From Agromyces salentinus (GTDB lineage Bacteria; Actinomycetota; Actinomycetes; Actinomycetales; Microbacteriaceae): DNA of 64,000 bases. This document shows, piece by piece, positions 1 to 64,000 of the stretch. The stretch covers positions 1 through 64,000 of the forward strand of contig NZ_WBIR01000001.1 in NCBI RefSeq assembly GCF_009749395.1, in the 5' to 3' direction. Positions within the stretch are counted from its first letter, which is position 1. Each line of letters opens with the position of its first letter. The notes beneath the pieces are model-generated. The model was not told the origin of the DNA. It searched no databases and saw only the letters and a list, made by a program, of their open reading frames with translations. The translations under genes were made by a program, and so were the position numbers.

Positions 1-26
1 GTCAGCCGGGCATTAGCGTGAGACAA

Positions 27-90
27 GAGAGACCTCCGTGCGTTCGAGCTGAAGAACTAGACAGCTCCAACTCGACCCCGGAGGTCTCTC
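27..90 (-). terminator. Inverted-repeat hairpin after the ABC-F gene
   Basis: A perfect 12-bp inverted repeat (27-38 with 79-90, GAGAGACCTCCG and complement) encloses a second 6-bp stem (46-51 with 62-67). It begins about 30 nt past the ABC-F stop codon on the minus strand and is followed there by a short T-containing stretch. A terminator is the simplest reading, but the 40-nt interior is long for one and there is no clean U tract, so a structured RNA or protein-binding site is possible. Confidence 0.5.
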
Positions 91-120
91 CTACGTCAAC
101 AACGATCCGGGTCAGTACAC

Positions 121-1995
121 CTAGCGCTGCAGCGCCGGTTCGCGCTCGTCGGCCGCGACGGCGCGCCCGGCGGCGAGTTCGAGCCGCTCCCCCGCCCAGC
201 GACGACGCAGCCACCGATCGTGGCTGGCGATCACGACGGCGCCCGGGTACGTGCCGAGCGCCTCCTCGAGGTCGGTCGCGAGGGCGAGCGAGAGGTGGTT
301 CGTCGGCTCGTCGAGGAGGAACACGTGCGGCGGCCGGGCGATCACGAGCGCCAGGGCCAGCCGGCGCTGCTGACCGACCGAGAGCGCCCCGACCGGGCGG
401 TTCTCGTCGCGCGGGGCGATGAGCCCGAGGCCGGACAGCGGCACCTGCTCGGCACGCCGCTCGCCGAGCGTGCGCTCGTAGATGCGGCGCACCGCGGCAT
501 CCGGATCCGCGAAGCGCACGTCCTGCTCGAGCAACTGCACGCGCAGCCCGCGACGGCGCTGCACCGATCCCCGCTCGACGCGGAGCGACCCCGCGAGCAC
601 GTTCAGGAGCGTCGACTTGCCCGCCCCGTTCGCGCCCGTCACGAGGAGCCGCGTCAGCGGCGCCACCTGCAACGACGGCACGTCGAGGCGCCCGTCGATC
701 GCGGCATCCGTCACCTGCAGCAGCAGGCCGGACTCCTCCTCGAACGCATGCGACCCCGACGGGATGCCCGCGAACGCGAGCGGCCTCGGCGGCCGCGACA
801 CCTGCTCGCGCTCGAGCGTCGCGAGCCGCTGCTCGGCGTTGCGCAGGCGCCTCGACACCGTGCGATCGACGTTTTCGCCCTTGAAGTGCCGGATGAACTT
901 GTCGTTGTCGGTCGCAGCGCGCCCGTGCGCGACCGAGCGGGCGCTGCCGCCCCCGGCGACCTCTGCGCGCAGGCGCGAGAGCTCCTGCTGCTCGGCCTCG
1001 TACTGGCGCTGCCAGCGCACCCGCTCGTCGGCCTTCACGGCGAGGAACTCGCTGAACCCGCCGCCGAACACGGTGCCTCCGGATGCCGCGAGCGCGGCCT
1101 CACGCGAGCCGCGGCCCTCGCTCGCCCGCCCGCCCGCCCGTTCGCCCGCGACGGCGAGCGCGCCCTGGCGGCCCGGATCGAGGTCGAGGAGGCCCGTCGC
1201 CACCCGGTCCAGGAACTCGCGGTCGTGGCTCGCGAAGAGCACCGGGCCCCGCCACGCCCGCAGGCGCGACTCGAGGAACGCCGCCGCGTCGTCGTCGAGG
1301 TGGTTCGTCGGCTCGTCGAGGAGCAGGGCGTCGGGTGCGCGCAGCAGCAGCGCGACGAGCGCGAATCGGCTGCGCTGCCCGCCCGACATCTCCTCGATGC
1401 GTCGATCGAGGCCGAGGCCCGTGACGCCCAAGCCGTCGAGGAGCTCGTCGCGGCGCGACTCGGCCGACCAGACGTCGGCCCGTTCGGCGGCATCGAGTGC
1501 GGCCGAGTACCGGGCGGCGGATGCCGCGGCGAGCGCCTCGTCGCCGGCGACGGCTGGATCGGCGAGTGCGGCCGCGGCCTCGTCGAGCTCGCGCTCGATG
1601 GCCCGCACCTCGCGGAGCGCCTGCTCGAGCACCGCGCCGATCAGGTCGTCGGGCGCGAACGGGAGTTCCTGCGCGAGCAGGCCGGTGCGCTCCGGACGGC
1701 TGACGCGGCCGTGCGCGAGGAGCGCGGATGCCGCGGGGTCCGGCCGGCTCGCGGCATCCGCTCGCCCTCCGGGGTCCGGTCGGCTGGCGGCATCCGCTCG
1801 CTCGACGTCGCGGGGATCGGGTGCGGCGAGCAGGCGCAGCAGCGTGGACTTGCCGACGCCGTTCTCGCCGATGAGGCCGAGGCGCTCGCCTTGGGAGACG
1901 GTGAATCCGAGATCGCTGAACACACGACGCTCGGGGTATGCGGCCGACAGTCCGTCGGCGCGGAGGTAGGTGGAGTTCGAGACGTGTACCGGCAT
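121..1995 (-). CDS. ABC-F family ATPase (ribosome-associated, possible antibiotic resistance or translation factor)
   Basis: 624 aa with two ABC ATPase domains in one chain and no membrane segment, the ABC-F layout. Domain 1 has Walker A GENGVGKS (43-50), signature SGGQ (204-207) and DEPTNHLD (227-234). Domain 2 has GANGAGKS (454-461), signature LSVGQ (538-542) and DEPTNHL (562-568). ABC-F proteins bind the ribosomal E site; some protect against macrolides, lincosamides or pleuromutilins, others (EttA, Uup types) are housekeeping. The sequence does not decide between them. Between Walker A and the first signature lies a tandem in-frame repeat RADAASRPDP (66-75 and 78-87). The ATG has AAAGGG upstream. 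The gene stands alone, with a long untranslated-looking region before it. Confidence 0.9.
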   Translation of the reverse strand: MPVHVSNSTYLRADGLSAAYPERRVFSDLGFTVSQGERLGLIGENGVGKSTLLRLLAAPDPRDVERADAASRPDPGGRADAASRPDPAASALLAHGRVSRPERTGLLAQELPFAPDDLIGAVLEQALREVRAIERELDEAAAALADPAVAGDEALAAASAARYSAALDAAERADVWSAESRRDELLDGLGVTGLGLDRRIEEMSGGQRSRFALVALLLRAPDALLLDEPTNHLDDDAAAFLESRLRAWRGPVLFASHDREFLDRVATGLLDLDPGRQGALAVAGERAGGRASEGRGSREAALAASGGTVFGGGFSEFLAVKADERVRWQRQYEAEQQELSRLRAEVAGGGSARSVAHGRAATDNDKFIRHFKGENVDRTVSRRLRNAEQRLATLEREQVSRPPRPLAFAGIPSGSHAFEEESGLLLQVTDAAIDGRLDVPSLQVAPLTRLLVTGANGAGKSTLLNVLAGSLRVERGSVQRRRGLRVQLLEQDVRFADPDAAVRRIYERTLGERRAEQVPLSGLGLIAPRDENRPVGALSVGQQRRLALALVIARPPHVFLLDEPTNHLSLALATDLEEALGTYPGAVVIASHDRWLRRRWAGERLELAAGRAVAADEREPALQR

Positions 1996-2399
1996 GCGGA
2001 CGCCCTTTCACGAATGCCCCCGGGCCGCCGACGCTGCCACGCCAGAGGCGGCAGGTCGGGCGATGCACCGCCGGAACCGCCGCGTGCGCGCAGCAGCGCC
2101 GACGACCCGGGAGCGGAGTGTGAGTCCCGCCGGGCATTGCCGAGATGGGTGCACGCGATCACCGTCGCGATCAGTGGAAGGTGCACACCCGTGGTCTACG
2201 GCGCCTCAGGCGCGGGACGATGGGGTGTACTCACTTCATAGCGGAGTCGACGATAGCAGAGCTCGCCGCTGAATGCACGCCCGGGCGTGTCGGATGCCGC
2301 GGGTCGCGTGCGATCCGCCGGAATCCCGCTGCCGCGGTGGAGTCCGTGCGGAGCGGGACTCGGCCGCGCGAACGGGATTCCACCGCGGGACGGGCCGGG
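1996..2399. other. 404-bp gap without a credible gene
   Basis: The region lies between the ABC-F start and the mqo stop, both minus strand. Reading frames through it are shadows with poor codon bias. It holds inverted repeats (see 2332-2388) and, on the minus strand, a TATCGT hexamer near 2250 that could be a -10 box. That would give ABC-F a leader of roughly 240 nt, long enough for attenuation, but I find no convincing leader peptide. Confidence 0.5.
2332..2388 (-). terminator. Nested inverted repeat downstream of mqo
   Basis: CCGCGGTGGA (2332-2341) is perfectly complementary to TCCACCGCGG (2379-2388), and inside it GAGTCC (2340-2345) pairs with GGACTC (2356-2361). It lies about 12 nt beyond the mqo stop on the minus strand, so it probably ends the mqo transcript. 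The two stems share bases and so are alternative folds. No U tract follows. Confidence 0.45.
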
Positions 2400-3878
2400 T
2401 CAGGCGGAGAGCTGGAGCGTCTTCGCCGTTGCCGCGGTCGACGCCTCGGCCTTCGCCGGGTCGCCCGAGAGCTTGGTGCCGTAGCTCGGGATCATCTCGC
2501 GGAGCTTCGGCTCCCACTCGGCCATGCGGTCGGGGAAGCAGCGTGCGAGCACGTCGAGCATGATCGGCGCGGCCGTCGAGGCTCCGGGCGAGGCGCCGAG
2601 GAGGCCCGCGATCGTGCCGTCGGCCCCCGTGATGACCTCGGTGCCGAACTGCAGCACGCCGCCCTTCTCGGGATCCTTCTTCATGACCTGCACGCGCTGG
2701 CCGGCCGTGATGAGCTCCCAGTCCTCGGACTTCGCCGTGGGCATGAACTCGCGCAGGACCTGCATCTTCTTCTCGCGCGAGGCCATGAGCTCGGAGACCA
2801 GGTACTTCACGAGGTCGAAGTTCTTCAGGCCCACCTGGATCATCGGGCCCAGGTTGTGCAGGCGGATCGAGAACGGCAGGTCGAACCACGTGCTCGTCTT
2901 CAGGAACTTGGGCGTGAAGCCCGCATAGGGGCCGAACAGCAGGGCCGTCTCGCCGTCGACGACACGCGTGTCGAGGTGCGGCACCGACATGGGCGGAGCG
3001 CCCACGGCGGCCTTGCCGTAGACCTTCGCCTGGTGCTGGGCGACGAGCTTGGGGTTCGTGGTGCGCAGGAACTGGCCAGAGATCGGGAAGCCGCCGAAGC
3101 CCTTGATCTCGGGGATGCCCGAGTTCTGCAGGAGGGCGAGTGCGCCGCCGCCGGCGCCGACGAACACGAACCGCGCGTTGACCGACTTCGGCGTGCCGCC
3201 GACGAGGTGCTTCAGGCGGAGGTTCCAGGTGCCGTCCTTCAGGCGCTTGAGGCGCGTGACCTGGTGGTTCGTCTGGATCGACGCCCCGTGCTCCTCGAGG
3301 TCGGAGAGGAGGTACTTGGTGAGGGCGCCGAAGTCGACGTCGGTGCCGGCGACGATGCGGGTCGCGGCGACCTTCTGCTTCGGGTTGCGCTTCTTCGCGA
3401 GGAGCGGGGTCCACTCGGCGATGCGCTCGAGGTCTTCGGAGTACTCCATGTCGGGGAACAGCGGCTGGCCCTCGAGCGCCTCGACGCGCTTCTTCAGGTA
3501 CTCGATGTTCGCCTTGCCGCGCACGAAGGTCATGTGCGGGGTGGAGTTGATGAAGTTGTGCGGCTCGGGCAGCGAACCCGTCGACACGAGGTGCGCCCAG
3601 TACTGGCGGCTGATCTGGAACTGCTCGTTGATCGCGACGGCCTTGTCGGCGCTGACGGTGCCGTCGGCGTTCTCGGGCATGTAGTTCAGCTCGCAGAGGG
3701 CGGCGTGACCGGTGCCGGCGTTGTTCCACGCGTTGGAGGACTCCTGCGCGACCTCGCCGAGGCGTTCGTAGACGCGGATCGACCACTCCGGCTGGAGCCT
3801 CGAGATGAGGGACCCGAGCGTTGCGCTCATGATGCCCCCGCCGATGAGCACGACGTCGACGGTTTCCTCTGAATTCAC
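2400..3878 (-). CDS. mqo: Malate:quinone oxidoreductase
   Basis: 492 aa, the usual Mqo length. The N-terminus has the FAD-binding motif GGGIMSATLGS near residue 12, followed by the Mqo-typical SSNAWNNAGTGHAALCELNY block. This membrane-associated flavoprotein oxidises malate to oxaloacetate and passes electrons to the quinone pool, and in actinobacteria often carries the main TCA flux at this step. I chose the GTG at 3878 (reading VNSEETVDVVLIGGG): the family begins here, upstream codons look non-coding, and TACACT sits 7 nt before the GTG, a leaderless-promoter arrangement. The gene is monocistronic. Confidence 0.95.
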   Translation of the reverse strand: MNSEETVDVVLIGGGIMSATLGSLISRLQPEWSIRVYERLGEVAQESSNAWNNAGTGHAALCELNYMPENADGTVSADKAVAINEQFQISRQYWAHLVSTGSLPEPHNFINSTPHMTFVRGKANIEYLKKRVEALEGQPLFPDMEYSEDLERIAEWTPLLAKKRNPKQKVAATRIVAGTDVDFGALTKYLLSDLEEHGASIQTNHQVTRLKRLKDGTWNLRLKHLVGGTPKSVNARFVFVGAGGGALALLQNSGIPEIKGFGGFPISGQFLRTTNPKLVAQHQAKVYGKAAVGAPPMSVPHLDTRVVDGETALLFGPYAGFTPKFLKTSTWFDLPFSIRLHNLGPMIQVGLKNFDLVKYLVSELMASREKKMQVLREFMPTAKSEDWELITAGQRVQVMKKDPEKGGVLQFGTEVITGADGTIAGLLGASPGASTAAPIMLDVLARCFPDRMAEWEPKLREMIPSYGTKLSGDPAKAEASTAATAKTLQLSA

Positions 3879-3885
3879 GGATTCC

Positions 3886-3891
3886 AGTGTA
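3886..3891 (-). promoter_or_regulatory. -10 box of mqo, leaderless type
   Basis: TACACT on the minus strand, separated by 7 nt from the mqo GTG. No Shine-Dalgarno sequence fits between them, so transcription probably starts at or within 1-2 nt of the start codon. The -35 region is weak. Confidence 0.5.
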
Positions 3892-3987
3892 TGCGCCGTG
3901 AGGCACCCTCCCGACCACGTCCGCTCGACGTCGAGACAGTCCCGATCATGGCGCTGACCGGGCATCGAGGGATGCCCCGGAGTGGAG

Positions 3988-4608
3988 TCAGGCGAGCAGC
4001 GCGGCGAGCGCGGGCAGCTGCGCGGGGTCCTCGAGCGCCGAGCCGACGGCGACCGTGCGAGCGCCGGCCTCGAGGAATCCGCTCGCGTTGGTCGCGTCGA
4101 TGCCGCCGGTGGCGACGAAGCGGGCGCCCGGGAACGGCCCCGCCATGGCCCGGAACCAGCCGGTGCCGAGCAGCGAGGCGGGGAACGCCTTCATCCAGGT
4201 CAGGCCGAGCGCCATGGCCGCCTGCACCTCCGACGCGGTGGCGACGCCCGGAAGGCTCGGCATGCCGGCGGCGGTCGAGGCCCGCACGACGTCGGCGTCG
4301 AAGCCGGGGCTCACGGTGAAGGCGGCCCCCGCGGATGCCGCGAGCTCGACGTCGCGCGCGGTCAGCACGGTTCCCGCCCCGACGAGGCGCCCGGCGGCGC
4401 GGCCGGCCTCGGCGACGGCGGCGAGCGCCGCGACATCCGCCTCGGACTGGATGGGGAGCTCGACCAGATCGATGCCGAGCTCCCAGGCCGCGTGGGCGAG
4501 TTCGAGGCTTCGTGCCTCGCCGAGGCCGCGGAAGAGGGCCATGAGCGGCCGACCGGCGAAGAGCTCGTCGAACTCGGCGTTGGAGACGGTGGGCTGGGCC
4601 TGGTTCAC
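3988..4608 (-). CDS. KDPG/KDPGal-type bifunctional aldolase
   Basis: 206 aa, a class I aldolase of the Eda family that cleaves 2-keto-3-deoxy-6-phospho-sugar acids to pyruvate and glyceraldehyde 3-phosphate. The Schiff-base lysine is K140 in the LTWMKAFPAS motif; GAGTVL (78-83) and ATGGI (166-170) form the phosphate-binding part. The segment VELPIQS (49-55) resembles the phosphogalactonate aldolase subtype somewhat more than classical Eda, so either stereoisomer is possible. The GTG at 4608 overlaps the TGA of the upstream kinase gene (GTGA), so the two are translationally coupled. The aldolase takes the kinase product. Confidence 0.85.
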   Translation of the reverse strand: MNQAQPTVSNAEFDELFAGRPLMALFRGLGEARSLELAHAAWELGIDLVELPIQSEADVAALAAVAEAGRAAGRLVGAGTVLTARDVELAASAGAAFTVSPGFDADVVRASTAAGMPSLPGVATASEVQAAMALGLTWMKAFPASLLGTGWFRAMAGPFPGARFVATGGIDATNASGFLEAGARTVAVGSALEDPAQLPALAALLA

Positions 4609-5510
4609 GGGGTGCCTCTCGGGAAGTCTGCGGTGTCGGCGATCGTGAGCACGGCGCGCGCGTGCCCCGACCGGAGGCGTTCGGCGGCGGGTTCGCCGCG
4701 CAGCATGGCGTGGAGGTAGCCCGCCGCGAAGGCGTCGCCCGCCCCGACGAGCTCGACGGCGTCGACGACCAGGGCGGGCACGTGGACACCCTGCGCACCG
4801 CCGGCGCCGTCGCCGTGCTCGTAGGAGGTCGCGCCCACCGCGCCGTCCTTGACGACGAGCACCCGCGGGTCGGGAAGCAGGTCGCGCACCTCGTCGGGCG
4901 TGGTGGTCCCCCACAACCCCTCGGCCTCGTCGAGTCCGACGAAGACGAGGTCGGCGCGCGCCGCGAGGGCGAGCAGGCGGCGGGCCGCGGCATCCGTGGA
5001 CGGCCAGAGCGACGGCCGGTGGTTGACGTCGAAGCTCACGGGCACGCCCTCCGCGGCGGCCCGGTCGAGGAGGGCGTCGAGGAGGGCGTCGCAGGAGCCG
5101 GAGAGCGCGGCGGTGATGCCCGAGACGTGCACGAGCCGCACGTCGCCGATCGGCAACGAGTCGACGAACTCGGCGGAAAGCCGGGAGGCGGCCGAGCCGG
5201 CGCGGTAGTAGAGCACGCCGCGGCCGGGATCCTTGAGGTACAGCCCCGTGGGCGCGGCGGCATCGGACCGCACGAGCGAGACGTCGACGCCGCGCTCGGC
5301 GAGCTGGCGGAGGAGGCGGCGTCCGAGTGCGTCGTCCCCCACGGCGCTCGCCCAGGCCGTCGGCGTCCCGAGGGCGGCGAGGTGGGAGGCGACGTTGGAC
5401 TCCGCCCCGCCCGGGTCGAGGTGGAAGCCCGTCGCCGACTCGAGCGGCTCGGCCAGGGTGGGCGCGACGAGCGCCATCGTCTCGCCGACGGTGAGGACTT
5501 CTGGACGCAC
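4605..5510 (-). CDS. PfkB-family sugar kinase, probable 2-keto-3-deoxygluconate kinase
   Basis: 301 aa, ribokinase/PfkB fold. The N-terminal half has the substrate-binding segment DPGGAESNVASHLAALG, and the C-terminal ATP site has VGAGDAFAAGY near residue 257 with the catalytic aspartate. Followed by a KDPG-type aldolase, the likely substrate is 2-keto-3-deoxygluconate. Two GTG codons compete. I use 5510 because AGGGG lies 7 nt before it; the GTG at 5516 would leave the Shine-Dalgarno too close. The promoter region is shared with the divergent D-amino-acid-lyase gene and contains a likely regulator site. Confidence 0.85.
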   Translation of the reverse strand: MRPEVLTVGETMALVAPTLAEPLESATGFHLDPGGAESNVASHLAALGTPTAWASAVGDDALGRRLLRQLAERGVDVSLVRSDAAAPTGLYLKDPGRGVLYYRAGSAASRLSAEFVDSLPIGDVRLVHVSGITAALSGSCDALLDALLDRAAAEGVPVSFDVNHRPSLWPSTDAAARRLLALAARADLVFVGLDEAEGLWGTTTPDEVRDLLPDPRVLVVKDGAVGATSYEHGDGAGGAQGVHVPALVVDAVELVGAGDAFAAGYLHAMLRGEPAAERLRSGHARAVLTIADTADFPRGTP

Positions 5511-5546
5511 GGTCACGCCCCTATGCTGAACCCTGTGCAGATACGG

Positions 5547-5572
5547 TGCAAGCCGGTTGCAATATGTGCAAC
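5547..5572. promoter_or_regulatory. Overlapping TGCAA palindromes, probable IclR operator
   Basis: Two interlocked inverted repeats share a half-site: TGCAA-5-TTGCA (5547-5561) and GTTGCA-5-TGCAAC (5556-5572). They lie in the 181-bp region between the divergent kinase and lyase genes. A minus-strand TTGCAC that could be the kinase -35 box overlaps the left arm. The IclR gene downstream in the plus-strand operon is the obvious candidate binder. Confidence 0.55.
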
Positions 5573-5691
5573 GGCATCGACGCCAACAGGCGCCGACATC
5601 AGTGCCGCCAAAAGGCGCCATCAAAGCGTCATCGGGCGACGCAGAACCGGACCGCGAACCGAGCGAGCCGCGAACGAGCAGGGAGTACCGG

Positions 5692-7095
5692 ATGCCACGT
5701 CGAATCGAGGATCTCGCCGACGAGGTGCTCTCGGCCGCCGACACGGGGCTGCCCGCACGCGCCGACGGCCTCACCGTCGCCGAGTTCCTGGCCTCGACCC
5801 CGCGCCTCGGCGAGTTCTGGACGCCCCTGACCGTGCTGGACGCCGATGCGCTGCGGCGCAACGCCGAGACGATCCAGGCCTGGGCGGGCGCCCACGGACT
5901 CGAGCTCATGCCGCACGGCAAGACGACGATGGCGCCGGCGCTCTGGCGGTTGCAGCTCGATGCGGGCGCCACCGGGCTCACCCTCGCGACGCCCGGCCAG
6001 GTGCGCACGGCCCGCGCGTTCGGCGTCGGCTCGATCATGCTCGCCAACGCCCTGGTGGCGCCCGCCGCCCTCGCCTGGATCGCCGGGGAACTCGCTGACC
6101 CCGCGTTCGAGTTCTCCTGCTGGGCGGACTCCCTCGAGACCGTCGAGGCGATGGAGCGGGGCCTCGCCGGGGCCGGCCCGCTGCCCCGCCCGATCGACGT
6201 GCTCGTCGAACTCGGCGCCCCCGGCGGCCGCACCGGCGCCCGCACCCTCGACGCCGCGCTCGCACTCGTCCAGCGCGTGGCCGACTCCCCCGTGCTGCGC
6301 CTGGCGGGCGTCGCCGGGTACGAGGGAAGCCTCGGCCACGACCGCTCGCCGGCCGCGCTCGCCGCCGTGCGGGCGTACCTGTCCGACCTCGTCGAGCTGC
6401 GCGCGACGGTGCTCGACGGCGGCCTCGCCACCCAGGCCGGCTTCATCGTCTCGGCGGGCGGCAGCGCCTACCTGGACCTCGTCGCCGAGGTGTTCGCCCC
6501 CGCGATCGAAGCGGATGCCGCAGCAGGCCGCGGCACGCGCTGGATCCTCCGCTCGGGCGCTTCCCTCCTCCACGACCAGGGCTTCTACCGCGGCATCTCG
6601 CCGCTCGACGCGAGCCGCCTCGGGGGGACCGCCGGGCCCGTGGCCGCCACCACCGCGGGCGCCGCCCCCGGCGCCGCCGACCCCGCCGCCGCCGACCCCG
6701 CGCACCGGCCGCTGGTCCCAGCGATGCGCGGCTACGCCCGCGTCGTGTCCCACCCCGAACCGGGCCTCGCGCTGCTCGATGGAGGCAAACGCGACTTCCC
6801 GTACGACGAGGGCCTGCCCCTCCCGCTCGGCGCCGCGGCGACGCTCGGCGAGGCGGCGACGACGGCCGTCGAGCCGGAGCGGACGCTGGCCGCGGCATCC
6901 GTCACCGCCCTGAACGACCAGCACGCCTTCCTCCGTGCAGACGATGCGGGCACGACCCTGCCGGTCGCCGTCGGCGATGTCGTCTCACTCGGCCTGTCGC
7001 ATCCGTGCACCGCCTTCGACAAGCGGCGCTGGCTCCCCGTCGTCGAACGGGCCGGGAGCGACGTCGTCGTCGACCTCGTCCGGACGTTCTTCTGA
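5692..7095 (+). CDS. PLP fold-type III D-amino-acid lyase/dehydratase (D-serine dehydratase-like)
   Basis: 467 aa. An alanine-racemase-type barrel carries the PLP lysine K77 in MPHGKTTMAP. The C-terminal beta domain ends with LSHPCTAFDK, whose H437 and C439 match the metal ligands of the D-serine dehydratase/D-threonine aldolase group. Around residues 320-345 there is an Ala/Pro-rich insert. Members eliminate ammonia from D-serine-like substrates; relatives act on D-threonine or, as I recall, D-glucosaminate. Next to a deacylase, a KDG-type kinase and KDPG aldolase, D-glucosaminate is a credible substrate here. The ATG at 5692 follows GGGAG; earlier in-frame codons look non-coding. Confidence 0.85.
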   Translation: MPRRIEDLADEVLSAADTGLPARADGLTVAEFLASTPRLGEFWTPLTVLDADALRRNAETIQAWAGAHGLELMPHGKTTMAPALWRLQLDAGATGLTLATPGQVRTARAFGVGSIMLANALVAPAALAWIAGELADPAFEFSCWADSLETVEAMERGLAGAGPLPRPIDVLVELGAPGGRTGARTLDAALALVQRVADSPVLRLAGVAGYEGSLGHDRSPAALAAVRAYLSDLVELRATVLDGGLATQAGFIVSAGGSAYLDLVAEVFAPAIEADAAAGRGTRWILRSGASLLHDQGFYRGISPLDASRLGGTAGPVAATTAGAAPGAADPAAADPAHRPLVPAMRGYARVVSHPEPGLALLDGGKRDFPYDEGLPLPLGAAATLGEAATTAVEPERTLAAASVTALNDQHAFLRADDAGTTLPVAVGDVVSLGLSHPCTAFDKRRWLPVVERAGSDVVVDLVRTFF

Positions 7096-8735
7096 TGGCC
7101 ACGGTCCTTCGCATCATCCGCGACGTCGTGCCGGTCGACGGCGACGCGCACGCAGATGCCGAGCGCGCCGGCGCCGGGCGCTCCGACCCCGTCGACGTCG
7201 TGCTCCACGGCGAGCGCATCGCCGCGATCCAGCCCCGCGGCACCACGCCCGTCGGCGACGCCGCACACGTCATCGACGGCGGCGGGCGTCTCCTGCTGCC
7301 CGGCTTCGTCGACGCGCATGCGCACGCCGACGGCCGCATCTTCGAGCCCGACGTGCAGCTCGCGCTGCTGCGACAGGGCGTCACCACGGTCATCGGCGGC
7401 CAGGACGGCGTGTCGTACGCCCCCGGCGACGGCGCCTACGCGAGCGAGTACTTCGCCGCGATCAACGGGCCGCATCCGAGCTACGCCGGTGGCGGCATCC
7501 GCTCGCTCCTCGACTCCTACGACGGCACCACGCCGCTGAACCAGGGCGTGCTGGTGCCCGCGGGCACGGTGCGGGACCTCGTCTGCGGACGGTCGACGGA
7601 TGCCGCGGGCACCGCCGAGCTCGACGCGATGCGCGCCCTCGTGGCCGATGGCCTCGCCGAGGGCGCGCTCGGGCTGTCAACCGGGCTCGACTACGTGCCG
7701 GGCGTGTTCGCCTCGACCGACGAGCTCGCCCGGCTCGCCGAGCCCGTTGCCGCAGCGGGGGCGGTCTACGTGTCGCACATGCGGGGCGGCTACGAGGCGA
7801 ACTCGGCCGCGGGCATCGACGAGATCGAGGCGATCGCCCGGCACTCGGGCGTGGCCGTGCACGTGTCGCACTTCCACGCCGAGCCGGCCATCGTGCACGT
7901 GCTCATGGACGGGCTCGCGGCATCCGGGATCGAGGCGAGCTTCGACGCCTACCCGTACACGCGGGGGTGCTCGATCCTCGCGATGCCGGTGCTGCCCGCC
8001 TGGCTCACCGTGCAGCCGACCTCGGACGTGCTGGCCGCCATCACCGACCCCGCCGGACGGCGGCGCCTGCTCGACGGCTGGTTCCCGACCATCGTCGACT
8101 ACCCGAGCCTCGGTCCCGACTGGCCGAGCATGCTGACCCTCGCGCACGTCGCGGCTCCCGAGTACGCCTGGGCTCATGGCCTCACGATCGGCACCGCTGC
8201 GGCCCGGCTCGGCACGAGCCCGGCCGAGTTCGCACTCGACGTGCTCGCCGCCTCGCGACTCGAGGTCAACGTCGTCATGGCCGTGCGATACGCCCGCGAC
8301 GACGCCGACCTCGCGGAGATCCTCGCGCATCCTCGCGCCCTCGGCGGCTCGGACGGCATCTTCATCGGGGCGCACCCGCACCCCCGGGCGCGCGGCTCGT
8401 TCGCGCGGTACCTGCGCCTGCTCGTCGTCGAGCGTGGCGCCATCGGGTGGGCGGATGCCGCGGCCCTCGTATCCACGCGCGCCGCCGACCGGTTCCGCCT
8501 CGGCGACCGCGGACGCGTTCGACCCGGCGCCGTCGCGGACCTCGTGCTCGTCGACCCCGCGCGGATCGCCGATCGCGCCACCTACGACCGTCCGCTCGAG
8601 CTCGCCGAGGGCATCGACGACGTGCTCGTCGCCGGCGTGCCGGTACTCGCGGGCGGGCGGCTCACCGGGGCGACGCCGGGTCGCGGCATCCGCCGTTCGA
8701 ATGCTCGCGGTCCGGCCGTGCCGAAGGAGGCCTGA
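7095..8735 (+). CDS. N-acyl-D-amino-acid deacylase-like amidohydrolase
   Basis: 546 aa, amidohydrolase superfamily. The metal motif VDAHAHADG has its HxH at 75 and 77, the D-aminoacylase signature EGALGLSTGLDYVPG lies mid-chain, and the C-terminal GSDGIFIG gives the metal-binding aspartate. The family removes N-acyl groups from D-amino acids; N-acetyl-D-glucosaminate is a structurally similar compound. The ATG shares its A with the upstream TGA (TGATG), so this gene is coupled to the lyase gene and the two probably act in sequence: deacylation, then deamination. No signal peptide, so cytoplasmic. Confidence 0.88.
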   Translation: MATVLRIIRDVVPVDGDAHADAERAGAGRSDPVDVVLHGERIAAIQPRGTTPVGDAAHVIDGGGRLLLPGFVDAHAHADGRIFEPDVQLALLRQGVTTVIGGQDGVSYAPGDGAYASEYFAAINGPHPSYAGGGIRSLLDSYDGTTPLNQGVLVPAGTVRDLVCGRSTDAAGTAELDAMRALVADGLAEGALGLSTGLDYVPGVFASTDELARLAEPVAAAGAVYVSHMRGGYEANSAAGIDEIEAIARHSGVAVHVSHFHAEPAIVHVLMDGLAASGIEASFDAYPYTRGCSILAMPVLPAWLTVQPTSDVLAAITDPAGRRRLLDGWFPTIVDYPSLGPDWPSMLTLAHVAAPEYAWAHGLTIGTAAARLGTSPAEFALDVLAASRLEVNVVMAVRYARDDADLAEILAHPRALGGSDGIFIGAHPHPRARGSFARYLRLLVVERGAIGWADAAALVSTRAADRFRLGDRGRVRPGAVADLVLVDPARIADRATYDRPLELAEGIDDVLVAGVPVLAGGRLTGATPGRGIRRSNARGPAVPKEA

Positions 8736-8736
8736 C

Positions 8737-9468
8737 ATGTCCCAGTCCGTCACGCGCGCCGCGCACATCATCGACGCGATCGCCGCGGACCCCCGCACCG
8801 TCGCGGAGCTCGCCGAGGCGTTCGGGCTGCACCGCTCGACCATGTTCCGCGAGCTGCAGGCCCTCGAGGAGGTGGGCTGGGTGCGCCGACGCGGCACCGG
8901 GCGCTACGGCCTCGGCACCCGGCTCGCCGCCCTCTCGAAGGAGGCGCTCGACTCGCTCGACCTGCGCGAGGCCGGGGGCGATCATGTGCGCCGCCTGCAG
9001 CGGCGCACCGGCAACACCGTGCACCTCGCCGCCCTCATGGACCGCTCGATCGTCTACGTCGACAAGGCGGAGGACGAATCGGGCGTGCGCATGTACTCGC
9101 GCATCGGCAAGGCCGTGATCCCGTACTGCTCGGCGGTCGGCAAGGCGATCCTGGCCAACCTCGACGTCCCGCGCCGCGACGCCGTCCTCGACGGCGTCGT
9201 CTGGGAGCGGTTCACCGACCTCACCATCACCACCCGCGAACGCCTCGACGACGAGCTCGTGCGGGTGCGGGCCCGGGGCTGGGCCACCGACGACCGCGAG
9301 TTCGAGCCCTACGTCAATTGCCTCGCCGTCCCCATCGAGAGCCCGCTCGGCGTCGTGGGCGCGATCTCGGTGACCGCCGTCCGCGTGGTCGCCGACCTCG
9401 ACCGGCTGAAGACGTTCCTGCCCGCGCTGCGGGAAGCCGCCGACGCGATCTCGGCCGAGATCTCCTGA
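8737..9468 (+). CDS. IclR-family transcriptional regulator
   Basis: 243 aa. An N-terminal winged helix (about 5-60, recognition part FGLHRSTMFRELQALE) is followed by an IclR effector domain (about 75-240) with the expected GSAVGKAILANL-like stretch (YCSAVGKAILANL) and conserved C-terminal NCLAVPIESPLGVVGAISV. IclR proteins bind small carboxylates and control divergent catabolic genes. The ATG follows AAGGAGG 6-7 nt upstream and starts one base after the deacylase stop. It probably controls this island through the TGCAA palindromes at 5547-5572. Confidence 0.92.
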   Translation: MSQSVTRAAHIIDAIAADPRTVAELAEAFGLHRSTMFRELQALEEVGWVRRRGTGRYGLGTRLAALSKEALDSLDLREAGGDHVRRLQRRTGNTVHLAALMDRSIVYVDKAEDESGVRMYSRIGKAVIPYCSAVGKAILANLDVPRRDAVLDGVVWERFTDLTITTRERLDDELVRVRARGWATDDREFEPYVNCLAVPIESPLGVVGAISVTAVRVVADLDRLKTFLPALREAADAISAEIS

Positions 9469-9552
9469 ACCGCCTCGCCTCGCCCCGCCTCGCCTCGTCT
9501 CGACGAACAGACCTACCGACCGACCATCACGAAACCCCACCTGGAGGAACCC

Positions 9553-9936
9553 ATGTCCAAGACCGCCGTCACGCTCTCGAACGCACCCAAGCCCGCCGGC
9601 CCGTACAGCCACGGGGTCGTCGCGAACGGCTTCCTCTACACCGCCGGCTTCGGTCCGCAGGACCCGGCGACCGGGCTCGTCGTCGAGGGCGGTGCCGCCG
9701 AGCAGACCCGCCAGGTGCTCCGCAACATCGGCGCCGTGCTCGCGGAGTACGGCCTGACGTTCGACGACGTCGTGAAGGTCACCGCCCATCTCGAGGACCT
9801 CGCCGACTTCGCCGAGTACAACAAGGCCTACGCCGAGTTCTTCACCGAGCCCTACCCCGTGCGCACCACGGTCGGCTCGCGCCTCGCGAACATCCTCGTC
9901 GAGATCGACGTCGTCGCCGCCATTCCCCAGGACTGA
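9553..9936 (+). CDS. RidA family enamine/imine deaminase
   Basis: 127 aa, full length for the YjgF/YER057c/UK114 family. The conserved substrate-binding arginine is R104 in YPVRTTVGS, with the partner glutamate in VEIDVVA. RidA hydrolyses reactive 2-aminoacrylate-type intermediates released by PLP dehydratases, which matches the PLP lyase at the head of this operon. GGAGG lies 6 nt before the ATG. The 84-bp gap to iclR contains short CGCCTCG repeats. A strong hairpin ends the unit. Confidence 0.92.
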   Translation: MSKTAVTLSNAPKPAGPYSHGVVANGFLYTAGFGPQDPATGLVVEGGAAEQTRQVLRNIGAVLAEYGLTFDDVVKVTAHLEDLADFAEYNKAYAEFFTEPYPVRTTVGSRLANILVEIDVVAAIPQD

Positions 9937-9960
9937 CGGCCGGCACCTGCCCCGCGAACG

Positions 9961-9998
9961 ACGGATGCCCCGTGGCCGACCGGCCACGGGGCATCCGT
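9961..9998. terminator. Bidirectional terminator between ridA and asd
   Basis: A 17-bp perfect stem (9961-9977 with 9982-9998) and GACC loop lie between two convergent genes. The stem contains the GGATGCC/GGCATCC word that recurs all over the window. Short T-rich bases follow on the plus side. Confidence 0.8.
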
Positions 9999-10011
9999 TC
10001 GTGCTGGGGTG

Positions 10012-12553
<2,542 letters not shown>

Positions 12554-12611
12554 GTGGTCTCCAAGGGGTAGGAATGGCGCCGGATTGCACCTCGGAACGC
12601 CGGGAATCCCC

Positions 12612-12617
12612 ATCATA
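12612..12617 (-). promoter_or_regulatory. -10 box for lysC
   Basis: TATGAT on the minus strand, near consensus, about 58 nt before the lysC GTG. This leaves a leader of about 50 nt with a normal Shine-Dalgarno. No clear -35 element at 17 nt. Confidence 0.4.
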
Positions 12618-12654
12618 CGGCGGCGCGTATACGGCGCTCGCAATGTGACGGCGC

Positions 12655-12660
12655 TAGAGT
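12655..12660 (+). promoter_or_regulatory. -10 box, leaderless type, for the 12667 gene
   Basis: TAGAGT, then six bases, then ATG. No Shine-Dalgarno fits in the gap. Confidence 0.5.
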
Positions 12661-12666
12661 GCGGGC

Positions 12667-13167
12667 ATGGCTGAGGCGTTGGATCAGTGGTCCGAGTTCA
12701 ACGTCGCCATGCTCGGCGCGACCGCCGCCCTCGCGGGCCTGCTCATCGTCGCGATGTCGGTGAACATCGAGGCGATCATGAAGTCCGGGACCCTGCCGGC
12801 ACGCGCAGCGGCCTCGATCGCGACGCTCGTGCTCGCCATCGCGACCACCGCCCTCGCGCTCGCGCCCGGCCAGCCAGGCTGGGCGTTCGGGCTGGAGGTG
12901 CTCGCCGCCTCGATCGTGGTCGTCGGCTTCGCGATCCACGCTGCGCGCACGATCTCGCAGGACGAGGTGCACCGGGGCACCGCGCGCGAGCGGTTCGCCA
13001 AGTCCGCAGCGGCCCTGCTCGCCCCGTTCGTCTACCTCGCCGGCGGCATCCTCCTGCTCGCCGGCGCCACGACCGCGGGCCTCTGGCTGCTGGCCGTCGG
13101 GGCCATCGCGGCGATCGCGACGTCGATCCTGCTCGCGTGGGTCGTGCTCATCGAGGTGCTCCGCTGA
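12667..13167 (+). CDS. Small integral membrane protein, function unknown
   Basis: 166 aa with four to five hydrophobic segments (about 14-34, 47-67, 72-92, 115-135, 138-160) and no enzymatic motif. The C-terminal half is Ala/Leu-rich and probably forms two adjacent helices. Codon bias is strongly coding. It stands divergent from lysC with its own leaderless-type promoter, and only 30 bp separate it from the convergent NTF2-like gene. I do not recognise the family. Confidence 0.75.
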
Positions 13168-13197
13168 GCCGGACGACCTTCCCGTGGATGCCGGGGA

Positions 13198-13560
13198 TCA
13201 GCCCTTGTGCCCGCGCGGCATGTACCACTCCGTGAACTCGGTCGCCCGGCCGTCCTCGGCCAGACGGATGATCCAGAGGTTCAGGAAGTCCTCGCGCGCG
13301 GGGTAGACCGTGCGCCCCTGCACCAGCACCAGGTCGTCGTGTTCGTGCAGGATGCTCCAGTCGAACGCCCACGTGCCCGGTTCGTCGAGGTCGTCGAGCC
13401 AGCCGGCGACGATCGCCTCGTGGCCGACACGAGGCGGCGAGTCGGGGCTCGTCCGGTAGAGGGCGAGCTCGGTGAACAGGGCCGCGATGTCGGCGGGATC
13501 GTTGCTCTGCCAAGCCGCGACGTATCCCGAGACCCATTCGGCACCTCGACTGACCGCCAT
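13198..13560 (-). CDS. NTF2-like/SnoaL-like protein
   Basis: 120 aa from the ATG at 13560. The pattern VSGYVAAWQSNDPADIAALF followed by HEAIVAGW and a C-terminal strand-rich EFTEWYMP is typical of the NTF2-like (SnoaL/DUF4440) cone fold, which serves as a small-molecule binding or isomerase scaffold. No catalytic residues can be assigned. An upstream in-frame start (13686) would add 42 residues of poorly coding sequence and is unlikely. No good Shine-Dalgarno is visible. Confidence 0.7.
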   Translation of the reverse strand: MAVSRGAEWVSGYVAAWQSNDPADIAALFTELALYRTSPDSPPRVGHEAIVAGWLDDLDEPGTWAFDWSILHEHDDLVLVQGRTVYPAREDFLNLWIIRLAEDGRATEFTEWYMPRGHKG

Positions 13561-13719
13561 GGACCAAGTCCACTCGACCAGCGTTCGCGCGTCAAGCCCA
13601 CCCGGCCGGACGTCATCGCCGGTGTCGTCCGCGTCACCGGTGTCGCCGACATTCTTCGGCGGCAGCGCGCCGATCCGGTTCGGCAACCGACATCGGAAGC
13701 CGCCGGATGGCGGGCTCTC

Positions 13720-13791
13720 CCGGCGTCAGCCGCCGGGATCCCGGCCGACAGGCGTCAGCCGACGGGCGTCAGCCGACGGGATTCAGCCGAC
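13720..13791. repeat. Tandem 14-bp repeats at the recR 3' end
   Basis: Three head-to-tail 14-bp units of the form GGGCGTCAGCCGAC (13750-13763, 13764-13777, 13778-13791; the last is degenerate as GGGATTCAGCCGAC), plus a further related copy near 13720-13733. The final unit includes the recR stop codon, so recR's C-terminus partly coincides with the repeat. Confidence 0.7.
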
Positions 13792-14379
13792 GACACGTCG
13801 CCCCTCGAACGCGCGACCGAGGGTGACCTCGTCGGCGTACTCGAGATCGCCGCCGACGGGCAGGCCCGAGGCGAGCCGGGTGACCCGGATCTCGAGGGTG
13901 GTGAGCAGGCGGCTGAGGTAGGTCGCCGTCGCCTCGCCCTCGAGGTTGGGATCGGTCGCGATGATGACCTCGGTGACCGTGCCGTCGGCGAGCCGCTGCA
14001 TCAACTGTCGGATGCGCAGCTCGTCGGGACCGATGCCGTCGATCGGGCTGATCGCCCCGCCCAGCACGTGGTAGAGGCCACGGAACTCGCGCGTGCGCTC
14101 GATGGCGACCACGTCTTTCGCCTCTTCGACGACGCAGATGAGCGCCGGGTCGCGGCGCGGATCGCGGCAGATTCCGCAGGTCTGCTGCTCGGAGACGTTG
14201 CCGCAGATCTCGCAGAACCGGACCTTGTCACGCACCTCGCTGAGGATCTCGGCGAGGCGGCTCACGTCGAACTGCTCGGTCTGCACGATGTGGAACGCGA
14301 TGCGCTGGGCCGACTTCGGACCGATGCCCGGAAGCCTCCCCAGTTCGTCGATGAGTTCTTGGACGATGCCCTCGTACAC
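13783..14379 (-). CDS. recR: Recombination mediator protein RecR
   Basis: 198 aa, standard length. Helix-hairpin-helix region [11 protein letters not shown] (16-26), a C4 zinc finger (C56, C59, C68, C71) and a Toprim domain (about 78-175, [12 protein letters not shown]) with the Walker-B-like C-terminal segment. RecR works with RecO and RecF to load RecA on gaps. The start is GTG at 14379, three bases after the dnaX stop, the common dnaX-recR order; an ybaB/EbfC gene, often found between them, is absent here. Confidence 0.97.
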
Positions 14380-14382
14380 GCG

Positions 14383-16908
14383 CTAGCTCCGTTCACCGAA
14401 GCCGGGGCGCGCGGGCGCCTCGACCTCTTCGAGGAAGGTGGCGCCGAGGACCTCGCGCACCACGGCCTCGCCGTATCGCTGGATGCCGCCCTGCGTCGTC
14501 GCGTTCGCGACGGACCCGGACGCACGAGATGCCGATGCGCTCGTCGACGGGGACGCCGCCTGGTCGGCGCGGGCCGGCCGGCGGTCGGTGGCGGATCGAC
14601 GGTCCGCTGCTGCCGGCGGCGCCGAGCCGGTCGGCGACTCGTCGCCGGGCACGCCGCGATCGAAGTCGGGATCGAAGGGCGGCTCATCGTCGAACGGAGG
14701 CGCGTCCACGTCGTCGGGCACGGGAGTCGTGTCGGGCACCCTCGCGAGGTCGGACGCCCCCTCGGCTGCGGCCTGCACCTCGCGCGGGGCGACGGCCGAG
14801 ACCGGCGCCTCGGCCTCGCGCACCGCGGTCAACACGGCGGTCGAGGCACCGGATGCCTCGGCAGCAACGTCATCGCGCGGGATGGCCACGGTCGCCCACG
14901 AATCGACCGGCCCCGACGGCCCTGCAGCGGGCGACGCCTGCCCGGGCGACGCCGACCGTGCTGGAGCAGGCGCAGACGCTGCAGGCCCCGTGCGCTTCGG
15001 CGCCGACGCGGTGGGAGTCGACGCGGCAGGTGATGAGCCGGACGGCCCCGAGGCGGAGGAGGTCGCAGGCGCCGGCTCGGAACCGGTGCCACCGGCCGGC
15101 CCCTTCGCCGGGGCCGGCTCGTTCGCTCGCGGCGCGGATGGCTCGGGCGGTGCGGCCGACGGCGTCGGCGGCGCCTGGCCGCCGATCACGCGAGGGATGA
15201 ACTTGACCTGCACGCCGAGCACCTCGGCGATCGCAGCGCGCAGGAGCTCGGCCGGGCTCTGCACCCCTGCGCTGCCCTTGAGGTCGTTCACGTCGTTCTG
15301 GCTGGGGAATCCGAGGACGAGCACGTCGCCCTCGGAGCGATACTCGATGACCTGTGCCGTGAGCGCCGCCATCCAGGCGGTGCGCTTGACGCGCTGCAGT
15401 GCCGAGAGCACCTCGGGCCATGCGTCGCGCATCTGCTGGAGGGTGACCGGCCCGACTGGCCGTGCCGCCACGGGAGCCGCGGCCCCGGGCGACGGCTCCG
15501 TCGACGCGGACGGCGCCTCCTCACCGGTGGGCTCGGGGACCGAGGCGGCGGCGGCAAGCGTCCGGGCGGCGTCGGCGACGTCGACCTCGGGAGTGCCGAC
15601 GGGTGACGAACCGCCGTCGCGAACCGGTGCCGGAACAGCGGCCGCGGGTGCCGCGACCCGGGGAGCAGCCGGAGTGCGCGGGGCCTCAGCCGGAGCGGTT
15701 CCGGTCGCCGGCACCGCCGGTGCGCCCGGCCCCGCGGCGTCGGTCACGCCGACCCGTCGCTCGAGTCGCTCGACGCGGGCGAGCGCACCGCGCTGGGTGT
15801 CGTCGGCCGCCGGGACGAGCACTCGGGCGAGCATGAGCTCCAGGTGCAGGCGCGGGGACGTCGCACCGCTCATCTCGGTGAGGGTCTGGTTGACGAGATC
15901 GGCCACGCGCGAGAGTTCGGCCGCACCGAACGCGGCGGCCTGGGTGCCCATGCGAGCGAGTTCGTCGGCCGGCACGCCGCGCAGCACGGCCGCCGCGGCC
16001 TGCGGGGTCGACGCGGCGACGACGATGAGATCGCGCAGGCGCTCGAGCAGGTCCTCGACGAAGCGCCGTGGATCCTGACCGGTCTGCACGACTCGGTCGG
16101 CGGCTGCGAAGGCGCCGGCGGCGTCACCTCGCCCGACGGCGTCGACGACCTCGTCGAGCAGCGCGCCGTGCGTGTAGCCGAGCAGCGCGACGGCCCGCTC
16201 GTAGTCGATGCTCGTGCCCTCGGACCCCGCGATGAGCTGGTCGAGCAGCGAGAGCGTGTCTCGGGGCGACCCGCCTCCCGCTCGGACCACGAGCGGCAGC
16301 ACGCCGGGCGCGACCTCGACCCCCTCTTCGGTGCAGAGCTGCTGCACGTACTCGAGCATCGGGCCGGGCGGCACGAGGCGGAACGGATAGTGGTGGGTGC
16401 GCGAGCGGATGGTGCCGAGCACCTTGTCGGGCTCCGTCGTGGCGAAGATGAACTTCACGTGCTCGGGCGGCTCCTCGACGAGCTTCAGCAGCGCGTTGAA
16501 GCCCTGCGGCGTCACCATGTGCGCCTCGTCGAGGATGAAGATCTTGTAGCGATCGCGCGCCGGAGCGAACACGGCGCGCTCGCGCAGGTCGCGCGCGTCG
16601 TCGACGCCGTTGTGGCTCGCGGCGTCGATCTCGACGACGTCGAGCGACCCGCCGCCGCCACGCGCGAGCTCGACGCAGCTCGGGCAGGTGCCACACGGGA
16701 CATCTGTCGGGCCCTCTGCGCAGTTCAGGCAGCGGGCGAGGATGCGGGCCGAGGTCGTCTTGCCGCAGCCGCGCGGGCCGCTGAACAGGTACGCGTGATT
16801 GACGCGGTCGGTGCGCAGCGCCGTCATGAGCGGATCGGTCACCTGCGACTGTCCGATCATCTCGGCGAACGTCTCAGGCCGATAACGGCGATACAGGGCG
16901 GTGACCAC
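14383..16908 (-). CDS. dnaX: DNA polymerase III subunit gamma/tau
   Basis: 841 aa. AAA+ clamp-loader ATPase with Walker A GPRGCGKT (44-51), a zinc module with cysteines at 60, 63, 72, 75 and 78, and DEAH in the Walker B position. Domain III is followed by two long Pro/Ala/Ser-rich linkers (about 385-485 and 590-830), with a folded tau-type segment (about 490-590) between them. The GTG at 16908 is preceded by TAACAT at a 6-nt distance, a leaderless start. I see no slippery sequence that would make a separate gamma form. Confidence 0.97.
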   Translation of the reverse strand: MVTALYRRYRPETFAEMIGQSQVTDPLMTALRTDRVNHAYLFSGPRGCGKTTSARILARCLNCAEGPTDVPCGTCPSCVELARGGGGSLDVVEIDAASHNGVDDARDLRERAVFAPARDRYKIFILDEAHMVTPQGFNALLKLVEEPPEHVKFIFATTEPDKVLGTIRSRTHHYPFRLVPPGPMLEYVQQLCTEEGVEVAPGVLPLVVRAGGGSPRDTLSLLDQLIAGSEGTSIDYERAVALLGYTHGALLDEVVDAVGRGDAAGAFAAADRVVQTGQDPRRFVEDLLERLRDLIVVAASTPQAAAAVLRGVPADELARMGTQAAAFGAAELSRVADLVNQTLTEMSGATSPRLHLELMLARVLVPAADDTQRGALARVERLERRVGVTDAAGPGAPAVPATGTAPAEAPRTPAAPRVAAPAAAVPAPVRDGGSSPVGTPEVDVADAARTLAAAASVPEPTGEEAPSASTEPSPGAAAPVAARPVGPVTLQQMRDAWPEVLSALQRVKRTAWMAALTAQVIEYRSEGDVLVLGFPSQNDVNDLKGSAGVQSPAELLRAAIAEVLGVQVKFIPRVIGGQAPPTPSAAPPEPSAPRANEPAPAKGPAGGTGSEPAPATSSASGPSGSSPAASTPTASAPKRTGPAASAPAPARSASPGQASPAAGPSGPVDSWATVAIPRDDVAAEASGASTAVLTAVREAEAPVSAVAPREVQAAAEGASDLARVPDTTPVPDDVDAPPFDDEPPFDPDFDRGVPGDESPTGSAPPAAADRRSATDRRPARADQAASPSTSASASRASGSVANATTQGGIQRYGEAVVREVLGATFLEEVEAPARPGFGERS

Positions 16909-16914
16909 GGCTCA

Positions 16915-16920
16915 ATGTTA
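16915..16920 (-). promoter_or_regulatory. -10 box of dnaX, leaderless type
   Basis: TAACAT on the minus strand, six bases before the GTG of dnaX, in the 78-bp region shared with the divergent DksA-like gene. Confidence 0.5.
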
Positions 16921-16986
16921 GTTGCCGCGTCCGACACTCGGACCGGTCGCCTCGGGCGTAACATGCGGTGACCGAAGGGGGACGGC

Positions 16987-17361
16987 ATGACGGCGACGAT
17001 GATGACACCGGCACAGCTCGCGAGATTCGAGGCGAGGCTCCTCGCAGAGCGGGCCGACGCAGAGGAGCGCCTCGCCGAGTTCGACGGCGTGATGACCGAG
17101 GTGCGCATCGCCAGGACCGACGCCACGGCCGACGACGAGCACGACCCCGAGGGGCCGACGATGACCCAGGAGTGGTCGCAGCGCAGCGCCGTGCTCGCCG
17201 ATGTGCGCGCCGAGCTGGCCGACGTCGACCGCGCCATCGCCCGCATCGCGAACGGCAGCTACGGGGTCTGCACGAACTGCGGCAAGCGCATCACGGTCGC
17301 GCGGCTCGATGCGCGCCCGACCGCCGAGCTCTGCATCGACTGCGCCCGCCAGGCGCGCTGA
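16987..17361 (+). CDS. DksA/TraR-family zinc-finger protein
   Basis: 124 aa. Residues 8-85 form a long helical, coiled-coil-like region; the C-terminus has a C4 zinc finger (C95, C98, C116, C119; CTNCGKRI and LCIDCA). The family includes DksA, which enters the RNA polymerase secondary channel with ppGpp, but short actinobacterial members often lack the acidic DxxDxA tip, and I see no exact tip here. AAGGGGG lies 5 nt before the ATG. Divergent from dnaX. Confidence 0.85.
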   Translation: MTATMMTPAQLARFEARLLAERADAEERLAEFDGVMTEVRIARTDATADDEHDPEGPTMTQEWSQRSAVLADVRAELADVDRAIARIANGSYGVCTNCGKRITVARLDARPTAELCIDCARQAR

Positions 17362-17403
17362 GCCCCCGCACCACCTCGCACCGAGGGGATGCCGCGGCAC
17401 GGG

Positions 17404-18750
17404 TCACGTCGATGCCGGCGCCGCCTCCGACTGCGACGCCGTCGAGAGCCCGGCGAAACCTCGGACGAAGAGCGGGCTCGCGGCGAGCACCAGGTAGAGG
17501 CTCGCGGCCGTGACGAGGGTCGGGGTCAGGCCGAGCTGCTCGACCGCGAGGCCCCCGAGCAGTGCACCGAGCGGCATCGAGGCCGCCACGCCGGCGGTCA
17601 CCGCACCGAAGACCCTCGCCCGCATGCCGTCGGGCACCTCCCGGTACATCGCCGTGGCGATCATCGGGTTCAGCATGCCCGCGGCCAGACCCGATCCGAC
17701 GAGCACCACGAGCAGCACCGGCAGGGGCACGTGCAGCGCCATCGCGAGGTAGGGCGGCACGCCCGCGAGGATGAAGCAGGCCGCGAACACCACGCGTCCC
17801 GACCACCGGTGCCCGGTCCGGCCGAACACCGCGGAACCCGTGAGCGCTCCCCCGGCGAAGCACGCGACCATGCCGCCGAGCAGCGCCGGTTCGCCGAGCA
17901 CCTCGGTCGCGTACACGGGCTTCAGCACCGTCATGCCCGCAGCATCGATCGCGTTGGTCAGGGTCACGAGCAGCACGACGGCGAGCAGCAGCGGCGAGCG
18001 CATGATGAACCGGATGCCGGCGACGAATCCGCCCCGCACCGTGTCGTTCTCGGCGAGCGCCTCAGGCGCGGTGGCTGCCGCGCGCGGCACCAGGCAGAGC
18101 ACGAGCAGCGCCGAGACGAGGAAGCCCGCCGCGTCGAACAGGAGCGCCGGCATCGGGCCGGCGAGCGCGAGCGCCGCCCCCGCGATGCCGGCTCCGATCA
18201 GCGTGGCGGTGCGTTGCACCGTCGACTGCACGCCTGCGGCGCGGGCGAGCGGGATCCGAGCGAGGGCCGCGAGGTCGGGCACGAGCACCGTCTTGGCCGT
18301 GTCGCCCGGCGGATCGAGCAGCCCGCCGAGGAACACCAGGGCGAGCAGGACCCCGAAGTGCAGGCCGACGGTCGCCGCGAGCACGGGGATCGCCACGATG
18401 GTCAGCCCGCTCGCGAGATCGGCGACGACGCTCGACACCCGGTAGCCGAACCGGTCGACGAGCACGCCTCCGAGCGCGCCGCCGATGACGAGGGGCACCG
18501 TCGCGAAGACGCCCGCGACGCCGGCCGCGAGCGGCGAGCCGGTCTGCTGCAGGGCGATGATCGGGATGGCGATGAGCGCGATCGCGTTTCCCGAGAGCGA
18601 GAAGAACTGCGCCGTGAACAGTGCCACGATCGGCAGGCGCCGGCGCGAGGCATCCGTCATCGGGTGGCGCTCGGGCACGCCCGGCGCGCCCAGGTCGACC
18701 GACTCGATGCTCGCATGGGGCCCGGCGGAGGGCGCGGACTCTCCGGTCAT
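17404..18750 (-). CDS. MFS efflux transporter
   Basis: 448 aa with about 12 hydrophobic segments. DxxG/R-type cytoplasmic loop motif GGVLVDRFGYRVS after TM2 and DGMRARVFGAVTAG in the second half fit drug-exporting major facilitator proteins. The ATG at 18750 overlaps the TGA of the arsR gene (ATGA), so regulator and transporter are one unit. A second ATG at 18660 (MTDASRRR) would remove about 30 hydrophilic residues and is equally plausible. Substrate cannot be inferred; the ArsR partner lacks an obvious metal site. Confidence 0.88.
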   Translation of the reverse strand: MTGESAPSAGPHASIESVDLGAPGVPERHPMTDASRRRLPIVALFTAQFFSLSGNAIALIAIPIIALQQTGSPLAAGVAGVFATVPLVIGGALGGVLVDRFGYRVSSVVADLASGLTIVAIPVLAATVGLHFGVLLALVFLGGLLDPPGDTAKTVLVPDLAALARIPLARAAGVQSTVQRTATLIGAGIAGAALALAGPMPALLFDAAGFLVSALLVLCLVPRAAATAPEALAENDTVRGGFVAGIRFIMRSPLLLAVVLLVTLTNAIDAAGMTVLKPVYATEVLGEPALLGGMVACFAGGALTGSAVFGRTGHRWSGRVVFAACFILAGVPPYLAMALHVPLPVLLVVLVGSGLAAGMLNPMIATAMYREVPDGMRARVFGAVTAGVAASMPLGALLGGLAVEQLGLTPTLVTAASLYLVLAASPLFVRGFAGLSTASQSEAAPAST

Positions 18751-19385
18751 GCTGCGCTCCGCGGGAACACGTGCGTGATCCACCGCACGAGACGCGTGCC
18801 GGGCCTCGCCTCGCGCCCGCGCGCCCACCACTTCTCGTGCACCGCGTCGAGTTCCGCGGTGAGCTCGCGCATCTCGTCGATCGTGAGGTGGGCGGCGCCG
18901 TCGCTCGAGTCCGACGCGGCGACCCAGTCGGCGTCGAGCGCCATCTCTGCGTCGAGCGCATCGAGGAGTTCGCGGTGGTACGACTCGAGCACCGTGCGCC
19001 GCATGGCCTCGGATGCCTCGCGGCGATCGGGATCGTCGAGGAACTCCTCGGCACGCATCACGGTCATCTCGTGGGCGGACTTCCACCAGCGTTCGCGTCC
19101 GTCGCGCTCGCGCTCGGGTGCCGGCACCACGAATCCGTGCTTGGCCAGCGTGCCGAGGTGGTAGCTGACGGATCCGGATGCCGCTCCCGTCGCCTGCACG
19201 AGCATGCCGACCGAATGCGGGCCTCCGGTGCGCAGGAGGCCCAGGATCCGCAGGCGCAGTGGATGCGCGAGCGCCCGCATCGAGCCCGCATCGTGCAGGC
19301 CGATGCGGCCCTCGGTCATGGCCTCAACGGCCTGACCGGGCTCGGCCGTCTGCCCCTCGTCCGCGTCAGCGCCTCTGGTGTCCAT
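18747..19385 (-). CDS. ArsR-type winged-helix transcriptional regulator
   Basis: 212 aa. The winged helix runs from about 30 to 100 (MRALAHPLRLRILGLL, then ASGSVSYHLGTLAKHGFV as recognition part). The C-terminal half is helical and lacks the CxC or histidine clusters of metal sensors, so a non-metal ligand is likely. It heads an operon with the MFS exporter. The ATG is preceded at 6 nt by TAGCCT (leaderless type) and by a palindromic operator that overlaps the promoter, which suggests autorepression. Confidence 0.88.
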   Translation of the reverse strand: MDTRGADADEGQTAEPGQAVEAMTEGRIGLHDAGSMRALAHPLRLRILGLLRTGGPHSVGMLVQATGAASGSVSYHLGTLAKHGFVVPAPERERDGRERWWKSAHEMTVMRAEEFLDDPDRREASEAMRRTVLESYHRELLDALDAEMALDADWVAASDSSDGAAHLTIDEMRELTAELDAVHEKWWARGREARPGTRLVRWITHVFPRSAA

Positions 19386-19391
19386 GCGGCA

Positions 19392-19397
19392 AGGCTA
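19392..19397 (-). promoter_or_regulatory. -10 box of arsR-MFS operon, leaderless type
   Basis: TAGCCT on the minus strand, six bases before the ATG at 19385. A TTGTGC hexamer lies 17 bp further upstream, inside the operator, as a possible -35 box. Confidence 0.5.
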
Positions 19398-19402
19398 GTT
19401 CA

Positions 19403-19430
19403 GCAAGAACTCTTGCACAACAGTTCTTGC
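19403..19430. promoter_or_regulatory. Palindromic operator at the arsR promoter
   Basis: GCAAGA-AC-TCTTGC (19403-19416) is a near-gapless palindrome, and its left arm GCAAGAACT also pairs with AGTTCTTGC at 19422-19430. The three half-sites cover the expected -35 position of the arsR promoter, the usual place for an ArsR-family repressor. Confidence 0.7.
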
Positions 19431-19563
19431 GGAATTTCGCGAGCGCTACCGAACTCAGCAGGCGCAGCCCGAGGAGCGCCCGGCGGGACGCGACATCCGG
19501 GATCTCCTGACTTCGCCGCCATCGCGACCGCGCGACCAGCCGGGACGGCGCCCGGCCGACAGG

Positions 19564-20769
19564 TCAGGCGTGCACGACCTCGAGCGTCTGGCGCGCGATC
19601 TCGAGCTCCTCGTTCGTCGGCACGACGAGCACGGCCGTGCGGGAGGCGTCGGTCGAGATGCGCCGCGCGCCGCGCTCGGGCGACGTGTTGCGCTCCTCGT
19701 CGACCTCGACGCCGAACCAGTCGAGTCCCTCGAGCGCCGCGGCGCGGACGCCGGCGGAGTTCTCGCCCACGCCGGCCGTGAAGACGATCGCGTCGACCCG
19801 GCCGAGCTGGGCGGCGTACGCGCCCACGTAGGAACGCAGGCGGTGCGCGTAGACGTCGAACGCGACGACGGATGCGGGGTCGCCCTCAGCGCGGGCGGCC
19901 TCGAGGTCGCGCATGTCGGCGTGCCCGCTGAGGCCCAGGATGCCGCTCCGCGAGTTGAGGAGCCGGTCGGTCGCGTCGGCGTCCAGGCCCGCGCGGCGCT
20001 GCAGGTGCAGCAGCACCGCCGGATCGATGTCGCCCGAGCGCGTGCCCATGACGAGGCCCTCGAGCGGCGTCATGCCCATGCTCGTGTCGACGGAGCGTCC
20101 CTCGGCGACCGCGCACGCGGAGGCGCCGTTGCCGAGGTGCAGCACGATCAGGCGGAGTTCCTCGACGGGCGAGCCCAGGAACTCGGCGGCCGCACGCGAC
20201 ACGAACCGGTGCGACGTACCGTGGAACCCGTAGCGTCGCACGCGGTGCTTCTCGGCGAGCGCCCGGTCGATGGCGTACGTGTACGCGGCGGGCGGCATCG
20301 TCTGGTGGAAGGCGCTGTCGAACACCGCGACGTGCGGCACGTCGGGGAACGCCCGCTCGGCCGCCCGGATGCCGGCGAGGTTCGCCGGATTGTGCAGCGG
20401 CGCGAGCACCGAGAGCTCGTCGATGTTGATCTTCACGAGCTCGGTGACCACGGTCGGCTCGAAGAAGCGCGCGCCGCCCTGCACGACGCGGTGGCCCACG
20501 GCGATCGGTGGGCTGCTCTCGAGCGAGGGCCCGTGCTCGGCGAACGCCGCCAGCATCCGCTCGAATGCCGCGTCGTGGTCGGCGACCTCGACGTCGCCGG
20601 AGAACTTCTCGACCTCGCCGGAGGGTTGCGGCACGGAGTGCGTCGCGCGGCCCGACTCGGCGCCGATGCGCTCGATGAGCCCGCTCGCGAGCGGCTCACC
20701 GGCCTCGACGTCGAGCAGCTGGTACTTCAGGGAGGAGGAACCCGAGTTGACGACGAGGACGATGCTCAC
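19564..20769 (-). CDS. ackA: Acetate kinase
   Basis: 401 aa, typical length. NSGSSSLKY at 8-16 (phosphate-binding), the RRYGFHGTSHRFV block with catalytic histidines, and TAGVGENS near residue 330. The enzyme interconverts acetyl phosphate and acetate with ATP. The GTG at 20769 overlaps the TGA of pta (GTGA), so it is translated in step with pta. With Pta it makes the acetate overflow and assimilation route. Confidence 0.98.
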   Translation of the reverse strand: MSIVLVVNSGSSSLKYQLLDVEAGEPLASGLIERIGAESGRATHSVPQPSGEVEKFSGDVEVADHDAAFERMLAAFAEHGPSLESSPPIAVGHRVVQGGARFFEPTVVTELVKINIDELSVLAPLHNPANLAGIRAAERAFPDVPHVAVFDSAFHQTMPPAAYTYAIDRALAEKHRVRRYGFHGTSHRFVSRAAAEFLGSPVEELRLIVLHLGNGASACAVAEGRSVDTSMGMTPLEGLVMGTRSGDIDPAVLLHLQRRAGLDADATDRLLNSRSGILGLSGHADMRDLEAARAEGDPASVVAFDVYAHRLRSYVGAYAAQLGRVDAIVFTAGVGENSAGVRAAALEGLDWFGVEVDEERNTSPERGARRISTDASRTAVLVVPTNEELEIARQTLEVVHA

Positions 20770-22931
20770 GAGGCATCCGCCGCCTGGATCGCCGTGATGG
20801 CGACGGTGTTCACGATGTCCTGCACGAGGGCCCCCCTCGAGAGGTCGTTGACGGGCTTGTTGAGGCCCTGCAGCACGGGGCCGATCGCGACGGCGCCCGC
20901 CGAGCGCTGCACCGCCTTGTACGTGTTGTTGCCCGTGTTGAGGTCGGGGAAGATGAACACCGTCGCCCGGCCCGCGACATCCGACTCGGGGAGCTTCGTG
21001 CGCGCGACCGCGGCGTCGGCGGCCGCGTCGTACTGGATCGGCCCCTCGACCGCGAGCTCGGGCGCCCGCTCGCGCACGAGCGCGGTCGCCCGGCGTACCT
21101 TCTCGACATCCGCGCCCGAACCCGACTCCCCCGTCGAGTACGAGAGCATCGCGACGCGCGGCTCGATGCCGAACTGCGCGGCCGTGAGCGCGGAGGAGAT
21201 CGCGATGTCGGCCAGCTGTTCGGCCGTGGGGTCGGGCACGACGGCGCAGTCGCCGTAGACGAGCACGCGGTCGGCGAGGGCCATGAGGAACACGCTGGAC
21301 ACGACCTCGACGCCCGGCTTCGTCTTCACGATCTCGAAGGAGGGGCGGATGGTGTGCGCCGTCGTGTGCGCGGCCCCCGACACCATGCCGTCGGCGAGGC
21401 CCAGCTCGACCATCATGGTGCCGAAGTAGGACACGTCCTGGACGGTGTCGCGCGCCTGCTCGAGCGTGACGCCCTTGTGGGCGCGACGGCGCTGGTACTC
21501 CTCGGCGAACCGAGTGACGTAGACGTAGTCGTGGTTGGAGAGCACGGTCGCCCGCGAGATGTCGAGGCCGAGCCCGATCGCGCGCGAGCGCACCTCGATC
21601 TCCTCGCCGAGGATGGTGAGGTCGGCGACGTCGCGGGCGAGCAGCGTGGCCGCGGCGCGCAGCACCCGGTCGTCGTAGCCCTCGGGCAGCACGATGTGCT
21701 TGCGGACGCTCCTGGCGCGCTCGAGCAGGCCGTACTCGAACATCAGCGGCGTGACGACCTCGGGGGTCGCGACGTCGAGCAGGTCGAGCAGCGCCTGGCC
21801 GTCGACGTGCCTCTCGAAGAGGGAGAGCGCCGTGTCGCGCTTGCGCTGGGACTCGGCGGCGAGGCGACCGCGCGTCTGCGTGACGGCGACGGCGGTGTCG
21901 TAGCTGCCGAGTCCGGTGCGGATGATCGGCAGGCCCGCGCGCAGGCCGTCGACGAGCCGCTCGACCTGCTCGGTGAGCGGGAACCCGCCGACGAGCACGA
22001 TGCCCGACACCGAGGGGAACGTCGCAGAGGCGTGCGCGGTGAGCACGCCGATGAGCACCTCGCTGCGGTCGGCCGGCACGAGCACGACCGAGCCCTCGAT
22101 GAGGCGGGTCAGCACGTTCTCCATCGACATGGCGGCGATCACGACGCCGAGCGCCTCGCGGTCGAGCAGGTCGGGGTCGCCCGCGTAGAGCTCGCCGTCG
22201 ACGGCCTCCATGATCGAGCGCATCGACGGCGCGACGAGCACCTGGTCCTCGGGGATCGCCCAGACGCCGATGGCTGCCGCGCCGCGGTCGTCGTGACCGA
22301 CGGCCTCGTGTGCGGGCACGCGTCGCGTGACCGGGCGCACCGCGTCGACGATCTCGTCGAGGCGATCGGCGTCGGCGCGGTTGACGACCACCCCGAGGAG
22401 GCTCGCGTGCTCGCGCGCGAGCTCGTCGATGGCGAGGTCGGCGAGCTGGGCGACCTCGTCGGGCGTGCGGGCATCGGCGTGGCCGATGTGCTCGGCGCGC
22501 GGCCGACCGCCGCCGACGCGGCCGCCGAGCACGAGCAGCACGGGGGCGCCGAGGTTCGCGGCGATGCGCGCGTTGTAGGCGAGTTCGGTCGGGCTGCCGA
22601 CATCCGTGAAGTCCGAGCCGATGATGACCACCGCATCGCAGCGGTCTTCGACCGCCTTGAAGCGGCGCACGATCTCGGCGAGCGCCTCGTCGGGGTCGGC
22701 GTGCACGGCGTCGTAGTCGACGCCGATGGCCTCCTCGTAGGCGAGCGGCACGACCGCGTCGTGAGCGAGCAGCAGGTCGAGCACGTAGTCGCGCTCGTCG
22801 GTCGACCTCGCGATGGGCCGGAACACGCCGACCCGGGTCGTCCGCCTCGTGAGCGTGTCGAGGGCGCCGAGCGCGACCGTGGATTTTCCGGTGTTGCCCT
22901 CGGCAGAGCAGATGTAGATGCGGTGCGCCAC
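20766..22931 (-). CDS. pta: Phosphate acetyltransferase, long form
   Basis: 721 aa. An N-terminal P-loop domain (EGNTGKST, 11-18) and a DRTGG regulatory domain (about 200-320) precede the catalytic PTA/PTB domain (about 390-715), the long form common in actinobacteria and enterics. It exchanges acetyl between CoA and phosphate. The GTG at 22931 begins the P-loop domain, and TAGGCT lies 7 nt upstream with no Shine-Dalgarno, so the mRNA is probably leaderless. A longer frame upstream has no coding character. Confidence 0.97.
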   Translation of the reverse strand: MAHRIYICSAEGNTGKSTVALGALDTLTRRTTRVGVFRPIARSTDERDYVLDLLLAHDAVVPLAYEEAIGVDYDAVHADPDEALAEIVRRFKAVEDRCDAVVIIGSDFTDVGSPTELAYNARIAANLGAPVLLVLGGRVGGGRPRAEHIGHADARTPDEVAQLADLAIDELAREHASLLGVVVNRADADRLDEIVDAVRPVTRRVPAHEAVGHDDRGAAAIGVWAIPEDQVLVAPSMRSIMEAVDGELYAGDPDLLDREALGVVIAAMSMENVLTRLIEGSVVLVPADRSEVLIGVLTAHASATFPSVSGIVLVGGFPLTEQVERLVDGLRAGLPIIRTGLGSYDTAVAVTQTRGRLAAESQRKRDTALSLFERHVDGQALLDLLDVATPEVVTPLMFEYGLLERARSVRKHIVLPEGYDDRVLRAAATLLARDVADLTILGEEIEVRSRAIGLGLDISRATVLSNHDYVYVTRFAEEYQRRRAHKGVTLEQARDTVQDVSYFGTMMVELGLADGMVSGAAHTTAHTIRPSFEIVKTKPGVEVVSSVFLMALADRVLVYGDCAVVPDPTAEQLADIAISSALTAAQFGIEPRVAMLSYSTGESGSGADVEKVRRATALVRERAPELAVEGPIQYDAAADAAVARTKLPESDVAGRATVFIFPDLNTGNNTYKAVQRSAGAVAIGPVLQGLNKPVNDLSRGALVQDIVNTVAITAIQAADAS

Positions 22932-22938
22932 GGGCCCC

Positions 22939-22944
22939 AGCCTA
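22939..22944 (-). promoter_or_regulatory. -10 box of pta-ackA, leaderless type
   Basis: TAGGCT on the minus strand, seven bases before the GTG start of pta. Confidence 0.5.
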
Positions 22945-23015
22945 TTGGTCGGAGTGGCGGCAGGGACTGGGAGTCTTCCGCGAGGGATGCGGCCGGAAAC
23001 CGAGTCGCCGTCGCT

Positions 23016-23021
23016 TATGCT
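23016..23021 (+). promoter_or_regulatory. -10 box of the monooxygenase operon
   Basis: TATGCT, near consensus, about 62 nt before the GTG at 23083. The predicted leader of about 55 nt contains a Shine-Dalgarno. Positioned divergent from the pta promoter. Confidence 0.45.
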
Positions 23022-23082
23022 GATTCGGCCCCACGGCCGGGCCGCCTCCCCAGCGGCTCGAACCCAGCCACAGGAACCATCA

Positions 23083-24483
23083 GTGAACCCCATCGCCCTC
23101 ATCGGAGCGGGCCCCTCCGGCCTCGCCGGTGCCCGCGCGCTCAGCCGCGCCGGCATCCCCTTCCATGGATTCGAGGCCGGCCCCGACGTCGGCGGCCTCT
23201 GGAACATCGACAACCCGCGCTCGACCATGTACGAGTCGGCACACCTCATCTCGAGCCGCACGACGACCGAGTTCGCCGAGTTCCCGATGCGCTCTACCGC
23301 CGACTACCCCGGTCACCGCGAGCTGCTCGAATACTTCCGCGACTACGCGGACAAGTTCGGCCTCCGCGAGCACTTCCGGTTCGAGACGCGCGTGACCTCG
23401 GTCGAGCCGGTCGACGGCGACACGAGCGGCGGGAGCGGATGGCGCGTCACGGCCTCGGGTCCCGACGGCGAGCGCATCACGGGCGAGTACTCGGGTGTCG
23501 TCCTCGCCAACGGCACCCTCGCGGAGCCGAACGTGCCGATCTTCCGCGGCGAGTTCGCCGGCGAGATCATGCACACGAGCGCGTACAAGCGGGCCAAGGT
23601 CTTCGACGGCCGCCGCGTGCTCATCATCGGAGCGGGCAATTCCGGATGCGACATCGCCGTCGATGCCGTGCACCACGCGGCATCCGTCGACATGTCGGTG
23701 CGCCGCGGCTATCACTTCGTGCCCCGCTACCTCTTCGGCCGCCCGTCGGACACGCTCAACCAGGGCCGCCCACTGCCGGCCCCCATCAAGCAGTTCATCG
23801 ACTCACGCGTGCTCCGGGCCTTCACGGGCGACCCCGTGCGCTTCGGGTTCCCCAAGCCCGACTACAAGATCTACGAGTCGCACCCGATCGTGAACACGTT
23901 GATCCTGAACCACCTGGGCCAGGGCGACCTGCGCATCGTGCCCGACATCGACCGCTTCGACGGGCACGCCGTGCACTTCGCGGACGGATCCTCGGGCGAG
24001 TACGACCTCATCGTGCTGGCGACCGGCTACCACCTCGACTACCCGTTCGTCGACCGCGCGCACCTGAACTGGTCGGCCGCCTCGCCGAAGCTGTACCTCA
24101 ACATGTTCCCGCCGTCGTTCAACGGGCTGTTCGTGCTCGGCATGATCGAGGCGTCGGGCATCGGCTGGCAGGGCCGGGCCGAGCAGGCCGACCTCATCGC
24201 GGCCTACCTCGCCGCGGAGCGCCGGGCACCGGATGCCGCCTCCGCGTTCCGGGCGAGGGCGCATGCCACGTGGCCCGACCTCAGCGGCGGGTACCGCTAC
24301 CTCGGGCTCGAGCGCATGTCGTACTACGTGAACAAGGACGCCTACCGGCGGACCGTGAAGAAGCTGCACGGCACGCTGCCCGCGGCATCCGCCGGGGTCT
24401 CGACTGGCTCGACCGCCGGGGGCTCGACTGTCGGGGGCTCGACCGGCTCGACCGGCTCGACCGGCGAGGAGGCCCGCGCATGA
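23083..24483 (+). CDS. Flavin-containing monooxygenase
   Basis: 466 aa. First Rossmann motif GAGPSG (8-13) for FAD; a second, GAGNSGCDIAVD near 185, for NADPH; and the late ATGYHLDYPF motif of class B FMOs. The family oxygenates nitrogen, sulfur or ketone carbon of small molecules. The FMO fingerprint FxGxxxHxxxY/F is not clear, so Baeyer-Villiger and N/S-oxidation are both open. The last about 25 residues are a Gly-Ser-Thr repeat tail encoded by GGCTCGACC units, unlike the family. The GTG follows AGGA. ATGA overlap with the next gene. Confidence 0.9.
   Translation: MNPIALIGAGPSGLAGARALSRAGIPFHGFEAGPDVGGLWNIDNPRSTMYESAHLISSRTTTEFAEFPMRSTADYPGHRELLEYFRDYADKFGLREHFRFETRVTSVEPVDGDTSGGSGWRVTASGPDGERITGEYSGVVLANGTLAEPNVPIFRGEFAGEIMHTSAYKRAKVFDGRRVLIIGAGNSGCDIAVDAVHHAASVDMSVRRGYHFVPRYLFGRPSDTLNQGRPLPAPIKQFIDSRVLRAFTGDPVRFGFPKPDYKIYESHPIVNTLILNHLGQGDLRIVPDIDRFDGHAVHFADGSSGEYDLIVLATGYHLDYPFVDRAHLNWSAASPKLYLNMFPPSFNGLFVLGMIEASGIGWQGRAEQADLIAAYLAAERRAPDAASAFRARAHATWPDLSGGYRYLGLERMSYYVNKDAYRRTVKKLHGTLPAASAGVSTGSTAGGSTVGGSTGSTGSTGEEARA
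24412..24463 (+). repeat. GGCTCGACC short repeats in the monooxygenase 3' end
   Basis: Several tandem or near-tandem GGCTCGACC/GGCTCGACT units encode the low-complexity Gly-Ser-Thr tail. They look like a recent slippage expansion and keep the reading frame. Confidence 0.65.
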
Positions 24484-25499
24484 ACATCGACGACGTCGTC
24501 CTGAACTTCACGCCCGGCTCGATGATCGCCCTGAACGTCGTGCTCGGGTTCATCATGTTCGGCATCGCGCTGGACACCGCGCCGTCGGACTTCAAGGCCG
24601 TGCTCACGGCGCCGAAGGCGATGATCATCGCCCTGCTCGCGCAGATCATCCTGCTGCCGGCGGTCACGTTCGGGCTCACGCTCCTGCTGAACGTGCAGGC
24701 CTCGATCGCACTCGGCATGATCCTCGTGGCGTGCTGTCCGCCGGGCAACATCTCGCAGGTGCTGACGTACCGCGCGCGCGGCAACGTGGCCCTGTCGGTG
24801 TCGATGACGGCCGTCGCGAACGTGCTCTACATCTTCATCCTGCCCATCAGCGTCGTCTTCTGGGGCAGCATCCACCCGACCGCCTCGGAGCTCGTGCGCA
24901 GCGTGAGCCTGAACGGCTGGCAGATGCTGGTCGAGATCTTCCTCATCATCGGGCTGCCGTTCCTCGCCGGGCTCGTGATCCGCGCCCGCTGGCCGCGGTT
25001 CGCCGCGCGCGTCCAGCCGTACGCCCGCTGGATCAGCCTCGCCGCCCTCGTCGGCTTCATCGTCATCGCGCTCGTCGGCAACTGGGCGGTCTTCATGGCC
25101 TACATCGGCGTCGTGCTCGTCGCGGTGTTCCTGCACGACGCGATCGCGCTCGGCCTCGGCTACGCGAGCGCGCGCATCGGCGGGCTGCCGAGCCGGGAGC
25201 GCAAGGCCCTCACGTTCGAGGTCGGCATCCGCAACGCGGGCCTCGGCCTCGGCCTCGTGTTCACGTTCTTCGGCGGCATCGGCGGCATGGCGATCGTGGC
25301 CGGCTGGTGGGGCATCTGGGACATCATCGCGGGGCTCGCGCTCGCGAGCGCTTGGGCGAGGGTCACCAGGAAGGCGGATGCCGCGTTCGCGGCGTCGCAC
25401 GCCGACGCGGCGCCCGACGAGCCGTCGTCCGACGCCGCGTCGGCCGGACCGGCCGTCCCCGGCTCGTCGGCGCCCACGGGTCCCGAGGACTCCGCATGA
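24480..25499 (+). CDS. Bile acid:sodium symporter (BASS) family transporter
   Basis: 339 aa with nine to ten membrane segments. The BASS hallmarks are present: LNVVLGFIMFGIALD in the first helices, LVACCPPGNISQVLTYRARGN in the crossover region, and FEVGIRNAGLGL in the second. Substrates of bacterial members include organic acids, sterol-like compounds and pantoate. The C-terminal about 45 residues are a hydrophilic Ala/Ser/Asp/Pro tail. Overlaps both neighbours by ATGA, so it is cotranslated with the monooxygenase and epimerase, and may import or export their substrate. Confidence 0.92.
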   Translation: MNIDDVVLNFTPGSMIALNVVLGFIMFGIALDTAPSDFKAVLTAPKAMIIALLAQIILLPAVTFGLTLLLNVQASIALGMILVACCPPGNISQVLTYRARGNVALSVSMTAVANVLYIFILPISVVFWGSIHPTASELVRSVSLNGWQMLVEIFLIIGLPFLAGLVIRARWPRFAARVQPYARWISLAALVGFIVIALVGNWAVFMAYIGVVLVAVFLHDAIALGLGYASARIGGLPSRERKALTFEVGIRNAGLGLGLVFTFFGGIGGMAIVAGWWGIWDIIAGLALASAWARVTRKADAAFAASHADAAPDEPSSDAASAGPAVPGSSAPTGPEDSA

Positions 25500-26461
25500 A
25501 GCGCGTGCTCGTCACGGGCGGCAGCGGATTCCTCGGCTCGAACGCCGTGCGCGCGCTGGCCGTGCGCCCCGACGTCGACCTCGTCATCTCGGGCGACGTG
25601 CGCCCGCCCGCGGCATCCGTGCCCGATGGCGTCGTCGTCGAGACCTGCGACGTCACGGATGCCGCGACCGTGTCGGCCGTCGTGCAGCGCCACGCGATCG
25701 ACACGATCGTGCACCTCGCCGCGATCGTGGACCCGGGCGGACTGAGCGAGGAGGTCGAGCGGCGCGTCGACGTCGACGGCACGCGCAACGTGCTCGACGC
25801 CGCGGTCGCCCACGGCGTGACGCGCATCGTGGTGTCCTCGTCGGGCGCCGCCTACGGCTACCACGCCGACAGCCCCGAGTGGCTCACCGAGGACGACCCC
25901 ATCCGCGGCAACGAGGAGTTCAGCTACTCCCGGCACAAGCGCCTCGTGGAGGAGCTGCTCGCGGCGTACCGCGCGGACCATCCCGGGCTCGGCCAGGTGG
26001 TGCTCCGCATCGGCACGATCCTCGGCCCGTCGGTGTCGAACCAGATCACGGCGCTCTGGGAGGGCCGGCGCATCCTGAGGATCCGTGGCTCGGAGAGCCC
26101 TTTCGTGTTCGTCTGGGTCGACGACGTGGTGGGCGCCATCGTGCAGGGCGCGACCGGTTCCGTGACCGGCGCGTTCAACGTGGCCGGCGACGGCAAGGTG
26201 ACGGTGACCGAGATCGCCGAGGCGTTCGGCACGCCGACGCTCACCGTGTCGCCCGCCCTGCTCGGCGCGGCGCTGCGCGTCGGGCACGCGCTGCGGTTGA
26301 CGGTGCACGACGCCGACCGCGTGGGGTTCCTGCAGCACCGCCCCGTGCTCGACAATTCGCGGCTCAAGACCGTGCTCGGCTACACGCCGGCCAAGACCAG
26401 CCGCGAGGCCTTCGACGCCTACCTGGCCGCCCGAGCCGTTCGCCTCGCGGGCCACGTCTGA
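25496..26461 (+). CDS. NAD-dependent epimerase/dehydratase (extended SDR)
   Basis: 321 aa. N-terminal NAD motif TGGSGFLG (7-14), the downstream SSSGAAYGY strand, and the catalytic YSRHK (Y-x3-K) near 143. The C-terminal domain is short and has a SPFVFVWVDDVV segment. Family members act on nucleotide sugars or on 3-beta-hydroxysteroids and similar alcohols. With a flavin monooxygenase and a BASS transporter in one operon a non-sugar, possibly terpenoid or steroid-like substrate is plausible but unproven. Confidence 0.85.
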   Translation: MKRVLVTGGSGFLGSNAVRALAVRPDVDLVISGDVRPPAASVPDGVVVETCDVTDAATVSAVVQRHAIDTIVHLAAIVDPGGLSEEVERRVDVDGTRNVLDAAVAHGVTRIVVSSSGAAYGYHADSPEWLTEDDPIRGNEEFSYSRHKRLVEELLAAYRADHPGLGQVVLRIGTILGPSVSNQITALWEGRRILRIRGSESPFVFVWVDDVVGAIVQGATGSVTGAFNVAGDGKVTVTEIAEAFGTPTLTVSPALLGAALRVGHALRLTVHDADRVGFLQHRPVLDNSRLKTVLGYTPAKTSREAFDAYLAARAVRLAGHV

Positions 26462-26468
26462 TCCGGGG

Positions 26469-26508
26469 CTGGTGCTCGCCCCCTCGCATGGGTTTGGAAG
26501 GGCACCAG
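26469..26508 (+). repeat. 7-bp inverted repeat after the epimerase gene
   Basis: CTGGTGC (26469-26475) is complementary to GCACCAG (26502-26508). It could act as a weak terminator or processing site at the end of the operon. Right beside it is a 16-bp palindrome (26510-26525). Confidence 0.4.
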
Positions 26509-26509
26509 C

Positions 26510-26525
26510 GGGCGATCGATCGCCC
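26510..26525. repeat. 16-bp perfect palindrome
   Basis: GGGCGATCGATCGCCC has no spacer. It lies 55 bp before the Trp-rich mini-ORF, where a promoter or operator for that RNA would be expected. Confidence 0.6.
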
Positions 26526-26564
26526 AGTGATCGAGATGGTCTTCAGCTGAAGGAGGTGGCGTCG

Positions 26565-26588
26565 ATGGGGCACTGGTGGTGGCGTTGA
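26565..26588 (+). CDS. Leader peptide MGHWWWR
   Basis: Seven codons, ATG GGG CAC TGG TGG TGG CGT, then TGA immediately followed by a second TGA. AAGGAGG (26550-26556) lies 8 nt before the ATG, the strongest ribosome binding site in the neighbourhood. Three consecutive Trp codons are the signature of tryptophan-sensing leader peptides of actinobacterial trp operons. The peptide itself is probably functionless; ribosome stalling at the Trp codons would be the signal. Confidence 0.7.
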   Translation: MGHWWWR

Positions 26589-26636
26589 TGAGCAATCGGT
26601 GATCCCGGCCTGAGCTGCGGATCACCTTCACCTGAT

Positions 26637-26666
26637 GAGGGTGGGGCGGGAGACCGCCCCACCCTC
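26637..26666. terminator. Strong terminator after the Trp-leader mini-ORF
   Basis: Perfect 13-bp stem (26637-26649 with 26654-26666) and GAGA tetraloop. It ends the Trp-leader RNA on the plus strand and could also serve the membrane-protein gene that ends at 26715 on the minus strand. T-containing bases follow. Confidence 0.8.
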
Positions 26667-26714
26667 ACCTCGTTCTCCGCCGGCATCCGCACGCAGGTGT
26701 GGAGGCGGCCGCGC

Positions 26715-27302
26715 TCAGAACCTCGCCCAAGGCCTGCCGTTGTAGGGCCGCTCGACCTCACGCGGATCGAGGACCCGACCCTCGTCATCGACGTACTCCC
26801 GCCAGGCACGGGGAACCAACCGTGCCATCCCGAGGATCGAGCGGAGCCACAGGACGACGGTCGTGACCGCCGCGACCGTGAGCACCCAGTCGAGGCCCAT
26901 CAAGGTTCCCTCGCGCGCGCCCACGAGGCCGAGCACGAGCATGCAGGAGACGGTCGTGAAGGCGCCGGCCAGGTTGAGCACCGAGCGCGTGCCGCGCCGC
27001 GTCCCGCGGAGCGGGAGCGGGATCGACGCGATCGCGACGACGACGAGCACCGCGACGGCCAGGTACATCCCGGGCCAGGGAGGCGTGAACGCCGGGAAAC
27101 CCTCGGGCGCCGGCTCTCCCTCGACGGGGTAGTTGCCCATGACCAGCGAGATGACGAGGGCCGCGACGAACGGCAGCGCGCCGCAGAGGATCCACAGGAC
27201 GGTGATGAGGAAGGCGCCGTCCCAGATGCGGGACTCCAGGCGCAGTTGCCGGGCAAGACGATCTCCCCCGGGTGAACGGGTGCAGTGGGCCGGATGCGTC
27301 AT
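26715..27302 (-). CDS. Four-helix membrane protein, function unknown
   Basis: 195 aa. After a hydrophilic start (1-27) there are four hydrophobic segments (about 28-53, 75-97, 107-128, 134-152), then a soluble C-terminus ending in PYNGRPWARF. No motif I can name. The ATG at 27302 has TACCGT nine bases upstream and no Shine-Dalgarno, so it may be leaderless or nearly so. It is convergent to the Trp-leader RNA and divergent from the SRP RNA. Confidence 0.7.
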   Translation of the reverse strand: MTHPAHCTRSPGGDRLARQLRLESRIWDGAFLITVLWILCGALPFVAALVISLVMGNYPVEGEPAPEGFPAFTPPWPGMYLAVAVLVVVAIASIPLPLRGTRRGTRSVLNLAGAFTTVSCMLVLGLVGAREGTLMGLDWVLTVAAVTTVVLWLRSILGMARLVPRAWREYVDDEGRVLDPREVERPYNGRPWARF

Positions 27303-27368
27303 GGTCGCCCCACGGTACCGGAGTCCGCACGTTCGGGCCGGTCGGTCATTTGGACCGCGCGGCTCGGG

Positions 27369-27374
27369 TAGACT
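27369..27374 (+). promoter_or_regulatory. -10 box of the SRP RNA gene
   Basis: TAGACT, six bases before the expected RNA 5' end near 27381. TTGGAC lies further upstream but at too short a spacing (13 nt) to be a standard -35 box. Confidence 0.5.
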
Positions 27375-27380
27375 GTCGGA

Positions 27381-27470
27381 GGCTCCTCACGTGGCGCCAT
27401 CCAGGCCAACTCCCCCAGGGCGGAAACGCAGCAAGGGTAACCGGGCTCTGGCGGGTGCGTGAGGGGTCTT
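27381..27470 (+). ncRNA. ffs: Signal recognition particle RNA, small bacterial type
   Basis: About 90 nt folding as one long hairpin: CTCCTCAC at the 5' end pairs with GTGAGGGG at the 3' end. The conserved Ffh-binding domain (CAGGGCGGAAACGCAGCAAGGG, symmetric loop and GGAA-type tetraloop) lies in the middle around 27416-27437. It binds Ffh to target nascent membrane proteins. A promoter-like TAGACT precedes it and tRNA-Ser follows after a few bases. End positions are within a few nt. Confidence 0.92.
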
Positions 27471-27472
27471 CA

Positions 27473-27557
27473 GGAGGATTCGCCTAGTGGCCTATGGCGC
27501 ACGCTTGGAAAGCGTGTTGGGTGCAAGCCCTCGGGGGTTCGAATCCCCCATCCTCCG
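27473..27557 (+). tRNA. tRNA-Ser(GGA)
   Basis: 85 nt with a long variable arm. Acceptor GGAGGAT pairs with ATCCTCC (27550-27556), the anticodon stem CACGC/GCGTG encloses TTGGAAA with anticodon GGA at 27507-27509, and the T arm has GGTTCGAATCC. Discriminator G at 27557; CCA is not encoded. It reads UCC and UCU. Probably cotranscribed with the SRP RNA and ended by the hairpin at 27565-27599. Confidence 0.97.
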
Positions 27558-27564
27558 CAGAACG

Positions 27565-27599
27565 CGAACGGCCCGATCAGGAGCTGATCGGGCCGTTCG
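27565..27599. terminator. Bidirectional terminator after tRNA-Ser
   Basis: Perfect 16-bp stem (27565-27580 with 27584-27599) and a 3-nt loop, followed by GCGTTT. It serves tRNA-Ser on the plus strand and the sugar ABC operon, whose last gene ends at 27617, on the minus strand. Confidence 0.88.
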
Positions 27600-27616
27600 G
27601 CGTTTCGGGCCGCTTC

Positions 27617-28582
27617 CTACCCCTTGAGCCCCGACGAGGCGACGCCGTCGATGATCTGGCGCTGGGCGATGAAGAACACGATGATCATCGGGATCGTCGT
27701 GATCACGCTCGCGGTGATGATGATCTCCCAGTGCCACTCCCCGCCGAACCCGAACGCGTCGACGAGCGACTTGAGGCCCCGCGGCACCGTGAAGGTGTCG
27801 GAGTCCCGCAGGTAGATGAGCGCCCGCATCAGGTCGGTCCACACGGCCTGGACCTCGAACACGAGCACCACGGCGAGCGCCGGCCGGCAGAGCGGGAGTG
27901 CGATGCGCCAGAACACGCCGAACTGGGATGCCCCGTCGATGCGGGCGGCTTCGAAGAGGTCGCGCGGCAGGCCGAGGAAGAACTGGCGCAGCAGGAAGAT
28001 GTAGAACGCGCTGCCGAAGAGGTTGCCCGCCCAGAGCGGCGTCAGCGTGCCGACCTGCCCGAGGCCGTTCCAGATCAGGAACGTCGGGATCATGGTGACG
28101 GCGCCGGGCAGCATCATCGTCGCGAGCACCAGGCCGAAGAGCGCGCCGCGTCCCCGGAAGCGGAAGTACGAGAACCCCCACGCGACCATCGCGCTCGAGA
28201 GGGTCACCGTCACCGCCGCGAGCACCGTGACGATGACGGTGTTCATCAGCCACAGCCCGAGCGGGGCCTCCTGCCAGACCTGCACGTAGTTGTCGAGCGT
28301 GAACGTCTGGGGAATGAGCCGATTGTCGAACACCTCCGTGCGCGGCTTGAAGGAGGCGCTCACGAGCCAGACGAACGGGTAGACGAACACGAGCCCGAGC
28401 AGGCTCAGCGCGACCCAGGCGAAGACCCGGCTCGCCCTCGTCCGACGGCGGCGTCCGGTACCGCGCAAGGTCTCGGCGTCGGTGGGCGGGACGGTCGCGG
28501 CCGCCGCGGCCGGGACCGCGGCATCCCGGCGCGGCGCGGGGCCGGCGGTGCCCCCCACGGGCAGGTCGACGTCGACGCTCAT
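27617..28582 (-). CDS. Carbohydrate ABC transporter permease, MalG type
   Basis: 321 aa. A hydrophilic Ala/Pro-rich N-terminus (1-50) precedes six membrane segments. The EAA loop EAARIDGASQFGVFWRIALPL, which contacts the ATPase, lies near residue 210. It is the second permease of a CUT1 sugar importer. The ATG overlaps the MalF-type gene's TGA (ATGA). No ATPase gene is nearby; many actinobacterial CUT1 systems share one MsiK-type ATPase encoded elsewhere. Confidence 0.93.
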   Translation of the reverse strand: MSVDVDLPVGGTAGPAPRRDAAVPAAAAATVPPTDAETLRGTGRRRRTRASRVFAWVALSLLGLVFVYPFVWLVSASFKPRTEVFDNRLIPQTFTLDNYVQVWQEAPLGLWLMNTVIVTVLAAVTVTLSSAMVAWGFSYFRFRGRGALFGLVLATMMLPGAVTMIPTFLIWNGLGQVGTLTPLWAGNLFGSAFYIFLLRQFFLGLPRDLFEAARIDGASQFGVFWRIALPLCRPALAVVLVFEVQAVWTDLMRALIYLRDSDTFTVPRGLKSLVDAFGFGGEWHWEIIITASVITTIPMIIVFFIAQRQIIDGVASSGLKG

Positions 28583-29556
28583 CGGTCCCCCTCGTAGTAG
28601 ACGAACCGTCGCGACACGATCAACTGGATCGCGGTGACGATCATGATGACGAGGAACAGGCACCACGCCATCGCCGAGGCGTACCCCATGTTCAGGAACT
28701 CGAACGCCTGCTGGAAGAGGTAGATGACGTAGAAGAGCGCGGCGTCGTTGCTGTAGGTGGTGTTGCCCGCCCCGAAGAACGCCGTGTAGGCCTCGTCGAA
28801 GGTCTGCAGCCCGGCGATCGTGTTCACGATGATGATGAAGAACAGCGCGGGGCTGATCATCGGCAGCGTGATGCTGAACGACGTGCGCCAGAAGCCGGCT
28901 CCGTCGAGCTTCGCCGACTCGTACAGGGTCTCGGGCACGTTGCGGAGGGCGGCGAGCAGGATGATGACGGATGACCCGACCGTCCACAACGACATGAAGA
29001 TCAGGCCCGGCTTGACCCAGGCCGGGTCGGTGGTCCACGCCGGGCCGTCGATGCCGAACCAGCCGAGCACCGTGTTCACCAGGCCGTTCTGCCCGTTGAA
29101 CAGCAGGAGGAAGAGCACGCCCACGGCGACCGGCGGCGTCATCTTCGGCAGGAAGAACACCGTCCGGAAGAAGCCGGAGGCACGGCCCGCCCGGTCGAGC
29201 AGCAGCGCGAGGGCGAGCGAGACGATGATGTAGAGCGGCACCTGCACGAGCGTGAAGAACGCCGTGTTCCCGAGGGCGAGGAGCACCTTGGGATCGGCCG
29301 CGAGCTGGGCGTAGTTCTCGAATCCGACGAAGTTCGGGTCGTTGATCACGTCGTAGTCGGTGAGCGAGAGATACGCGCTGTAGATCATCGGCCAGGCCGT
29401 GAAGACGAGGAAGCCCAAGATCCACGGGCTGAGGAACAGCAGCGCGGACCCCACGTTGCGCCGGCTCGCGCGCCGGCGGTTGCGCTCGCGCACCTCGGGG
29501 GCGGCGGAGTGGCGTTCCTTCACCCCACCGCCCGTCATGGGGGCCGTGGCCGTCAT
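28579..29556 (-). CDS. Carbohydrate ABC transporter permease, MalF type
   Basis: 325 aa with six membrane segments and an EAA loop ESAKLDGAGFWRTSFSITLPM near 220. N-terminal residues 1-35 are basic and cytoplasmic. It pairs with the MalG-type protein to make the channel. The ATG at 29556 overlaps the TGA of the binding-protein gene, and its own TGA overlaps the next ATG, so the three genes are tightly coupled. Confidence 0.93.
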   Translation of the reverse strand: MTATAPMTGGGVKERHSAAPEVRERNRRRASRRNVGSALLFLSPWILGFLVFTAWPMIYSAYLSLTDYDVINDPNFVGFENYAQLAADPKVLLALGNTAFFTLVQVPLYIIVSLALALLLDRAGRASGFFRTVFFLPKMTPPVAVGVLFLLLFNGQNGLVNTVLGWFGIDGPAWTTDPAWVKPGLIFMSLWTVGSSVIILLAALRNVPETLYESAKLDGAGFWRTSFSITLPMISPALFFIIIVNTIAGLQTFDEAYTAFFGAGNTTYSNDAALFYVIYLFQQAFEFLNMGYASAMAWCLFLVIMIVTAIQLIVSRRFVYYEGDR

Positions 29557-30944
29557 TCGGCGCCGCGTTCCTCGAGCGTCTTCCAGCCCTCGTCGAGGGC
29601 CTTCTGGGCGGTCTCCTGTGCTTCGGCGAGCGCCTCCTCCGCCGTCGCCTCGCCGTTCAGCACGCTGTTCACGGCGTCCTGCATGGCCTGCTCGAACTCC
29701 GCGTCGGCGGGGTTCGCGGGGAGCGAGACGGTGTGGTCGTTGGCCTCGTACATGGCCTCGACCCCGGCGTCCCACGGCTCTCCGCCCGAGGTGACCATGC
29801 CGCGGATCTCCTCGTCGGCCACGCTGTTGCCGGTCAGGATGCCGGTGAACGGCTTGCCCTCGTCCTCGCGCACCGCGAGCCGGGCGTCGGCCGCCGCTCG
29901 CCATGCGTCCACCGAGGTCATCGCCCTGGCCCAGCGGCAGGCCGCCGCCGCGTTCTCGGTGCCGGAGGGGATGGCCCAGGCCGAACCGCCCGCGAACGCG
30001 ATCGGCTCGCCCGAGGTCGTCCGGACGGTGTCGAACGCCATGGGGGCGTCGGGCGACGCCTCGTTCAGCACGTTGATGTACCACTGCTCCATCGGCATGG
30101 CGCCCAGCACGTTCGTGGCGAACTGGTTGCCCTCGCCGAAGAAGTCGGCGGAGTCGCGGAACGCCTTCACCGCGCTGAAGCCGCCCTGGTCCTCGTAGAT
30201 GCCGACGCCCCAGGTGAGGGCGTCGACGGCCTCCTGCGAGTCGAGCGACGCGGTGCGTCCGTCCTCCGAGAGGAGCGAGCCCCCCGCGGCGGCCACCCAG
30301 AGCGGAAGGAACTCCGGCAGCTTCGAGTCGACGCCGATGACGCTGAGCGAGCCCCCGTCGGACTTGGTGAGTGCGCGATTCGCCTCGGTCATCGCGGCAC
30401 GATCGGACCCGTTGACGTCTTCGATCGAGACGCCGGCGGCCGCGAGCAGGTCGGCGTTGGCCATCGTCACCTGCACCTGGTTGAACTCGGGGATGCCGTA
30501 CACCTGGCCGTCGAGCGTCACCTGGTCGACGGCCGACTCGCGGAACTGCCCCATGTCGATGCCCTCGCCCTCGATGCACCGCTCGAGCGGGATGATCGCG
30601 CCCCGGGCGGCGAGGGAGCCGATCTGGTCACGGTCGGCGTAGAGCAGCTCGGGCGGTTCGCCCGAGGCCACCGCGGAGAGGAACTGCTGGATGTCCAGGT
30701 CGCCCTCGATGAGTTCGACCTCGACGTCGCCGAGTTCGGCCTCGGCGAAGTCGACACGCGAGGTGGCGACCTCGTCGACGCCCGAGAACCCCATGACCGA
30801 GAGCTCACCGTCGAGCGTCGCCCCCGAGTCGTACTCGGCCGTGTCCTCCTGCGCGCCGCCGCCGGTGCCGACCGCGCATCCGCCCATGGCGACGACCGCG
30901 ATCGCGACGCCTGCCGTCCAAGAAATCCTCCGTGATCGGTGCAT
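29553..30944 (-). CDS. Sugar ABC transporter substrate-binding lipoprotein
   Basis: 463 aa. Basic N-terminus, hydrophobic segment and lipobox ending at C23 (VAMGGC), so it is a lipoprotein on the outer face of the membrane. The rest matches family 1 extracellular solute-binding proteins (oligosaccharide type). The last about 60 residues are helical and Glu/Ala-rich. GGAGG lies 7 nt before the ATG. The sugar is unknown: no hydrolase or regulator is adjacent, only an operator-like AGAAGCGCTTCT upstream. Confidence 0.92.
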   Translation of the reverse strand: MHRSRRISWTAGVAIAVVAMGGCAVGTGGGAQEDTAEYDSGATLDGELSVMGFSGVDEVATSRVDFAEAELGDVEVELIEGDLDIQQFLSAVASGEPPELLYADRDQIGSLAARGAIIPLERCIEGEGIDMGQFRESAVDQVTLDGQVYGIPEFNQVQVTMANADLLAAAGVSIEDVNGSDRAAMTEANRALTKSDGGSLSVIGVDSKLPEFLPLWVAAAGGSLLSEDGRTASLDSQEAVDALTWGVGIYEDQGGFSAVKAFRDSADFFGEGNQFATNVLGAMPMEQWYINVLNEASPDAPMAFDTVRTTSGEPIAFAGGSAWAIPSGTENAAAACRWARAMTSVDAWRAAADARLAVREDEGKPFTGILTGNSVADEEIRGMVTSGGEPWDAGVEAMYEANDHTVSLPANPADAEFEQAMQDAVNSVLNGEATAEEALAEAQETAQKALDEGWKTLEERGAE

Positions 30945-31031
30945 TCGAAGCCTCCATCCCTCGCGCCCGCTCGTGGCGTGGCGACACCGTCACGGTAGGC
31001 AGCGAGCGTGCCACCCGAGAAGGGGCTTGAC

Positions 31032-31043
31032 AGAAGCGCTTCT
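31032..31043. promoter_or_regulatory. LacI-type operator AGAAGCGCTTCT
   Basis: A perfect 12-bp palindrome 88 bp before the start of the sugar-binding-protein gene. Its GC-centred symmetry is the style of LacI/GalR operators. No LacI gene is adjacent; the regulator is probably encoded elsewhere. Confidence 0.6.
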
Positions 31044-31196
31044 CCCGACAGCACCCCTCCCGGGTATTCCGCCCGGCGGATGGCATGACGGCGGATAACA
31101 GGCGCTTCCGGGCCGCACAACCCCCCTCCGCGACATCCGGGGACCTGCTTACCGTGGCACTGGGCGACGCACGTGCGCCCTGAACAGGAGGAGACC

Positions 31197-31721
31197 ATGA
31201 GTACGACCCTCACCTCGTCGACCGAGGTCGACGTCCCCGTCCGCACGGCGTACAACCAGTGGACGCAGTTCGAGTCATTCCCCGAGTTCCTCGGCGGTGT
31301 CGAGGAGGTGCGCCAGCTCGACGACACCCTGACCCACTGGGTGGTGTCGATCGGCGGCGTGAAGCGCGAGTTCGACGCCGAGATCGGCGACCAGGTTCCC
31401 GACGACCACGTCTCATGGGCGAGCGTCGGCGACGAGCCGTTCCACACCGGACGCGTGCAGTTCACCCCGCTCGGGGCCGACCGCACGCGCGTCGACCTCG
31501 AGATCGAGTGGGAGCCCCAGGGCTTCGTGGAGAAGGCCGGCGCGGCGCTCCAACTCGACGACCTCCAGGTCACGCGCGACCTCTCGCGCTTCAAGTCGTT
31601 CATCGAGGACCGCGAGCGCGCGACGGGCGCCTGGCGCGGCGAGGTGCACGGCGGCGACACCACCGGCACGGCCACCACGAGCGGGCTGGGGGCCGGCGGC
31701 CTGCCGCCGCAGACCCTCTGA
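31197..31721 (+). CDS. SRPBCC-domain protein (polyketide cyclase/dehydrase-like)
   Basis: 174 aa. The ligand-binding START-like fold is visible from VDVPVRTAYNQWTQFESFPEFLGGVEEV through the C-terminal helix (about 115-145). The last 25 residues are Gly/Thr-rich. Members of this subgroup are found in actinobacteria as stand-alone proteins without established activity. AGGAGG lies 5 nt before the ATG, the same arrangement as the second SRPBCC gene at 36285. A strong terminator follows. Confidence 0.85.
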   Translation: MSTTLTSSTEVDVPVRTAYNQWTQFESFPEFLGGVEEVRQLDDTLTHWVVSIGGVKREFDAEIGDQVPDDHVSWASVGDEPFHTGRVQFTPLGADRTRVDLEIEWEPQGFVEKAGAALQLDDLQVTRDLSRFKSFIEDRERATGAWRGEVHGGDTTGTATTSGLGAGGLPPQTL

Positions 31722-31733
31722 CGGAGGCCGTCA

Positions 31734-31768
31734 GGAGAGCCCGGCGCCCGATGGGTGCCGGGCTCTCC
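31734..31768 (+). terminator. Terminator after the SRPBCC gene
   Basis: 16-bp stem (31734-31749 with 31753-31768, one G-T wobble) and a 3-nt loop, starting 12 nt past the stop. Confidence 0.8.
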
Positions 31769-31920
31769 GGCTGCCACGCGGCATCCGTGTCCTCATTAAT
31801 GCCGAATAGCGCGCCCGGTGCGCCCTCCCCCATGATTTCAGAGATGTCAGCGGCGAGGATGGATACGCGGAGTGGGGACTCAGGGGGCTCCTCCATCGGA
31901 TCCGGGGCAGTAAGGGGCGA

Positions 31921-31948
31921 CGGCCTCAGGGTGTACACCCTGAGGCCG
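31921..31948. repeat. 28-bp perfect palindrome across the start of the next gene
   Basis: The half-site CGGCCTCAGGGTGT is repeated as its exact complement with no spacer. The centre lies three bases into the proposed GTG start (31931), so both strands read Leu-Arg-Val-Tyr-Thr-Leu-Arg-Pro. A repressor site or cruciform overlapping the ribosome entry is possible. Confidence 0.85.
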
Positions 31949-32452
31949 CGTCGCACCCTCGGCCGCAACATCGGCTTCTCGATCGCGGCGCTGCTGCTGC
32001 CGATCCTCGCGACCCAGCTGTGGTTCCTCGATCCGAGCGGCGCGTGGTCGCTCTTCGCCGGGGCGGGCGCGGTCATCGCGGCACTGCTCGTGATCGCCTG
32101 GATCGCCTACCAGCGCACGCAGGCCTCGGTCAGTCGCTACGGCATCGTCGAGCGCGGCTTCTTCGGCGGCACGTACACGATCCCCTCGCGCGACATCGCG
32201 ACGGTGCTGCGGGTGCAGCTCTATCGCGGTAGCAGCCTCGACACCACGCAGGAGCTGTTCGTCGTGAGCCGCAGCGGACGCGGCGTCTTCCGCATGCGCG
32301 GGCACTTCTGGAACACCTCGACGATGGACCGGATCGCCGGCATCCTCGACGTCGAGGAGACGGTGCGCACCGAGCCCGTGACGCTCGCCGAACTCCGCGA
32401 GACCGACCCTCACCTGCTCTACTGGTTCGAACGCCGCTCCCTCTCGCGCTGA
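31931..32452 (+). CDS. Membrane protein with PH-like domain
   Basis: 173 aa from the GTG at 31931. Two hydrophobic segments (about 17-35 and 40-60) are followed by a strand-rich cytoplasmic domain (YGIVERGFFGGTYTIPSRDIATVLRVQ onward) of bacterial PH/DUF type. I chose this GTG because codons before it have many A/T third positions while those after it do not; ATG codons at 31859, 31832 and 31799 are in frame but unsupported by a Shine-Dalgarno. The start itself lacks one too and sits in a 28-bp palindrome, so translation initiation is unusual. Confidence 0.7.
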   Translation: MYTLRPRRTLGRNIGFSIAALLLPILATQLWFLDPSGAWSLFAGAGAVIAALLVIAWIAYQRTQASVSRYGIVERGFFGGTYTIPSRDIATVLRVQLYRGSSLDTTQELFVVSRSGRGVFRMRGHFWNTSTMDRIAGILDVEETVRTEPVTLAELRETDPHLLYWFERRSLSR

Positions 32453-32500
32453 GTTTCCACCGGCGTTGAGCCATCGGCCGCGTCGAGCCATCCCGTCGCC

Positions 32501-33199
32501 TTACGCCGGCGGAACCGCCCCGGTCGCGATGCCGAGCAGCGGCGACGTCGGCCTGCTCGAGGCGAGCTCGTGGAACCCGAGGCGATCGTAGAAGGCCCGC
32601 GCGTTCGTGTTGTTCGCATCCATGCCGAGGTGCAGCCCCGCCACGCCGCGTTCGGCGAGGGCGGCGCGGAGCGTGTCGACGAGGCGCCGGCCGAAGCCCT
32701 TGCCCTGCAGCTCGGGCAGCAGGTCGATGTGCAGGTGCGCGGGGTACTCGCCGAGTTCGGCGATGCGCATGCGCTCGGGGTCGACGCCCGCCTTCAGCAG
32801 GTCGGCCTCGGTGAACGCGGGGGCGTGTCCCGTTGCCGGTCCGGGCGACGGATGCCGCGCCGTGAAGCCGGGGGTCCACTCGCGCTTCCACCAGTCGATG
32901 AACGCCGCCGTGTCGGCCACGCCGATGATGTAGCCGGCCGCCCGCCCGGAGCCGTCGTCGACGACGAAGGCCAACTCCGGGTCGTAGGTCACGTACGGCA
33001 GGGCGAACACGTCGGGCATCAGCGAGTCGTCGGAGTAGACGCCGGTGGCGTCGGAGCCGCCCGCCGCCGTGAGCAGGCAGATGCGCGCGACATCCGCACG
33101 GTCTTCGGCCCGGTAGCCGCGGATGAACGGATGCCGCGACTCAGCCGCGGCCTCGGCGGATGCGACGTCGGAGGCGGGATCGGAGGTCTGTTCGTGCAC
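32501..33199 (-). CDS. GNAT family N-acetyltransferase
   Basis: 232 aa from GTG 33199. The acetyl-CoA motif LQGKGFGRRLVDTLRAAL (Q/RxxGxG/A) is near residue 168, followed by the beta-6/7 part GLHLGMDANNTNARAFYDRLGF. The substrate is not predictable; the HIDLLPELQGKGFGR pattern resembles small-molecule acetyltransferases annotated near O-GlcNAcase-type proteins. I prefer 33199 to the GTG at 33283: TAGGCT lies 8 nt before it, and upstream codons have poor GC3. The 33283 start would overlap the HerA-like gene's stop. Confidence 0.83.
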   Translation of the reverse strand: MHEQTSDPASDVASAEAAAESRHPFIRGYRAEDRADVARICLLTAAGGSDATGVYSDDSLMPDVFALPYVTYDPELAFVVDDGSGRAAGYIIGVADTAAFIDWWKREWTPGFTARHPSPGPATGHAPAFTEADLLKAGVDPERMRIAELGEYPAHLHIDLLPELQGKGFGRRLVDTLRAALAERGVAGLHLGMDANNTNARAFYDRLGFHELASSRPTSPLLGIATGAVPPA

Positions 33200-33207
33200 G
33201 AACGGTG

Positions 33208-33213
33208 AGCCTA
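33208..33213 (-). promoter_or_regulatory. -10 box of the GNAT gene, leaderless type
   Basis: TAGGCT on the minus strand, eight bases before GTG 33199; the same hexamer serves pta. Confidence 0.4.
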
Positions 33214-33279
33214 CGGCATCCGTCCGACGCGCTCCCGACGCGGCGCCGCCCGCTCGCGCGCCGCGACCCTCGGGCCCGG

Positions 33280-35172
33280 TCACCGGCGCCGGCGGGTGCC
33301 GAAGATGCCCTCGACGACACTCGTGAGCACGTCACGCGTCGCCTTGGAACCGAGCACCTGCTCGAGCATCGAGTCGCCACCGTTGCGCGAGCGGCCCGTG
33401 CCGGAGGTCCGCGTGCTGCTGCGAGGGCTTGTGCGCGCGCCGCTCGTCTGCTTCATGATGCGGTCGTACTCGGCCTGCGCGGCCTTCTCCTCCTTCGCGC
33501 GCTGCTTCTCGAGCGCGGCCTGCTGCTTGGCGAACTCCGCGTCGGCCTTCGCCTTCGCCGCGGCATCCGAGGCGGCCTGCTCGGCTGCGGCGGCGGCGTT
33601 CATCTTCGCCGTGAGGATCTCGTGGGCGGACTCGCGGTCGACCGCCGCACCGTACCTCGCCTGCAACGGCGAGGACGCCACGGCGGCGTCGATCGCGGCA
33701 TCCGGGGTCGGCGACATGAGGGCCTGCGGAGCCCGCAACCGGGTCCAGGCGACCGGGCTCGGGGCCCCCTTCTCGTTCATCACGGTCACGATCGCCTCGC
33801 CCGTGCCGAGGCTCGTGAGCACCTCCTCGAGCGCATAGCCCGACTTCGGGTAGGTCGACACCGTCGCGCGCAGCGCCTTCGCGTCATCCGGGGTGAACGC
33901 GCGCAGTTGGTGCTGCACGCGCGAGCCGAGCTGGGCGAGCACGTCGGCCGGCACGTCCTTCGGGGTCTGCGTGACGAAGAAGATGCCGACCCCCTTCGAG
34001 CGGATGAGCCGCACCGTCTGCACGACCTGCTGGAGGAAGTCCTTCGAGGCGTCGGCGAAGAGCAGGTGCGCCTCGTCGAAGAAGAACACGAGCTTCGGCT
34101 TGTCGAGGTCGCCCACCTCGGGCAGGTCGTTGAAGAGGTCGGCCAGGAGCCACATGAGGAACGTCGAGTAGAGGGTGGGCCGGTCGGCCACGCCCGGCAC
34201 TTCGAGGAGGCTCACGATGCCACGGCCGTCGGATGCCACGCGCAGGAACTCCGCCGTGTCGATCTCGGGTTCGCCGAAGAACGCGTCGGCGCCCGATTCG
34301 GCGAACGCCACGAGTTCGCGGAGGATCACGCCGACCGTCGCCTTGGACAGGCCGCCGAGTCCCTCGAGCTCGGCCTTGCCCTCGTCGCCGGTCAGGTACT
34401 GCAGCACGGCGCGGAGGTCCTCGAGGTCGAGCAGCGCGAGGCCGTTGTTCTCCGCGTAGTGGAACACGAGGCCGAGGCTCGACTCCTGGGTGGCGTTCAG
34501 GCCGAGCACCTTGCCGAGCAGCAACGGCCCGAAGCCCGCGACGGTCGCCCGGATCGGCACGCCCCTGCCGATGCCGCCCAGCGAGAAGTACTCGACCGGG
34601 AAGGATGCCGCCTCCCACGCCTGCCCGATGCCGTCGGTGCGCTTCAGCAGCTTCTCGTTGGCCTCCCCGGGCGTCGCGATGCCCGACAGGTCGCCCTTGA
34701 TGTCGGCGGCGAAGACCGCGACGCCGTTGGCCGCGAGCTGCTCCGCGAGCACCTGCAGGGTGCGGGTCTTGCCCGTGCCCGTCGCGCCCGCGACGAGCCC
34801 GTGCCGGTTGGTCATCGCGAGCGGGATGCGCACCTGCACGTCGGGCATCGCCTCGCCGTTGACCAGCGCACCCATCTCGAGGGCGGCGCCGTCGAACGTG
34901 TAGCCGGCGCGGATCGCCGCGACGGCGTCGGCGTCGAGGGGGCCGTCTGGTGAGGGCGGGACCGGTGCGGATGCCGCGGGGCGGTCCTCCCCCGCGGGCG
35001 GTGACGCCGCGGCATCCGTCGCCCGCTGCTGCGCCTCGAGCGCCTCCTGCGCGAGCGCGGCGGCCTCCTCCGCCTTGCGGATGGCCTCCTGCGCCTGCGC
35101 CTGCAGCGCCTCCGCCGCCTCGGCGGCTGCCGCCGCCGCTTCCCGTGCCTGCGTGACCGCGTCGTCCCCCAT
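33280..35172 (-). CDS. HerA-like ATPase (DUF853 family)
   Basis: 630 aa. An Ala/Glu-rich coiled coil (about 6-60) precedes a FtsK/HerA-type ATPase core with Walker A GATGTGKT (129-136) and Walker B KLVFFFDEAHLLF near 325. A second coiled coil rich in Lys/Ala/Glu (about 535-590) and a basic tail close the protein. The DUF853 group is widespread in bacteria; a helicase or translocase role is inferred from fold only. No NurA nuclease partner is adjacent. The ATG at 35172 is preceded at 7 nt by TAGGAT, a leaderless arrangement. Confidence 0.88.
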   Translation of the reverse strand: MGDDAVTQAREAAAAAAEAAEALQAQAQEAIRKAEEAAALAQEALEAQQRATDAAASPPAGEDRPAASAPVPPSPDGPLDADAVAAIRAGYTFDGAALEMGALVNGEAMPDVQVRIPLAMTNRHGLVAGATGTGKTRTLQVLAEQLAANGVAVFAADIKGDLSGIATPGEANEKLLKRTDGIGQAWEAASFPVEYFSLGGIGRGVPIRATVAGFGPLLLGKVLGLNATQESSLGLVFHYAENNGLALLDLEDLRAVLQYLTGDEGKAELEGLGGLSKATVGVILRELVAFAESGADAFFGEPEIDTAEFLRVASDGRGIVSLLEVPGVADRPTLYSTFLMWLLADLFNDLPEVGDLDKPKLVFFFDEAHLLFADASKDFLQQVVQTVRLIRSKGVGIFFVTQTPKDVPADVLAQLGSRVQHQLRAFTPDDAKALRATVSTYPKSGYALEEVLTSLGTGEAIVTVMNEKGAPSPVAWTRLRAPQALMSPTPDAAIDAAVASSPLQARYGAAVDRESAHEILTAKMNAAAAAEQAASDAAAKAKADAEFAKQQAALEKQRAKEEKAAQAEYDRIMKQTSGARTSPRSSTRTSGTGRSRNGGDSMLEQVLGSKATRDVLTSVVEGIFGTRRRR

Positions 35173-35179
35173 GGGCTCG

Positions 35180-35185
35180 ATCCTA
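35180..35185 (-). promoter_or_regulatory. -10 box of the HerA-like gene, leaderless type
   Basis: TAGGAT on the minus strand, seven bases before the ATG. Confidence 0.5.
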
Positions 35186-35244
35186 GCCACGGGGTTGCCA
35201 GCGATACCGGAGGACGGCGGACGCGGCATCCGCTCGAGACCGGG

Positions 35245-35730
35245 TCAGAGCTTGAGCTTGGTGACGGGGCGGATCGGAACGGGCTTCACGATGCCGGTCC
35301 GCCTCATTCGCACCGCCGAGTTGAGGTACAGGTAGGCGAGTACCCCGGACGTGGCCGTGACCTCGGCGGACGGCACCAGGCGTTCGGCGCCTCCCGGGGC
35401 CCAGCCTGCGACGGCGACCACCAGCCCGATCGCACCGAGCGCCGCGAGCACCGTGAACAGGACGCCCAGCCGGCGGCTCAGCGTCGGCCAGGCGGTCATG
35501 CGCCACCAGTGCCGCGGCGGCACGACCGGCTCATCGGCGCCGCGGAAGATGCGGACGGCGAGCACGAACGGAGCGAACGTCGTCAGGACGTTGACGAGGG
35601 CGATCACGATCACCGGGGCGCCGGTCGACCGGACGACTTCCAAGACCACGAACCCGGCGATCCACGCCAGGACGATGTAGAGCACCTTGAATTCCCAGCG
35701 GACGATCCGGAGATCGAGGATGCGGCGCAT
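35245..35730 (-). CDS. Membrane protein, function unknown
   Basis: 161 aa. Four hydrophobic segments (about 15-32, 38-62, 85-110, 120-138) and a basic C-terminus (MRRTGIVKPVPIRPVTKLKL). No recognisable family motif. AAGGGG lies 6 nt before the ATG, an ordinary ribosome binding site. It stands alone between the HerA-like gene (72-bp gap) and an SRPBCC gene (99-bp gap). Confidence 0.75.
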   Translation of the reverse strand: MRRILDLRIVRWEFKVLYIVLAWIAGFVVLEVVRSTGAPVIVIALVNVLTTFAPFVLAVRIFRGADEPVVPPRHWWRMTAWPTLSRRLGVLFTVLAALGAIGLVVAVAGWAPGGAERLVPSAEVTATSGVLAYLYLNSAVRMRRTGIVKPVPIRPVTKLKL

Positions 35731-35829
35731 GATCGCCCCTTGGGGTCGGATGCCGCGGACGCCGCGGTCGCACCACGATAGCCCAGCGCGACGGTCGCGG
35801 ACGCGGCATCCGCTCGAGGTCGCGGGGCG

Positions 35830-36285
35830 TCAGGACGGGAATGGCAGCGCGCGCCCCGTCTCGATCCACGACTTGAAGCTCGACAGCACGAGCGGCCACG
35901 TGCCCTCGGTCTCCGCCTCGGCGGGGTGGGCGTCGCTCCACTGGTCGTTCGTGAAGGTGAGCTTCGTGAGGCCATCGGCGGCGGCCTCGAGGCGCCAGGT
36001 CATGCGGCTCGTGAGCTCGGCGTGGTTCTCGCGGTAGGTCGGGCCCGGGTGCTCGGTCATCTGCAGGAGGGCCCCCGGCTCGGCCTGCAGCACCTCGCCG
36101 TACACGTGCACGGTCTCGTCGCCGTCCTGCCCGGGGCCGACGTACTCGTAGCGACCGCCCGGCGTCAGGTCGCCGCGCAGCGCCGAACCCCACATGACGG
36201 CGCGGCTGCCCTCCTCGCCCGTGATCGCGTCCCAGACGCGCTGCGGGTCGGCGGCGATGTACAGGGTCATCTCGAAGTCGCTCAT
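35830..36285 (-). CDS. SRPBCC/AHSA1-domain protein
   Basis: 151 aa, one START-like domain: MTLYIAADPQRVWDAITGEEGSRAVMWGS at the N-terminus, LTPGGRYEY in the strand region and the WPLVLSSFKSWIETG C-terminal helix. This AHSA1-like subgroup is often paired with ArsR regulators, but here the neighbour is a divergent AraC gene 145 bp away. GGAGGAG precedes the ATG. Ligand unknown. Confidence 0.88.
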   Translation of the reverse strand: MSDFEMTLYIAADPQRVWDAITGEEGSRAVMWGSALRGDLTPGGRYEYVGPGQDGDETVHVYGEVLQAEPGALLQMTEHPGPTYRENHAELTSRMTWRLEAAADGLTKLTFTNDQWSDAHPAEAETEGTWPLVLSSFKSWIETGRALPFPS

Positions 36286-36304
36286 GGTCTCCTCCTCGTG
36301 ATGC

Positions 36305-36346
36305 GTCACGACGGTCGTCGTGACGGGTTGGTCGTCGTGACGGGTT
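36305..36346. repeat. Inverted repeat plus 17-bp tandem duplication
   Basis: GTCACGACG-GT-CGTCGTGAC (36305-36324) is a palindrome with a 2-nt spacer. The stretch 36313-36329 is repeated exactly at 36330-36346 (GGTCGTCGTGACGGGTT). Lies between the divergent SRPBCC and AraC genes, where an operator would be expected. Confidence 0.75.
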
Positions 36347-36430
36347 CTCTCGACCGGCACCACGCTACGGATGCCGTGAGCACGCGTCTTGAACAAACGC
36401 GACGTCGGAGGCGGCGACGATACTGAGGGC

Positions 36431-37477
36431 ATGCGGGATGGCGTCCGGCGCGGCGACGAGGGCCCCGATGGTCGGGGCGACGCGTACTGGCGCTCGCGGG
36501 CGGGCGCGGCGACCGGCGCGGCGACGAAGGGCGTGCTCGCGAACCCGCACGGCGGGCCCGGTATCGCGCCGCTGGCCGATGCCGCCGCCGAGCAGGCGAT
36601 CTCCCCGGAGGCTCCCGTGCGGCTCGCCCGGCACCCGGTCGCCGAGGATCTCGCGCAGCTCGTGCGACACGTCTGGATCCCTCGCTGGAAGCTGTCGCCG
36701 GGCGTCGTGATCGAGCAGGGCGTGCTCGAGTACCCGTCGGCGAACCTCGTGATCGACGCCTCGTCGGCTGCCCTGCACGGGCCGGCGCTCGGGCGAGGGT
36801 TCCAGCGGCTCGAGGGCGAGGGTACGGCGTTCGGCGTCCTCCTGCAGCCGGGGGTCGCGCGCCGACTCGTGCCCGGCCGCATGAGTGCGCTCATCGGCGC
36901 CGCGGTGCCGCTCGAGGCGCTCCGGGTGCCGGATGTCGCGGCATCCGCCGAGCTCACCGTGCGCGTGCGAAGCGCTGTCGCCGCGGGAGACGACGCTGCC
37001 GCGATCGCGGCGTTCGAGTGGTGGATGCGCGGTCTCGGCATCGGACTCGATGCCGACGCCGGGCTCATCGCGGCGATCGTCGAACTCGCCGAGACCGACC
37101 GGGAAATCCTGCGGGTCGACCAGCTCGCCGATGCCGTCGGCATGTCCCCGCGGGCGCTGCAGCGACTCGTGCACGAGCAGCTCGGCCTCACGCCCAAGTG
37201 GCTCATCGGGCGCTACCGCATGCAGGAGGCGGCGCAGGCGCTCGCGGCGCTCGAGCCGCCGGCACTCGCCGACGTCGCGGCCGACCTGGGCTTCGCCGAC
37301 CAGGCGCACTTCTCCCGACAGTTCCGGGCCGTCATCGGCGAGACGCCGCGGCGATACGCCCGCGCTGCGCGGGCGGCAGCGGCGGCGGCAGCGGACTCCG
37401 ACGCGGCATCCGACTCGGACGCGGCATCCGCCGCCGGCTCCCGCCCACCCCTGTCGCCCTCCGGGCCGCGGCCATAG
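36431..37477 (+). CDS. AraC-family transcriptional regulator
   Basis: 348 aa. The C-terminal AraC/XylS DNA-binding domain (about 225-325) has VDQLADAVGMSPRALQRLVHEQLG and LADVAADLGFADQAHFSRQFRAVIGETP as its two helix-turn-helix units. The N-terminal domain resembles the DUF6597 sensor found in such regulators. The tail DSDAASDSDAAS is made of two copies of the recurrent GACGCGGCATCCG word. GATACT lies 6 nt before the ATG. A probable target is the divergent SRPBCC gene via the repeats at 36305-36346. Confidence 0.88.
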   Translation: MRDGVRRGDEGPDGRGDAYWRSRAGAATGAATKGVLANPHGGPGIAPLADAAAEQAISPEAPVRLARHPVAEDLAQLVRHVWIPRWKLSPGVVIEQGVLEYPSANLVIDASSAALHGPALGRGFQRLEGEGTAFGVLLQPGVARRLVPGRMSALIGAAVPLEALRVPDVAASAELTVRVRSAVAAGDDAAAIAAFEWWMRGLGIGLDADAGLIAAIVELAETDREILRVDQLADAVGMSPRALQRLVHEQLGLTPKWLIGRYRMQEAAQALAALEPPALADVAADLGFADQAHFSRQFRAVIGETPRRYARAARAAAAAAADSDAASDSDAASAAGSRPPLSPSGPRP

Positions 37478-37480
37478 GGT
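37475..37480 (+). promoter_or_regulatory. -10 box of ligD, leaderless type
   Basis: TAGGGT, then six bases, then GTG 37487. The hexamer's TAG is also the araC stop codon. Confidence 0.45.
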
Positions 37481-37486
37481 GGAACC

Positions 37487-38719
37487 GTGAGTCCTTCGAA
37501 GGGCGAGGCCACGACGATCGAGGTCGACGGGCACGAGGTGCGCATCTCGAGCCCGTCCAAGGTCGTGTTCCCGGAGGCGGGCATCACGAAGCTCGACCTC
37601 GTGCAGTACTACCTCGCGGTCGCCGACGGCGCCCTGCGCGGGGCCGGCGGGCGCCCCATGGTGCTGAAGCGGTTCGTGAAGGGCATCGGCGCCGAGGCCT
37701 TCTTCCAGAAGCGCGTGCCCGAGAACCACCCCGACTTCGTCGACACGGCGACGCTGCACTATGCGCGGGGCACCTCGGCCGAGGAGGCGGTGATCCGCAA
37801 TCGCGCGGCGCTCGCCTGGGTCGTGAACCTCGGATGCCTCGACCTGAATCCGCACCCCGTGCGCGCGGAGGACCTCGAGCACCCCGACGAGCTGCGCGTG
37901 GACCTCGACCCCATGCCCGGCGTCGAATGGGCGCAGATCGTCGACGTCGCCATGGTCGCCCGCGAGGTGCTCGAGGACCACGGCCTCGTCGGCTGGCCGA
38001 AGACCTCCGGCTCCCGTGGCCTGCACATCAACGTGCGCATCGAGCCGCGGTGGGACTACCGCGAGGTCCGCCTCGCGGCCGAGACCCTCGCGCGCGAGGT
38101 CGCGAACCGCGCGCCCGGCATGGCCTCCGCGCAGTGGTGGAAGGAGGAGCGCGGCGAGAGCGTGTTCGTCGACTTCAACCAGAACGCGAAGGACCGCACC
38201 GTGGCATCCGCCTACTCGGTGCGGCCCCTGCCCGACGCGCGCGTCTCCACGCCGCTCGACTGGGGCGAGGTCCGCGGCTCCCACCCCGAGCGGTTCACGG
38301 TGGCGACCGTGCTGCAGCGGTTCGCCGAGCGCGGCGACGCGGCATCCGGCATCGATGACGCGGCGGGCAGCCTCGACGGACTGCTGCGCCTCGCCGAGGA
38401 GCTCGGGCCCGCCGAGAAGCCGCCGCCCGCGAAGGACGGCTCGGGCCGCCGCAGCTCGACGATGCCGCTCATCGAGGTCGCGCGCACGAAGACGAAGCCC
38501 GAGGCCATGGAGGCGCTCGAGCGCTGGAAGGCGAAGCATCCCGACGTGGTCGAGCGGCTGCATCCGGCCGACGTGCTCGTCGACGGCATGCGCGGGTCGA
38601 GCTCGCTCTGGTACCGCATCCGCGTCAACCTGCAGCACGTGCCCGAGGCCGAGCGGCCCGAGCAGGGAGCGCTCGAGGAGGACTACGACCCTTGGGCGGG
38701 CAAGACCTGGGATCGCTGA
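37487..38719 (+). CDS. ligD: LigD-type polymerase/primase domain protein
   Basis: 410 aa, one domain: the archaeo-eukaryotic primase fold of bacterial NHEJ LigD. Metal aspartates are in RVDLDPMPG, the nucleotide-binding SGSRGLHI follows near 175, and SVRPLPDARVSTPL near 245 is conserved. The family adds ribo- or deoxynucleotides during end joining. Neither the ligase nor the 3'-phosphoesterase domain is present, nor a ku gene in the window, so it is a stand-alone PolDom as in some actinobacteria. GTG start with TAGGGT 6 nt upstream. Confidence 0.9.
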   Translation: MSPSKGEATTIEVDGHEVRISSPSKVVFPEAGITKLDLVQYYLAVADGALRGAGGRPMVLKRFVKGIGAEAFFQKRVPENHPDFVDTATLHYARGTSAEEAVIRNRAALAWVVNLGCLDLNPHPVRAEDLEHPDELRVDLDPMPGVEWAQIVDVAMVAREVLEDHGLVGWPKTSGSRGLHINVRIEPRWDYREVRLAAETLAREVANRAPGMASAQWWKEERGESVFVDFNQNAKDRTVASAYSVRPLPDARVSTPLDWGEVRGSHPERFTVATVLQRFAERGDAASGIDDAAGSLDGLLRLAEELGPAEKPPPAKDGSGRRSSTMPLIEVARTKTKPEAMEALERWKAKHPDVVERLHPADVLVDGMRGSSSLWYRIRVNLQHVPEAERPEQGALEEDYDPWAGKTWDR

Positions 38720-38781
38720 CGGGCTGGCCGGAGCCTCCGGCCGCGTGGGCCCAGGGCGGGAATGACCTGGGATCGCTGACG
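38704..38781 (+). repeat. Direct duplication of the ligD 3' end
   Basis: The 18 bp GACCTGGGATCGCTGACG (38704-38721), which encode the last codons and stop of ligD, recur exactly at 38764-38781. The preceding GGGCGGG is shared too. The 60-bp unit contains a GGCCGGA/TCCGGCC hairpin (38727-38743) that may terminate ligD transcription. Confidence 0.75.
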
Positions 38782-38810
38782 CGCCGCGCAGCATCCGCTC
38801 GCCGGGCCCT

Positions 38811-39710
38811 TCAGCAGAAGCCGCCGATGCCCTCCCACGCGGCGGGCGCGGGGGCCAGTCCCTCGCGCGTGACCGCCGCTTCGATAAGGCCGTACGGCCG
38901 GTCGGCGGCGTAGAACACCTCGTTCGGGTTGTCGAGGCCGAACGGCGAGAGGTCGACGACGAAGTGGTGCTTGTTGGGCATCGAGAGGCGGATCTCGGCG
39001 ATCTCCGGCAGCTCCTCCAGGACGCGAGCGCCCATGTCGAACAGGGTGGCCTGCAGGGCGGCCGAGTACCCCTCGGTGAAGGCCTCGAGCAGCAGCCCTC
39101 GCACACGGTCGTACAGGGCGTCGTAGTCGAGGGCGGCATCGGAGTAGCGCCAGCGCGCGGCGACATCCGTCGCGAGGATGCGGTCGCCCGTCTCCTGCAG
39201 GGTCGTGTACCGGTCCCGGGGGAAACCCTCGAAGCCCGACTGCGTGGTCTTCAGGACCGTGAGGCCCTTGAGCCCCGCGATGACGTGGCGGTCGGCGCCC
39301 TCGGCGACGACCAGCGCCGTGCGCGTCTCCTGTCCGGAGCGCACGAACGAGTGGTCGTGCGGGGCGCCGTGCGCCTGGATGCGCTGCCACGCGTAGCTCT
39401 CGGCCTCCCACCGCCCGCCCGTGACCCAGTCGAACGACGAGGTGAAATGGTCCGCGAGGCGCAGCAGGAAGGCCTCCGGCGAGCCGATCCCCGCGCGGGC
39501 GAACGCGAAGACCGTGTTCTTCTGCGTGTCGGTGGCGACGACGTGGGAGTTGTCGCCCTCGAGGTGGGCGCCCGCGAAGTCCCCGCGGAGCTGCGACGTG
39601 ACGCTGAGGTCCTCGATCTCGTGGCGAGCGTCGTCGCGGGTGACCTTGACGACGCGCACCTCGGCCTTGCCGTACTGGTTGGGCCCGAGCACGATGGCGG
39701 GTTCGGTCAT
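38811..39710 (-). CDS. Urate oxidase (uricase)
   Basis: 299 aa, standard length. Catalytic K15 in QYGKAEVR, the Thr-containing VATDTQKNT motif (59-65), TTQSGFEGF and NKHHFVVDL (uricase signature). The C-terminus is GGFC. The enzyme oxidises urate to 5-hydroxyisourate with oxygen and no cofactor. Last gene of the seven-gene purine operon, two bases after the HIU hydrolase gene, whose product takes the unstable 5-hydroxyisourate further. Confidence 0.97.
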   Translation of the reverse strand: MTEPAIVLGPNQYGKAEVRVVKVTRDDARHEIEDLSVTSQLRGDFAGAHLEGDNSHVVATDTQKNTVFAFARAGIGSPEAFLLRLADHFTSSFDWVTGGRWEAESYAWQRIQAHGAPHDHSFVRSGQETRTALVVAEGADRHVIAGLKGLTVLKTTQSGFEGFPRDRYTTLQETGDRILATDVAARWRYSDAALDYDALYDRVRGLLLEAFTEGYSAALQATLFDMGARVLEELPEIAEIRLSMPNKHHFVVDLSPFGLDNPNEVFYAADRPYGLIEAAVTREGLAPAPAAWEGIGGFC

Positions 39711-39712
39711 GG

Positions 39713-40123
39713 TCAGCTCCCTCGGTAGGTCGAATAGGCGAACGGGCTCAGCAGGAGCGGCACGTGGCAGTGCCGGCCGTCGTCGGCCACCGCGAAGGTG
39801 ACGACGACCTCGGGGAAGAACGTGTCGACGGAGCGCGCGGCGAAGTAGGCGCCGGTGTCGAAGCGAAGGCGGTACTCCCCCGCGGTGAGCGTCTCGGGGC
39901 CGAGCCGGGTCGCGCGGCCGTCGGCGTCGGTGACGGATGCCTCGACGAGCCGCCACCCGTCGGCTGCGGCTGCGTCGGCTGCGCCTGCGCTTGCGTTGCC
40001 GACGGCTGCGTCTGCGTCGCCGTCGGCCATGGCGTCGCGGGCGAAGAGGCTGACGGACACGCCCTCGGCCGGGCGCCCGGCGGTCGTGTCCAGCACGTGC
40101 GTGGTGATCCGGGAGGTGCTCAT
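39713..40123 (-). CDS. 5-Hydroxyisourate hydrolase
   Basis: 136 aa. Transthyretin-related fold with THVLDTTAGRPA (8-19) and the diagnostic YRGS C-terminus. It hydrolyses 5-hydroxyisourate to OHCU. Residues 30-54 form an Ala/Asp/Gly-rich insert (DADAAVGNASAGAADAAAAD) not found in typical about 110-residue members, encoded by GCTGCG/GCCGTCG-like repeats. The ATG overlaps the TGA of the OHCU decarboxylase gene. The insert falls in a surface loop, so activity is likely kept. Confidence 0.93.
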   Translation of the reverse strand: MSTSRITTHVLDTTAGRPAEGVSVSLFARDAMADGDADAAVGNASAGAADAAAADGWRLVEASVTDADGRATRLGPETLTAGEYRLRFDTGAYFAARSVDTFFPEVVVTFAVADDGRHCHVPLLLSPFAYSTYRGS

Positions 40124-40617
40124 GTGGCGAAGAGTCCCTTCAGTCGCAGCGCCGCGATCTGGCGCAGTTGCTCCTCGACGATGAGGTCCTCCTCATCCCT
40201 CGTGTGCCCGAGCCGCTCGGTCAGCGCCTCGAGGATCTCGCTCGAGGTCCGACCTGCGGCCCGGATCAGGAAGACCCGCCCGAATCGCCGCTCGTACGCG
40301 GCGTTGCCCTCGGCGAGTTCCGCGGCCACGACGGCGTCGGCCGGGTCGACGCCGGCCTGTTCCGCGCGCGAGAGCGCCGCCTCGCGATTCGCTCCCCCGG
40401 CACGCTCGCCGATACGGGGATGGCGCGCGAGCGCGGCCTCGACCTCCTCGGCGGTGAACGGCGACGCCGCGGTGAACGCCCGCGCGACGAGCTCGTCGAC
40501 GGAACCGTACGGACGCGCGTCGACCAGCTCCTCGCACCAACGGCCGACGTCGAGGCACGGTGCGAGCAGGGCGATCGCCGCGTCGCGGTCGGCGGCGTGG
40601 AACTCCTCAAGCAGCAT
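40120..40617 (-). CDS. uraD: OHCU decarboxylase
   Basis: 165 aa, all-helical family. The catalytic histidine is H66 in the ARHPRIGE motif, and FGRVFLIRAAGRTSSEIL near 118-135 holds the substrate-binding arginine. It converts OHCU to (S)-allantoin. The ATG at 40617 lies inside the end of allB (11-bp overlap), so translation is coupled. Ordered between allantoinase and HIU hydrolase in the operon. Confidence 0.95.
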   Translation of the reverse strand: MLLEEFHAADRDAAIALLAPCLDVGRWCEELVDARPYGSVDELVARAFTAASPFTAEEVEAALARHPRIGERAGGANREAALSRAEQAGVDPADAVVAAELAEGNAAYERRFGRVFLIRAAGRTSSEILEALTERLGHTRDEEDLIVEEQLRQIAALRLKGLFAT

Positions 40618-42010
40618 CGCGCACTCCGCCTTCGCTCGTCGGTCGGCGCAGCAACCTGCCGCGGGGCGCCGAGCGGTCGATCGGGGCCCCGGCGAGGAAC
40701 GTGGTGCGCACGATGCCCGAGAGTTCGCGTCCGTCGTAGGGCGTCATGGGGTGCCGGTGCTCGAGCGCCTCGGCGTCGACCGTGAACCCGGCGTCGGGCG
40801 CGAGGACGGCGAAGTCCGCGGCGGCACCCTCGGCGATGCGGCCCTTGCCGGTCAGGCCCACCCGTCGGGCCGGTGCCGTCGACATCCACTCGACGACCCT
40901 GGCGAGCGGGATGCCGCGGCGCCTCGCCTCGGTCCACACGAGCGGCAGGCCGAGCTGGAGCGAGGCGATGCCGCCCCAGGCGGCGTCGAAGTCGCCGTCG
41001 CCCACGCGCTTCAGTTCGGCCGGTGCCGGCGAGTGGTCCGACACGACGAGGTCGATGACGCCCTGCTCGAGCCCCGACCAGAGCGCGTCGCGATTCCCGG
41101 CGTCGCGGATCGGCGGACAGCACTTGAACTCGGTCGCCCCCGCCGGCACGTCCTCGTCCGCGAGCACGAGGTAGTGCGGGCAGGTCTCGACGCTGAGCCG
41201 GACGCCATGGCGCTTGGCCGTCGCGATCCGGTCGAGGCAGTCGGCGTCGCTCAGGTGCAGGATGTGGGCGCGAACGCCGGTGCGGGCGGCTCGATCGATG
41301 ACGGCGGCGACCGCGGCGCCCTCTGCCTCCCTGGGCCGCGAGGCCAGGAAGTCGGCATAGGCGGGTCCGTGTCGGTGCGGCGCAGACTCGATCAGCGCGG
41401 CATCCTCCGCGTGCACGATCAGGAGCGAGTCGGATGCCGCGAGCACGGCCATCGCCGCCTCCATCTCGTCGGCCGTGACGGGCGGGAACTCGTCGACCCC
41501 CGAGGCGACGAGGAAGCACTTGAACCCGAATACGCCCTCGGTGACGAGCGGCCCGAGGTCGGACCCGTTGCCCGGCACGACCCCGCCCCAGAATCCGACG
41601 TCGACGAAGACCTCCCCTTCGGCCGCGGCCCGCTTCAGCTCGAGGGCGGCGACGCTCGTCGTCGGAGGAATGCTGTTGAGCGGCATGTCGATGATCGTCG
41701 TGACGCCGCCCGCCGCCGCCGCGCGGGTCGCCGAGGCGAACCCCTCCCACTCCGTGCGGCCCGGCTCGTTGACGTGCACGTGCGTGTCGACGAGACCGGG
41801 GATCAGCACCTCGTCGTCGGCGAGGTCGACGGTGCGTGCGCCGACGAGCCCGGTGCCGAGCGGCACGACCCGCGCGATGACGCCGCCGCGGACGCCGACC
41901 TCGGCAGCGGCGAACGCGCCGTCGACGAGCACGCGTTCGCCGCGCATGACGAGGTCGAGGGCGCCGGATGCCGCTGAGCCGTCGTCGGCCGGCGGCATCC
42001 GCTCGCTCAT
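40607..42010 (-). CDS. allB: Allantoinase
   Basis: 467 aa, amidohydrolase superfamily. Zinc motif DTHVHVNEPGR (76-86), FGFKCFLVASG with the carbamylated lysine near 166, and VVSDHSPAP with the metal aspartate. It opens allantoin to allantoate. The ATG at 42010 gives an ATGA overlap with the preceding gene; an ATG at 42016 is also possible. The first about 18 residues are a short hydrophilic extension containing a GCGGCATCCG word. Confidence 0.95.
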   Translation of the reverse strand: MSERMPPADDGSAASGALDLVMRGERVLVDGAFAAAEVGVRGGVIARVVPLGTGLVGARTVDLADDEVLIPGLVDTHVHVNEPGRTEWEGFASATRAAAAGGVTTIIDMPLNSIPPTTSVAALELKRAAAEGEVFVDVGFWGGVVPGNGSDLGPLVTEGVFGFKCFLVASGVDEFPPVTADEMEAAMAVLAASDSLLIVHAEDAALIESAPHRHGPAYADFLASRPREAEGAAVAAVIDRAARTGVRAHILHLSDADCLDRIATAKRHGVRLSVETCPHYLVLADEDVPAGATEFKCCPPIRDAGNRDALWSGLEQGVIDLVVSDHSPAPAELKRVGDGDFDAAWGGIASLQLGLPLVWTEARRRGIPLARVVEWMSTAPARRVGLTGKGRIAEGAAADFAVLAPDAGFTVDAEALEHRHPMTPYDGRELSGIVRTTFLAGAPIDRSAPRGRLLRRPTSEGGVRDAA

Positions 42011-42855
42011 CCCCATCGGCTCGCCGTGCGCGCGGAATCCGGGCCCGTGAGCCGGACCTGCCGGTTGACGTCCTTGTAGAGCAGGTACCGGAACGGCCCG
42101 GGCCCGCCCGCGTAGCAGGCCTGCGGGCAGAACGCCCTGAGCCACATGAAGTCGCCCGCCTCGACCTCGACCCAGTCGCCGTTGAGCCGGTAGACGCCCT
42201 TGCCCTCGAGCACGAAGAGCCCGTGCTCCATGACGTGCGTCTCGGCGAACGGGATCGACCCGCCGGGCTGGAAGGTGACGATGTTCACGTGCATGTCGTG
42301 TGCGAGGTCCTCGGGGTCGACGAACCGGGTCGTCGCCCAGGCGCCGTCGGTGCCCGGCATCTCCTGGGCCTCCACCTCGGCGTCGCTCGTGACGAAGGAG
42401 GCGGGCACCTGGGCGTCCTCGACCCGCTCGTACGCCTTGCGGATCCAGTGGAAGCTCGTGGGCTCCTCACCGCCGTTCGCGAGCGACCACTCGGCTCCGG
42501 GCGCGAGGTACGCGTAGCCGCCGGCCGCCAGCACGTGGCGCTGCCCGTCGAGCGTCAGGCCGAGTTCCCCGGAGGTCACGAACAGGACGGCCTCGACGTC
42601 CGCCTCGCGCTCGGGTCGCTCGGCGCCGCCCCCGGGCCCGATCTCGACGATGAGCTGGGAGAAGGTCGTCGCGAAGCCCGCGATCGGGCGAGCGAGGATC
42701 CACGAGCGCGTGTCCGTGAAGCCGGGCAGCCGGCTCGTGACGATGTCGCGCAGGACGCCCTTCGGGATGACGGTGTACGCCTCGGTCACGATCGCCCGAT
42801 CGGTGAGCAGCTCGGTCTGCGCCGGCAGTCCGCCCGGCGGGGTGTAGTAGGTCAT
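42007..42855 (-). CDS. allE: (S)-Ureidoglycine aminohydrolase
   Basis: 282 aa, two cupin domains. The second has the metal site ETHVMEHGLFVLEGKGVYRLN followed by GDFMWLRAFCPQACYAGG, characteristic of UGLYAH. It converts (S)-ureidoglycine to (S)-ureidoglycolate and ammonia and prevents non-productive decay. Its substrate normally comes from allantoate amidohydrolase, which is not in this window. ATGA overlaps on both sides. Confidence 0.94.
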   Translation of the reverse strand: MTYYTPPGGLPAQTELLTDRAIVTEAYTVIPKGVLRDIVTSRLPGFTDTRSWILARPIAGFATTFSQLIVEIGPGGGAERPEREADVEAVLFVTSGELGLTLDGQRHVLAAGGYAYLAPGAEWSLANGGEEPTSFHWIRKAYERVEDAQVPASFVTSDAEVEAQEMPGTDGAWATTRFVDPEDLAHDMHVNIVTFQPGGSIPFAETHVMEHGLFVLEGKGVYRLNGDWVEVEAGDFMWLRAFCPQACYAGGPGPFRYLLYKDVNRQVRLTGPDSARTASRWG

Positions 42856-44126
42856 GTGCCCTCCCGGTGGAGCCTCGGATGCGCGAGTGCGACGAGTGCC
42901 GGCTCGTCGATGCCGGTGTCGGACGCGACCTCGGCGGCGGAGATCGCGCCGCAGCGCACGCCTCGCAGCACGAACCCGGCGAGCGCCCGCACGGTGGCCG
43001 GCTCGTCGAGCACCGCGCCGGATGCCCCGGCTCCGGCGGAGACGTCGCGAAGACGCCCAGCGGCGTCGGGGTAGCCCTCCCGGTAGAACGCGTAGGTCGC
43101 GAGGAACCGCGTGGGCAGCTGGAGTGCGTGCAGGTCCCAGCCCTGCGGGAAGCCCCGCTCGAGCGACCGCCGCACGAGCCGCGCGTGCAGGCGCCAGGCC
43201 TCCTCCGCGCGCTCGCCGACGGGAAGGATGTTCGTCGACCCGTCGGAGAGGCGGATGCCGGTGCCCGCGACCGCGAGTTGCATGACCCCCTTCGCGAGGT
43301 CGGCGGCCGGATGCTCCATCGATTGGTACTGAGCCGGGATCTGCAGCGACGCGCTGTAGTCGTAGGTGCCGTAGTGCAGGGTGCTGACGCGGCCGGGCGT
43401 CGCGAGCGGCAGACGCGCGACCGGCGACCCGCCGTCGGTGTCGAGGACGAGCTGCGGCGTCTCCACCTGCACCTCGAACCGCAGGCGTCCCTCGGGGAGG
43501 CCGTGGACACGCTCGAGGGCCGCCGCGACCGCCGCCGCCGCCTCGACCTGCGCGACCGTCGACACCTTGGGCAGCGTGAGCGCGAGACCGTCGGGCAGGC
43601 CGCCGTGCTCGAGGAGGGCGGACACGAAGAGATCCAGCGTGCGGATGCCCCGCGCCCGCGTCGCGGCTTCGAACGACTTGAACCGGATGCCGATGAACGG
43701 CGGCGCGAAGCCGGCTCCCGTCGCCGCCGCGACCCGCTTGGCGGCGCGGACGGCGTCGGCGTCCTCGACGTCGTCGCCTCGGTCTCCGTAGCCGTCCTCG
43801 AAGTCGATCCGCAGGTCCTCGATCGGCTCGCGCTCGAGCTTCTCGCCCACCGCCGGCGCCACGGCCGCCGCGACCCCGGCATCGAGACCGGCCATCACCG
43901 CGAACGCCTCGATGCCGCCGGCGGCTTCGACGGCGGTGCGGGCGGTGCGGCCCCAGACGGAGGACAGTTCGGGCGTGAAGCGGTCGGCCGGCACGTACAC
44001 CGTGTGCACGGGCTGTCGGGAACCGTCGTCCCCCGGGTAGGCGGTGGCGAGCAGTGCATCGGTCGGTGCGAGCGCGGCATCGATGCCCGCGAGGACGGTG
44101 GCGGGAAGGGCGGGGCGCATCCTCAT
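42852..44126 (-). CDS. DUF6986 aldolase/citrate-lyase-like protein
   Basis: 424 aa. The sequence fits the HpcH/HpaI-CitE (TIM-barrel, Mg-dependent) superfamily: DLRIDFEDGYGDR (acidic metal site, about 105-117), LTLPKVSTVAQVEAAAAV and RFEVQVETPQLVLD with the second metal-binding acid. It has no assigned reaction to my knowledge. Position between malate synthase and ureidoglycine aminohydrolase suggests use of glyoxylate or a C-C lyase step after ureidoglycolate. The ATG at 44126 overlaps the aceB stop. Confidence 0.8.
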   Translation of the reverse strand: MRMRPALPATVLAGIDAALAPTDALLATAYPGDDGSRQPVHTVYVPADRFTPELSSVWGRTARTAVEAAGGIEAFAVMAGLDAGVAAAVAPAVGEKLEREPIEDLRIDFEDGYGDRGDDVEDADAVRAAKRVAAATGAGFAPPFIGIRFKSFEAATRARGIRTLDLFVSALLEHGGLPDGLALTLPKVSTVAQVEAAAAVAAALERVHGLPEGRLRFEVQVETPQLVLDTDGGSPVARLPLATPGRVSTLHYGTYDYSASLQIPAQYQSMEHPAADLAKGVMQLAVAGTGIRLSDGSTNILPVGERAEEAWRLHARLVRRSLERGFPQGWDLHALQLPTRFLATYAFYREGYPDAAGRLRDVSAGAGASGAVLDEPATVRALAGFVLRGVRCGAISAAEVASDTGIDEPALVALAHPRLHREGT

Positions 44127-45721
44127 CCCAGCAGCTCGTAGGCGGGCAGGGTGAGGAAGTCGACGTAGTCGCCCGAGAGGCAGAGCTCGGCGACGAGGGT
44201 CGCGGCGGGCTCGTAGTACGACGCGAACCGTTCGGGGGCGACATCCGCCCGCAGCGCCTCGACCTCCTCGGCGAGCACCGCGCGCACGAGCTCGGGGGTC
44301 ATCGTGCGGCCGGTGTCGGCGAGCACCACCCGGTGCCGCAGGTGCTGCCAGACCTGCGAGCGCGAGATCTCCGCGGTCGCGGCGTCCTCCATGAGGTTGT
44401 GGAGCGCCACCGCGCCGTTTCCCGAGAGCCAGACCGCCGTGTAGGCCACGGCGACGGAGAGGTTGGTGCGCAGGCCCGCCTGGGTGACCTCGCCGCCGGC
44501 GGACGCGACGTCGAGCAGCTGCGCCGGGGCGACCTCGACCTCCGGCCGCTGCCGGTCGATCTGGTTGGGTCGGTCGCCGAGCACCTCGTCGAAGACCTCC
44601 CGACACAACGGAACGAGGTCGGGATGCGCCACCCAGGAGCCGTCGAATCCATCGGCCGCCTCGCGGGTCTTGTCGGCGCGCACCTTCTCGAAGGCCGCCG
44701 CGGTGGCGTCGGGGTCGGCCCGGTTCGGCACGAACGCGGCCATGCCGCCCATGGCCACGGCGCCACGGCGGTGGCAGGTCTTCACGAGGAGCTCGGTGTA
44801 GGCGCGCATGAACGGGGCCGTCATCGACACGCTCGCGCGATCGGGGACGATGAACTCGGGTCCGGCGTCGCGGAACACCTTGATCATGCTGAACAGGTAG
44901 TCCCAGCGGCCGGCGTTCAGGCCCGACGCGTGCTCGCGGAGCTCGAAGAGGATCTCGTCCATCTCGAATGCGGCGGGGACGGTCTCGATGAGCACCGTCG
45001 CACGGATGCTGCCCCGTGGGATGCCGAGCGCCTGCTCGGCGAATTCGAAGACGTCGTTCCAGAGCCGTGCCTCGAGATGGCTCTCGAGCTTCGGCAGGTA
45101 GTAGTACGGGCCGTCGCCGTTCTCGATGAGCTGCGCGGCGGTGTGGAAGACGTGCAACCCGAAGTCGACGAGCGAGCCCGAGCCGCGTGCGCCGTCGACG
45201 AGCACGTGCCGCTCCGGGAGGTGCCAGCCGCGCGGACGCGTGACGACCGTCGGGCGCCGGAGGTCGTCCCGGAGCGCGTAGCCCCTTCCCTCCGGCGAGG
45301 TGAAGGCGAGCGTGCCTCGAGCGGCCTCGCGGAGGTTCAGGATGCTGCCGACGACGTTGCCCCACGTCGGGCTGGACGCGTCCTCGAGGTCGGCGAGCCA
45401 GACGCGCGCTCCCGAGTTCAGGGCATTGATCGCCATCTTGGCCGGCGATGCGGGGCCGGTGATCTCGACGCGACGATCGAGGAGCGCCGGCGGTGGGGGT
45501 GGCACCTGCCACTCCCCTTCGCGCACCTCCAGGGTCTCGGGAAGGAAGTCCAGGCGCTCGCCGCCGGCGACGCGCTCACGACGGGCCGCCCTCCCGGCGA
45601 GCAGCTCACGGCGCCTCGGATCGAAGCGGCGATGCAATTGCTCGACGAAGGCGAGCGCGTCGGCGGTGAGGATCTCCTCGGCGCCCGCGACCTCGGTGGC
45701 AGCGCTGATCTCGATGGTCAT
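44123..45721 (-). CDS. aceB: Malate synthase A
   Basis: 532 aa, isoform A length. ADLEDASSPTWGN holds a metal-binding acid pair; RGWHLPERHV carries the catalytic-region arginine and ATVLIETVPAAFEMDEILFEL the second metal site; the C-terminus has TAVWLSGNGAVALHNLMEDAATAEISR with the catalytic aspartate. It condenses glyoxylate with acetyl-CoA to malate. As first gene of the purine operon it drains glyoxylate from ureidoglycolate rather than serving the glyoxylate shunt; no isocitrate lyase is nearby. The ATG at 45721 was chosen over 45769 because the upstream codons look non-coding. Confidence 0.95.
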   Translation of the reverse strand: MTIEISAATEVAGAEEILTADALAFVEQLHRRFDPRRRELLAGRAARRERVAGGERLDFLPETLEVREGEWQVPPPPPALLDRRVEITGPASPAKMAINALNSGARVWLADLEDASSPTWGNVVGSILNLREAARGTLAFTSPEGRGYALRDDLRRPTVVTRPRGWHLPERHVLVDGARGSGSLVDFGLHVFHTAAQLIENGDGPYYYLPKLESHLEARLWNDVFEFAEQALGIPRGSIRATVLIETVPAAFEMDEILFELREHASGLNAGRWDYLFSMIKVFRDAGPEFIVPDRASVSMTAPFMRAYTELLVKTCHRRGAVAMGGMAAFVPNRADPDATAAAFEKVRADKTREAADGFDGSWVAHPDLVPLCREVFDEVLGDRPNQIDRQRPEVEVAPAQLLDVASAGGEVTQAGLRTNLSVAVAYTAVWLSGNGAVALHNLMEDAATAEISRSQVWQHLRHRVVLADTGRTMTPELVRAVLAEEVEALRADVAPERFASYYEPAATLVAELCLSGDYVDFLTLPAYELLG

Positions 45722-45741
45722 GCGGGTTGCCGCTCCCTTCC

Positions 45742-45785
45742 GGGGTTCTGCTCCACACGTTCTGCTCATCTTCGCGCAGAACCCC
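45742..45785. promoter_or_regulatory. Inverted repeat between divergent purine operons
   Basis: GGGGTTCTGC (45742-45751) is exactly complementary to GCAGAACCCC (45776-45785), with a third GTTCTGC half-site between them near 45759. The 128-bp region separates aceB-uox from xdhABC. A shared regulator of both units is likely, though no regulator gene is adjacent. Confidence 0.6.
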
Positions 45786-45821
45786 TCGCGGCGTAACCGG
45801 AATATGAGGAACGGTGCGGCG

Positions 45822-45827
45822 TAGACT
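45822..45827 (+). promoter_or_regulatory. -10 box of xdhA
   Basis: TAGACT, 23 bp before the xdhA ATG; the short leader holds a GAGGAG Shine-Dalgarno. Same hexamer as the SRP RNA promoter. -35 not clear. Confidence 0.45.
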
Positions 45828-45849
45828 CCCGGGAACGAGGAGTTCGGCC

Positions 45850-47333
45850 ATGGAGCGCATCGACGTGACGGTCAACGGGGCACCGCGCCCGTTGTATGGC
45901 GTCAGCGCGCACACCACGGCGCTCGACTGGCTGCGCGACACCGGCCTGACGGGCGGCAAGGAAGGCTGCGCCGAGGGCGAGTGCGGTGCGTGCGCGATGC
46001 TGCTCGCGACATCCGACGGTGAGGGCGGCACCACGTGGACCGCGGTGAACGCGTGCCTCGTGCCCGCGGCGGCGCTCGACGGCCAGGAGGTCGTGACGGC
46101 CGAGGGGCTCGGTTCCCCCGGGGCGATGCACCCCGTGCAGGCGGGACTCGCCGAGGCCGGCGGCTCCCAGTGCGGCTACTGCACGCCGGGCTTCGCGTGC
46201 AGCATGGCGGCCGAGTTCTACCGCGCCGACCGCGTCCGCGATGACGCGGTGCCGGAGGGCTCGTCCGATGGAGCGGGCGATCCGGATGCCTCGCCCGCCG
46301 ACCACGGCCCCAACGGGTTCCACCTGCACGCGCTGAGCGGAAATCTCTGCAGGTGCACGGGATACCGGCCGATCCGGGATGCCGCCTACGCCCTCGGCCA
46401 CCCCGATCAGGGCGACCCGCTCGCCGAACGGCGGAGCCGGCCTGCACCAGAGCCTCGATCGACCCGACTCGAGGTCGACGGCCATCGGTTCCTGCGTCCC
46501 TCGTCGCTCGATGATGCGCTCCGGCTGCTGCGCGAGGAGCCCGATGCGGCCGTCGTCGCCGGCTCGACCGACTGGGGCGTCGAGGTGAACCTGCGCGGGC
46601 GGCGGGCACCGCTCACGGTGGCGATCGAGCACCTTCCCGAACTCCGCACGGTGGCCTTCGGCGACGACGCGGTCGAGATCGGCGCGGCGCTGCCGCTCTC
46701 CGAGGTCGAGCGCAGGCTCGACGGCCGGGTGCCGCTCCTCGCCGCCCTGTTCCCGCAGTTCGCCTCGCCCCTCATCCGCAATCGCGCCACCATCGGCGGC
46801 AATCTCGGCACGGCCTCCCCCATCGGCGACGCCGCGCCTGCGCTGCTCGCCCTCGGGGCGAGCGTCGTGCTGGTCTCCGCCGACGGGGAGCGCGAGGTCG
46901 ATCTCGCGGACTTCTTCACCGGCTACCGGCAGACGCTTCGGCGACCCGACGAACTGGTGCGCGCCGTGCGCATCCCCCTGCCGCTCGCGCGGCTCGCCGC
47001 GTTCCACAAGGTCGCCAAGCGCCGCTTCGACGACATCGCGAGCGTCGCCGTCGGCTTCGCCCTCGATCTCGACGCCGACGGCCACGTCGCGTCCGCCCGC
47101 ATCGGGCTCGGCGGCGTCGCCGCCACCCCGCTCCGAGCGCGCTCGACCGAGGCCTCGTTGGAGGGGCGGCCGTGGAGCCTCGAGACCGTCCGCGAGGCGG
47201 CATCCGTGCTCGCCTCGGAAGGCACGCCGATCTCCGACCACCGGGCGAGCGCCGAGTACCGCTCCCTCATGCTCGGCACGTCGCTCGTGAAGCTCTTCCA
47301 CGGGCACCCGCGCACCGCCGAGGAGGTCCCGGC

Positions 47334-47337
<4 letters not shown>
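45850..47337 (+). CDS. xdhA: Xanthine dehydrogenase small subunit (2Fe-2S and FAD domains)
   Basis: 495 aa. Plant-type 2Fe-2S domain with C40, C45, C48 and C70-region cysteine, then the second cluster domain with CGYCTPGF and NLCRCTGYRPI. The FAD-binding domain (about 205-380, with VVAGSTDWGVEV and NRATIGGNLGTASPIGDAAPALLALGA) and a CO-dehydrogenase C-terminal domain follow. Electrons from the molybdenum site go through both clusters to FAD and NAD. ATGA overlap with xdhB. Confidence 0.95.
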
Positions 47338-49724
<2,387 letters not shown>

Positions 49725-49740
49725 GCGACGGGGTCGGGCC

Positions 49741-50652
49741 ATGGACTGGTTGGAGGCGGCGCAGCAATTCCGTGCGGCACGGACGCCGTCGGTCATCGTC
49801 ACCCTCGCGACGGTGCGCGGCCATGCCCCGCGCAATGGCGGGGCCAAGATGGTGGTCTCGGACGGAGCCGTCTTCGGCACGATCGGCGGCGGCAACCTCG
49901 AGGCCACGGCCGTCGCCCGAGCGAGGGACCTGCTCAGCGGTGGCGGCGCCGAGCCAGAGCTGATGACGCTCACGCTGAGCGATCGGGTCACGACCGAGTA
50001 CGGCGTCCAATGCTGCGGCGGCGAGGTCACCATCCTGCTCGAGCCCGTGCGGCCCCTCCCCGTGGTCGCCGTCTTCGGCGTCGGGCACGTCGGGCTCGAG
50101 CTCGCGCGGATCCTCAGCCGGCAGCAGGTCGAGCTCCACCTCGTGGACTCCCGCGCCGAGATGCTCGCACCGGAGCGGATCGGGATGCCGGGGGTCAGCG
50201 GTCCGCTCGCGGACACCGTCGGCACCGTGCACCTCCACGGCCTGCCCGTGCCGGAGTCGGCGCTCGGGCTGCTTCCCCTCGGCGCCCACGTGCTCGTCAT
50301 GACGCACGATCACGTCGAGGACCTCGCGATCGTCGAGGCGGCGCTCGTCACCGAGGGCCTCGCCTCGATCGGCCTGATCGGGTCGACGTCGAAGTGGGCG
50401 CGCTTCCGGGCGCGGCTCCGCGAGGCCGGCCACGATGAGGCCGTGCTCGCTCGCGTCGAGACGCCCATCGGCATCGCGGGCATCCGGTCCAAGGACCCGG
50501 CCGCGATCGCGGTGAGCGTCGCGGCGCGCGTGCTCCAGCAGGCCGAGGAGCAGGCGGTCACGCGTGCTCGTGCCGAGCATGGGAGCGCGGAGCGCGACGT
50601 GGCCGCTCCGACGGCCGCATCCGATCGGGCACAGGCCAGGACCGCTCAGTAG
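49741..50652 (+). CDS. xdhC: XdhC molybdenum-cofactor insertion chaperone
   Basis: 303 aa. N-terminal XdhC/CoxI domain with the family LATVRGHAPRNGGAKMVV and GTIGGGNLEA motifs and QCCGGEVTILLEP (Moco-binding cysteine region near 93). The C-terminal Rossmann-like domain (VAVFGVGHVGLELARIL) binds a nucleotide. XdhC sulfurates and delivers Moco to XdhB. 16 bp after xdhB. The 3' end overlaps the convergent guanine deaminase gene by 7 bp. Confidence 0.94.
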   Translation: MDWLEAAQQFRAARTPSVIVTLATVRGHAPRNGGAKMVVSDGAVFGTIGGGNLEATAVARARDLLSGGGAEPELMTLTLSDRVTTEYGVQCCGGEVTILLEPVRPLPVVAVFGVGHVGLELARILSRQQVELHLVDSRAEMLAPERIGMPGVSGPLADTVGTVHLHGLPVPESALGLLPLGAHVLVMTHDHVEDLAIVEAALVTEGLASIGLIGSTSKWARFRARLREAGHDEAVLARVETPIGIAGIRSKDPAAIAVSVAARVLQQAEEQAVTRARAEHGSAERDVAAPTAASDRAQARTAQ

Positions 50653-51191
50653 TCGATGCGCGTCGCGTTCTGCTTCCACGCCGTGAACGGGGCGACCGCC
50701 CGTTCGTGGCCGAGGTCGATGCGCTCGACCGGCATCGTCCGGCGATCCGCCTCAGCGCCGTCGAAGTACCGGTAGAAGACCGCGTCGTCGAACCCCGCGT
50801 CGGCGGCGTCATCACGGTCCGCGGCGAAGGAGACCCGCTCGATGCGCGCCCACAACGATGCGGCGAGGCACATCGGGCACGGTTCGCAGCTCGAGTAGAG
50901 CGCCGCCCCGGTCAGGTCGAAGGTGCCGAGGCCCTGGCATGCGGCTCGGATCGCGGTGATCTCGGCATGGGCCGTCGGGTCCAGGTTCGCGGTGACGCGA
51001 TTGACGCCCTCGAAGATCCGTCCGTCCGCCGAGACGACGATCGCGCCGAACGGTCCGCCGCCGTGCTCCACGTTCGCCGTGGCGAGATCGACGGCGCGGG
51101 CGAGGTATCCCGTCGCCGGTCCGACGGCGCCCGCGCCGGAGACGAAGCCGGTACCGGAACCGGACTGGAGCGAGTCGTCGAACGAATCCAT
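50646..51191 (-). CDS. guaD: Guanine deaminase, cytidine-deaminase fold
   Basis: 181 aa. Zinc motif [11 protein letters not shown] and [16 protein letters not shown] (PCxxC) of the CDA superfamily, with the C-terminal Tyr/Trp part [14 protein letters not shown] typical of GuaD-like proteins. Converts guanine to xanthine, the XDH substrate. The ATG at 51191 has GGGGAGG 6 nt upstream; the longer frame beyond lacks coding bias. A TAGCAT -10 box (51215-51220) fits its transcription. tRNA adenosine deaminase TadA is the alternative, but the neighbourhood favours guanine deaminase. Confidence 0.85.
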
Positions 51192-51214
51192 GGTGGCCTC
51201 CCCTGCCGGGGTCA

Positions 51215-51220
51215 ATGCTA
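51215..51220 (-). promoter_or_regulatory. -10 box of guanine deaminase
   Basis: TAGCAT on the minus strand, 24 bp before the ATG; the predicted short leader contains GGGGAGG. Confidence 0.45.
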
Positions 51221-51321
51221 GGGGTCGGGCCCGTTCGCCGTCGTCTGGTCGGCGGCTCGTCGGCGGCTGCTCGCCCGGCCGGCCGCGTTCGGGTCGCATC
51301 ACCGCCCCCATCGCGCGGTGT

Positions 51322-51327
51322 TAGCGT
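51322..51327 (+). promoter_or_regulatory. -10 box of moaA
   Basis: TAGCGT about 25 bp before the moaA ATG, leaving a short leader with GGGGG as Shine-Dalgarno. Confidence 0.4.
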
Positions 51328-51352
51328 AGACGCCACGAACAGGGGGTGGGGC

Positions 51353-52465
51353 ATGGCGCGCACGGACGTCTCGCTCACGCCCGCCCGTTCGGCGGGCTCG
51401 CCGGCCGCGGGCATCCGTCGCCTGTCGGCCACCGGGCGTCTGCCGGACCGGCGCGACCGGCCGCTTCGCGACCTGCGCATCTCGGTGACCGACCGGTGCA
51501 ACTTCCGCTGCGTGTACTGCATGCCGAAGGAGGTCTTCGGCCGCGACTACGCCTTCCTCGACCGGGACGAACTGCTGAGCTTCGAGGAGATCACGCGCAT
51601 CGCCCGGGTGGCGGCGGCGCACGGCGTCGAGAAGCTCCGGCTCACGGGCGGCGAGCCCCTGTTGCGTCGCGGCCTCGAGGAGCTCGTCTCGCGCCTCGCC
51701 GAGCTGCGCACGCCCGACGGGCGACCGCTCGAGATCGCCCTCACGACGAACGGCTCAGCGCTCGCGATGAAGGCGGCCTCCCTCAAGGCTGCGGGACTCA
51801 CTCGCGTCACCGTGTCGCTCGACTCGCTCGACGACGCGCTCTTCCAGACGATGAACGACGTGCGGTTCCCGGTCGGCCGAGTGCTCGACGGCATCCAGGC
51901 GGCGCATGACGCCGGCCTCGGCCCCGTCAAGGTGAACATGGTGGTCAAGCGCGGCCTCAACGACCACGAGATCCTGCCGATGGCCGAGTACTTCAAGGGT
52001 ACGCCGTTCACGCTGCGCTTCATCGAGTACATGGATGTCGGAACCTCCAACGGCTGGGAGCTCGGCGAGGTCATGCCCTCCGCCGAGATCGTCGCGCGCA
52101 TCGGCGAGCGCATGCCACTCGAACCGGTCGGCGCGACCGCACCGGGCGAGACCGCCGCGCGCTGGCGCTACGCCGACGGCGAGGGCGAGATCGGCGTCAT
52201 CTCGAGCGTGACGCAGGCGTTCTGCGGCACCTGCAATCGCGCCCGCATCTCGACCGAGGGGCGGCTGTTCACGTGCCTGTTCGCCTCCGAGGGGCACGAC
52301 CTGCGCGCGCTCCTGCGGGGCGGCATCGACGATGACGGGCTCTCCGACGCGATGGGCGCGATCTGGGGCGCACGCGACGACCGGTACTCCGAGGTGCGCG
52401 CGACGCTCACGCCCGAGCTGCGCGCGGCGCGGCCCAAGATCGAGATGAGCTACATCGGCGGATGA
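51353..52465 (+). CDS. moaA: GTP 3',8-cyclase MoaA
   Basis: 370 aa. Radical SAM cluster cysteines C49, C53 and C56 (CNFRCVYC), SAM motif [10 protein letters not shown], and the C-terminal cluster [18 protein letters not shown] that binds GTP. It ends in the conserved Gly-Gly needed for activity (SYIGG). First step of molybdenum-cofactor synthesis; the product serves XDH encoded upstream. Residues 1-30 are a poorly conserved extension. MoaC, the partner, is not in the window. Confidence 0.96.
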
Positions 52466-52508
52466 CGCGCGCGGCGCGCCCCCTTGCGACCCGCGGAAGG
52501 GCGCTGAC

Positions 52509-53117
52509 CTACGGGGCGGGCGGGTGCACGCGGCGCATCTCGGCGGCCAGCGCCGGGTTCTGCTCGTCGAGGTGCGAGATCACGTTCGCCGCGACATCCG
52601 CCGCCTTGTTCTGGCTGAGCTTGGCCCGCGCCTCGAAGCGGTCGACGCGCATGCGCAGTCCGACGGTGCCCTTCGCGACACGTCGGGTGCCGGTCTCGTC
52701 CTGGTCGAGATGGCGCCCGCCCGGGTGATGCTGCTCGAAGTGGTCGGTGAGGCGGCCGAGCATGGCGTAGTTCTCGTCGTCGCCCAGGATCTCGGGGGTG
52801 CCGTACAGGTGCGCCGTCACGTGGTTCCACGTCGGGATGACCTCGCCCTCGGGGTACCAGCTGGGCGAGACGTAGTCGTGCGGGCCCTGCACGATCACGA
52901 GGACCTCGTGCGAGCCGAGCTCGTGCGCGACCTCGTCCGGGCGCCCGAAGTGGCTGATGATCGTGATGCCGTCCGCCTCCTCGTCGAGGATCACCGGGTA
53001 GTGCGAGGCCACCAGTCCCGTGCTCGCCGGCGAGACGAACGTCGCCCACGCGTTGCCGCGGATGAGCCGCTTCACCTCGTCGGGATCGGTCATCAGGTAG
53101 TGCGGCGTGTGGCGCAT
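52509..53117 (-). CDS. FMN-binding negative regulator family protein (PaiB-like)
   Basis: 202 aa. The FMN-binding split-barrel of the PaiB/PAI2 group: N-terminal MRHTPHYLMTDPDEVKRLI, then NPWATFVS-like GNAWATFVSPASTGLVASHYPVIL, VIVQGPHDYVSPSWY and WNHVTAHLYG. Bacillus PaiB was described as a transcriptional regulator of protease genes, but flavin reductase or pyridoxamine-oxidase-like activity is equally plausible. No operon partner: moaA is convergent and moeB lies 67 bp upstream on the same strand. Confidence 0.88.
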   Translation of the reverse strand: MRHTPHYLMTDPDEVKRLIRGNAWATFVSPASTGLVASHYPVILDEEADGITIISHFGRPDEVAHELGSHEVLVIVQGPHDYVSPSWYPEGEVIPTWNHVTAHLYGTPEILGDDENYAMLGRLTDHFEQHHPGGRHLDQDETGTRRVAKGTVGLRMRVDRFEARAKLSQNKAADVAANVISHLDEQNPALAAEMRRVHPPAP

Positions 53118-53184
53118 GGGGCTGGTCCTCGTGGTCGGTGGGAAGGGTCGGAGGCCTGACGGCGTGGCCAGGACCGTCAGTGGG

Positions 53185-54441
53185 TCAGCGCTCGACGAGG
53201 TCGCCCGCGACGCTCGCGAAGCGGTCGATGCCGCCGACGAGGTAGACGACGTCGGGGTGTCCGCGTTCGAGGAGCAGGCGCGCGGCGCGGCGCGAGCGCA
53301 GGTCCTGCTCGCAGTAGACGACGAGCGGAGCGTCACCGGCCGCGGGCTCGGCTCCGGCGGCGAGGTCGCCGAGCGGCAGCAGCGAGCTGCCGGCGATGCG
53401 GCGCAGCGCGGCCTCGGCGGGCTCGCGAACGTCGAGCAGGCGCAGCGGTTCCCCGGCCCGGACGCGGGCGAGCACCTCGGCGGCGCTCACACCCCGGAGA
53501 GCGGATGCCGCGCCTGCGGCACCCGGCCCGCTCGCCCCGGATGCGGCATCCGTCGAGTCCGCCCCGTCGGTCGGCTGCGTCGCGGCCGTCGGGCCCGTGG
53601 GCGCCAGCCCGCAGAACAGCTCGTAGTCGATGAGCGAGGTGATCTCCGCGGCATCCGCGACGGCCTCGTAGGCGATCTCGCGCGTGCGCCCCGAGAGCGC
53701 GTCGACGGTGACGACCCGGCCGAGGAGCGGCTCCCCCACGCCGGTCACGACCTTGACGACCTCGGTCGTCATGAGGGCGCCGACGAGCGCGCAGATGCTC
53801 GGCAGCACGCCGCCCTGCTCGCACGAGAGCACCTCGTCGGGCGAGGGCGGGACCGGGAAGAGGTCTCGGTAGGTCGGCCCGAACGCCGGCCAGGAGAGCC
53901 CGACCTGTCCGTGGTAGCGCAGGATCGACCCCCAGACCAGCGGGATGCCGGCGAGCACGGCCGCGTCGTTCGCGAGGTACCGCGTCGGGAAGTTGTCGCT
54001 GCCGTCGACGAGCAGGTCGTAGTCGGCGAGGAGGTCCGCGATGTTCGCCGAGGTCAGCCGCTCGCGATGGCGGACGACCCGGCAGGCGGGGTCGATCGCC
54101 GCGACCGTGTCGGCGAGCGAGTCGACCTTCGGACGGCCGACGTCGGCGACGCCGTGACTCAGCTGCCGGTGCAGGTTGGACAGCTCGACGATGTCGTCGT
54201 CGACGACGCCGATGGTGCCGACGCCGCTGCCGGCGAGGGAGGGCACGAGCGCGCTGCCGAGGCCGCCCGCGCCGATGACGAGCACGCGCGCGGCCGCGAG
54301 CCGGCGCTGGGCGACTTCGCCGAAGCCCGGGAGCATGAGCTGCCGGCTGAAGCGCGACACCCGCTCGGCCGCGAGCGGCGGGCCCGGAGCCACGAGGGGG
54401 CCGGGCCGGGTCGACGTCGCCGAGCTCGTCACCGGATCCAT
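53185..54441 (-). CDS. moeB: MoeB-type adenylyltransferase with C-terminal rhodanese domain
   Basis: 418 aa. ThiF/E1-like domain (about 30-275) with the nucleotide-binding VIGAGGLGSALVPSLAGSG and NLHRQ motifs. An Ala/Gly/Thr/Asp linker (about 280-320) leads to a rhodanese domain (about 322-415) with active-site cysteine in YCEQDLRSRRAARLL. It adenylates the C-terminal Gly-Gly of MoaD and supplies sulfur as thiocarboxylate. Its target moaD is divergent, 90 bp away. It could also serve ThiS or CysO-type partners. Confidence 0.93.
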   Translation of the reverse strand: MDPVTSSATSTRPGPLVAPGPPLAAERVSRFSRQLMLPGFGEVAQRRLAAARVLVIGAGGLGSALVPSLAGSGVGTIGVVDDDIVELSNLHRQLSHGVADVGRPKVDSLADTVAAIDPACRVVRHRERLTSANIADLLADYDLLVDGSDNFPTRYLANDAAVLAGIPLVWGSILRYHGQVGLSWPAFGPTYRDLFPVPPSPDEVLSCEQGGVLPSICALVGALMTTEVVKVVTGVGEPLLGRVVTVDALSGRTREIAYEAVADAAEITSLIDYELFCGLAPTGPTAATQPTDGADSTDAASGASGPGAAGAASALRGVSAAEVLARVRAGEPLRLLDVREPAEAALRRIAGSSLLPLGDLAAGAEPAAGDAPLVVYCEQDLRSRRAARLLLERGHPDVVYLVGGIDRFASVAGDLVER

Positions 54442-54493
54442 GGAGCAATCCTCGCACGCAGGGCGAGGACGCCGGCCGTCCCGCAGTGTCCGC

Positions 54494-54517
54494 CCCGCGA
54501 GCGCCACCGCTCGCGGG
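54494..54517. promoter_or_regulatory. Inverted repeat in the moeB-moaD promoter region
   Basis: CCCGCGAGCG-CCAC-CGCTCGCGGG, 10-bp arms with a 4-nt spacer, one base upstream of the moaD -10 box. Could be a repressor site for one or both divergent genes, or an RNA hairpin of the moeB leader. Confidence 0.5.
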
Positions 54518-54518
54518 C

Positions 54519-54524
54519 TAGCAT
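54519..54524 (+). promoter_or_regulatory. -10 box of moaD, leaderless type
   Basis: TAGCAT seven bases before the moaD ATG, with no Shine-Dalgarno between. Confidence 0.5.
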
Positions 54525-54531
54525 CGAAGCC

Positions 54532-54780
54532 ATGACCGTCGTCACCGTCCGCTACTTCGCCGCCGCCGCCGAGGCCGCCGGACGCGAGGAGGAGCGCCTC
54601 GAACTCGACGGCGCCGCGACGGTCGGCGACCTGCGGCACGTGCTGGTCGAGCGCTACGGCGCGGCGATGGAGCGCGTGCTGCGATCGGGGTCGTTCCTCG
54701 TCGGGGGGCGGGTCGAACGCGACCCGGCGGCCGCGCTGTCCGACCGGGTCGACATCCTGCCGCCGTTCGCCGGCGGATAG
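54532..54780 (+). CDS. moaD: Molybdopterin synthase sulfur carrier subunit MoaD
   Basis: 82 aa, ubiquitin-like beta-grasp with the required C-terminal Gly-Gly (PPFAGG). Its thiocarboxylate, charged by MoeB, gives sulfur to cyclic pyranopterin. MoaE, the other half of the synthase, is not in the window. The gene ends 4 bp before the convergent alditol-oxidase-like gene. Confidence 0.95.
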   Translation: MTVVTVRYFAAAAEAAGREEERLELDGAATVGDLRHVLVERYGAAMERVLRSGSFLVGGRVERDPAAALSDRVDILPPFAGG

Positions 54781-54784
54781 CCGG

Positions 54785-56062
54785 TCAGAGCCCGAGACGC
54801 TCGAGCAGGTGGTTCCGGAACCGTCCGGCCGGGTCGAGCCTCGCCCGAAGCTCGGCGAAGTCGTGCCATCGGGGGTAGAGCCGCGGCATCCGCTCGGCCG
54901 CCTCCGCGACGTCGAAGAGCTTGCCCCAGTGCGGGCGCGCCTCGAACGGGGCGATCGCAGCCTGCAGCGTCGGCAGCAGCGCCTCGACGCCGGGCTGGTC
55001 CGGCAGCCAGGTGAAGTGGATGCCCACCGTCGCTCGGTCGTACGCCGGCGACAGCCACAGCGCGTCGGCTGCGACGGTGCGGATCTCGCACACCTGCAGG
55101 AGGGGTGCGATCGACGCCGCGAGCGACCGGACGGCCGAGATCGCCTCCACGGCTCGCTCCCGTGGCACGAGGAACTCCGACTGCAGCTCGTCGCCGTTGG
55201 ACGGCGTGAAGCCGAGCTTGAAGTGCGGCAGCCGCTCGAACCATCGCCCGGGCACGCCGAGCTGGTCGGTGCAGTGCTCGGCCGAGACGTCGGGCAGCGG
55301 ATGCCGCTTCACCGTCGCCGCGCGGGCGCCCATCGCCGCCAGCGCCGGCGGGAGGTCGTCGGATGCCGCGGCATCCGCCCGCCGCTTGAGCCAGAGCTGC
55401 TCGATGACCTCGGGGTCGCGCCACGTCGTGAAGAGGCTCGTCGAGGCGGTGAGGCCCGTGACGGCGTCGAGGTCGGCGAGGACCGCGTCGAGCGGGAGTC
55501 CCTCGACCACCGACTGCGCGACGTCGTAGGTGGGCTCGATGTCGAGCTCGAGCGCCGTGACGATGCCGAGCGCGCCAAGCGCGACGACCGCGCCGTCGAA
55601 GTCGGCGTCGCCGCGCCGGAGGCGGAGGAGCGACCCGTCCGCGGTCACGAGCTCGAGGGCCGCGACGGCGGCCGCGAGCGAGCCGAGCCCGTCGCCCGAC
55701 CCGTGGGTTCCCGTCGCGATCGCGCCGCCCACCGAGATGTGCGGCAGCGAGGCCAGGTTCGCGAGGGCCCATCCCTCCCGGTCGAGCACCTCGGCGAGCT
55801 CGCCGTACCTGAGCCCCGCCGAGACCCGGACGGTGCGGGCCGGCTCGTCGACCTCGATCAGGGCGGGCAGTGCGCCGGTCTCGACGAGCAGGCCCTCGGT
55901 GTCGGCGATGCGGTTGAACGAGTGCCGCGAGCCGAGCGCGCGGACGCGGCGGCCGTCCCGACCGGCTGCCGCCACGAGTTCCGCGAGCTCGTCGACGGAG
56001 CCCGGCCGGGCGATGCGCTCCGCACCGTAGGCGAGGTTGCCGGCCCAGTTGCGTTCGGTCAT
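54785..56062 (-). CDS. FAD-dependent alditol oxidase-like protein
   Basis: 425 aa. VAO/PCMH FAD domain with ALGSRHSFN (the family's covalent-flavin histidine would be H47) and the GGAIATGTHGSGDGLGSL pyrophosphate loop, then the ALO C-terminal domain with HWGKLF near 375. Members such as Streptomyces AldO oxidise xylitol and sorbitol to aldoses with hydrogen peroxide; gulonolactone-type oxidases are relatives. AGGAG lies 6 nt before the ATG. It carries an 18-bp palindrome (55360-55377) of the recurrent word in the loop RADAAASDD. Upstream lies an arabinan-degrading set. Confidence 0.88.
   Translation of the reverse strand: MTERNWAGNLAYGAERIARPGSVDELAELVAAAGRDGRRVRALGSRHSFNRIADTEGLLVETGALPALIEVDEPARTVRVSAGLRYGELAEVLDREGWALANLASLPHISVGGAIATGTHGSGDGLGSLAAAVAALELVTADGSLLRLRRGDADFDGAVVALGALGIVTALELDIEPTYDVAQSVVEGLPLDAVLADLDAVTGLTASTSLFTTWRDPEVIEQLWLKRRADAAASDDLPPALAAMGARAATVKRHPLPDVSAEHCTDQLGVPGRWFERLPHFKLGFTPSNGDELQSEFLVPRERAVEAISAVRSLAASIAPLLQVCEIRTVAADALWLSPAYDRATVGIHFTWLPDQPGVEALLPTLQAAIAPFEARPHWGKLFDVAEAAERMPRLYPRWHDFAELRARLDPAGRFRNHLLERLGL
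55360..55377. repeat. 18-bp palindrome of the recurrent CGGATGCCG word
   Basis: CGGATGCCGCGGCATCCG: two complementary copies of the word, abutting, inside the alditol-oxidase-like coding region. Confidence 0.8.
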
Positions 56063-56143
56063 CGTGCTCCTGTCGTCATGCCCGTGGTCGCCGTGCGGTG
56101 CTCGAGGCAGCGTGGCGTCGCCGCCGCCATGCCGTCGTCGCCG

Positions 56144-57121
56144 TCACCACCGTACGACGGGCCAGCCCTCGTCGTCCCACTCGAGGTCGGGGAGCGCGAG
56201 GCGGAACGCGCCCCCGGCATCGGCGTCGTAGTAGTGGAACGCCAGCACGTTGTCGAACACCGACTGTCCTCCGGGCCCGACCCGCGCGCCGTCGGTCGCG
56301 AGTAGGGGCGTTCCTCCGTCCTCGAGCAGGGGAACCCCGTCGCGGTCGAGGAACGGGCCCGTCGCGGCATCCGCTCGACCGACCGCGATGTTGTAGGTGC
56401 TCTTCGCGCCCTGGCAGCAGGCGTCGCGCGAGACGAAGAGGAACCAGTCGCCGTCGTGCTGCACGAGGTACGGCGCCTCGATGGCGTTCGGCGGCGCGCC
56501 GCGGTCGGCGATGCGCCGCGGCTCGGCGTCGTCGGCACGCAACCCGGTCGGCCACGAGAGCTCGACCATGCGGATGCCGCTCCAGAAGGAGCCGAACGCC
56601 ATCCACGGGGTCCCGCCCTCGTCGACCGCGATGCCGGGGTCGATCGCGTTGAAGTCGTCGGTGGTCGTCGACTCGATGACCGCGCCCCCGTCGATCCACT
56701 CGTAGTCGGGGTCGTCGGGGTCGAGCGTGGTGTTCGTGGCCAGGGCGATGAGCGAGGTGTTCTTGCCGAACCGGGAGGCCGAGTAGTAGAGGTACCAGGT
56801 GCCGTCGTGCTCGACGAGCTCGGGCGCCCAGAGGTTGTCGACGCCCTTCACGGCGTCGGTGAGCCACTCGGGCTTCTCGTCCCAGACCTCGCCCTCGTAC
56901 CGCCAGGCCTTCCCGTCGGTCGAGGAGCGGATCTGGATGTTGCCGTCGGCGACGGTGCCGTTGCCCGTCGAGTACACCCACCACGTGCCGTCGTCGTCGC
57001 GGGCGAGCGCGGGGTCGTGGGTCGCGAGGTCGCCCGACGCCTCCCAGACGCCGCCCGGAGCGCTGCACCCGGCGAGCCCCGCGAGGAGGGTCGCCGCGAG
57101 CAGCGCCGCGGCTACCCTCAT
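56144..57121 (-). CDS. GH43 arabinanase-type lipoprotein
   Basis: 325 aa. Signal with lipobox LAGC (C19), so membrane-anchored outside the cell. The five-bladed beta-propeller GH43 catalytic residues are D36 (THDPAL), D161 (NAIDPGI) and E215 (NAIEAPYL). Similar enzymes are endo-1,5-alpha-L-arabinanases that cut arabinan into oligosaccharides. The chain is single-domain without a carbohydrate-binding module. Next gene upstream is the intracellular GH51 enzyme; together they form extracellular cutting and intracellular finishing. Confidence 0.9.
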   Translation of the reverse strand: MRVAAALLAATLLAGLAGCSAPGGVWEASGDLATHDPALARDDDGTWWVYSTGNGTVADGNIQIRSSTDGKAWRYEGEVWDEKPEWLTDAVKGVDNLWAPELVEHDGTWYLYYSASRFGKNTSLIALATNTTLDPDDPDYEWIDGGAVIESTTTDDFNAIDPGIAVDEGGTPWMAFGSFWSGIRMVELSWPTGLRADDAEPRRIADRGAPPNAIEAPYLVQHDGDWFLFVSRDACCQGAKSTYNIAVGRADAATGPFLDRDGVPLLEDGGTPLLATDGARVGPGGQSVFDNVLAFHYYDADAGGAFRLALPDLEWDDEGWPVVRW

Positions 57122-57159
57122 CGAGCCTCTCGGCCCCGGCACGGCCTGCCGCGTCGCGC

Positions 57160-58680
57160 TCAGCCGAGCGAGACGGCGGACCACGAGACCGGCGGCAGGG
57201 TGATCGTGAGCTCGCCGCCGTCGATCGAGATCGACTCGTTCGCGCGAGGCGCGACGCGCTCGGGCTGCTCGAGCGTGTTCTTCGCGTACACGTCGTCGTC
57301 GGTGAGCGTGTGCGACTCGAGCACCGACACGTCGCCGAGGCCCGCGATGTCGACGGTCACGGTGAGCGCCTCGGTCTGCGAGCGGTTCACGAGGAAGACG
57401 GCCGAGCGACCGTTCTCGCCGTCGTGGGTCGCGACCGCGTCGACGAGCGGCACGTCGCCGTATGCCTTGGTCGCGTACGAGGGCGCGTCGAGCTTCAGCT
57501 CGAGCGCCTCCCCCTGGGCGAGGCGCGAGGTGATCGAGAACGGGAAGAAGGTCGTCTGGCGCCAGGCGATGCCGCCGGGCTCGGTCATGATCGGGGCGAT
57601 GACGTTGACGAGCTGGGCGAGCGAGGCGCTCGTGACGCGGTCGGCGTGCTTCAGCAGCGAGATCATGAGGTTGCCGAAGACGACCGCGTCGGCGACGGAG
57701 TAGACGTCCTCGAGCAGGCGCGGAGCGACGGGCCAGTTGTCGATCCCCTCGATCTTGTCGACGCCGTGGAAGCGCTCGATGTACCAGACGTTCCACTCGT
57801 CGAAGGAGATGTTGATGCTCTTGGAGCTGCCGTTCACGGCCTTCACGTGGTCGGCCGTCGCGACCACGGACTCGATGAAGTGGTCCATGTCGACCGCCGA
57901 GGCGAGGAAGGAGCCCAGGTCGCCGTCGCGCTCCTCGTAGTAGGCGTGGCACGAGATGTAGTCGACGTCCTCGTAGGCGTGGGTGAGCACGACGCGCTCC
58001 CACTCGCCGAAGGTCGGCATGTGGGCGCTCGACGACCCGCAGACCACGAGCTCGACCGAGGGGTCGAGCTGGCGCATTGCCTTGGCCGTCTGCGAGGCGA
58101 TCTTGCCGTAGTCGTCGGCCGAGCGGTGACCCAGCTGCCACGGACCGTCCATCTCGTTGCCGAGGCACCACATCTTCACGCCGAACGCATCCGTGCGGCC
58201 GTTGTCGATGCGGCGCTGCGAGAGGGCCGTGCCGCCGGCGATGTTCGTGTACTCGAGCAGGTCCAGGGCCTCGAGCGTGCCGCGCGTGCCCAGGTTGACG
58301 GCGAGCATGAGGTCGCTGCCGACCTTGTCGAGCCAGTTCTGGAACTCGTGCAGGCCCACCTCGTTCGTCTCCGTCGAGTGCCAGGCGAGGTCCAGCCTGC
58401 GGGGGCGCTCCTCGCGCGGGCCGACCGAGTCCTCCCAGCGGAACCCGGACACGAAGTTGCCGCCCGGATACCGGATCGTCGAGACGCCGAGTTCCTTCAC
58501 GAGCTCGACGACGTCGGAGCGGAAGCCCTCGGCATCCGCCTGCTCGTGGCCCGGCTCGTAGATGCCGTCGTAGACGTGGCGGCCGAGGTGCTCGACGAAC
58601 CCTCCGAAGACCCGGCGGTCGATGCGACCGACGGCGAAGTGCGGGTCGACGGTGAGGCGTGCAGTGGTCATGATGCTCAT
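57160..58680 (-). CDS. Alpha-N-arabinofuranosidase, GH51
   Basis: 506 aa, no signal peptide. Acid/base E176 in WCLGNEMDGPW and nucleophile E295 in ISFDEWNVWY, with the C-terminal beta-sandwich (about 400-505). It releases arabinose from arabino-oligosaccharides inside the cell. The ATG at 58680 has a weak Shine-Dalgarno; another ATG at 58671 is equally possible and would drop three residues. It lies between the GH43 gene and a sugar ABC transporter, all on one strand. Confidence 0.96.
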   Translation of the reverse strand: MSIMTTARLTVDPHFAVGRIDRRVFGGFVEHLGRHVYDGIYEPGHEQADAEGFRSDVVELVKELGVSTIRYPGGNFVSGFRWEDSVGPREERPRRLDLAWHSTETNEVGLHEFQNWLDKVGSDLMLAVNLGTRGTLEALDLLEYTNIAGGTALSQRRIDNGRTDAFGVKMWCLGNEMDGPWQLGHRSADDYGKIASQTAKAMRQLDPSVELVVCGSSSAHMPTFGEWERVVLTHAYEDVDYISCHAYYEERDGDLGSFLASAVDMDHFIESVVATADHVKAVNGSSKSINISFDEWNVWYIERFHGVDKIEGIDNWPVAPRLLEDVYSVADAVVFGNLMISLLKHADRVTSASLAQLVNVIAPIMTEPGGIAWRQTTFFPFSITSRLAQGEALELKLDAPSYATKAYGDVPLVDAVATHDGENGRSAVFLVNRSQTEALTVTVDIAGLGDVSVLESHTLTDDDVYAKNTLEQPERVAPRANESISIDGGELTITLPPVSWSAVSLG

Positions 58681-58732
58681 TTCAGGTCTTGGACGCGAGG
58701 TCGCGCGGTCGAGAGGTCGGTGATGCGAGAGG

Positions 58733-58776
58733 TTCGTGGGGTCGAGGTCGAGGTCGAGGTCGAGGACGTCGAGGTC
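58733..58776. repeat. GTCGAG microsatellite upstream of GH51
   Basis: A run of GTCGAG/GAGGTC hexanucleotide units (five or so around 58741-58770) in the 112-bp gap between the permease and arabinofuranosidase genes. Slippage would alter the distance between them but not coding sequence. Confidence 0.7.
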
Positions 58777-58792
58777 GGATGCCGCGGCGGCC

Positions 58793-59737
58793 TTACTTGA
58801 TCGAGCCGATGGCCAGGCCGCCCTGCCAGTAGCGCTGCAGGAACAGGAACGACAGCACGAGCGGGATCACCGAGATGAACGAGCCCGAGGTGATGAGGTT
58901 CCAGACCTGCTCTCCGCCCGCGCCCGCATTCGAGAGCGCGGTCCACCGGTTCAGGCCGACGGTGACCGGCAGCAGCTGCGGGTCCGTCAGCACGGCGAGG
59001 GGCAGGAAGAAGTTGTTCCAGGTGCCGACGACCGAGAGGAGCAGCACCGTCACGATGGCGGGCTTCAGCATCGGCAGCGCGACCTGGAAGAAGGTGCGGA
59101 TCTCGCCGGCGCCGTCGATGCGCGCGGCTTCGAGCATCTCGTCGGGCACGGCGTCCTGCGTGTAGACGCGCATGAGGTAGACGCCGAACGGGCTGAGCAG
59201 CGACGGGAGGATGACGGCCCACGGCGTGTTGATGATGCCGTACTGGCTCAGGAGCATGAAGGTCGGGATCACGAGGGCCGTGAGCGGCACCATGACCGAG
59301 CCGAGGATGACGCCGAAGACGCCGTTGCGGCCCCGGAAACGGTACTTGGCGAAGCCGTAGCCCGCGAGGATCGCGAGGATCGTCGCGCCGATGCCGCCGG
59401 CGAACGCGTAGAGGAACGAGTTCGCGAGCCAGCGCCAGTAGATGCCGCCCTGGTGGGTGAACAGCTCGGCCACGTTCGAGAAGAACGCGAAGTTGCCGTC
59501 GAACCAGAACGCCGGACTGCCGAAGAGGCCCGCGGTGTCCTTCGTCGCGGCGACGAAGAGCCACCAGATCGGCACGATGAAGTAGATCGCGAGGATGATG
59601 AGGAACACGTGGGAGCCGATGCGGCGTCCGCCCGATCGGCGATCCTTGCCGCGCGGGCCGCGGTAGGCGTGACCGGGAACACCGGTGACGGTGGTGAACG
59701 CGTCGTTCGGGGCCGTGTCGTTGGCGAAGATGGCCAT
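58793..59737 (-). CDS. Carbohydrate ABC transporter permease, MalG type
   Basis: 314 aa. After a 35-residue hydrophilic N-terminus come six membrane segments and the EAA loop EAARIDGAGEIRTFFQVALPM near 210. CUT1 family. Its ATG shares a base with the MalF-type gene's TGA (TGATG). Likely substrate arabino-oligosaccharides, from the GH43/GH51 neighbours. No ATPase gene is present. Confidence 0.94.
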   Translation of the reverse strand: MAIFANDTAPNDAFTTVTGVPGHAYRGPRGKDRRSGGRRIGSHVFLIILAIYFIVPIWWLFVAATKDTAGLFGSPAFWFDGNFAFFSNVAELFTHQGGIYWRWLANSFLYAFAGGIGATILAILAGYGFAKYRFRGRNGVFGVILGSVMVPLTALVIPTFMLLSQYGIINTPWAVILPSLLSPFGVYLMRVYTQDAVPDEMLEAARIDGAGEIRTFFQVALPMLKPAIVTVLLLSVVGTWNNFFLPLAVLTDPQLLPVTVGLNRWTALSNAGAGGEQVWNLITSGSFISVIPLVLSFLFLQRYWQGGLAIGSIK

Positions 59738-60702
59738 CACTTGAGTCCGCTCTGCTTGCGGGTGAGGAAGAGGAAGAGGTACGAGCCCGCGAACACGAGG
59801 GCGCCGAGCGAGAACGCGATCGCCGAGGCGTAGTTGAACTGGCTGTACGAGAACGCCAGGGAGTACGCGTACATGTTCGGCGTGTAGGCGGCGTCGATCG
59901 CGCCCTGCGCGATGTTGCGCAGCACCACCGGTTCGGTGAAGAACTGGAGCGTGCCGATGAGGGCGAAGGTGATCACCATGACCATGGACGACGAGATCAT
60001 CGGCAGCTTGATGCGGCTGGCCGTCTGCCAGCCGTTCGCCCCGTCGATGCGCGCCGCCTCGTAGATCGACGGGTCGATCGAGCGCAGCGCCGCGTAGATG
60101 ACGACCATGTAGTAGCCCGACCACTGCCACGTGACGATGTTGACGAGGCTGCCGAACACGGTGTCGGAGGCGAGGAAGTCGGGGGTCGGCAGGCCGACGG
60201 CGCTGAAGATCGTCGCGCTCGGGCCGAACTTCGGGCTGTAGAGGAAGCTCCACATGAGGGCGCCGATGACCACTGGGATCGCGTACGGCACGAAGATGAG
60301 CAGCCGCGAGAGCTTCGAGAGCCACGACGTGAGCGAGTCGAGCACGAGCGCCGCAGCGAGCGCGACCGCGAGCTGGGCCGGGATCATGACGATCGCGAAC
60401 GCGGCGACGCGGAGCAGCCCCTCCATGAAGAGCGGGTCGGAGAACGCCTTCACGTAGTTCTCGATGCCCGTGAACGTCGTGCCGGTCGCGAGCGTCGAGG
60501 TGAACAGGCTCATGCCGAAGGCGTAGAAGAGCGGGAACACCAGGAACAGGGCGAAGACGACGAGGAACGGGGTGACGAAGAGCCAGCCCCAACGTTGGCG
60601 GCGTCGTTCGAGCCGGGAGCCGCGGGGCCTCCGCGGCTGCCTGACGTCGGCGGATGCCGCGCCTGCAGCGACCCCGGGGGCCGTGCTCGCGTGCGTGGTC
60701 AT
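59737..60702 (-). CDS. Carbohydrate ABC transporter permease, MalF type
   Basis: 321 aa with six membrane segments after a basic N-terminus and the EAA loop EAARIDGANGWQTASRIKLPM near 220. Pairs with the MalG-type product. The ATG at 60702 is preceded by a GAGAAG sequence. Separated from the binding-protein gene by 136 bp that fold into two hairpins, which may lower permease expression relative to the binding protein. Confidence 0.94.
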   Translation of the reverse strand: MTTHASTAPGVAAGAASADVRQPRRPRGSRLERRRQRWGWLFVTPFLVVFALFLVFPLFYAFGMSLFTSTLATGTTFTGIENYVKAFSDPLFMEGLLRVAAFAIVMIPAQLAVALAAALVLDSLTSWLSKLSRLLIFVPYAIPVVIGALMWSFLYSPKFGPSATIFSAVGLPTPDFLASDTVFGSLVNIVTWQWSGYYMVVIYAALRSIDPSIYEAARIDGANGWQTASRIKLPMISSSMVMVITFALIGTLQFFTEPVVLRNIAQGAIDAAYTPNMYAYSLAFSYSQFNYASAIAFSLGALVFAGSYLFLFLTRKQSGLK

Positions 60703-60784
60703 TGCAGTCTTCTCCACATCGAGGGTCGTGTCGCCGCGCGGATCGCGCGGTGGTGGTCGGGGCACGATGATCTCATCGCGCCCG

Positions 60785-60830
60785 CCCCACCGTGGTGGGT
60801 CCCGCCCCGGCGCGGCGACGCCGGGGCGGG
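60785..60830 (-). terminator. Double hairpin between binding-protein and permease genes
   Basis: CCCGCCCCGGCG (60801-60812) pairs with 60819-60830 over a 6-nt loop, starting 9 nt after the binding-protein stop; a second palindrome CCCACC-GT-GGTGGG (about 60785-60799) follows on the minus strand. Likely partial terminator or 3' stabiliser. Confidence 0.7.
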
Positions 60831-60838
60831 AGGTCGTG

Positions 60839-62170
60839 CTACTTCAGGGTGAAGCCCTGCTCGCTCGCGTACGCCTCGAGCGAGGCCTGCAGGTCGTCGA
60901 GCGCCTGGTCGGACTCCTTCTCCCCCTGCACCATCGCGTAGAGCTCCTCGGTGAGCTGGTCGTACGCGTAGTTCTGGAACGGGCTGAAGGTGAAGCCGGT
61001 GTAGCCGGCGGCCGCCTCGAGGAAGACGTCCTTGTTGATCTGCTGGCCGCCGAAGAACGGGTACTCGAGGTCGCGGAAGTAGTCGGACTCCAGGATGGGC
61101 TTCCAGAGCGGGAACAGCGCCGCCTCCTCGATGCCGATCTTCCACGCCTCCTCGGTGCCGAAGACCTCCTTGGCCACGACCGCCGCGGCCTCCTTGTCCT
61201 TGGCCTGGCTGGTCACCGCGAACGTCGACCCGCCCCAGTTGATCTGCACGGGGTTCGCCGCATCCCACTGCGGAACCGGAGCGGCACGCCAGACGGCGTC
61301 GCTGTCGGCGTCGGAGAGTCCGCCGAGGTAGCCGGGGCCCCAGGCCGCGGCGACGTAGATCGCGTAGCTGCCGTCGACGAGCTTCGTGTTGTAGTCGGCG
61401 GTGAACGCGTCGTCGGTCGCGACGAGCCCCTTCTGCACGAGGTCGTTCCAGTACGAGAGCACCTTCTTCGAGCCGTCGTCGTTGACGTCGATGCCGATCT
61501 CGGTGGGGTTGGCGTTGTCGTACTCGAACGGCACAGACCCGGCCTGCGCGAACAGCGCCTGGTTGTAGGCGCGGCCGTTGGTCGGGAAGTCGGCGAGCAC
61601 GCCGGGGGCGCCCGCGTCCTTCAGCGTCTGCGCCGCTGCCGCGAACTCGTCCCACGTGGTGGGGGCCGCGATGCCGTACTCGTCGAGGATGTCCTGGCGG
61701 TAGAGCATGCCCATGGGGCCGCCGTCGACGGGGATCGCGTAGACCGCGTCGCCGCTGGAGACGTCCTTCCACGCCCCCTCCGTGTAGTCGCCCTGCACGT
61801 CGGCTGCGCCGTACTCGGTGAGGTCGACGAGCCCGTCCCGGATCGAGAAGCTCGAGAGCACCTCCGACTCCAGCATGATGACGTCGGGAGCGCCGGAGCC
61901 GGCCTCGAGGGCGGTCGAGAACTTCGTGTACTCGTCGTTGCCCTGGCCGGCGTTGGTCCAGCAGATCTGGACGTCGTCGTGGGTCTCGTTGAACAGGTCG
62001 ACGACCTGCTCGAACGCGGGGTACCAGGCCCAGACGCTGACCTGGGTGGCCTCGGCGTTCACGATCTCGTTGGTGCATTCGGTTGCGGAGGACTCGCCTG
62101 CGCTGCAGCCGGTGAGGGCTGCGGCCGCGACGGCGACCGTGCCGCCGACGGCGATGAGCTTGCTCTTCAT
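60839..62170 (-). CDS. Sugar ABC transporter substrate-binding lipoprotein
   Basis: 443 aa. Lipobox LTGC with C22 after a short basic and hydrophobic signal. Family 1 extracellular solute-binding protein with the usual aromatic-rich sugar-binding sites (VWAWYPAFEQV, WGPGYLGG, WGGSTFAV). First gene of the transporter operon, downstream of LacI and between TACAACGTTGTA operators. Likely ligand arabino-oligosaccharides, from the GH43 and GH51 genes. Confidence 0.94.
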   Translation of the reverse strand: MKSKLIAVGGTVAVAAAALTGCSAGESSATECTNEIVNAEATQVSVWAWYPAFEQVVDLFNETHDDVQICWTNAGQGNDEYTKFSTALEAGSGAPDVIMLESEVLSSFSIRDGLVDLTEYGAADVQGDYTEGAWKDVSSGDAVYAIPVDGGPMGMLYRQDILDEYGIAAPTTWDEFAAAAQTLKDAGAPGVLADFPTNGRAYNQALFAQAGSVPFEYDNANPTEIGIDVNDDGSKKVLSYWNDLVQKGLVATDDAFTADYNTKLVDGSYAIYVAAAWGPGYLGGLSDADSDAVWRAAPVPQWDAANPVQINWGGSTFAVTSQAKDKEAAAVVAKEVFGTEEAWKIGIEEAALFPLWKPILESDYFRDLEYPFFGGQQINKDVFLEAAAGYTGFTFSPFQNYAYDQLTEELYAMVQGEKESDQALDDLQASLEAYASEQGFTLK

Positions 62171-62233
62171 CGTGCGGTGCTCTTTCTGTTGCGGTGGACA
62201 ACTCTGTCTGGTGTGGCCCGTGTGCTCGGGCTG

Positions 62234-62259
62234 TACAACGTTGTAAAGTAAACGTTGTA
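62234..62259. promoter_or_regulatory. LacI operators upstream of the arabinan transporter
   Basis: TACAACGTTGTA (62234-62245) is a perfect palindrome, followed by a degenerate second copy with AACGTTGTA (62251-62259). They lie 65-90 bp before the binding-protein ATG and probably overlap its promoter. Confidence 0.85.
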
Positions 62260-62421
62260 GAGACATGATGCCCAAGGCGGCCGACGGTGTCAAGTGCAGT
62301 CGGGACAGGAGTCCCGGAGCCCCTCGGAGGCGGTCGTCGAACCCTGCGGTAGGCGCCCGACGGTGCTTCCGGGCAGGGGAAGGGCGGGTCTGCCCCGGGC
62401 AGCGAGCCGCGCTCGAGGCCG

Positions 62422-63444
62422 TCAGCGCGCGACGGCCAGCGCGGCGGACTCGCGCTCGGCGATGCGGAAGTCGGCGAGCCGCAGTCGCGGCGGACCGACG
62501 ACGTCTCCCCCGGCGATGCGCTCCACGAGCGTGGCCACCGCCGTCTTCGCGATCCACGCGCGACCGGGGTCGACCGTCGTCAGCGACGGGATCGAGTAGC
62601 CGGCCTCGTCGAGGTCGTCGAAGCCCATGACGGCGACGTCCTCCGGCACGCGGCGCCCCGAAACCTGCAGCACCCGCATCGCGCCGAGGGCCAGCGTGTC
62701 GTTCAGGCCGAACACCGCGTCGAACGGGACCTCCCGCTCGAGCAGCTCGGTCATCGAGCGGGCGCCGTTGGATCGATGCCACAGCGTCGTGTACCCGATG
62801 AGCGAGTCGTCGTACGCGATGCCGTGCGCCTCGAGCGCCTCGAGGTACCCCTGCATGCGGAGCGCCGCGGAACCCACCACCTCGCCCTCGTGCGCGCCGA
62901 CGACGGCGATGCGACGCCGGCCCGACGAGATGAGGTACTCGGTCGCCGCTCGCGCGGCCTCGACGTTGCGCATGGTCACGTGGTCGGTCGGGCCGCCGAA
63001 GATGCGCTCGCCGAGCAGCACCAGCGGGAAGCCGACCGAGAGGCTCGCGACATCCGCCTCGCTCATGCCGAGCGCGCTGAAGATCAGGCCGTCGGTCATC
63101 TTCAGGCGTGGACTGCGCAACAGCTCGAGTTCGCGCTCGCGATCCCCGCCGGTCTGCTCGACGAGCACCACGAGGCCGGCCGCCTCGGCCGCCTCGATGA
63201 CGGATGCCGCGAGCTCGGCGAAGTACGCCAGGCCGAGGTCGGGCACCGCCAGGGCGATCGCACCGCTGCGCCCGGAGCGCAGGCTCCGCGCCGTGAGGTT
63301 CGGCGTGTAGCCGAGCTCGGCGATCGCCGCCTCGACGCGCTCCTTCGTGGCCGGGCGGATGTGCGGGTAGGCGTTGATGACGTTCGACACGGTCTTGATC
63401 GACACGCCGGCCACGCGCGCCACATCGTGCAACGTCACGGACAT
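62422..63444 (-). CDS. LacI-family transcriptional regulator
   Basis: 340 aa. N-terminal helix-turn-helix TLHDVARVAGVSIKTVSNVIN (4-24) and hinge helix near 50, then a periplasmic-binding-protein-like sugar sensor (about 60-335). AGGAGG lies 5 nt before the ATG. The operator TACAACGTTGTA is found before its own gene and before the transporter, so it likely represses both until an arabinose-type ligand binds. Confidence 0.96.
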   Translation of the reverse strand: MSVTLHDVARVAGVSIKTVSNVINAYPHIRPATKERVEAAIAELGYTPNLTARSLRSGRSGAIALAVPDLGLAYFAELAASVIEAAEAAGLVVLVEQTGGDRERELELLRSPRLKMTDGLIFSALGMSEADVASLSVGFPLVLLGERIFGGPTDHVTMRNVEAARAATEYLISSGRRRIAVVGAHEGEVVGSAALRMQGYLEALEAHGIAYDDSLIGYTTLWHRSNGARSMTELLEREVPFDAVFGLNDTLALGAMRVLQVSGRRVPEDVAVMGFDDLDEAGYSIPSLTTVDPGRAWIAKTAVATLVERIAGGDVVGPPRLRLADFRIAERESAALAVAR

Positions 63445-63471
63445 GCGACCTCCTGGGTTCCTGCGGGTACT

Positions 63472-63485
63472 CTACAACGTTGTAG
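63472..63485. promoter_or_regulatory. LacI operator upstream of the regulator gene
   Basis: CTACAACGTTGTAG, a perfect 14-bp palindrome 28 bp before the lacI start codon; identical core to the operator at 62234. Confidence 0.85.
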
Positions 63486-63505
63486 TCGAGGGAGGTCGCC
63501 GTCGT

Positions 63506-64000
63506 TCACCTTCGGGCCGGTGGCGTCACGTGCGCCTGCGCGAACGCGGCGTTCCGCTCCGAGATGCGCGCGAGCCTCGCGAGGCGCTCCCGCTCGAGCG
63601 GAACCGCGAACGCGGCCCACAGCACGAGCGCGACGCCCGCGCCCACGAGGGCCCCGCCGATCGTATCGGTGAACCAATGCACGCCGAGGTACGTCCGACT
63701 CACGGCCATGAGCACGGTGTACACGACCCCCGCGACCCAGACCCACGCGCGCGGGAAGATGATGCCGAGCGCCACCGCGATCGTCGCGGCGTTCGCCACG
63801 TGCCCCGACGGGAACGACCCGAAGTCGCTCGTGACCATCATGTCCTCGGGCCGCGGTCGGCCGACGAGCTCCTTCAGCAGTTGCACGAGGAGGGCGCTCG
63901 CGGCCGAGACCACGGCGAAGTAGAGCGCGGCCCACGGGCGGCGCAGCGCGAGCAGCACGATGATGATCGCGAGCGGGACGACCAGCACCCCGACGATGCC
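63506..64000 (-). CDS. PAP2-superfamily membrane phosphatase (5' end beyond window)
   Basis: At least 165 aa. The three PAP2 motifs are present: KELVGRPRP, then PSGHVAN, then SRTYLGVHWFTD (SRxxxxxHxxxD). Four or more membrane segments. The open frame runs on through the window edge with hydrophobic residues, so the ATG at 63988 is probably internal. Members remove phosphate from lipid substrates such as undecaprenyl diphosphate or phosphatidate. Confidence 0.9.
   Translation of the reverse strand, partial: GIVGVLVVPLAIIIVLLALRRPWAALYFAVVSAASALLVQLLKELVGRPRPEDMMVTSDFGSFPSGHVANAATIAVALGIIFPRAWVWVAGVVYTVLMAVSRTYLGVHWFTDTIGGALVGAGVALVLWAAFAVPLERERLARLARISERNAAFAQAHVTPPARR

Follow-up and report, generated by a model that had tools for sequence, protein, structure and literature searches.

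An orphan trp-leader-like unit with a seven-codon reading frame, conserved at unrelated sites in three genomes of the genus Agromyces

Described leader RNAs and seven-codon genes, and the MGHWWWR unit

The trp leader trpL of Sinorhizobium meliloti gives rise to the small RNA rnTrpL and to the 14-amino-acid peptide peTrpL, both reported to act in trans (PMC7298713). The RNA starts at the ATG codon and is set free by a functional trpE(G) attenuator; in the account of that paper, the leader RNAs and peptides with an activity in trans belong to attenuators which continue to control their operon (PMC7298713). The attenuators described for Corynebacterium and Streptomyces precede trp operons or trpS. 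Their short open reading frame (ORF) contains two or three UGG codons and is followed by GC-rich hairpins; they also have poly-U tracts, and the antiterminator is built on conserved gGCC-rGCy-GGCC triples (PMC1262725). Another comparable system is the microcin C gene mccA, which contains seven codons with a strong Shine-Dalgarno sequence (SD) and a terminator directly behind, and which is transcribed into a short monocistronic RNA; this gene yields a functional peptide, aided by reiterative translation (PMC6495379). The mccA precursors considered in that study, encoded near most mccB homologues, all end in Asn (PMC6495379).

The locus presented here is located in a window of 64,000 nucleotides (the whole stretch of DNA that was analysed) from Agromyces salentinus. 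It is composed of an SD, the ORF MGHWWWR and two stems, and is called below the MGHWWWR unit. As rnTrpL is outlined in its description, the unit resembles it as a predicted small RNA with consecutive Trp codons and a terminator, here read from the sequence alone; unlike rnTrpL, it has no trp gene attached, showed no antiterminator in the fold tests, contains seven codons with an SD and is patchily distributed within one genus. It shares with the actinobacterial attenuators, in the features reported for them, the short ORF with a UGG run followed by GC-rich hairpins, and differs from them in that no Trp gene follows, no antiterminator was found and the tail is U-poor. Like mccA as characterized in the study cited, it displays seven codons, a strong SD and a terminator-like stem behind, the RNA being predicted; unlike mccA, it ends in Arg in all three copies and no mccB was seen among the neighbouring ORFs as read. 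The literature searched gave no match for "MGHWWWR". Among the matches listed (titles and beginnings of abstracts), no stand-alone Trp leader was detected in the searches on rnTrpL/peTrpL and trans-acting trpL sRNAs, on actinobacterial trp attenuators, or on orphan Trp-rich sORFs and mccA-type mini-genes. The explanation that we prefer, and to which we give about an even chance, is that the unit represents a translated and laterally moving mini-gene which would act in trans through its RNA or its peptide.

Anatomy and conservation of the unit

The original prediction placed the motif AAGGAGG 8 nt before a seven-codon ORF followed by a hairpin and a strong terminator, and these elements are present in the window, the last as a terminator-like stem (Table 1). 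The codons of the ORF are ATG GGG CAC TGG TGG TGG CGT TGA. The terminator-like stem comprises 13 bp with a computed folding energy of -31.3 kcal/mol. It is followed by the U-poor run ACCTCGTTCT, the poly-U tract being a feature of the trp attenuators compared here, and the stem is absent from a simple terminator scan because this tail is poor in U. The 5' part of about 50 nt shared with the copy of genome G009 may correspond to a promoter or to the 5' end of the RNA, and includes the small palindromic hairpin GGGCGATCGATCGCCC at positions 26510-26525. In the blastn alignment with the G009 copy, positions 26502-26604 of the window are 79% identical over 106 columns, a longer alignment being weaker. 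A simple scan of positions 25000-28500 revealed no promoter-like site, and no consensus promoter was recognised. At the Rfam gathering score, the matches in the window are the SRP RNA and a tRNA only, none of them on the MGHWWWR unit.

Table 1. Features of the MGHWWWR unit and of its surroundings in the window (numbering of the window; a point indicates that no strand applies).
Feature	Positions	Strand	Remarks
5' part common to the window and G009 copies	26502-26549	+	detected by blastn; absent from the G019 copy
Shine-Dalgarno AAGGAGG	26550-26556	+	read from sequence; AGGAGGTGGCGT invariant in 3/3 copies
Seven-codon ORF MGHWWWR, stop TGA	26565-26588	+	same peptide in 3/3 copies
Middle hairpin	26598-26626	+	arms GGTGATCC (26598-26605) and GGATCACC (26619-26626)
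Terminator-like stem GAGGGTGGGGCGG-GAGA-CCGCCCCACCCTC	26637-26666	+	arms 26637-26649 and 26654-26666
Tail TCGTTC, 3' of the stem	26670-26675	+	identical in 3/3 copies
Insert relative to near relatives	26434-27330 (approximate ends)	.	flanks align, interval replaced in six genomes
195-aa membrane-protein-like ORF	26715-27302	-	same insert, outside the conserved unit

Positions 26548-26680 fold better than 200 of 200 shuffled sequences (z = -5.01), and the fold of positions 26462-26672 gives a z of -3.65 against shuffles. An SD followed by a short WWW ORF was counted four times in the window, against zero in 60 third-order Markov windows; the four counts are taken as four overlapping SD words before one ORF, and the window contains no other short WWW ORF. 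The pattern search in 60 genomes of the genus recovered three matches, one each in G000 (the genome of the window), G019 and G009, whereas the reversed control pattern recovered none. We conclude that the unit is not due to chance because it recurs in 3 of the 60 genomes. Conservation in relatives, initially suggested as a check, was thus observed in two of the other 59 Agromyces genomes, where the sites are not trp loci.

A covariance model was built from the three copies themselves. They score 129.5 to 149.5 bits with their own model, and the other matches listed do not exceed 34.9 bits, the match at 34.9 bits overlapping the G009 copy on the opposite strand. Thirty model loci were fetched in the genus: three are the copies, one was unreadable and 26 have no short WW ORF. 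About six of the eight weak matches read by eye (L084-L092) are terminators behind gene stops, and stems of the form GAGGGYNGGGC appear as a terminator type shared by genomes of the genus. Such stems would suit the explanation that a chance ORF happens to precede an ordinary terminator, but the same SD and ORF block is found in three species at unrelated sites and the control pattern is without match, so that we consider this explanation extremely improbable.

From AGGAGG through TGAT at the stop, the three copies agree at 36 of 39 positions. The sole difference in the ORF is the synonymous change CGT/CGC (Arg), and the other two changes are located in the spacer between the SD and the start codon. 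The middle hairpin varies in sequence and in length among the copies, yet each one folds into a stem (-20.0, -18.5 and -34.6 kcal/mol for the folds of the mid-region). The consensus fold contains three pairs with a change on both sides, one within the 13-bp stem (A-U/G-C) and one flanking it; three sequences give no real support from covariation, because the covariation term is 0.09 kcal/mol. The number of copies being only three, the constraint on coding and that on the RNA are inseparable. Two candidates were rejected: in the consensus fold, the tail TCGTTC seemed to mask the SD, but the corresponding pair sum is 0.44 in the window and 0.00 in the other two copies, and an ORF on the reverse strand is not conserved by eye.

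The residues Gly, His and Arg of the heptapeptide are conserved as well as the Trp residues in the three copies. This observation is consistent with a peptide mini-gene, in which the heptapeptide itself would matter (as a signal, an antibiotic precursor or a ligand) and the Trp codons would not constitute a sensor. The layout of mccA likewise combines seven codons and a terminator hairpin with a strong SD, and ORFs of two to eight codons can undergo reiterative translation, as presented in the same study (PMC6495379). However, the C-terminal residue is Arg, whereas the mccA-type precursors reported there end in Asn (PMC6495379), and the ORFs read in the three neighbourhoods include no shared enzyme gene. 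Seven neighbouring proteins, covering a minority of the neighbourhood ORFs, were compared with Pfam and none is of the adenylating type. We regard a role of the peptide of this kind, with no sensing by the Trp codons, as unlikely.

Genomic sites and distribution of the copies

In the window, a distance of 104 nt separates the start of the ORF from the final base of the epimerase stop codon (position 26461), in agreement with the distance of about 100 bp announced beforehand; the epimerase was identified by an NCBIfam search. As also announced, no trp gene stands behind the unit. The next gene is the convergent 195-aa ORF, with no protein gene of the plus strand directly after the unit, and it is followed on the plus strand by the 4.5S RNA (27378) and a tRNA-Ser (27473). 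The unit and the 195-aa ORF are held in an insert of about 0.9 kb between the epimerase gene and the 4.5S RNA. The aligned flanks of this insert are only about 20 to 175 nt apart in G015, G075, G061, G008, G026 and in the carrier G019. In G009, the seventh genome compared, it is the phosphotransacetylase gene that precedes the 4.5S RNA, with no epimerase operon at this place.

The first interpretation offered an RNA released from the 3'-UTR of the monooxygenase-transporter-epimerase operon. This does not hold: in the five near relatives and in G019, the operon ends by the 4.5S RNA with no unit, and the two other carriers have their unit elsewhere. The unit is therefore not a product of the 3'-UTR of this operon, because the interval of the insert is empty in six genomes and the sites are unrelated.

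The copy of G009 adjoins a convergent tRNA-Leu. The tRNA-Leu side is found with no unit in G027, G029 and G076, and G027 also has the far side. The copy of G019 has a 61-aa ORF on one side and a flavin reductase gene on the other; the same flanks are present in G028, where they are separated by 65 nt versus 278 nt in G019. Two of the three copies precede a convergent gene; the flavin reductase gene of G019 is codirectional, its likely ATG being about 170 nt past the terminator. A role of the unit as the leader of this gene was rejected since the upstream region of the gene exists in G028 with no unit. In the ORFs read, the three neighbourhoods were not seen to share any gene. The 195-aa ORF displays a match in only 1 of the 60 genomes of the genus (E up to 1e-10), for which reason it was rejected as a part of one unit with MGHWWWR; it has no match in Pfam or NCBIfam and no relative in genome_contigs.

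The nearest relatives of the window genome, according to the identity of the phosphotransacetylase, are G015 (97%), G075 and G061 (92%), G026 (91%) and G008 (90%), and all of them are devoid of the unit. The identity is 86% for the carriers G009 and G019 and is similar for several non-carriers. A phosphotransacetylase tree was obtained for 30 of the 59 matching genomes (those with fetched loci). Each carrier forms a strongly supported pair with a non-carrier (G015, G027 or G032). The tree forces three changes of presence, a value similar to that of shuffled labels (mean 2.9), and these changes may represent either gains by transfer or an old presence followed by losses. Transfer or movement is favoured because the sites differ and the sister genomes have no copy. 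The rarity of the unit (3/60) shows that it is dispensable.

The scattered and patchy sites, as well as the strong palindromes, could also point to a DNA-level repeat or a miniature mobile element whose palindromes would be the essential part, the ORF being accidental. Against this, each carrier genome has a single copy, the three copies have no terminal inverted repeats in common, and the non-palindromic block of SD and ORF is the most conserved stretch. We consider a repeat or mobile element of this type quite improbable, and retain the mini-gene, with its ORF predicted to be translated, as the entity that would have moved. Against such a movement of the mini-gene, neither common terminal repeats nor target duplications were seen across the three copies, and no integrase was seen by eye.

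Outside the genus sample, the pattern of an SD followed by M-x-H-WWW-R/S recovered eight loci in genome_contigs, with ORFs of 19 to 71 codons. They were rejected as copies, being by eye an alternate frame of longer genes and unlike the unit past the Trp codons; this result says nothing on the genus because the collection may omit records near the window. No match to the unit pattern was found in viral_contigs, and the matches obtained by distant blastn against plasmids and phages are all short, with a coverage of 12-15%. The MGHWWWR pattern, compared with 149 genomes of the order (four from the genus), matches the window alone. The family sample contains 398 genomes from 85 genera, of which 10 genomes belong to the genus, with neither G009 nor G019 among them. 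A looser WWW pattern recovered 34 of these genomes with 40 listed matches, and this pattern has a background because 10 genomes gave a match to the control. Among the 30 loci fetched, the window alone displays a complete ORF of less than 30 codons, the locus L055 being cut by the end of the contig. The RNA model detected seven weak matches in the family besides the window (26.2-31.2 bits); none has a WWW ORF nearby, and one short WW ORF is found at L217.

Other observations concern the surroundings of the insert. A second insert of about 4.2 kb (window positions 27600-31777), corresponding by eye to a sugar ABC-transporter operon, is found beyond the 4.5S RNA and the tRNA-Ser. Only about 0.01 to 0.8 kb separate the tRNA region from the sequence running from window position 31777 onward in G015, G075, G061, G008, G026 and G009. 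The region around the 4.5S RNA and the tRNA-Ser looks like an insertion hotspot. The 4.5S RNA (27378-27474) and the tRNA-Ser GGA (27473-27558) are head to tail, their predictions overlapping by 2 nt, and this stretch aligns in one piece in the relatives compared.

Attenuation, tryptophan genes and proposed mode of action

In its layout, the unit had first been likened to a trp attenuator. Consecutive Trp codons are indeed present in a short ORF behind a ribosome site (26550-26588), but the attenuator reading is not supported: no antiterminator was found and the terminator forms in every ribosome setting modelled. The pairing of the leader with the 5' arm of the terminator was compared with 200 shuffles, and the fraction at least as good is 0.095 for the window, 0.91 for G019 and 0.985 for G009; this pairing is thus marginal in the window and no better than shuffles in the other two copies. 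With constrained folds, the mean pair probability of the terminator is 0.968-1.000 for the three copies in the four ribosome settings modelled, which include a ribosome on the Trp codons, at the stop codon or absent. Neither the duplex nor the constrained-fold tests revealed a mutually exclusive antiterminator in the three copies, and none of the three is followed on its own strand by a Trp-related gene. Since no antiterminator was found, the terminator forms in all settings and two copies have a convergent neighbour, we consider a classical switch unlikely.

These results also bear on the idea of a displaced attenuator or upstream-ORF switch, either an inert relic or acting on a nearby gene in some carriers. 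The run of Trp codons, the hairpin and the terminator resemble in outline the actinobacterial trp leaders as described (PMC1262725), the pairing in the window beats about 90% of the shuffles, and the flavin reductase gene of G019 follows on the same strand. On the other hand, no ribosome setting reveals a competing antiterminator, two of the three next genes are convergent and the upstream region of the flavin reductase gene also occurs in G028 with no unit. Moreover, the SD and the ORF are better preserved than the rest of the unit in the three lineages, which does not resemble decay, and the window holds the only complete short ORF with a Trp triplet among the 30 loci fetched from the 40 listed family matches. 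We judge a displaced switch improbable.

From the sequence features, we infer for the mini-gene a transcription as a discrete RNA, a translation and an action of the product in trans. The transcript would be short and would contain the strong ribosome site, the ORF MGHWWWR, the middle hairpin and its own terminator-like end, and the mini-gene would have reached different species of a single genus by spreading or moving. The U-poor tail, the lack of a recognised promoter, the codirectional gene of G019, the upstream part common to only two copies and the rarity of the unit weigh against this explanation. The ribosome would most likely initiate at AAGGAGG and open the stem internal to the ORF. 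The passage over the three UGG codons would depend on charged tRNA-Trp, so that the availability or lifetime of the RNA and the yield of heptapeptide would track the tryptophan status. The terminator would fix the 3' end with no role as a switch, and the active product would be the RNA, the heptapeptide or both. A narrower proposal, advanced tentatively, is that of a stand-alone, moving, Trp-sensing RNA mini-gene whose activity in trans would be set by the passage of the ribosome over the three Trp codons. If the mini-gene explanation is true, trans-acting leaders can become independent genes: a leader-like unit would live alone and move between genomes, unlike the known leaders that are tied to their operon. 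A gene of seven codons would rank among the smallest genes. The unit is short enough for codon-by-codon mutation, which makes the role of the RNA versus that of the peptide directly testable.

The search for a second copy before trpE, proposed at the outset, recovered none in the genome of the window nor in its two trpE regions. No short ORF with three Trp codons is present near either trpE-family gene in the stretches fetched, and a search of the two trpE regions with Rfam up to an E of 5 gave three matches, all below the gathering score. The alternative of a remnant left after the loss of trp genes is not supported, given on one hand the conservation of the unit at three unrelated non-trp sites and, on the other hand, a trpE with no Trp-rich leader. 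The MGHWWWR unit is thus most likely not the relic of a local trp operon, while its description as an orphan trp-leader-like unit, conserved and with no trp gene behind, is borne out. The trpE of this genome lies a few bases behind an apparent hisI (identified by eye). Near the second trpE-family gene, there is one ORF of 27 codons with a single WW. This second gene (L038, contig 23 of G000) matches PF04715 with 32.5 bits, stands apart from the his-trp run and perhaps encodes another chorismate-using enzyme.
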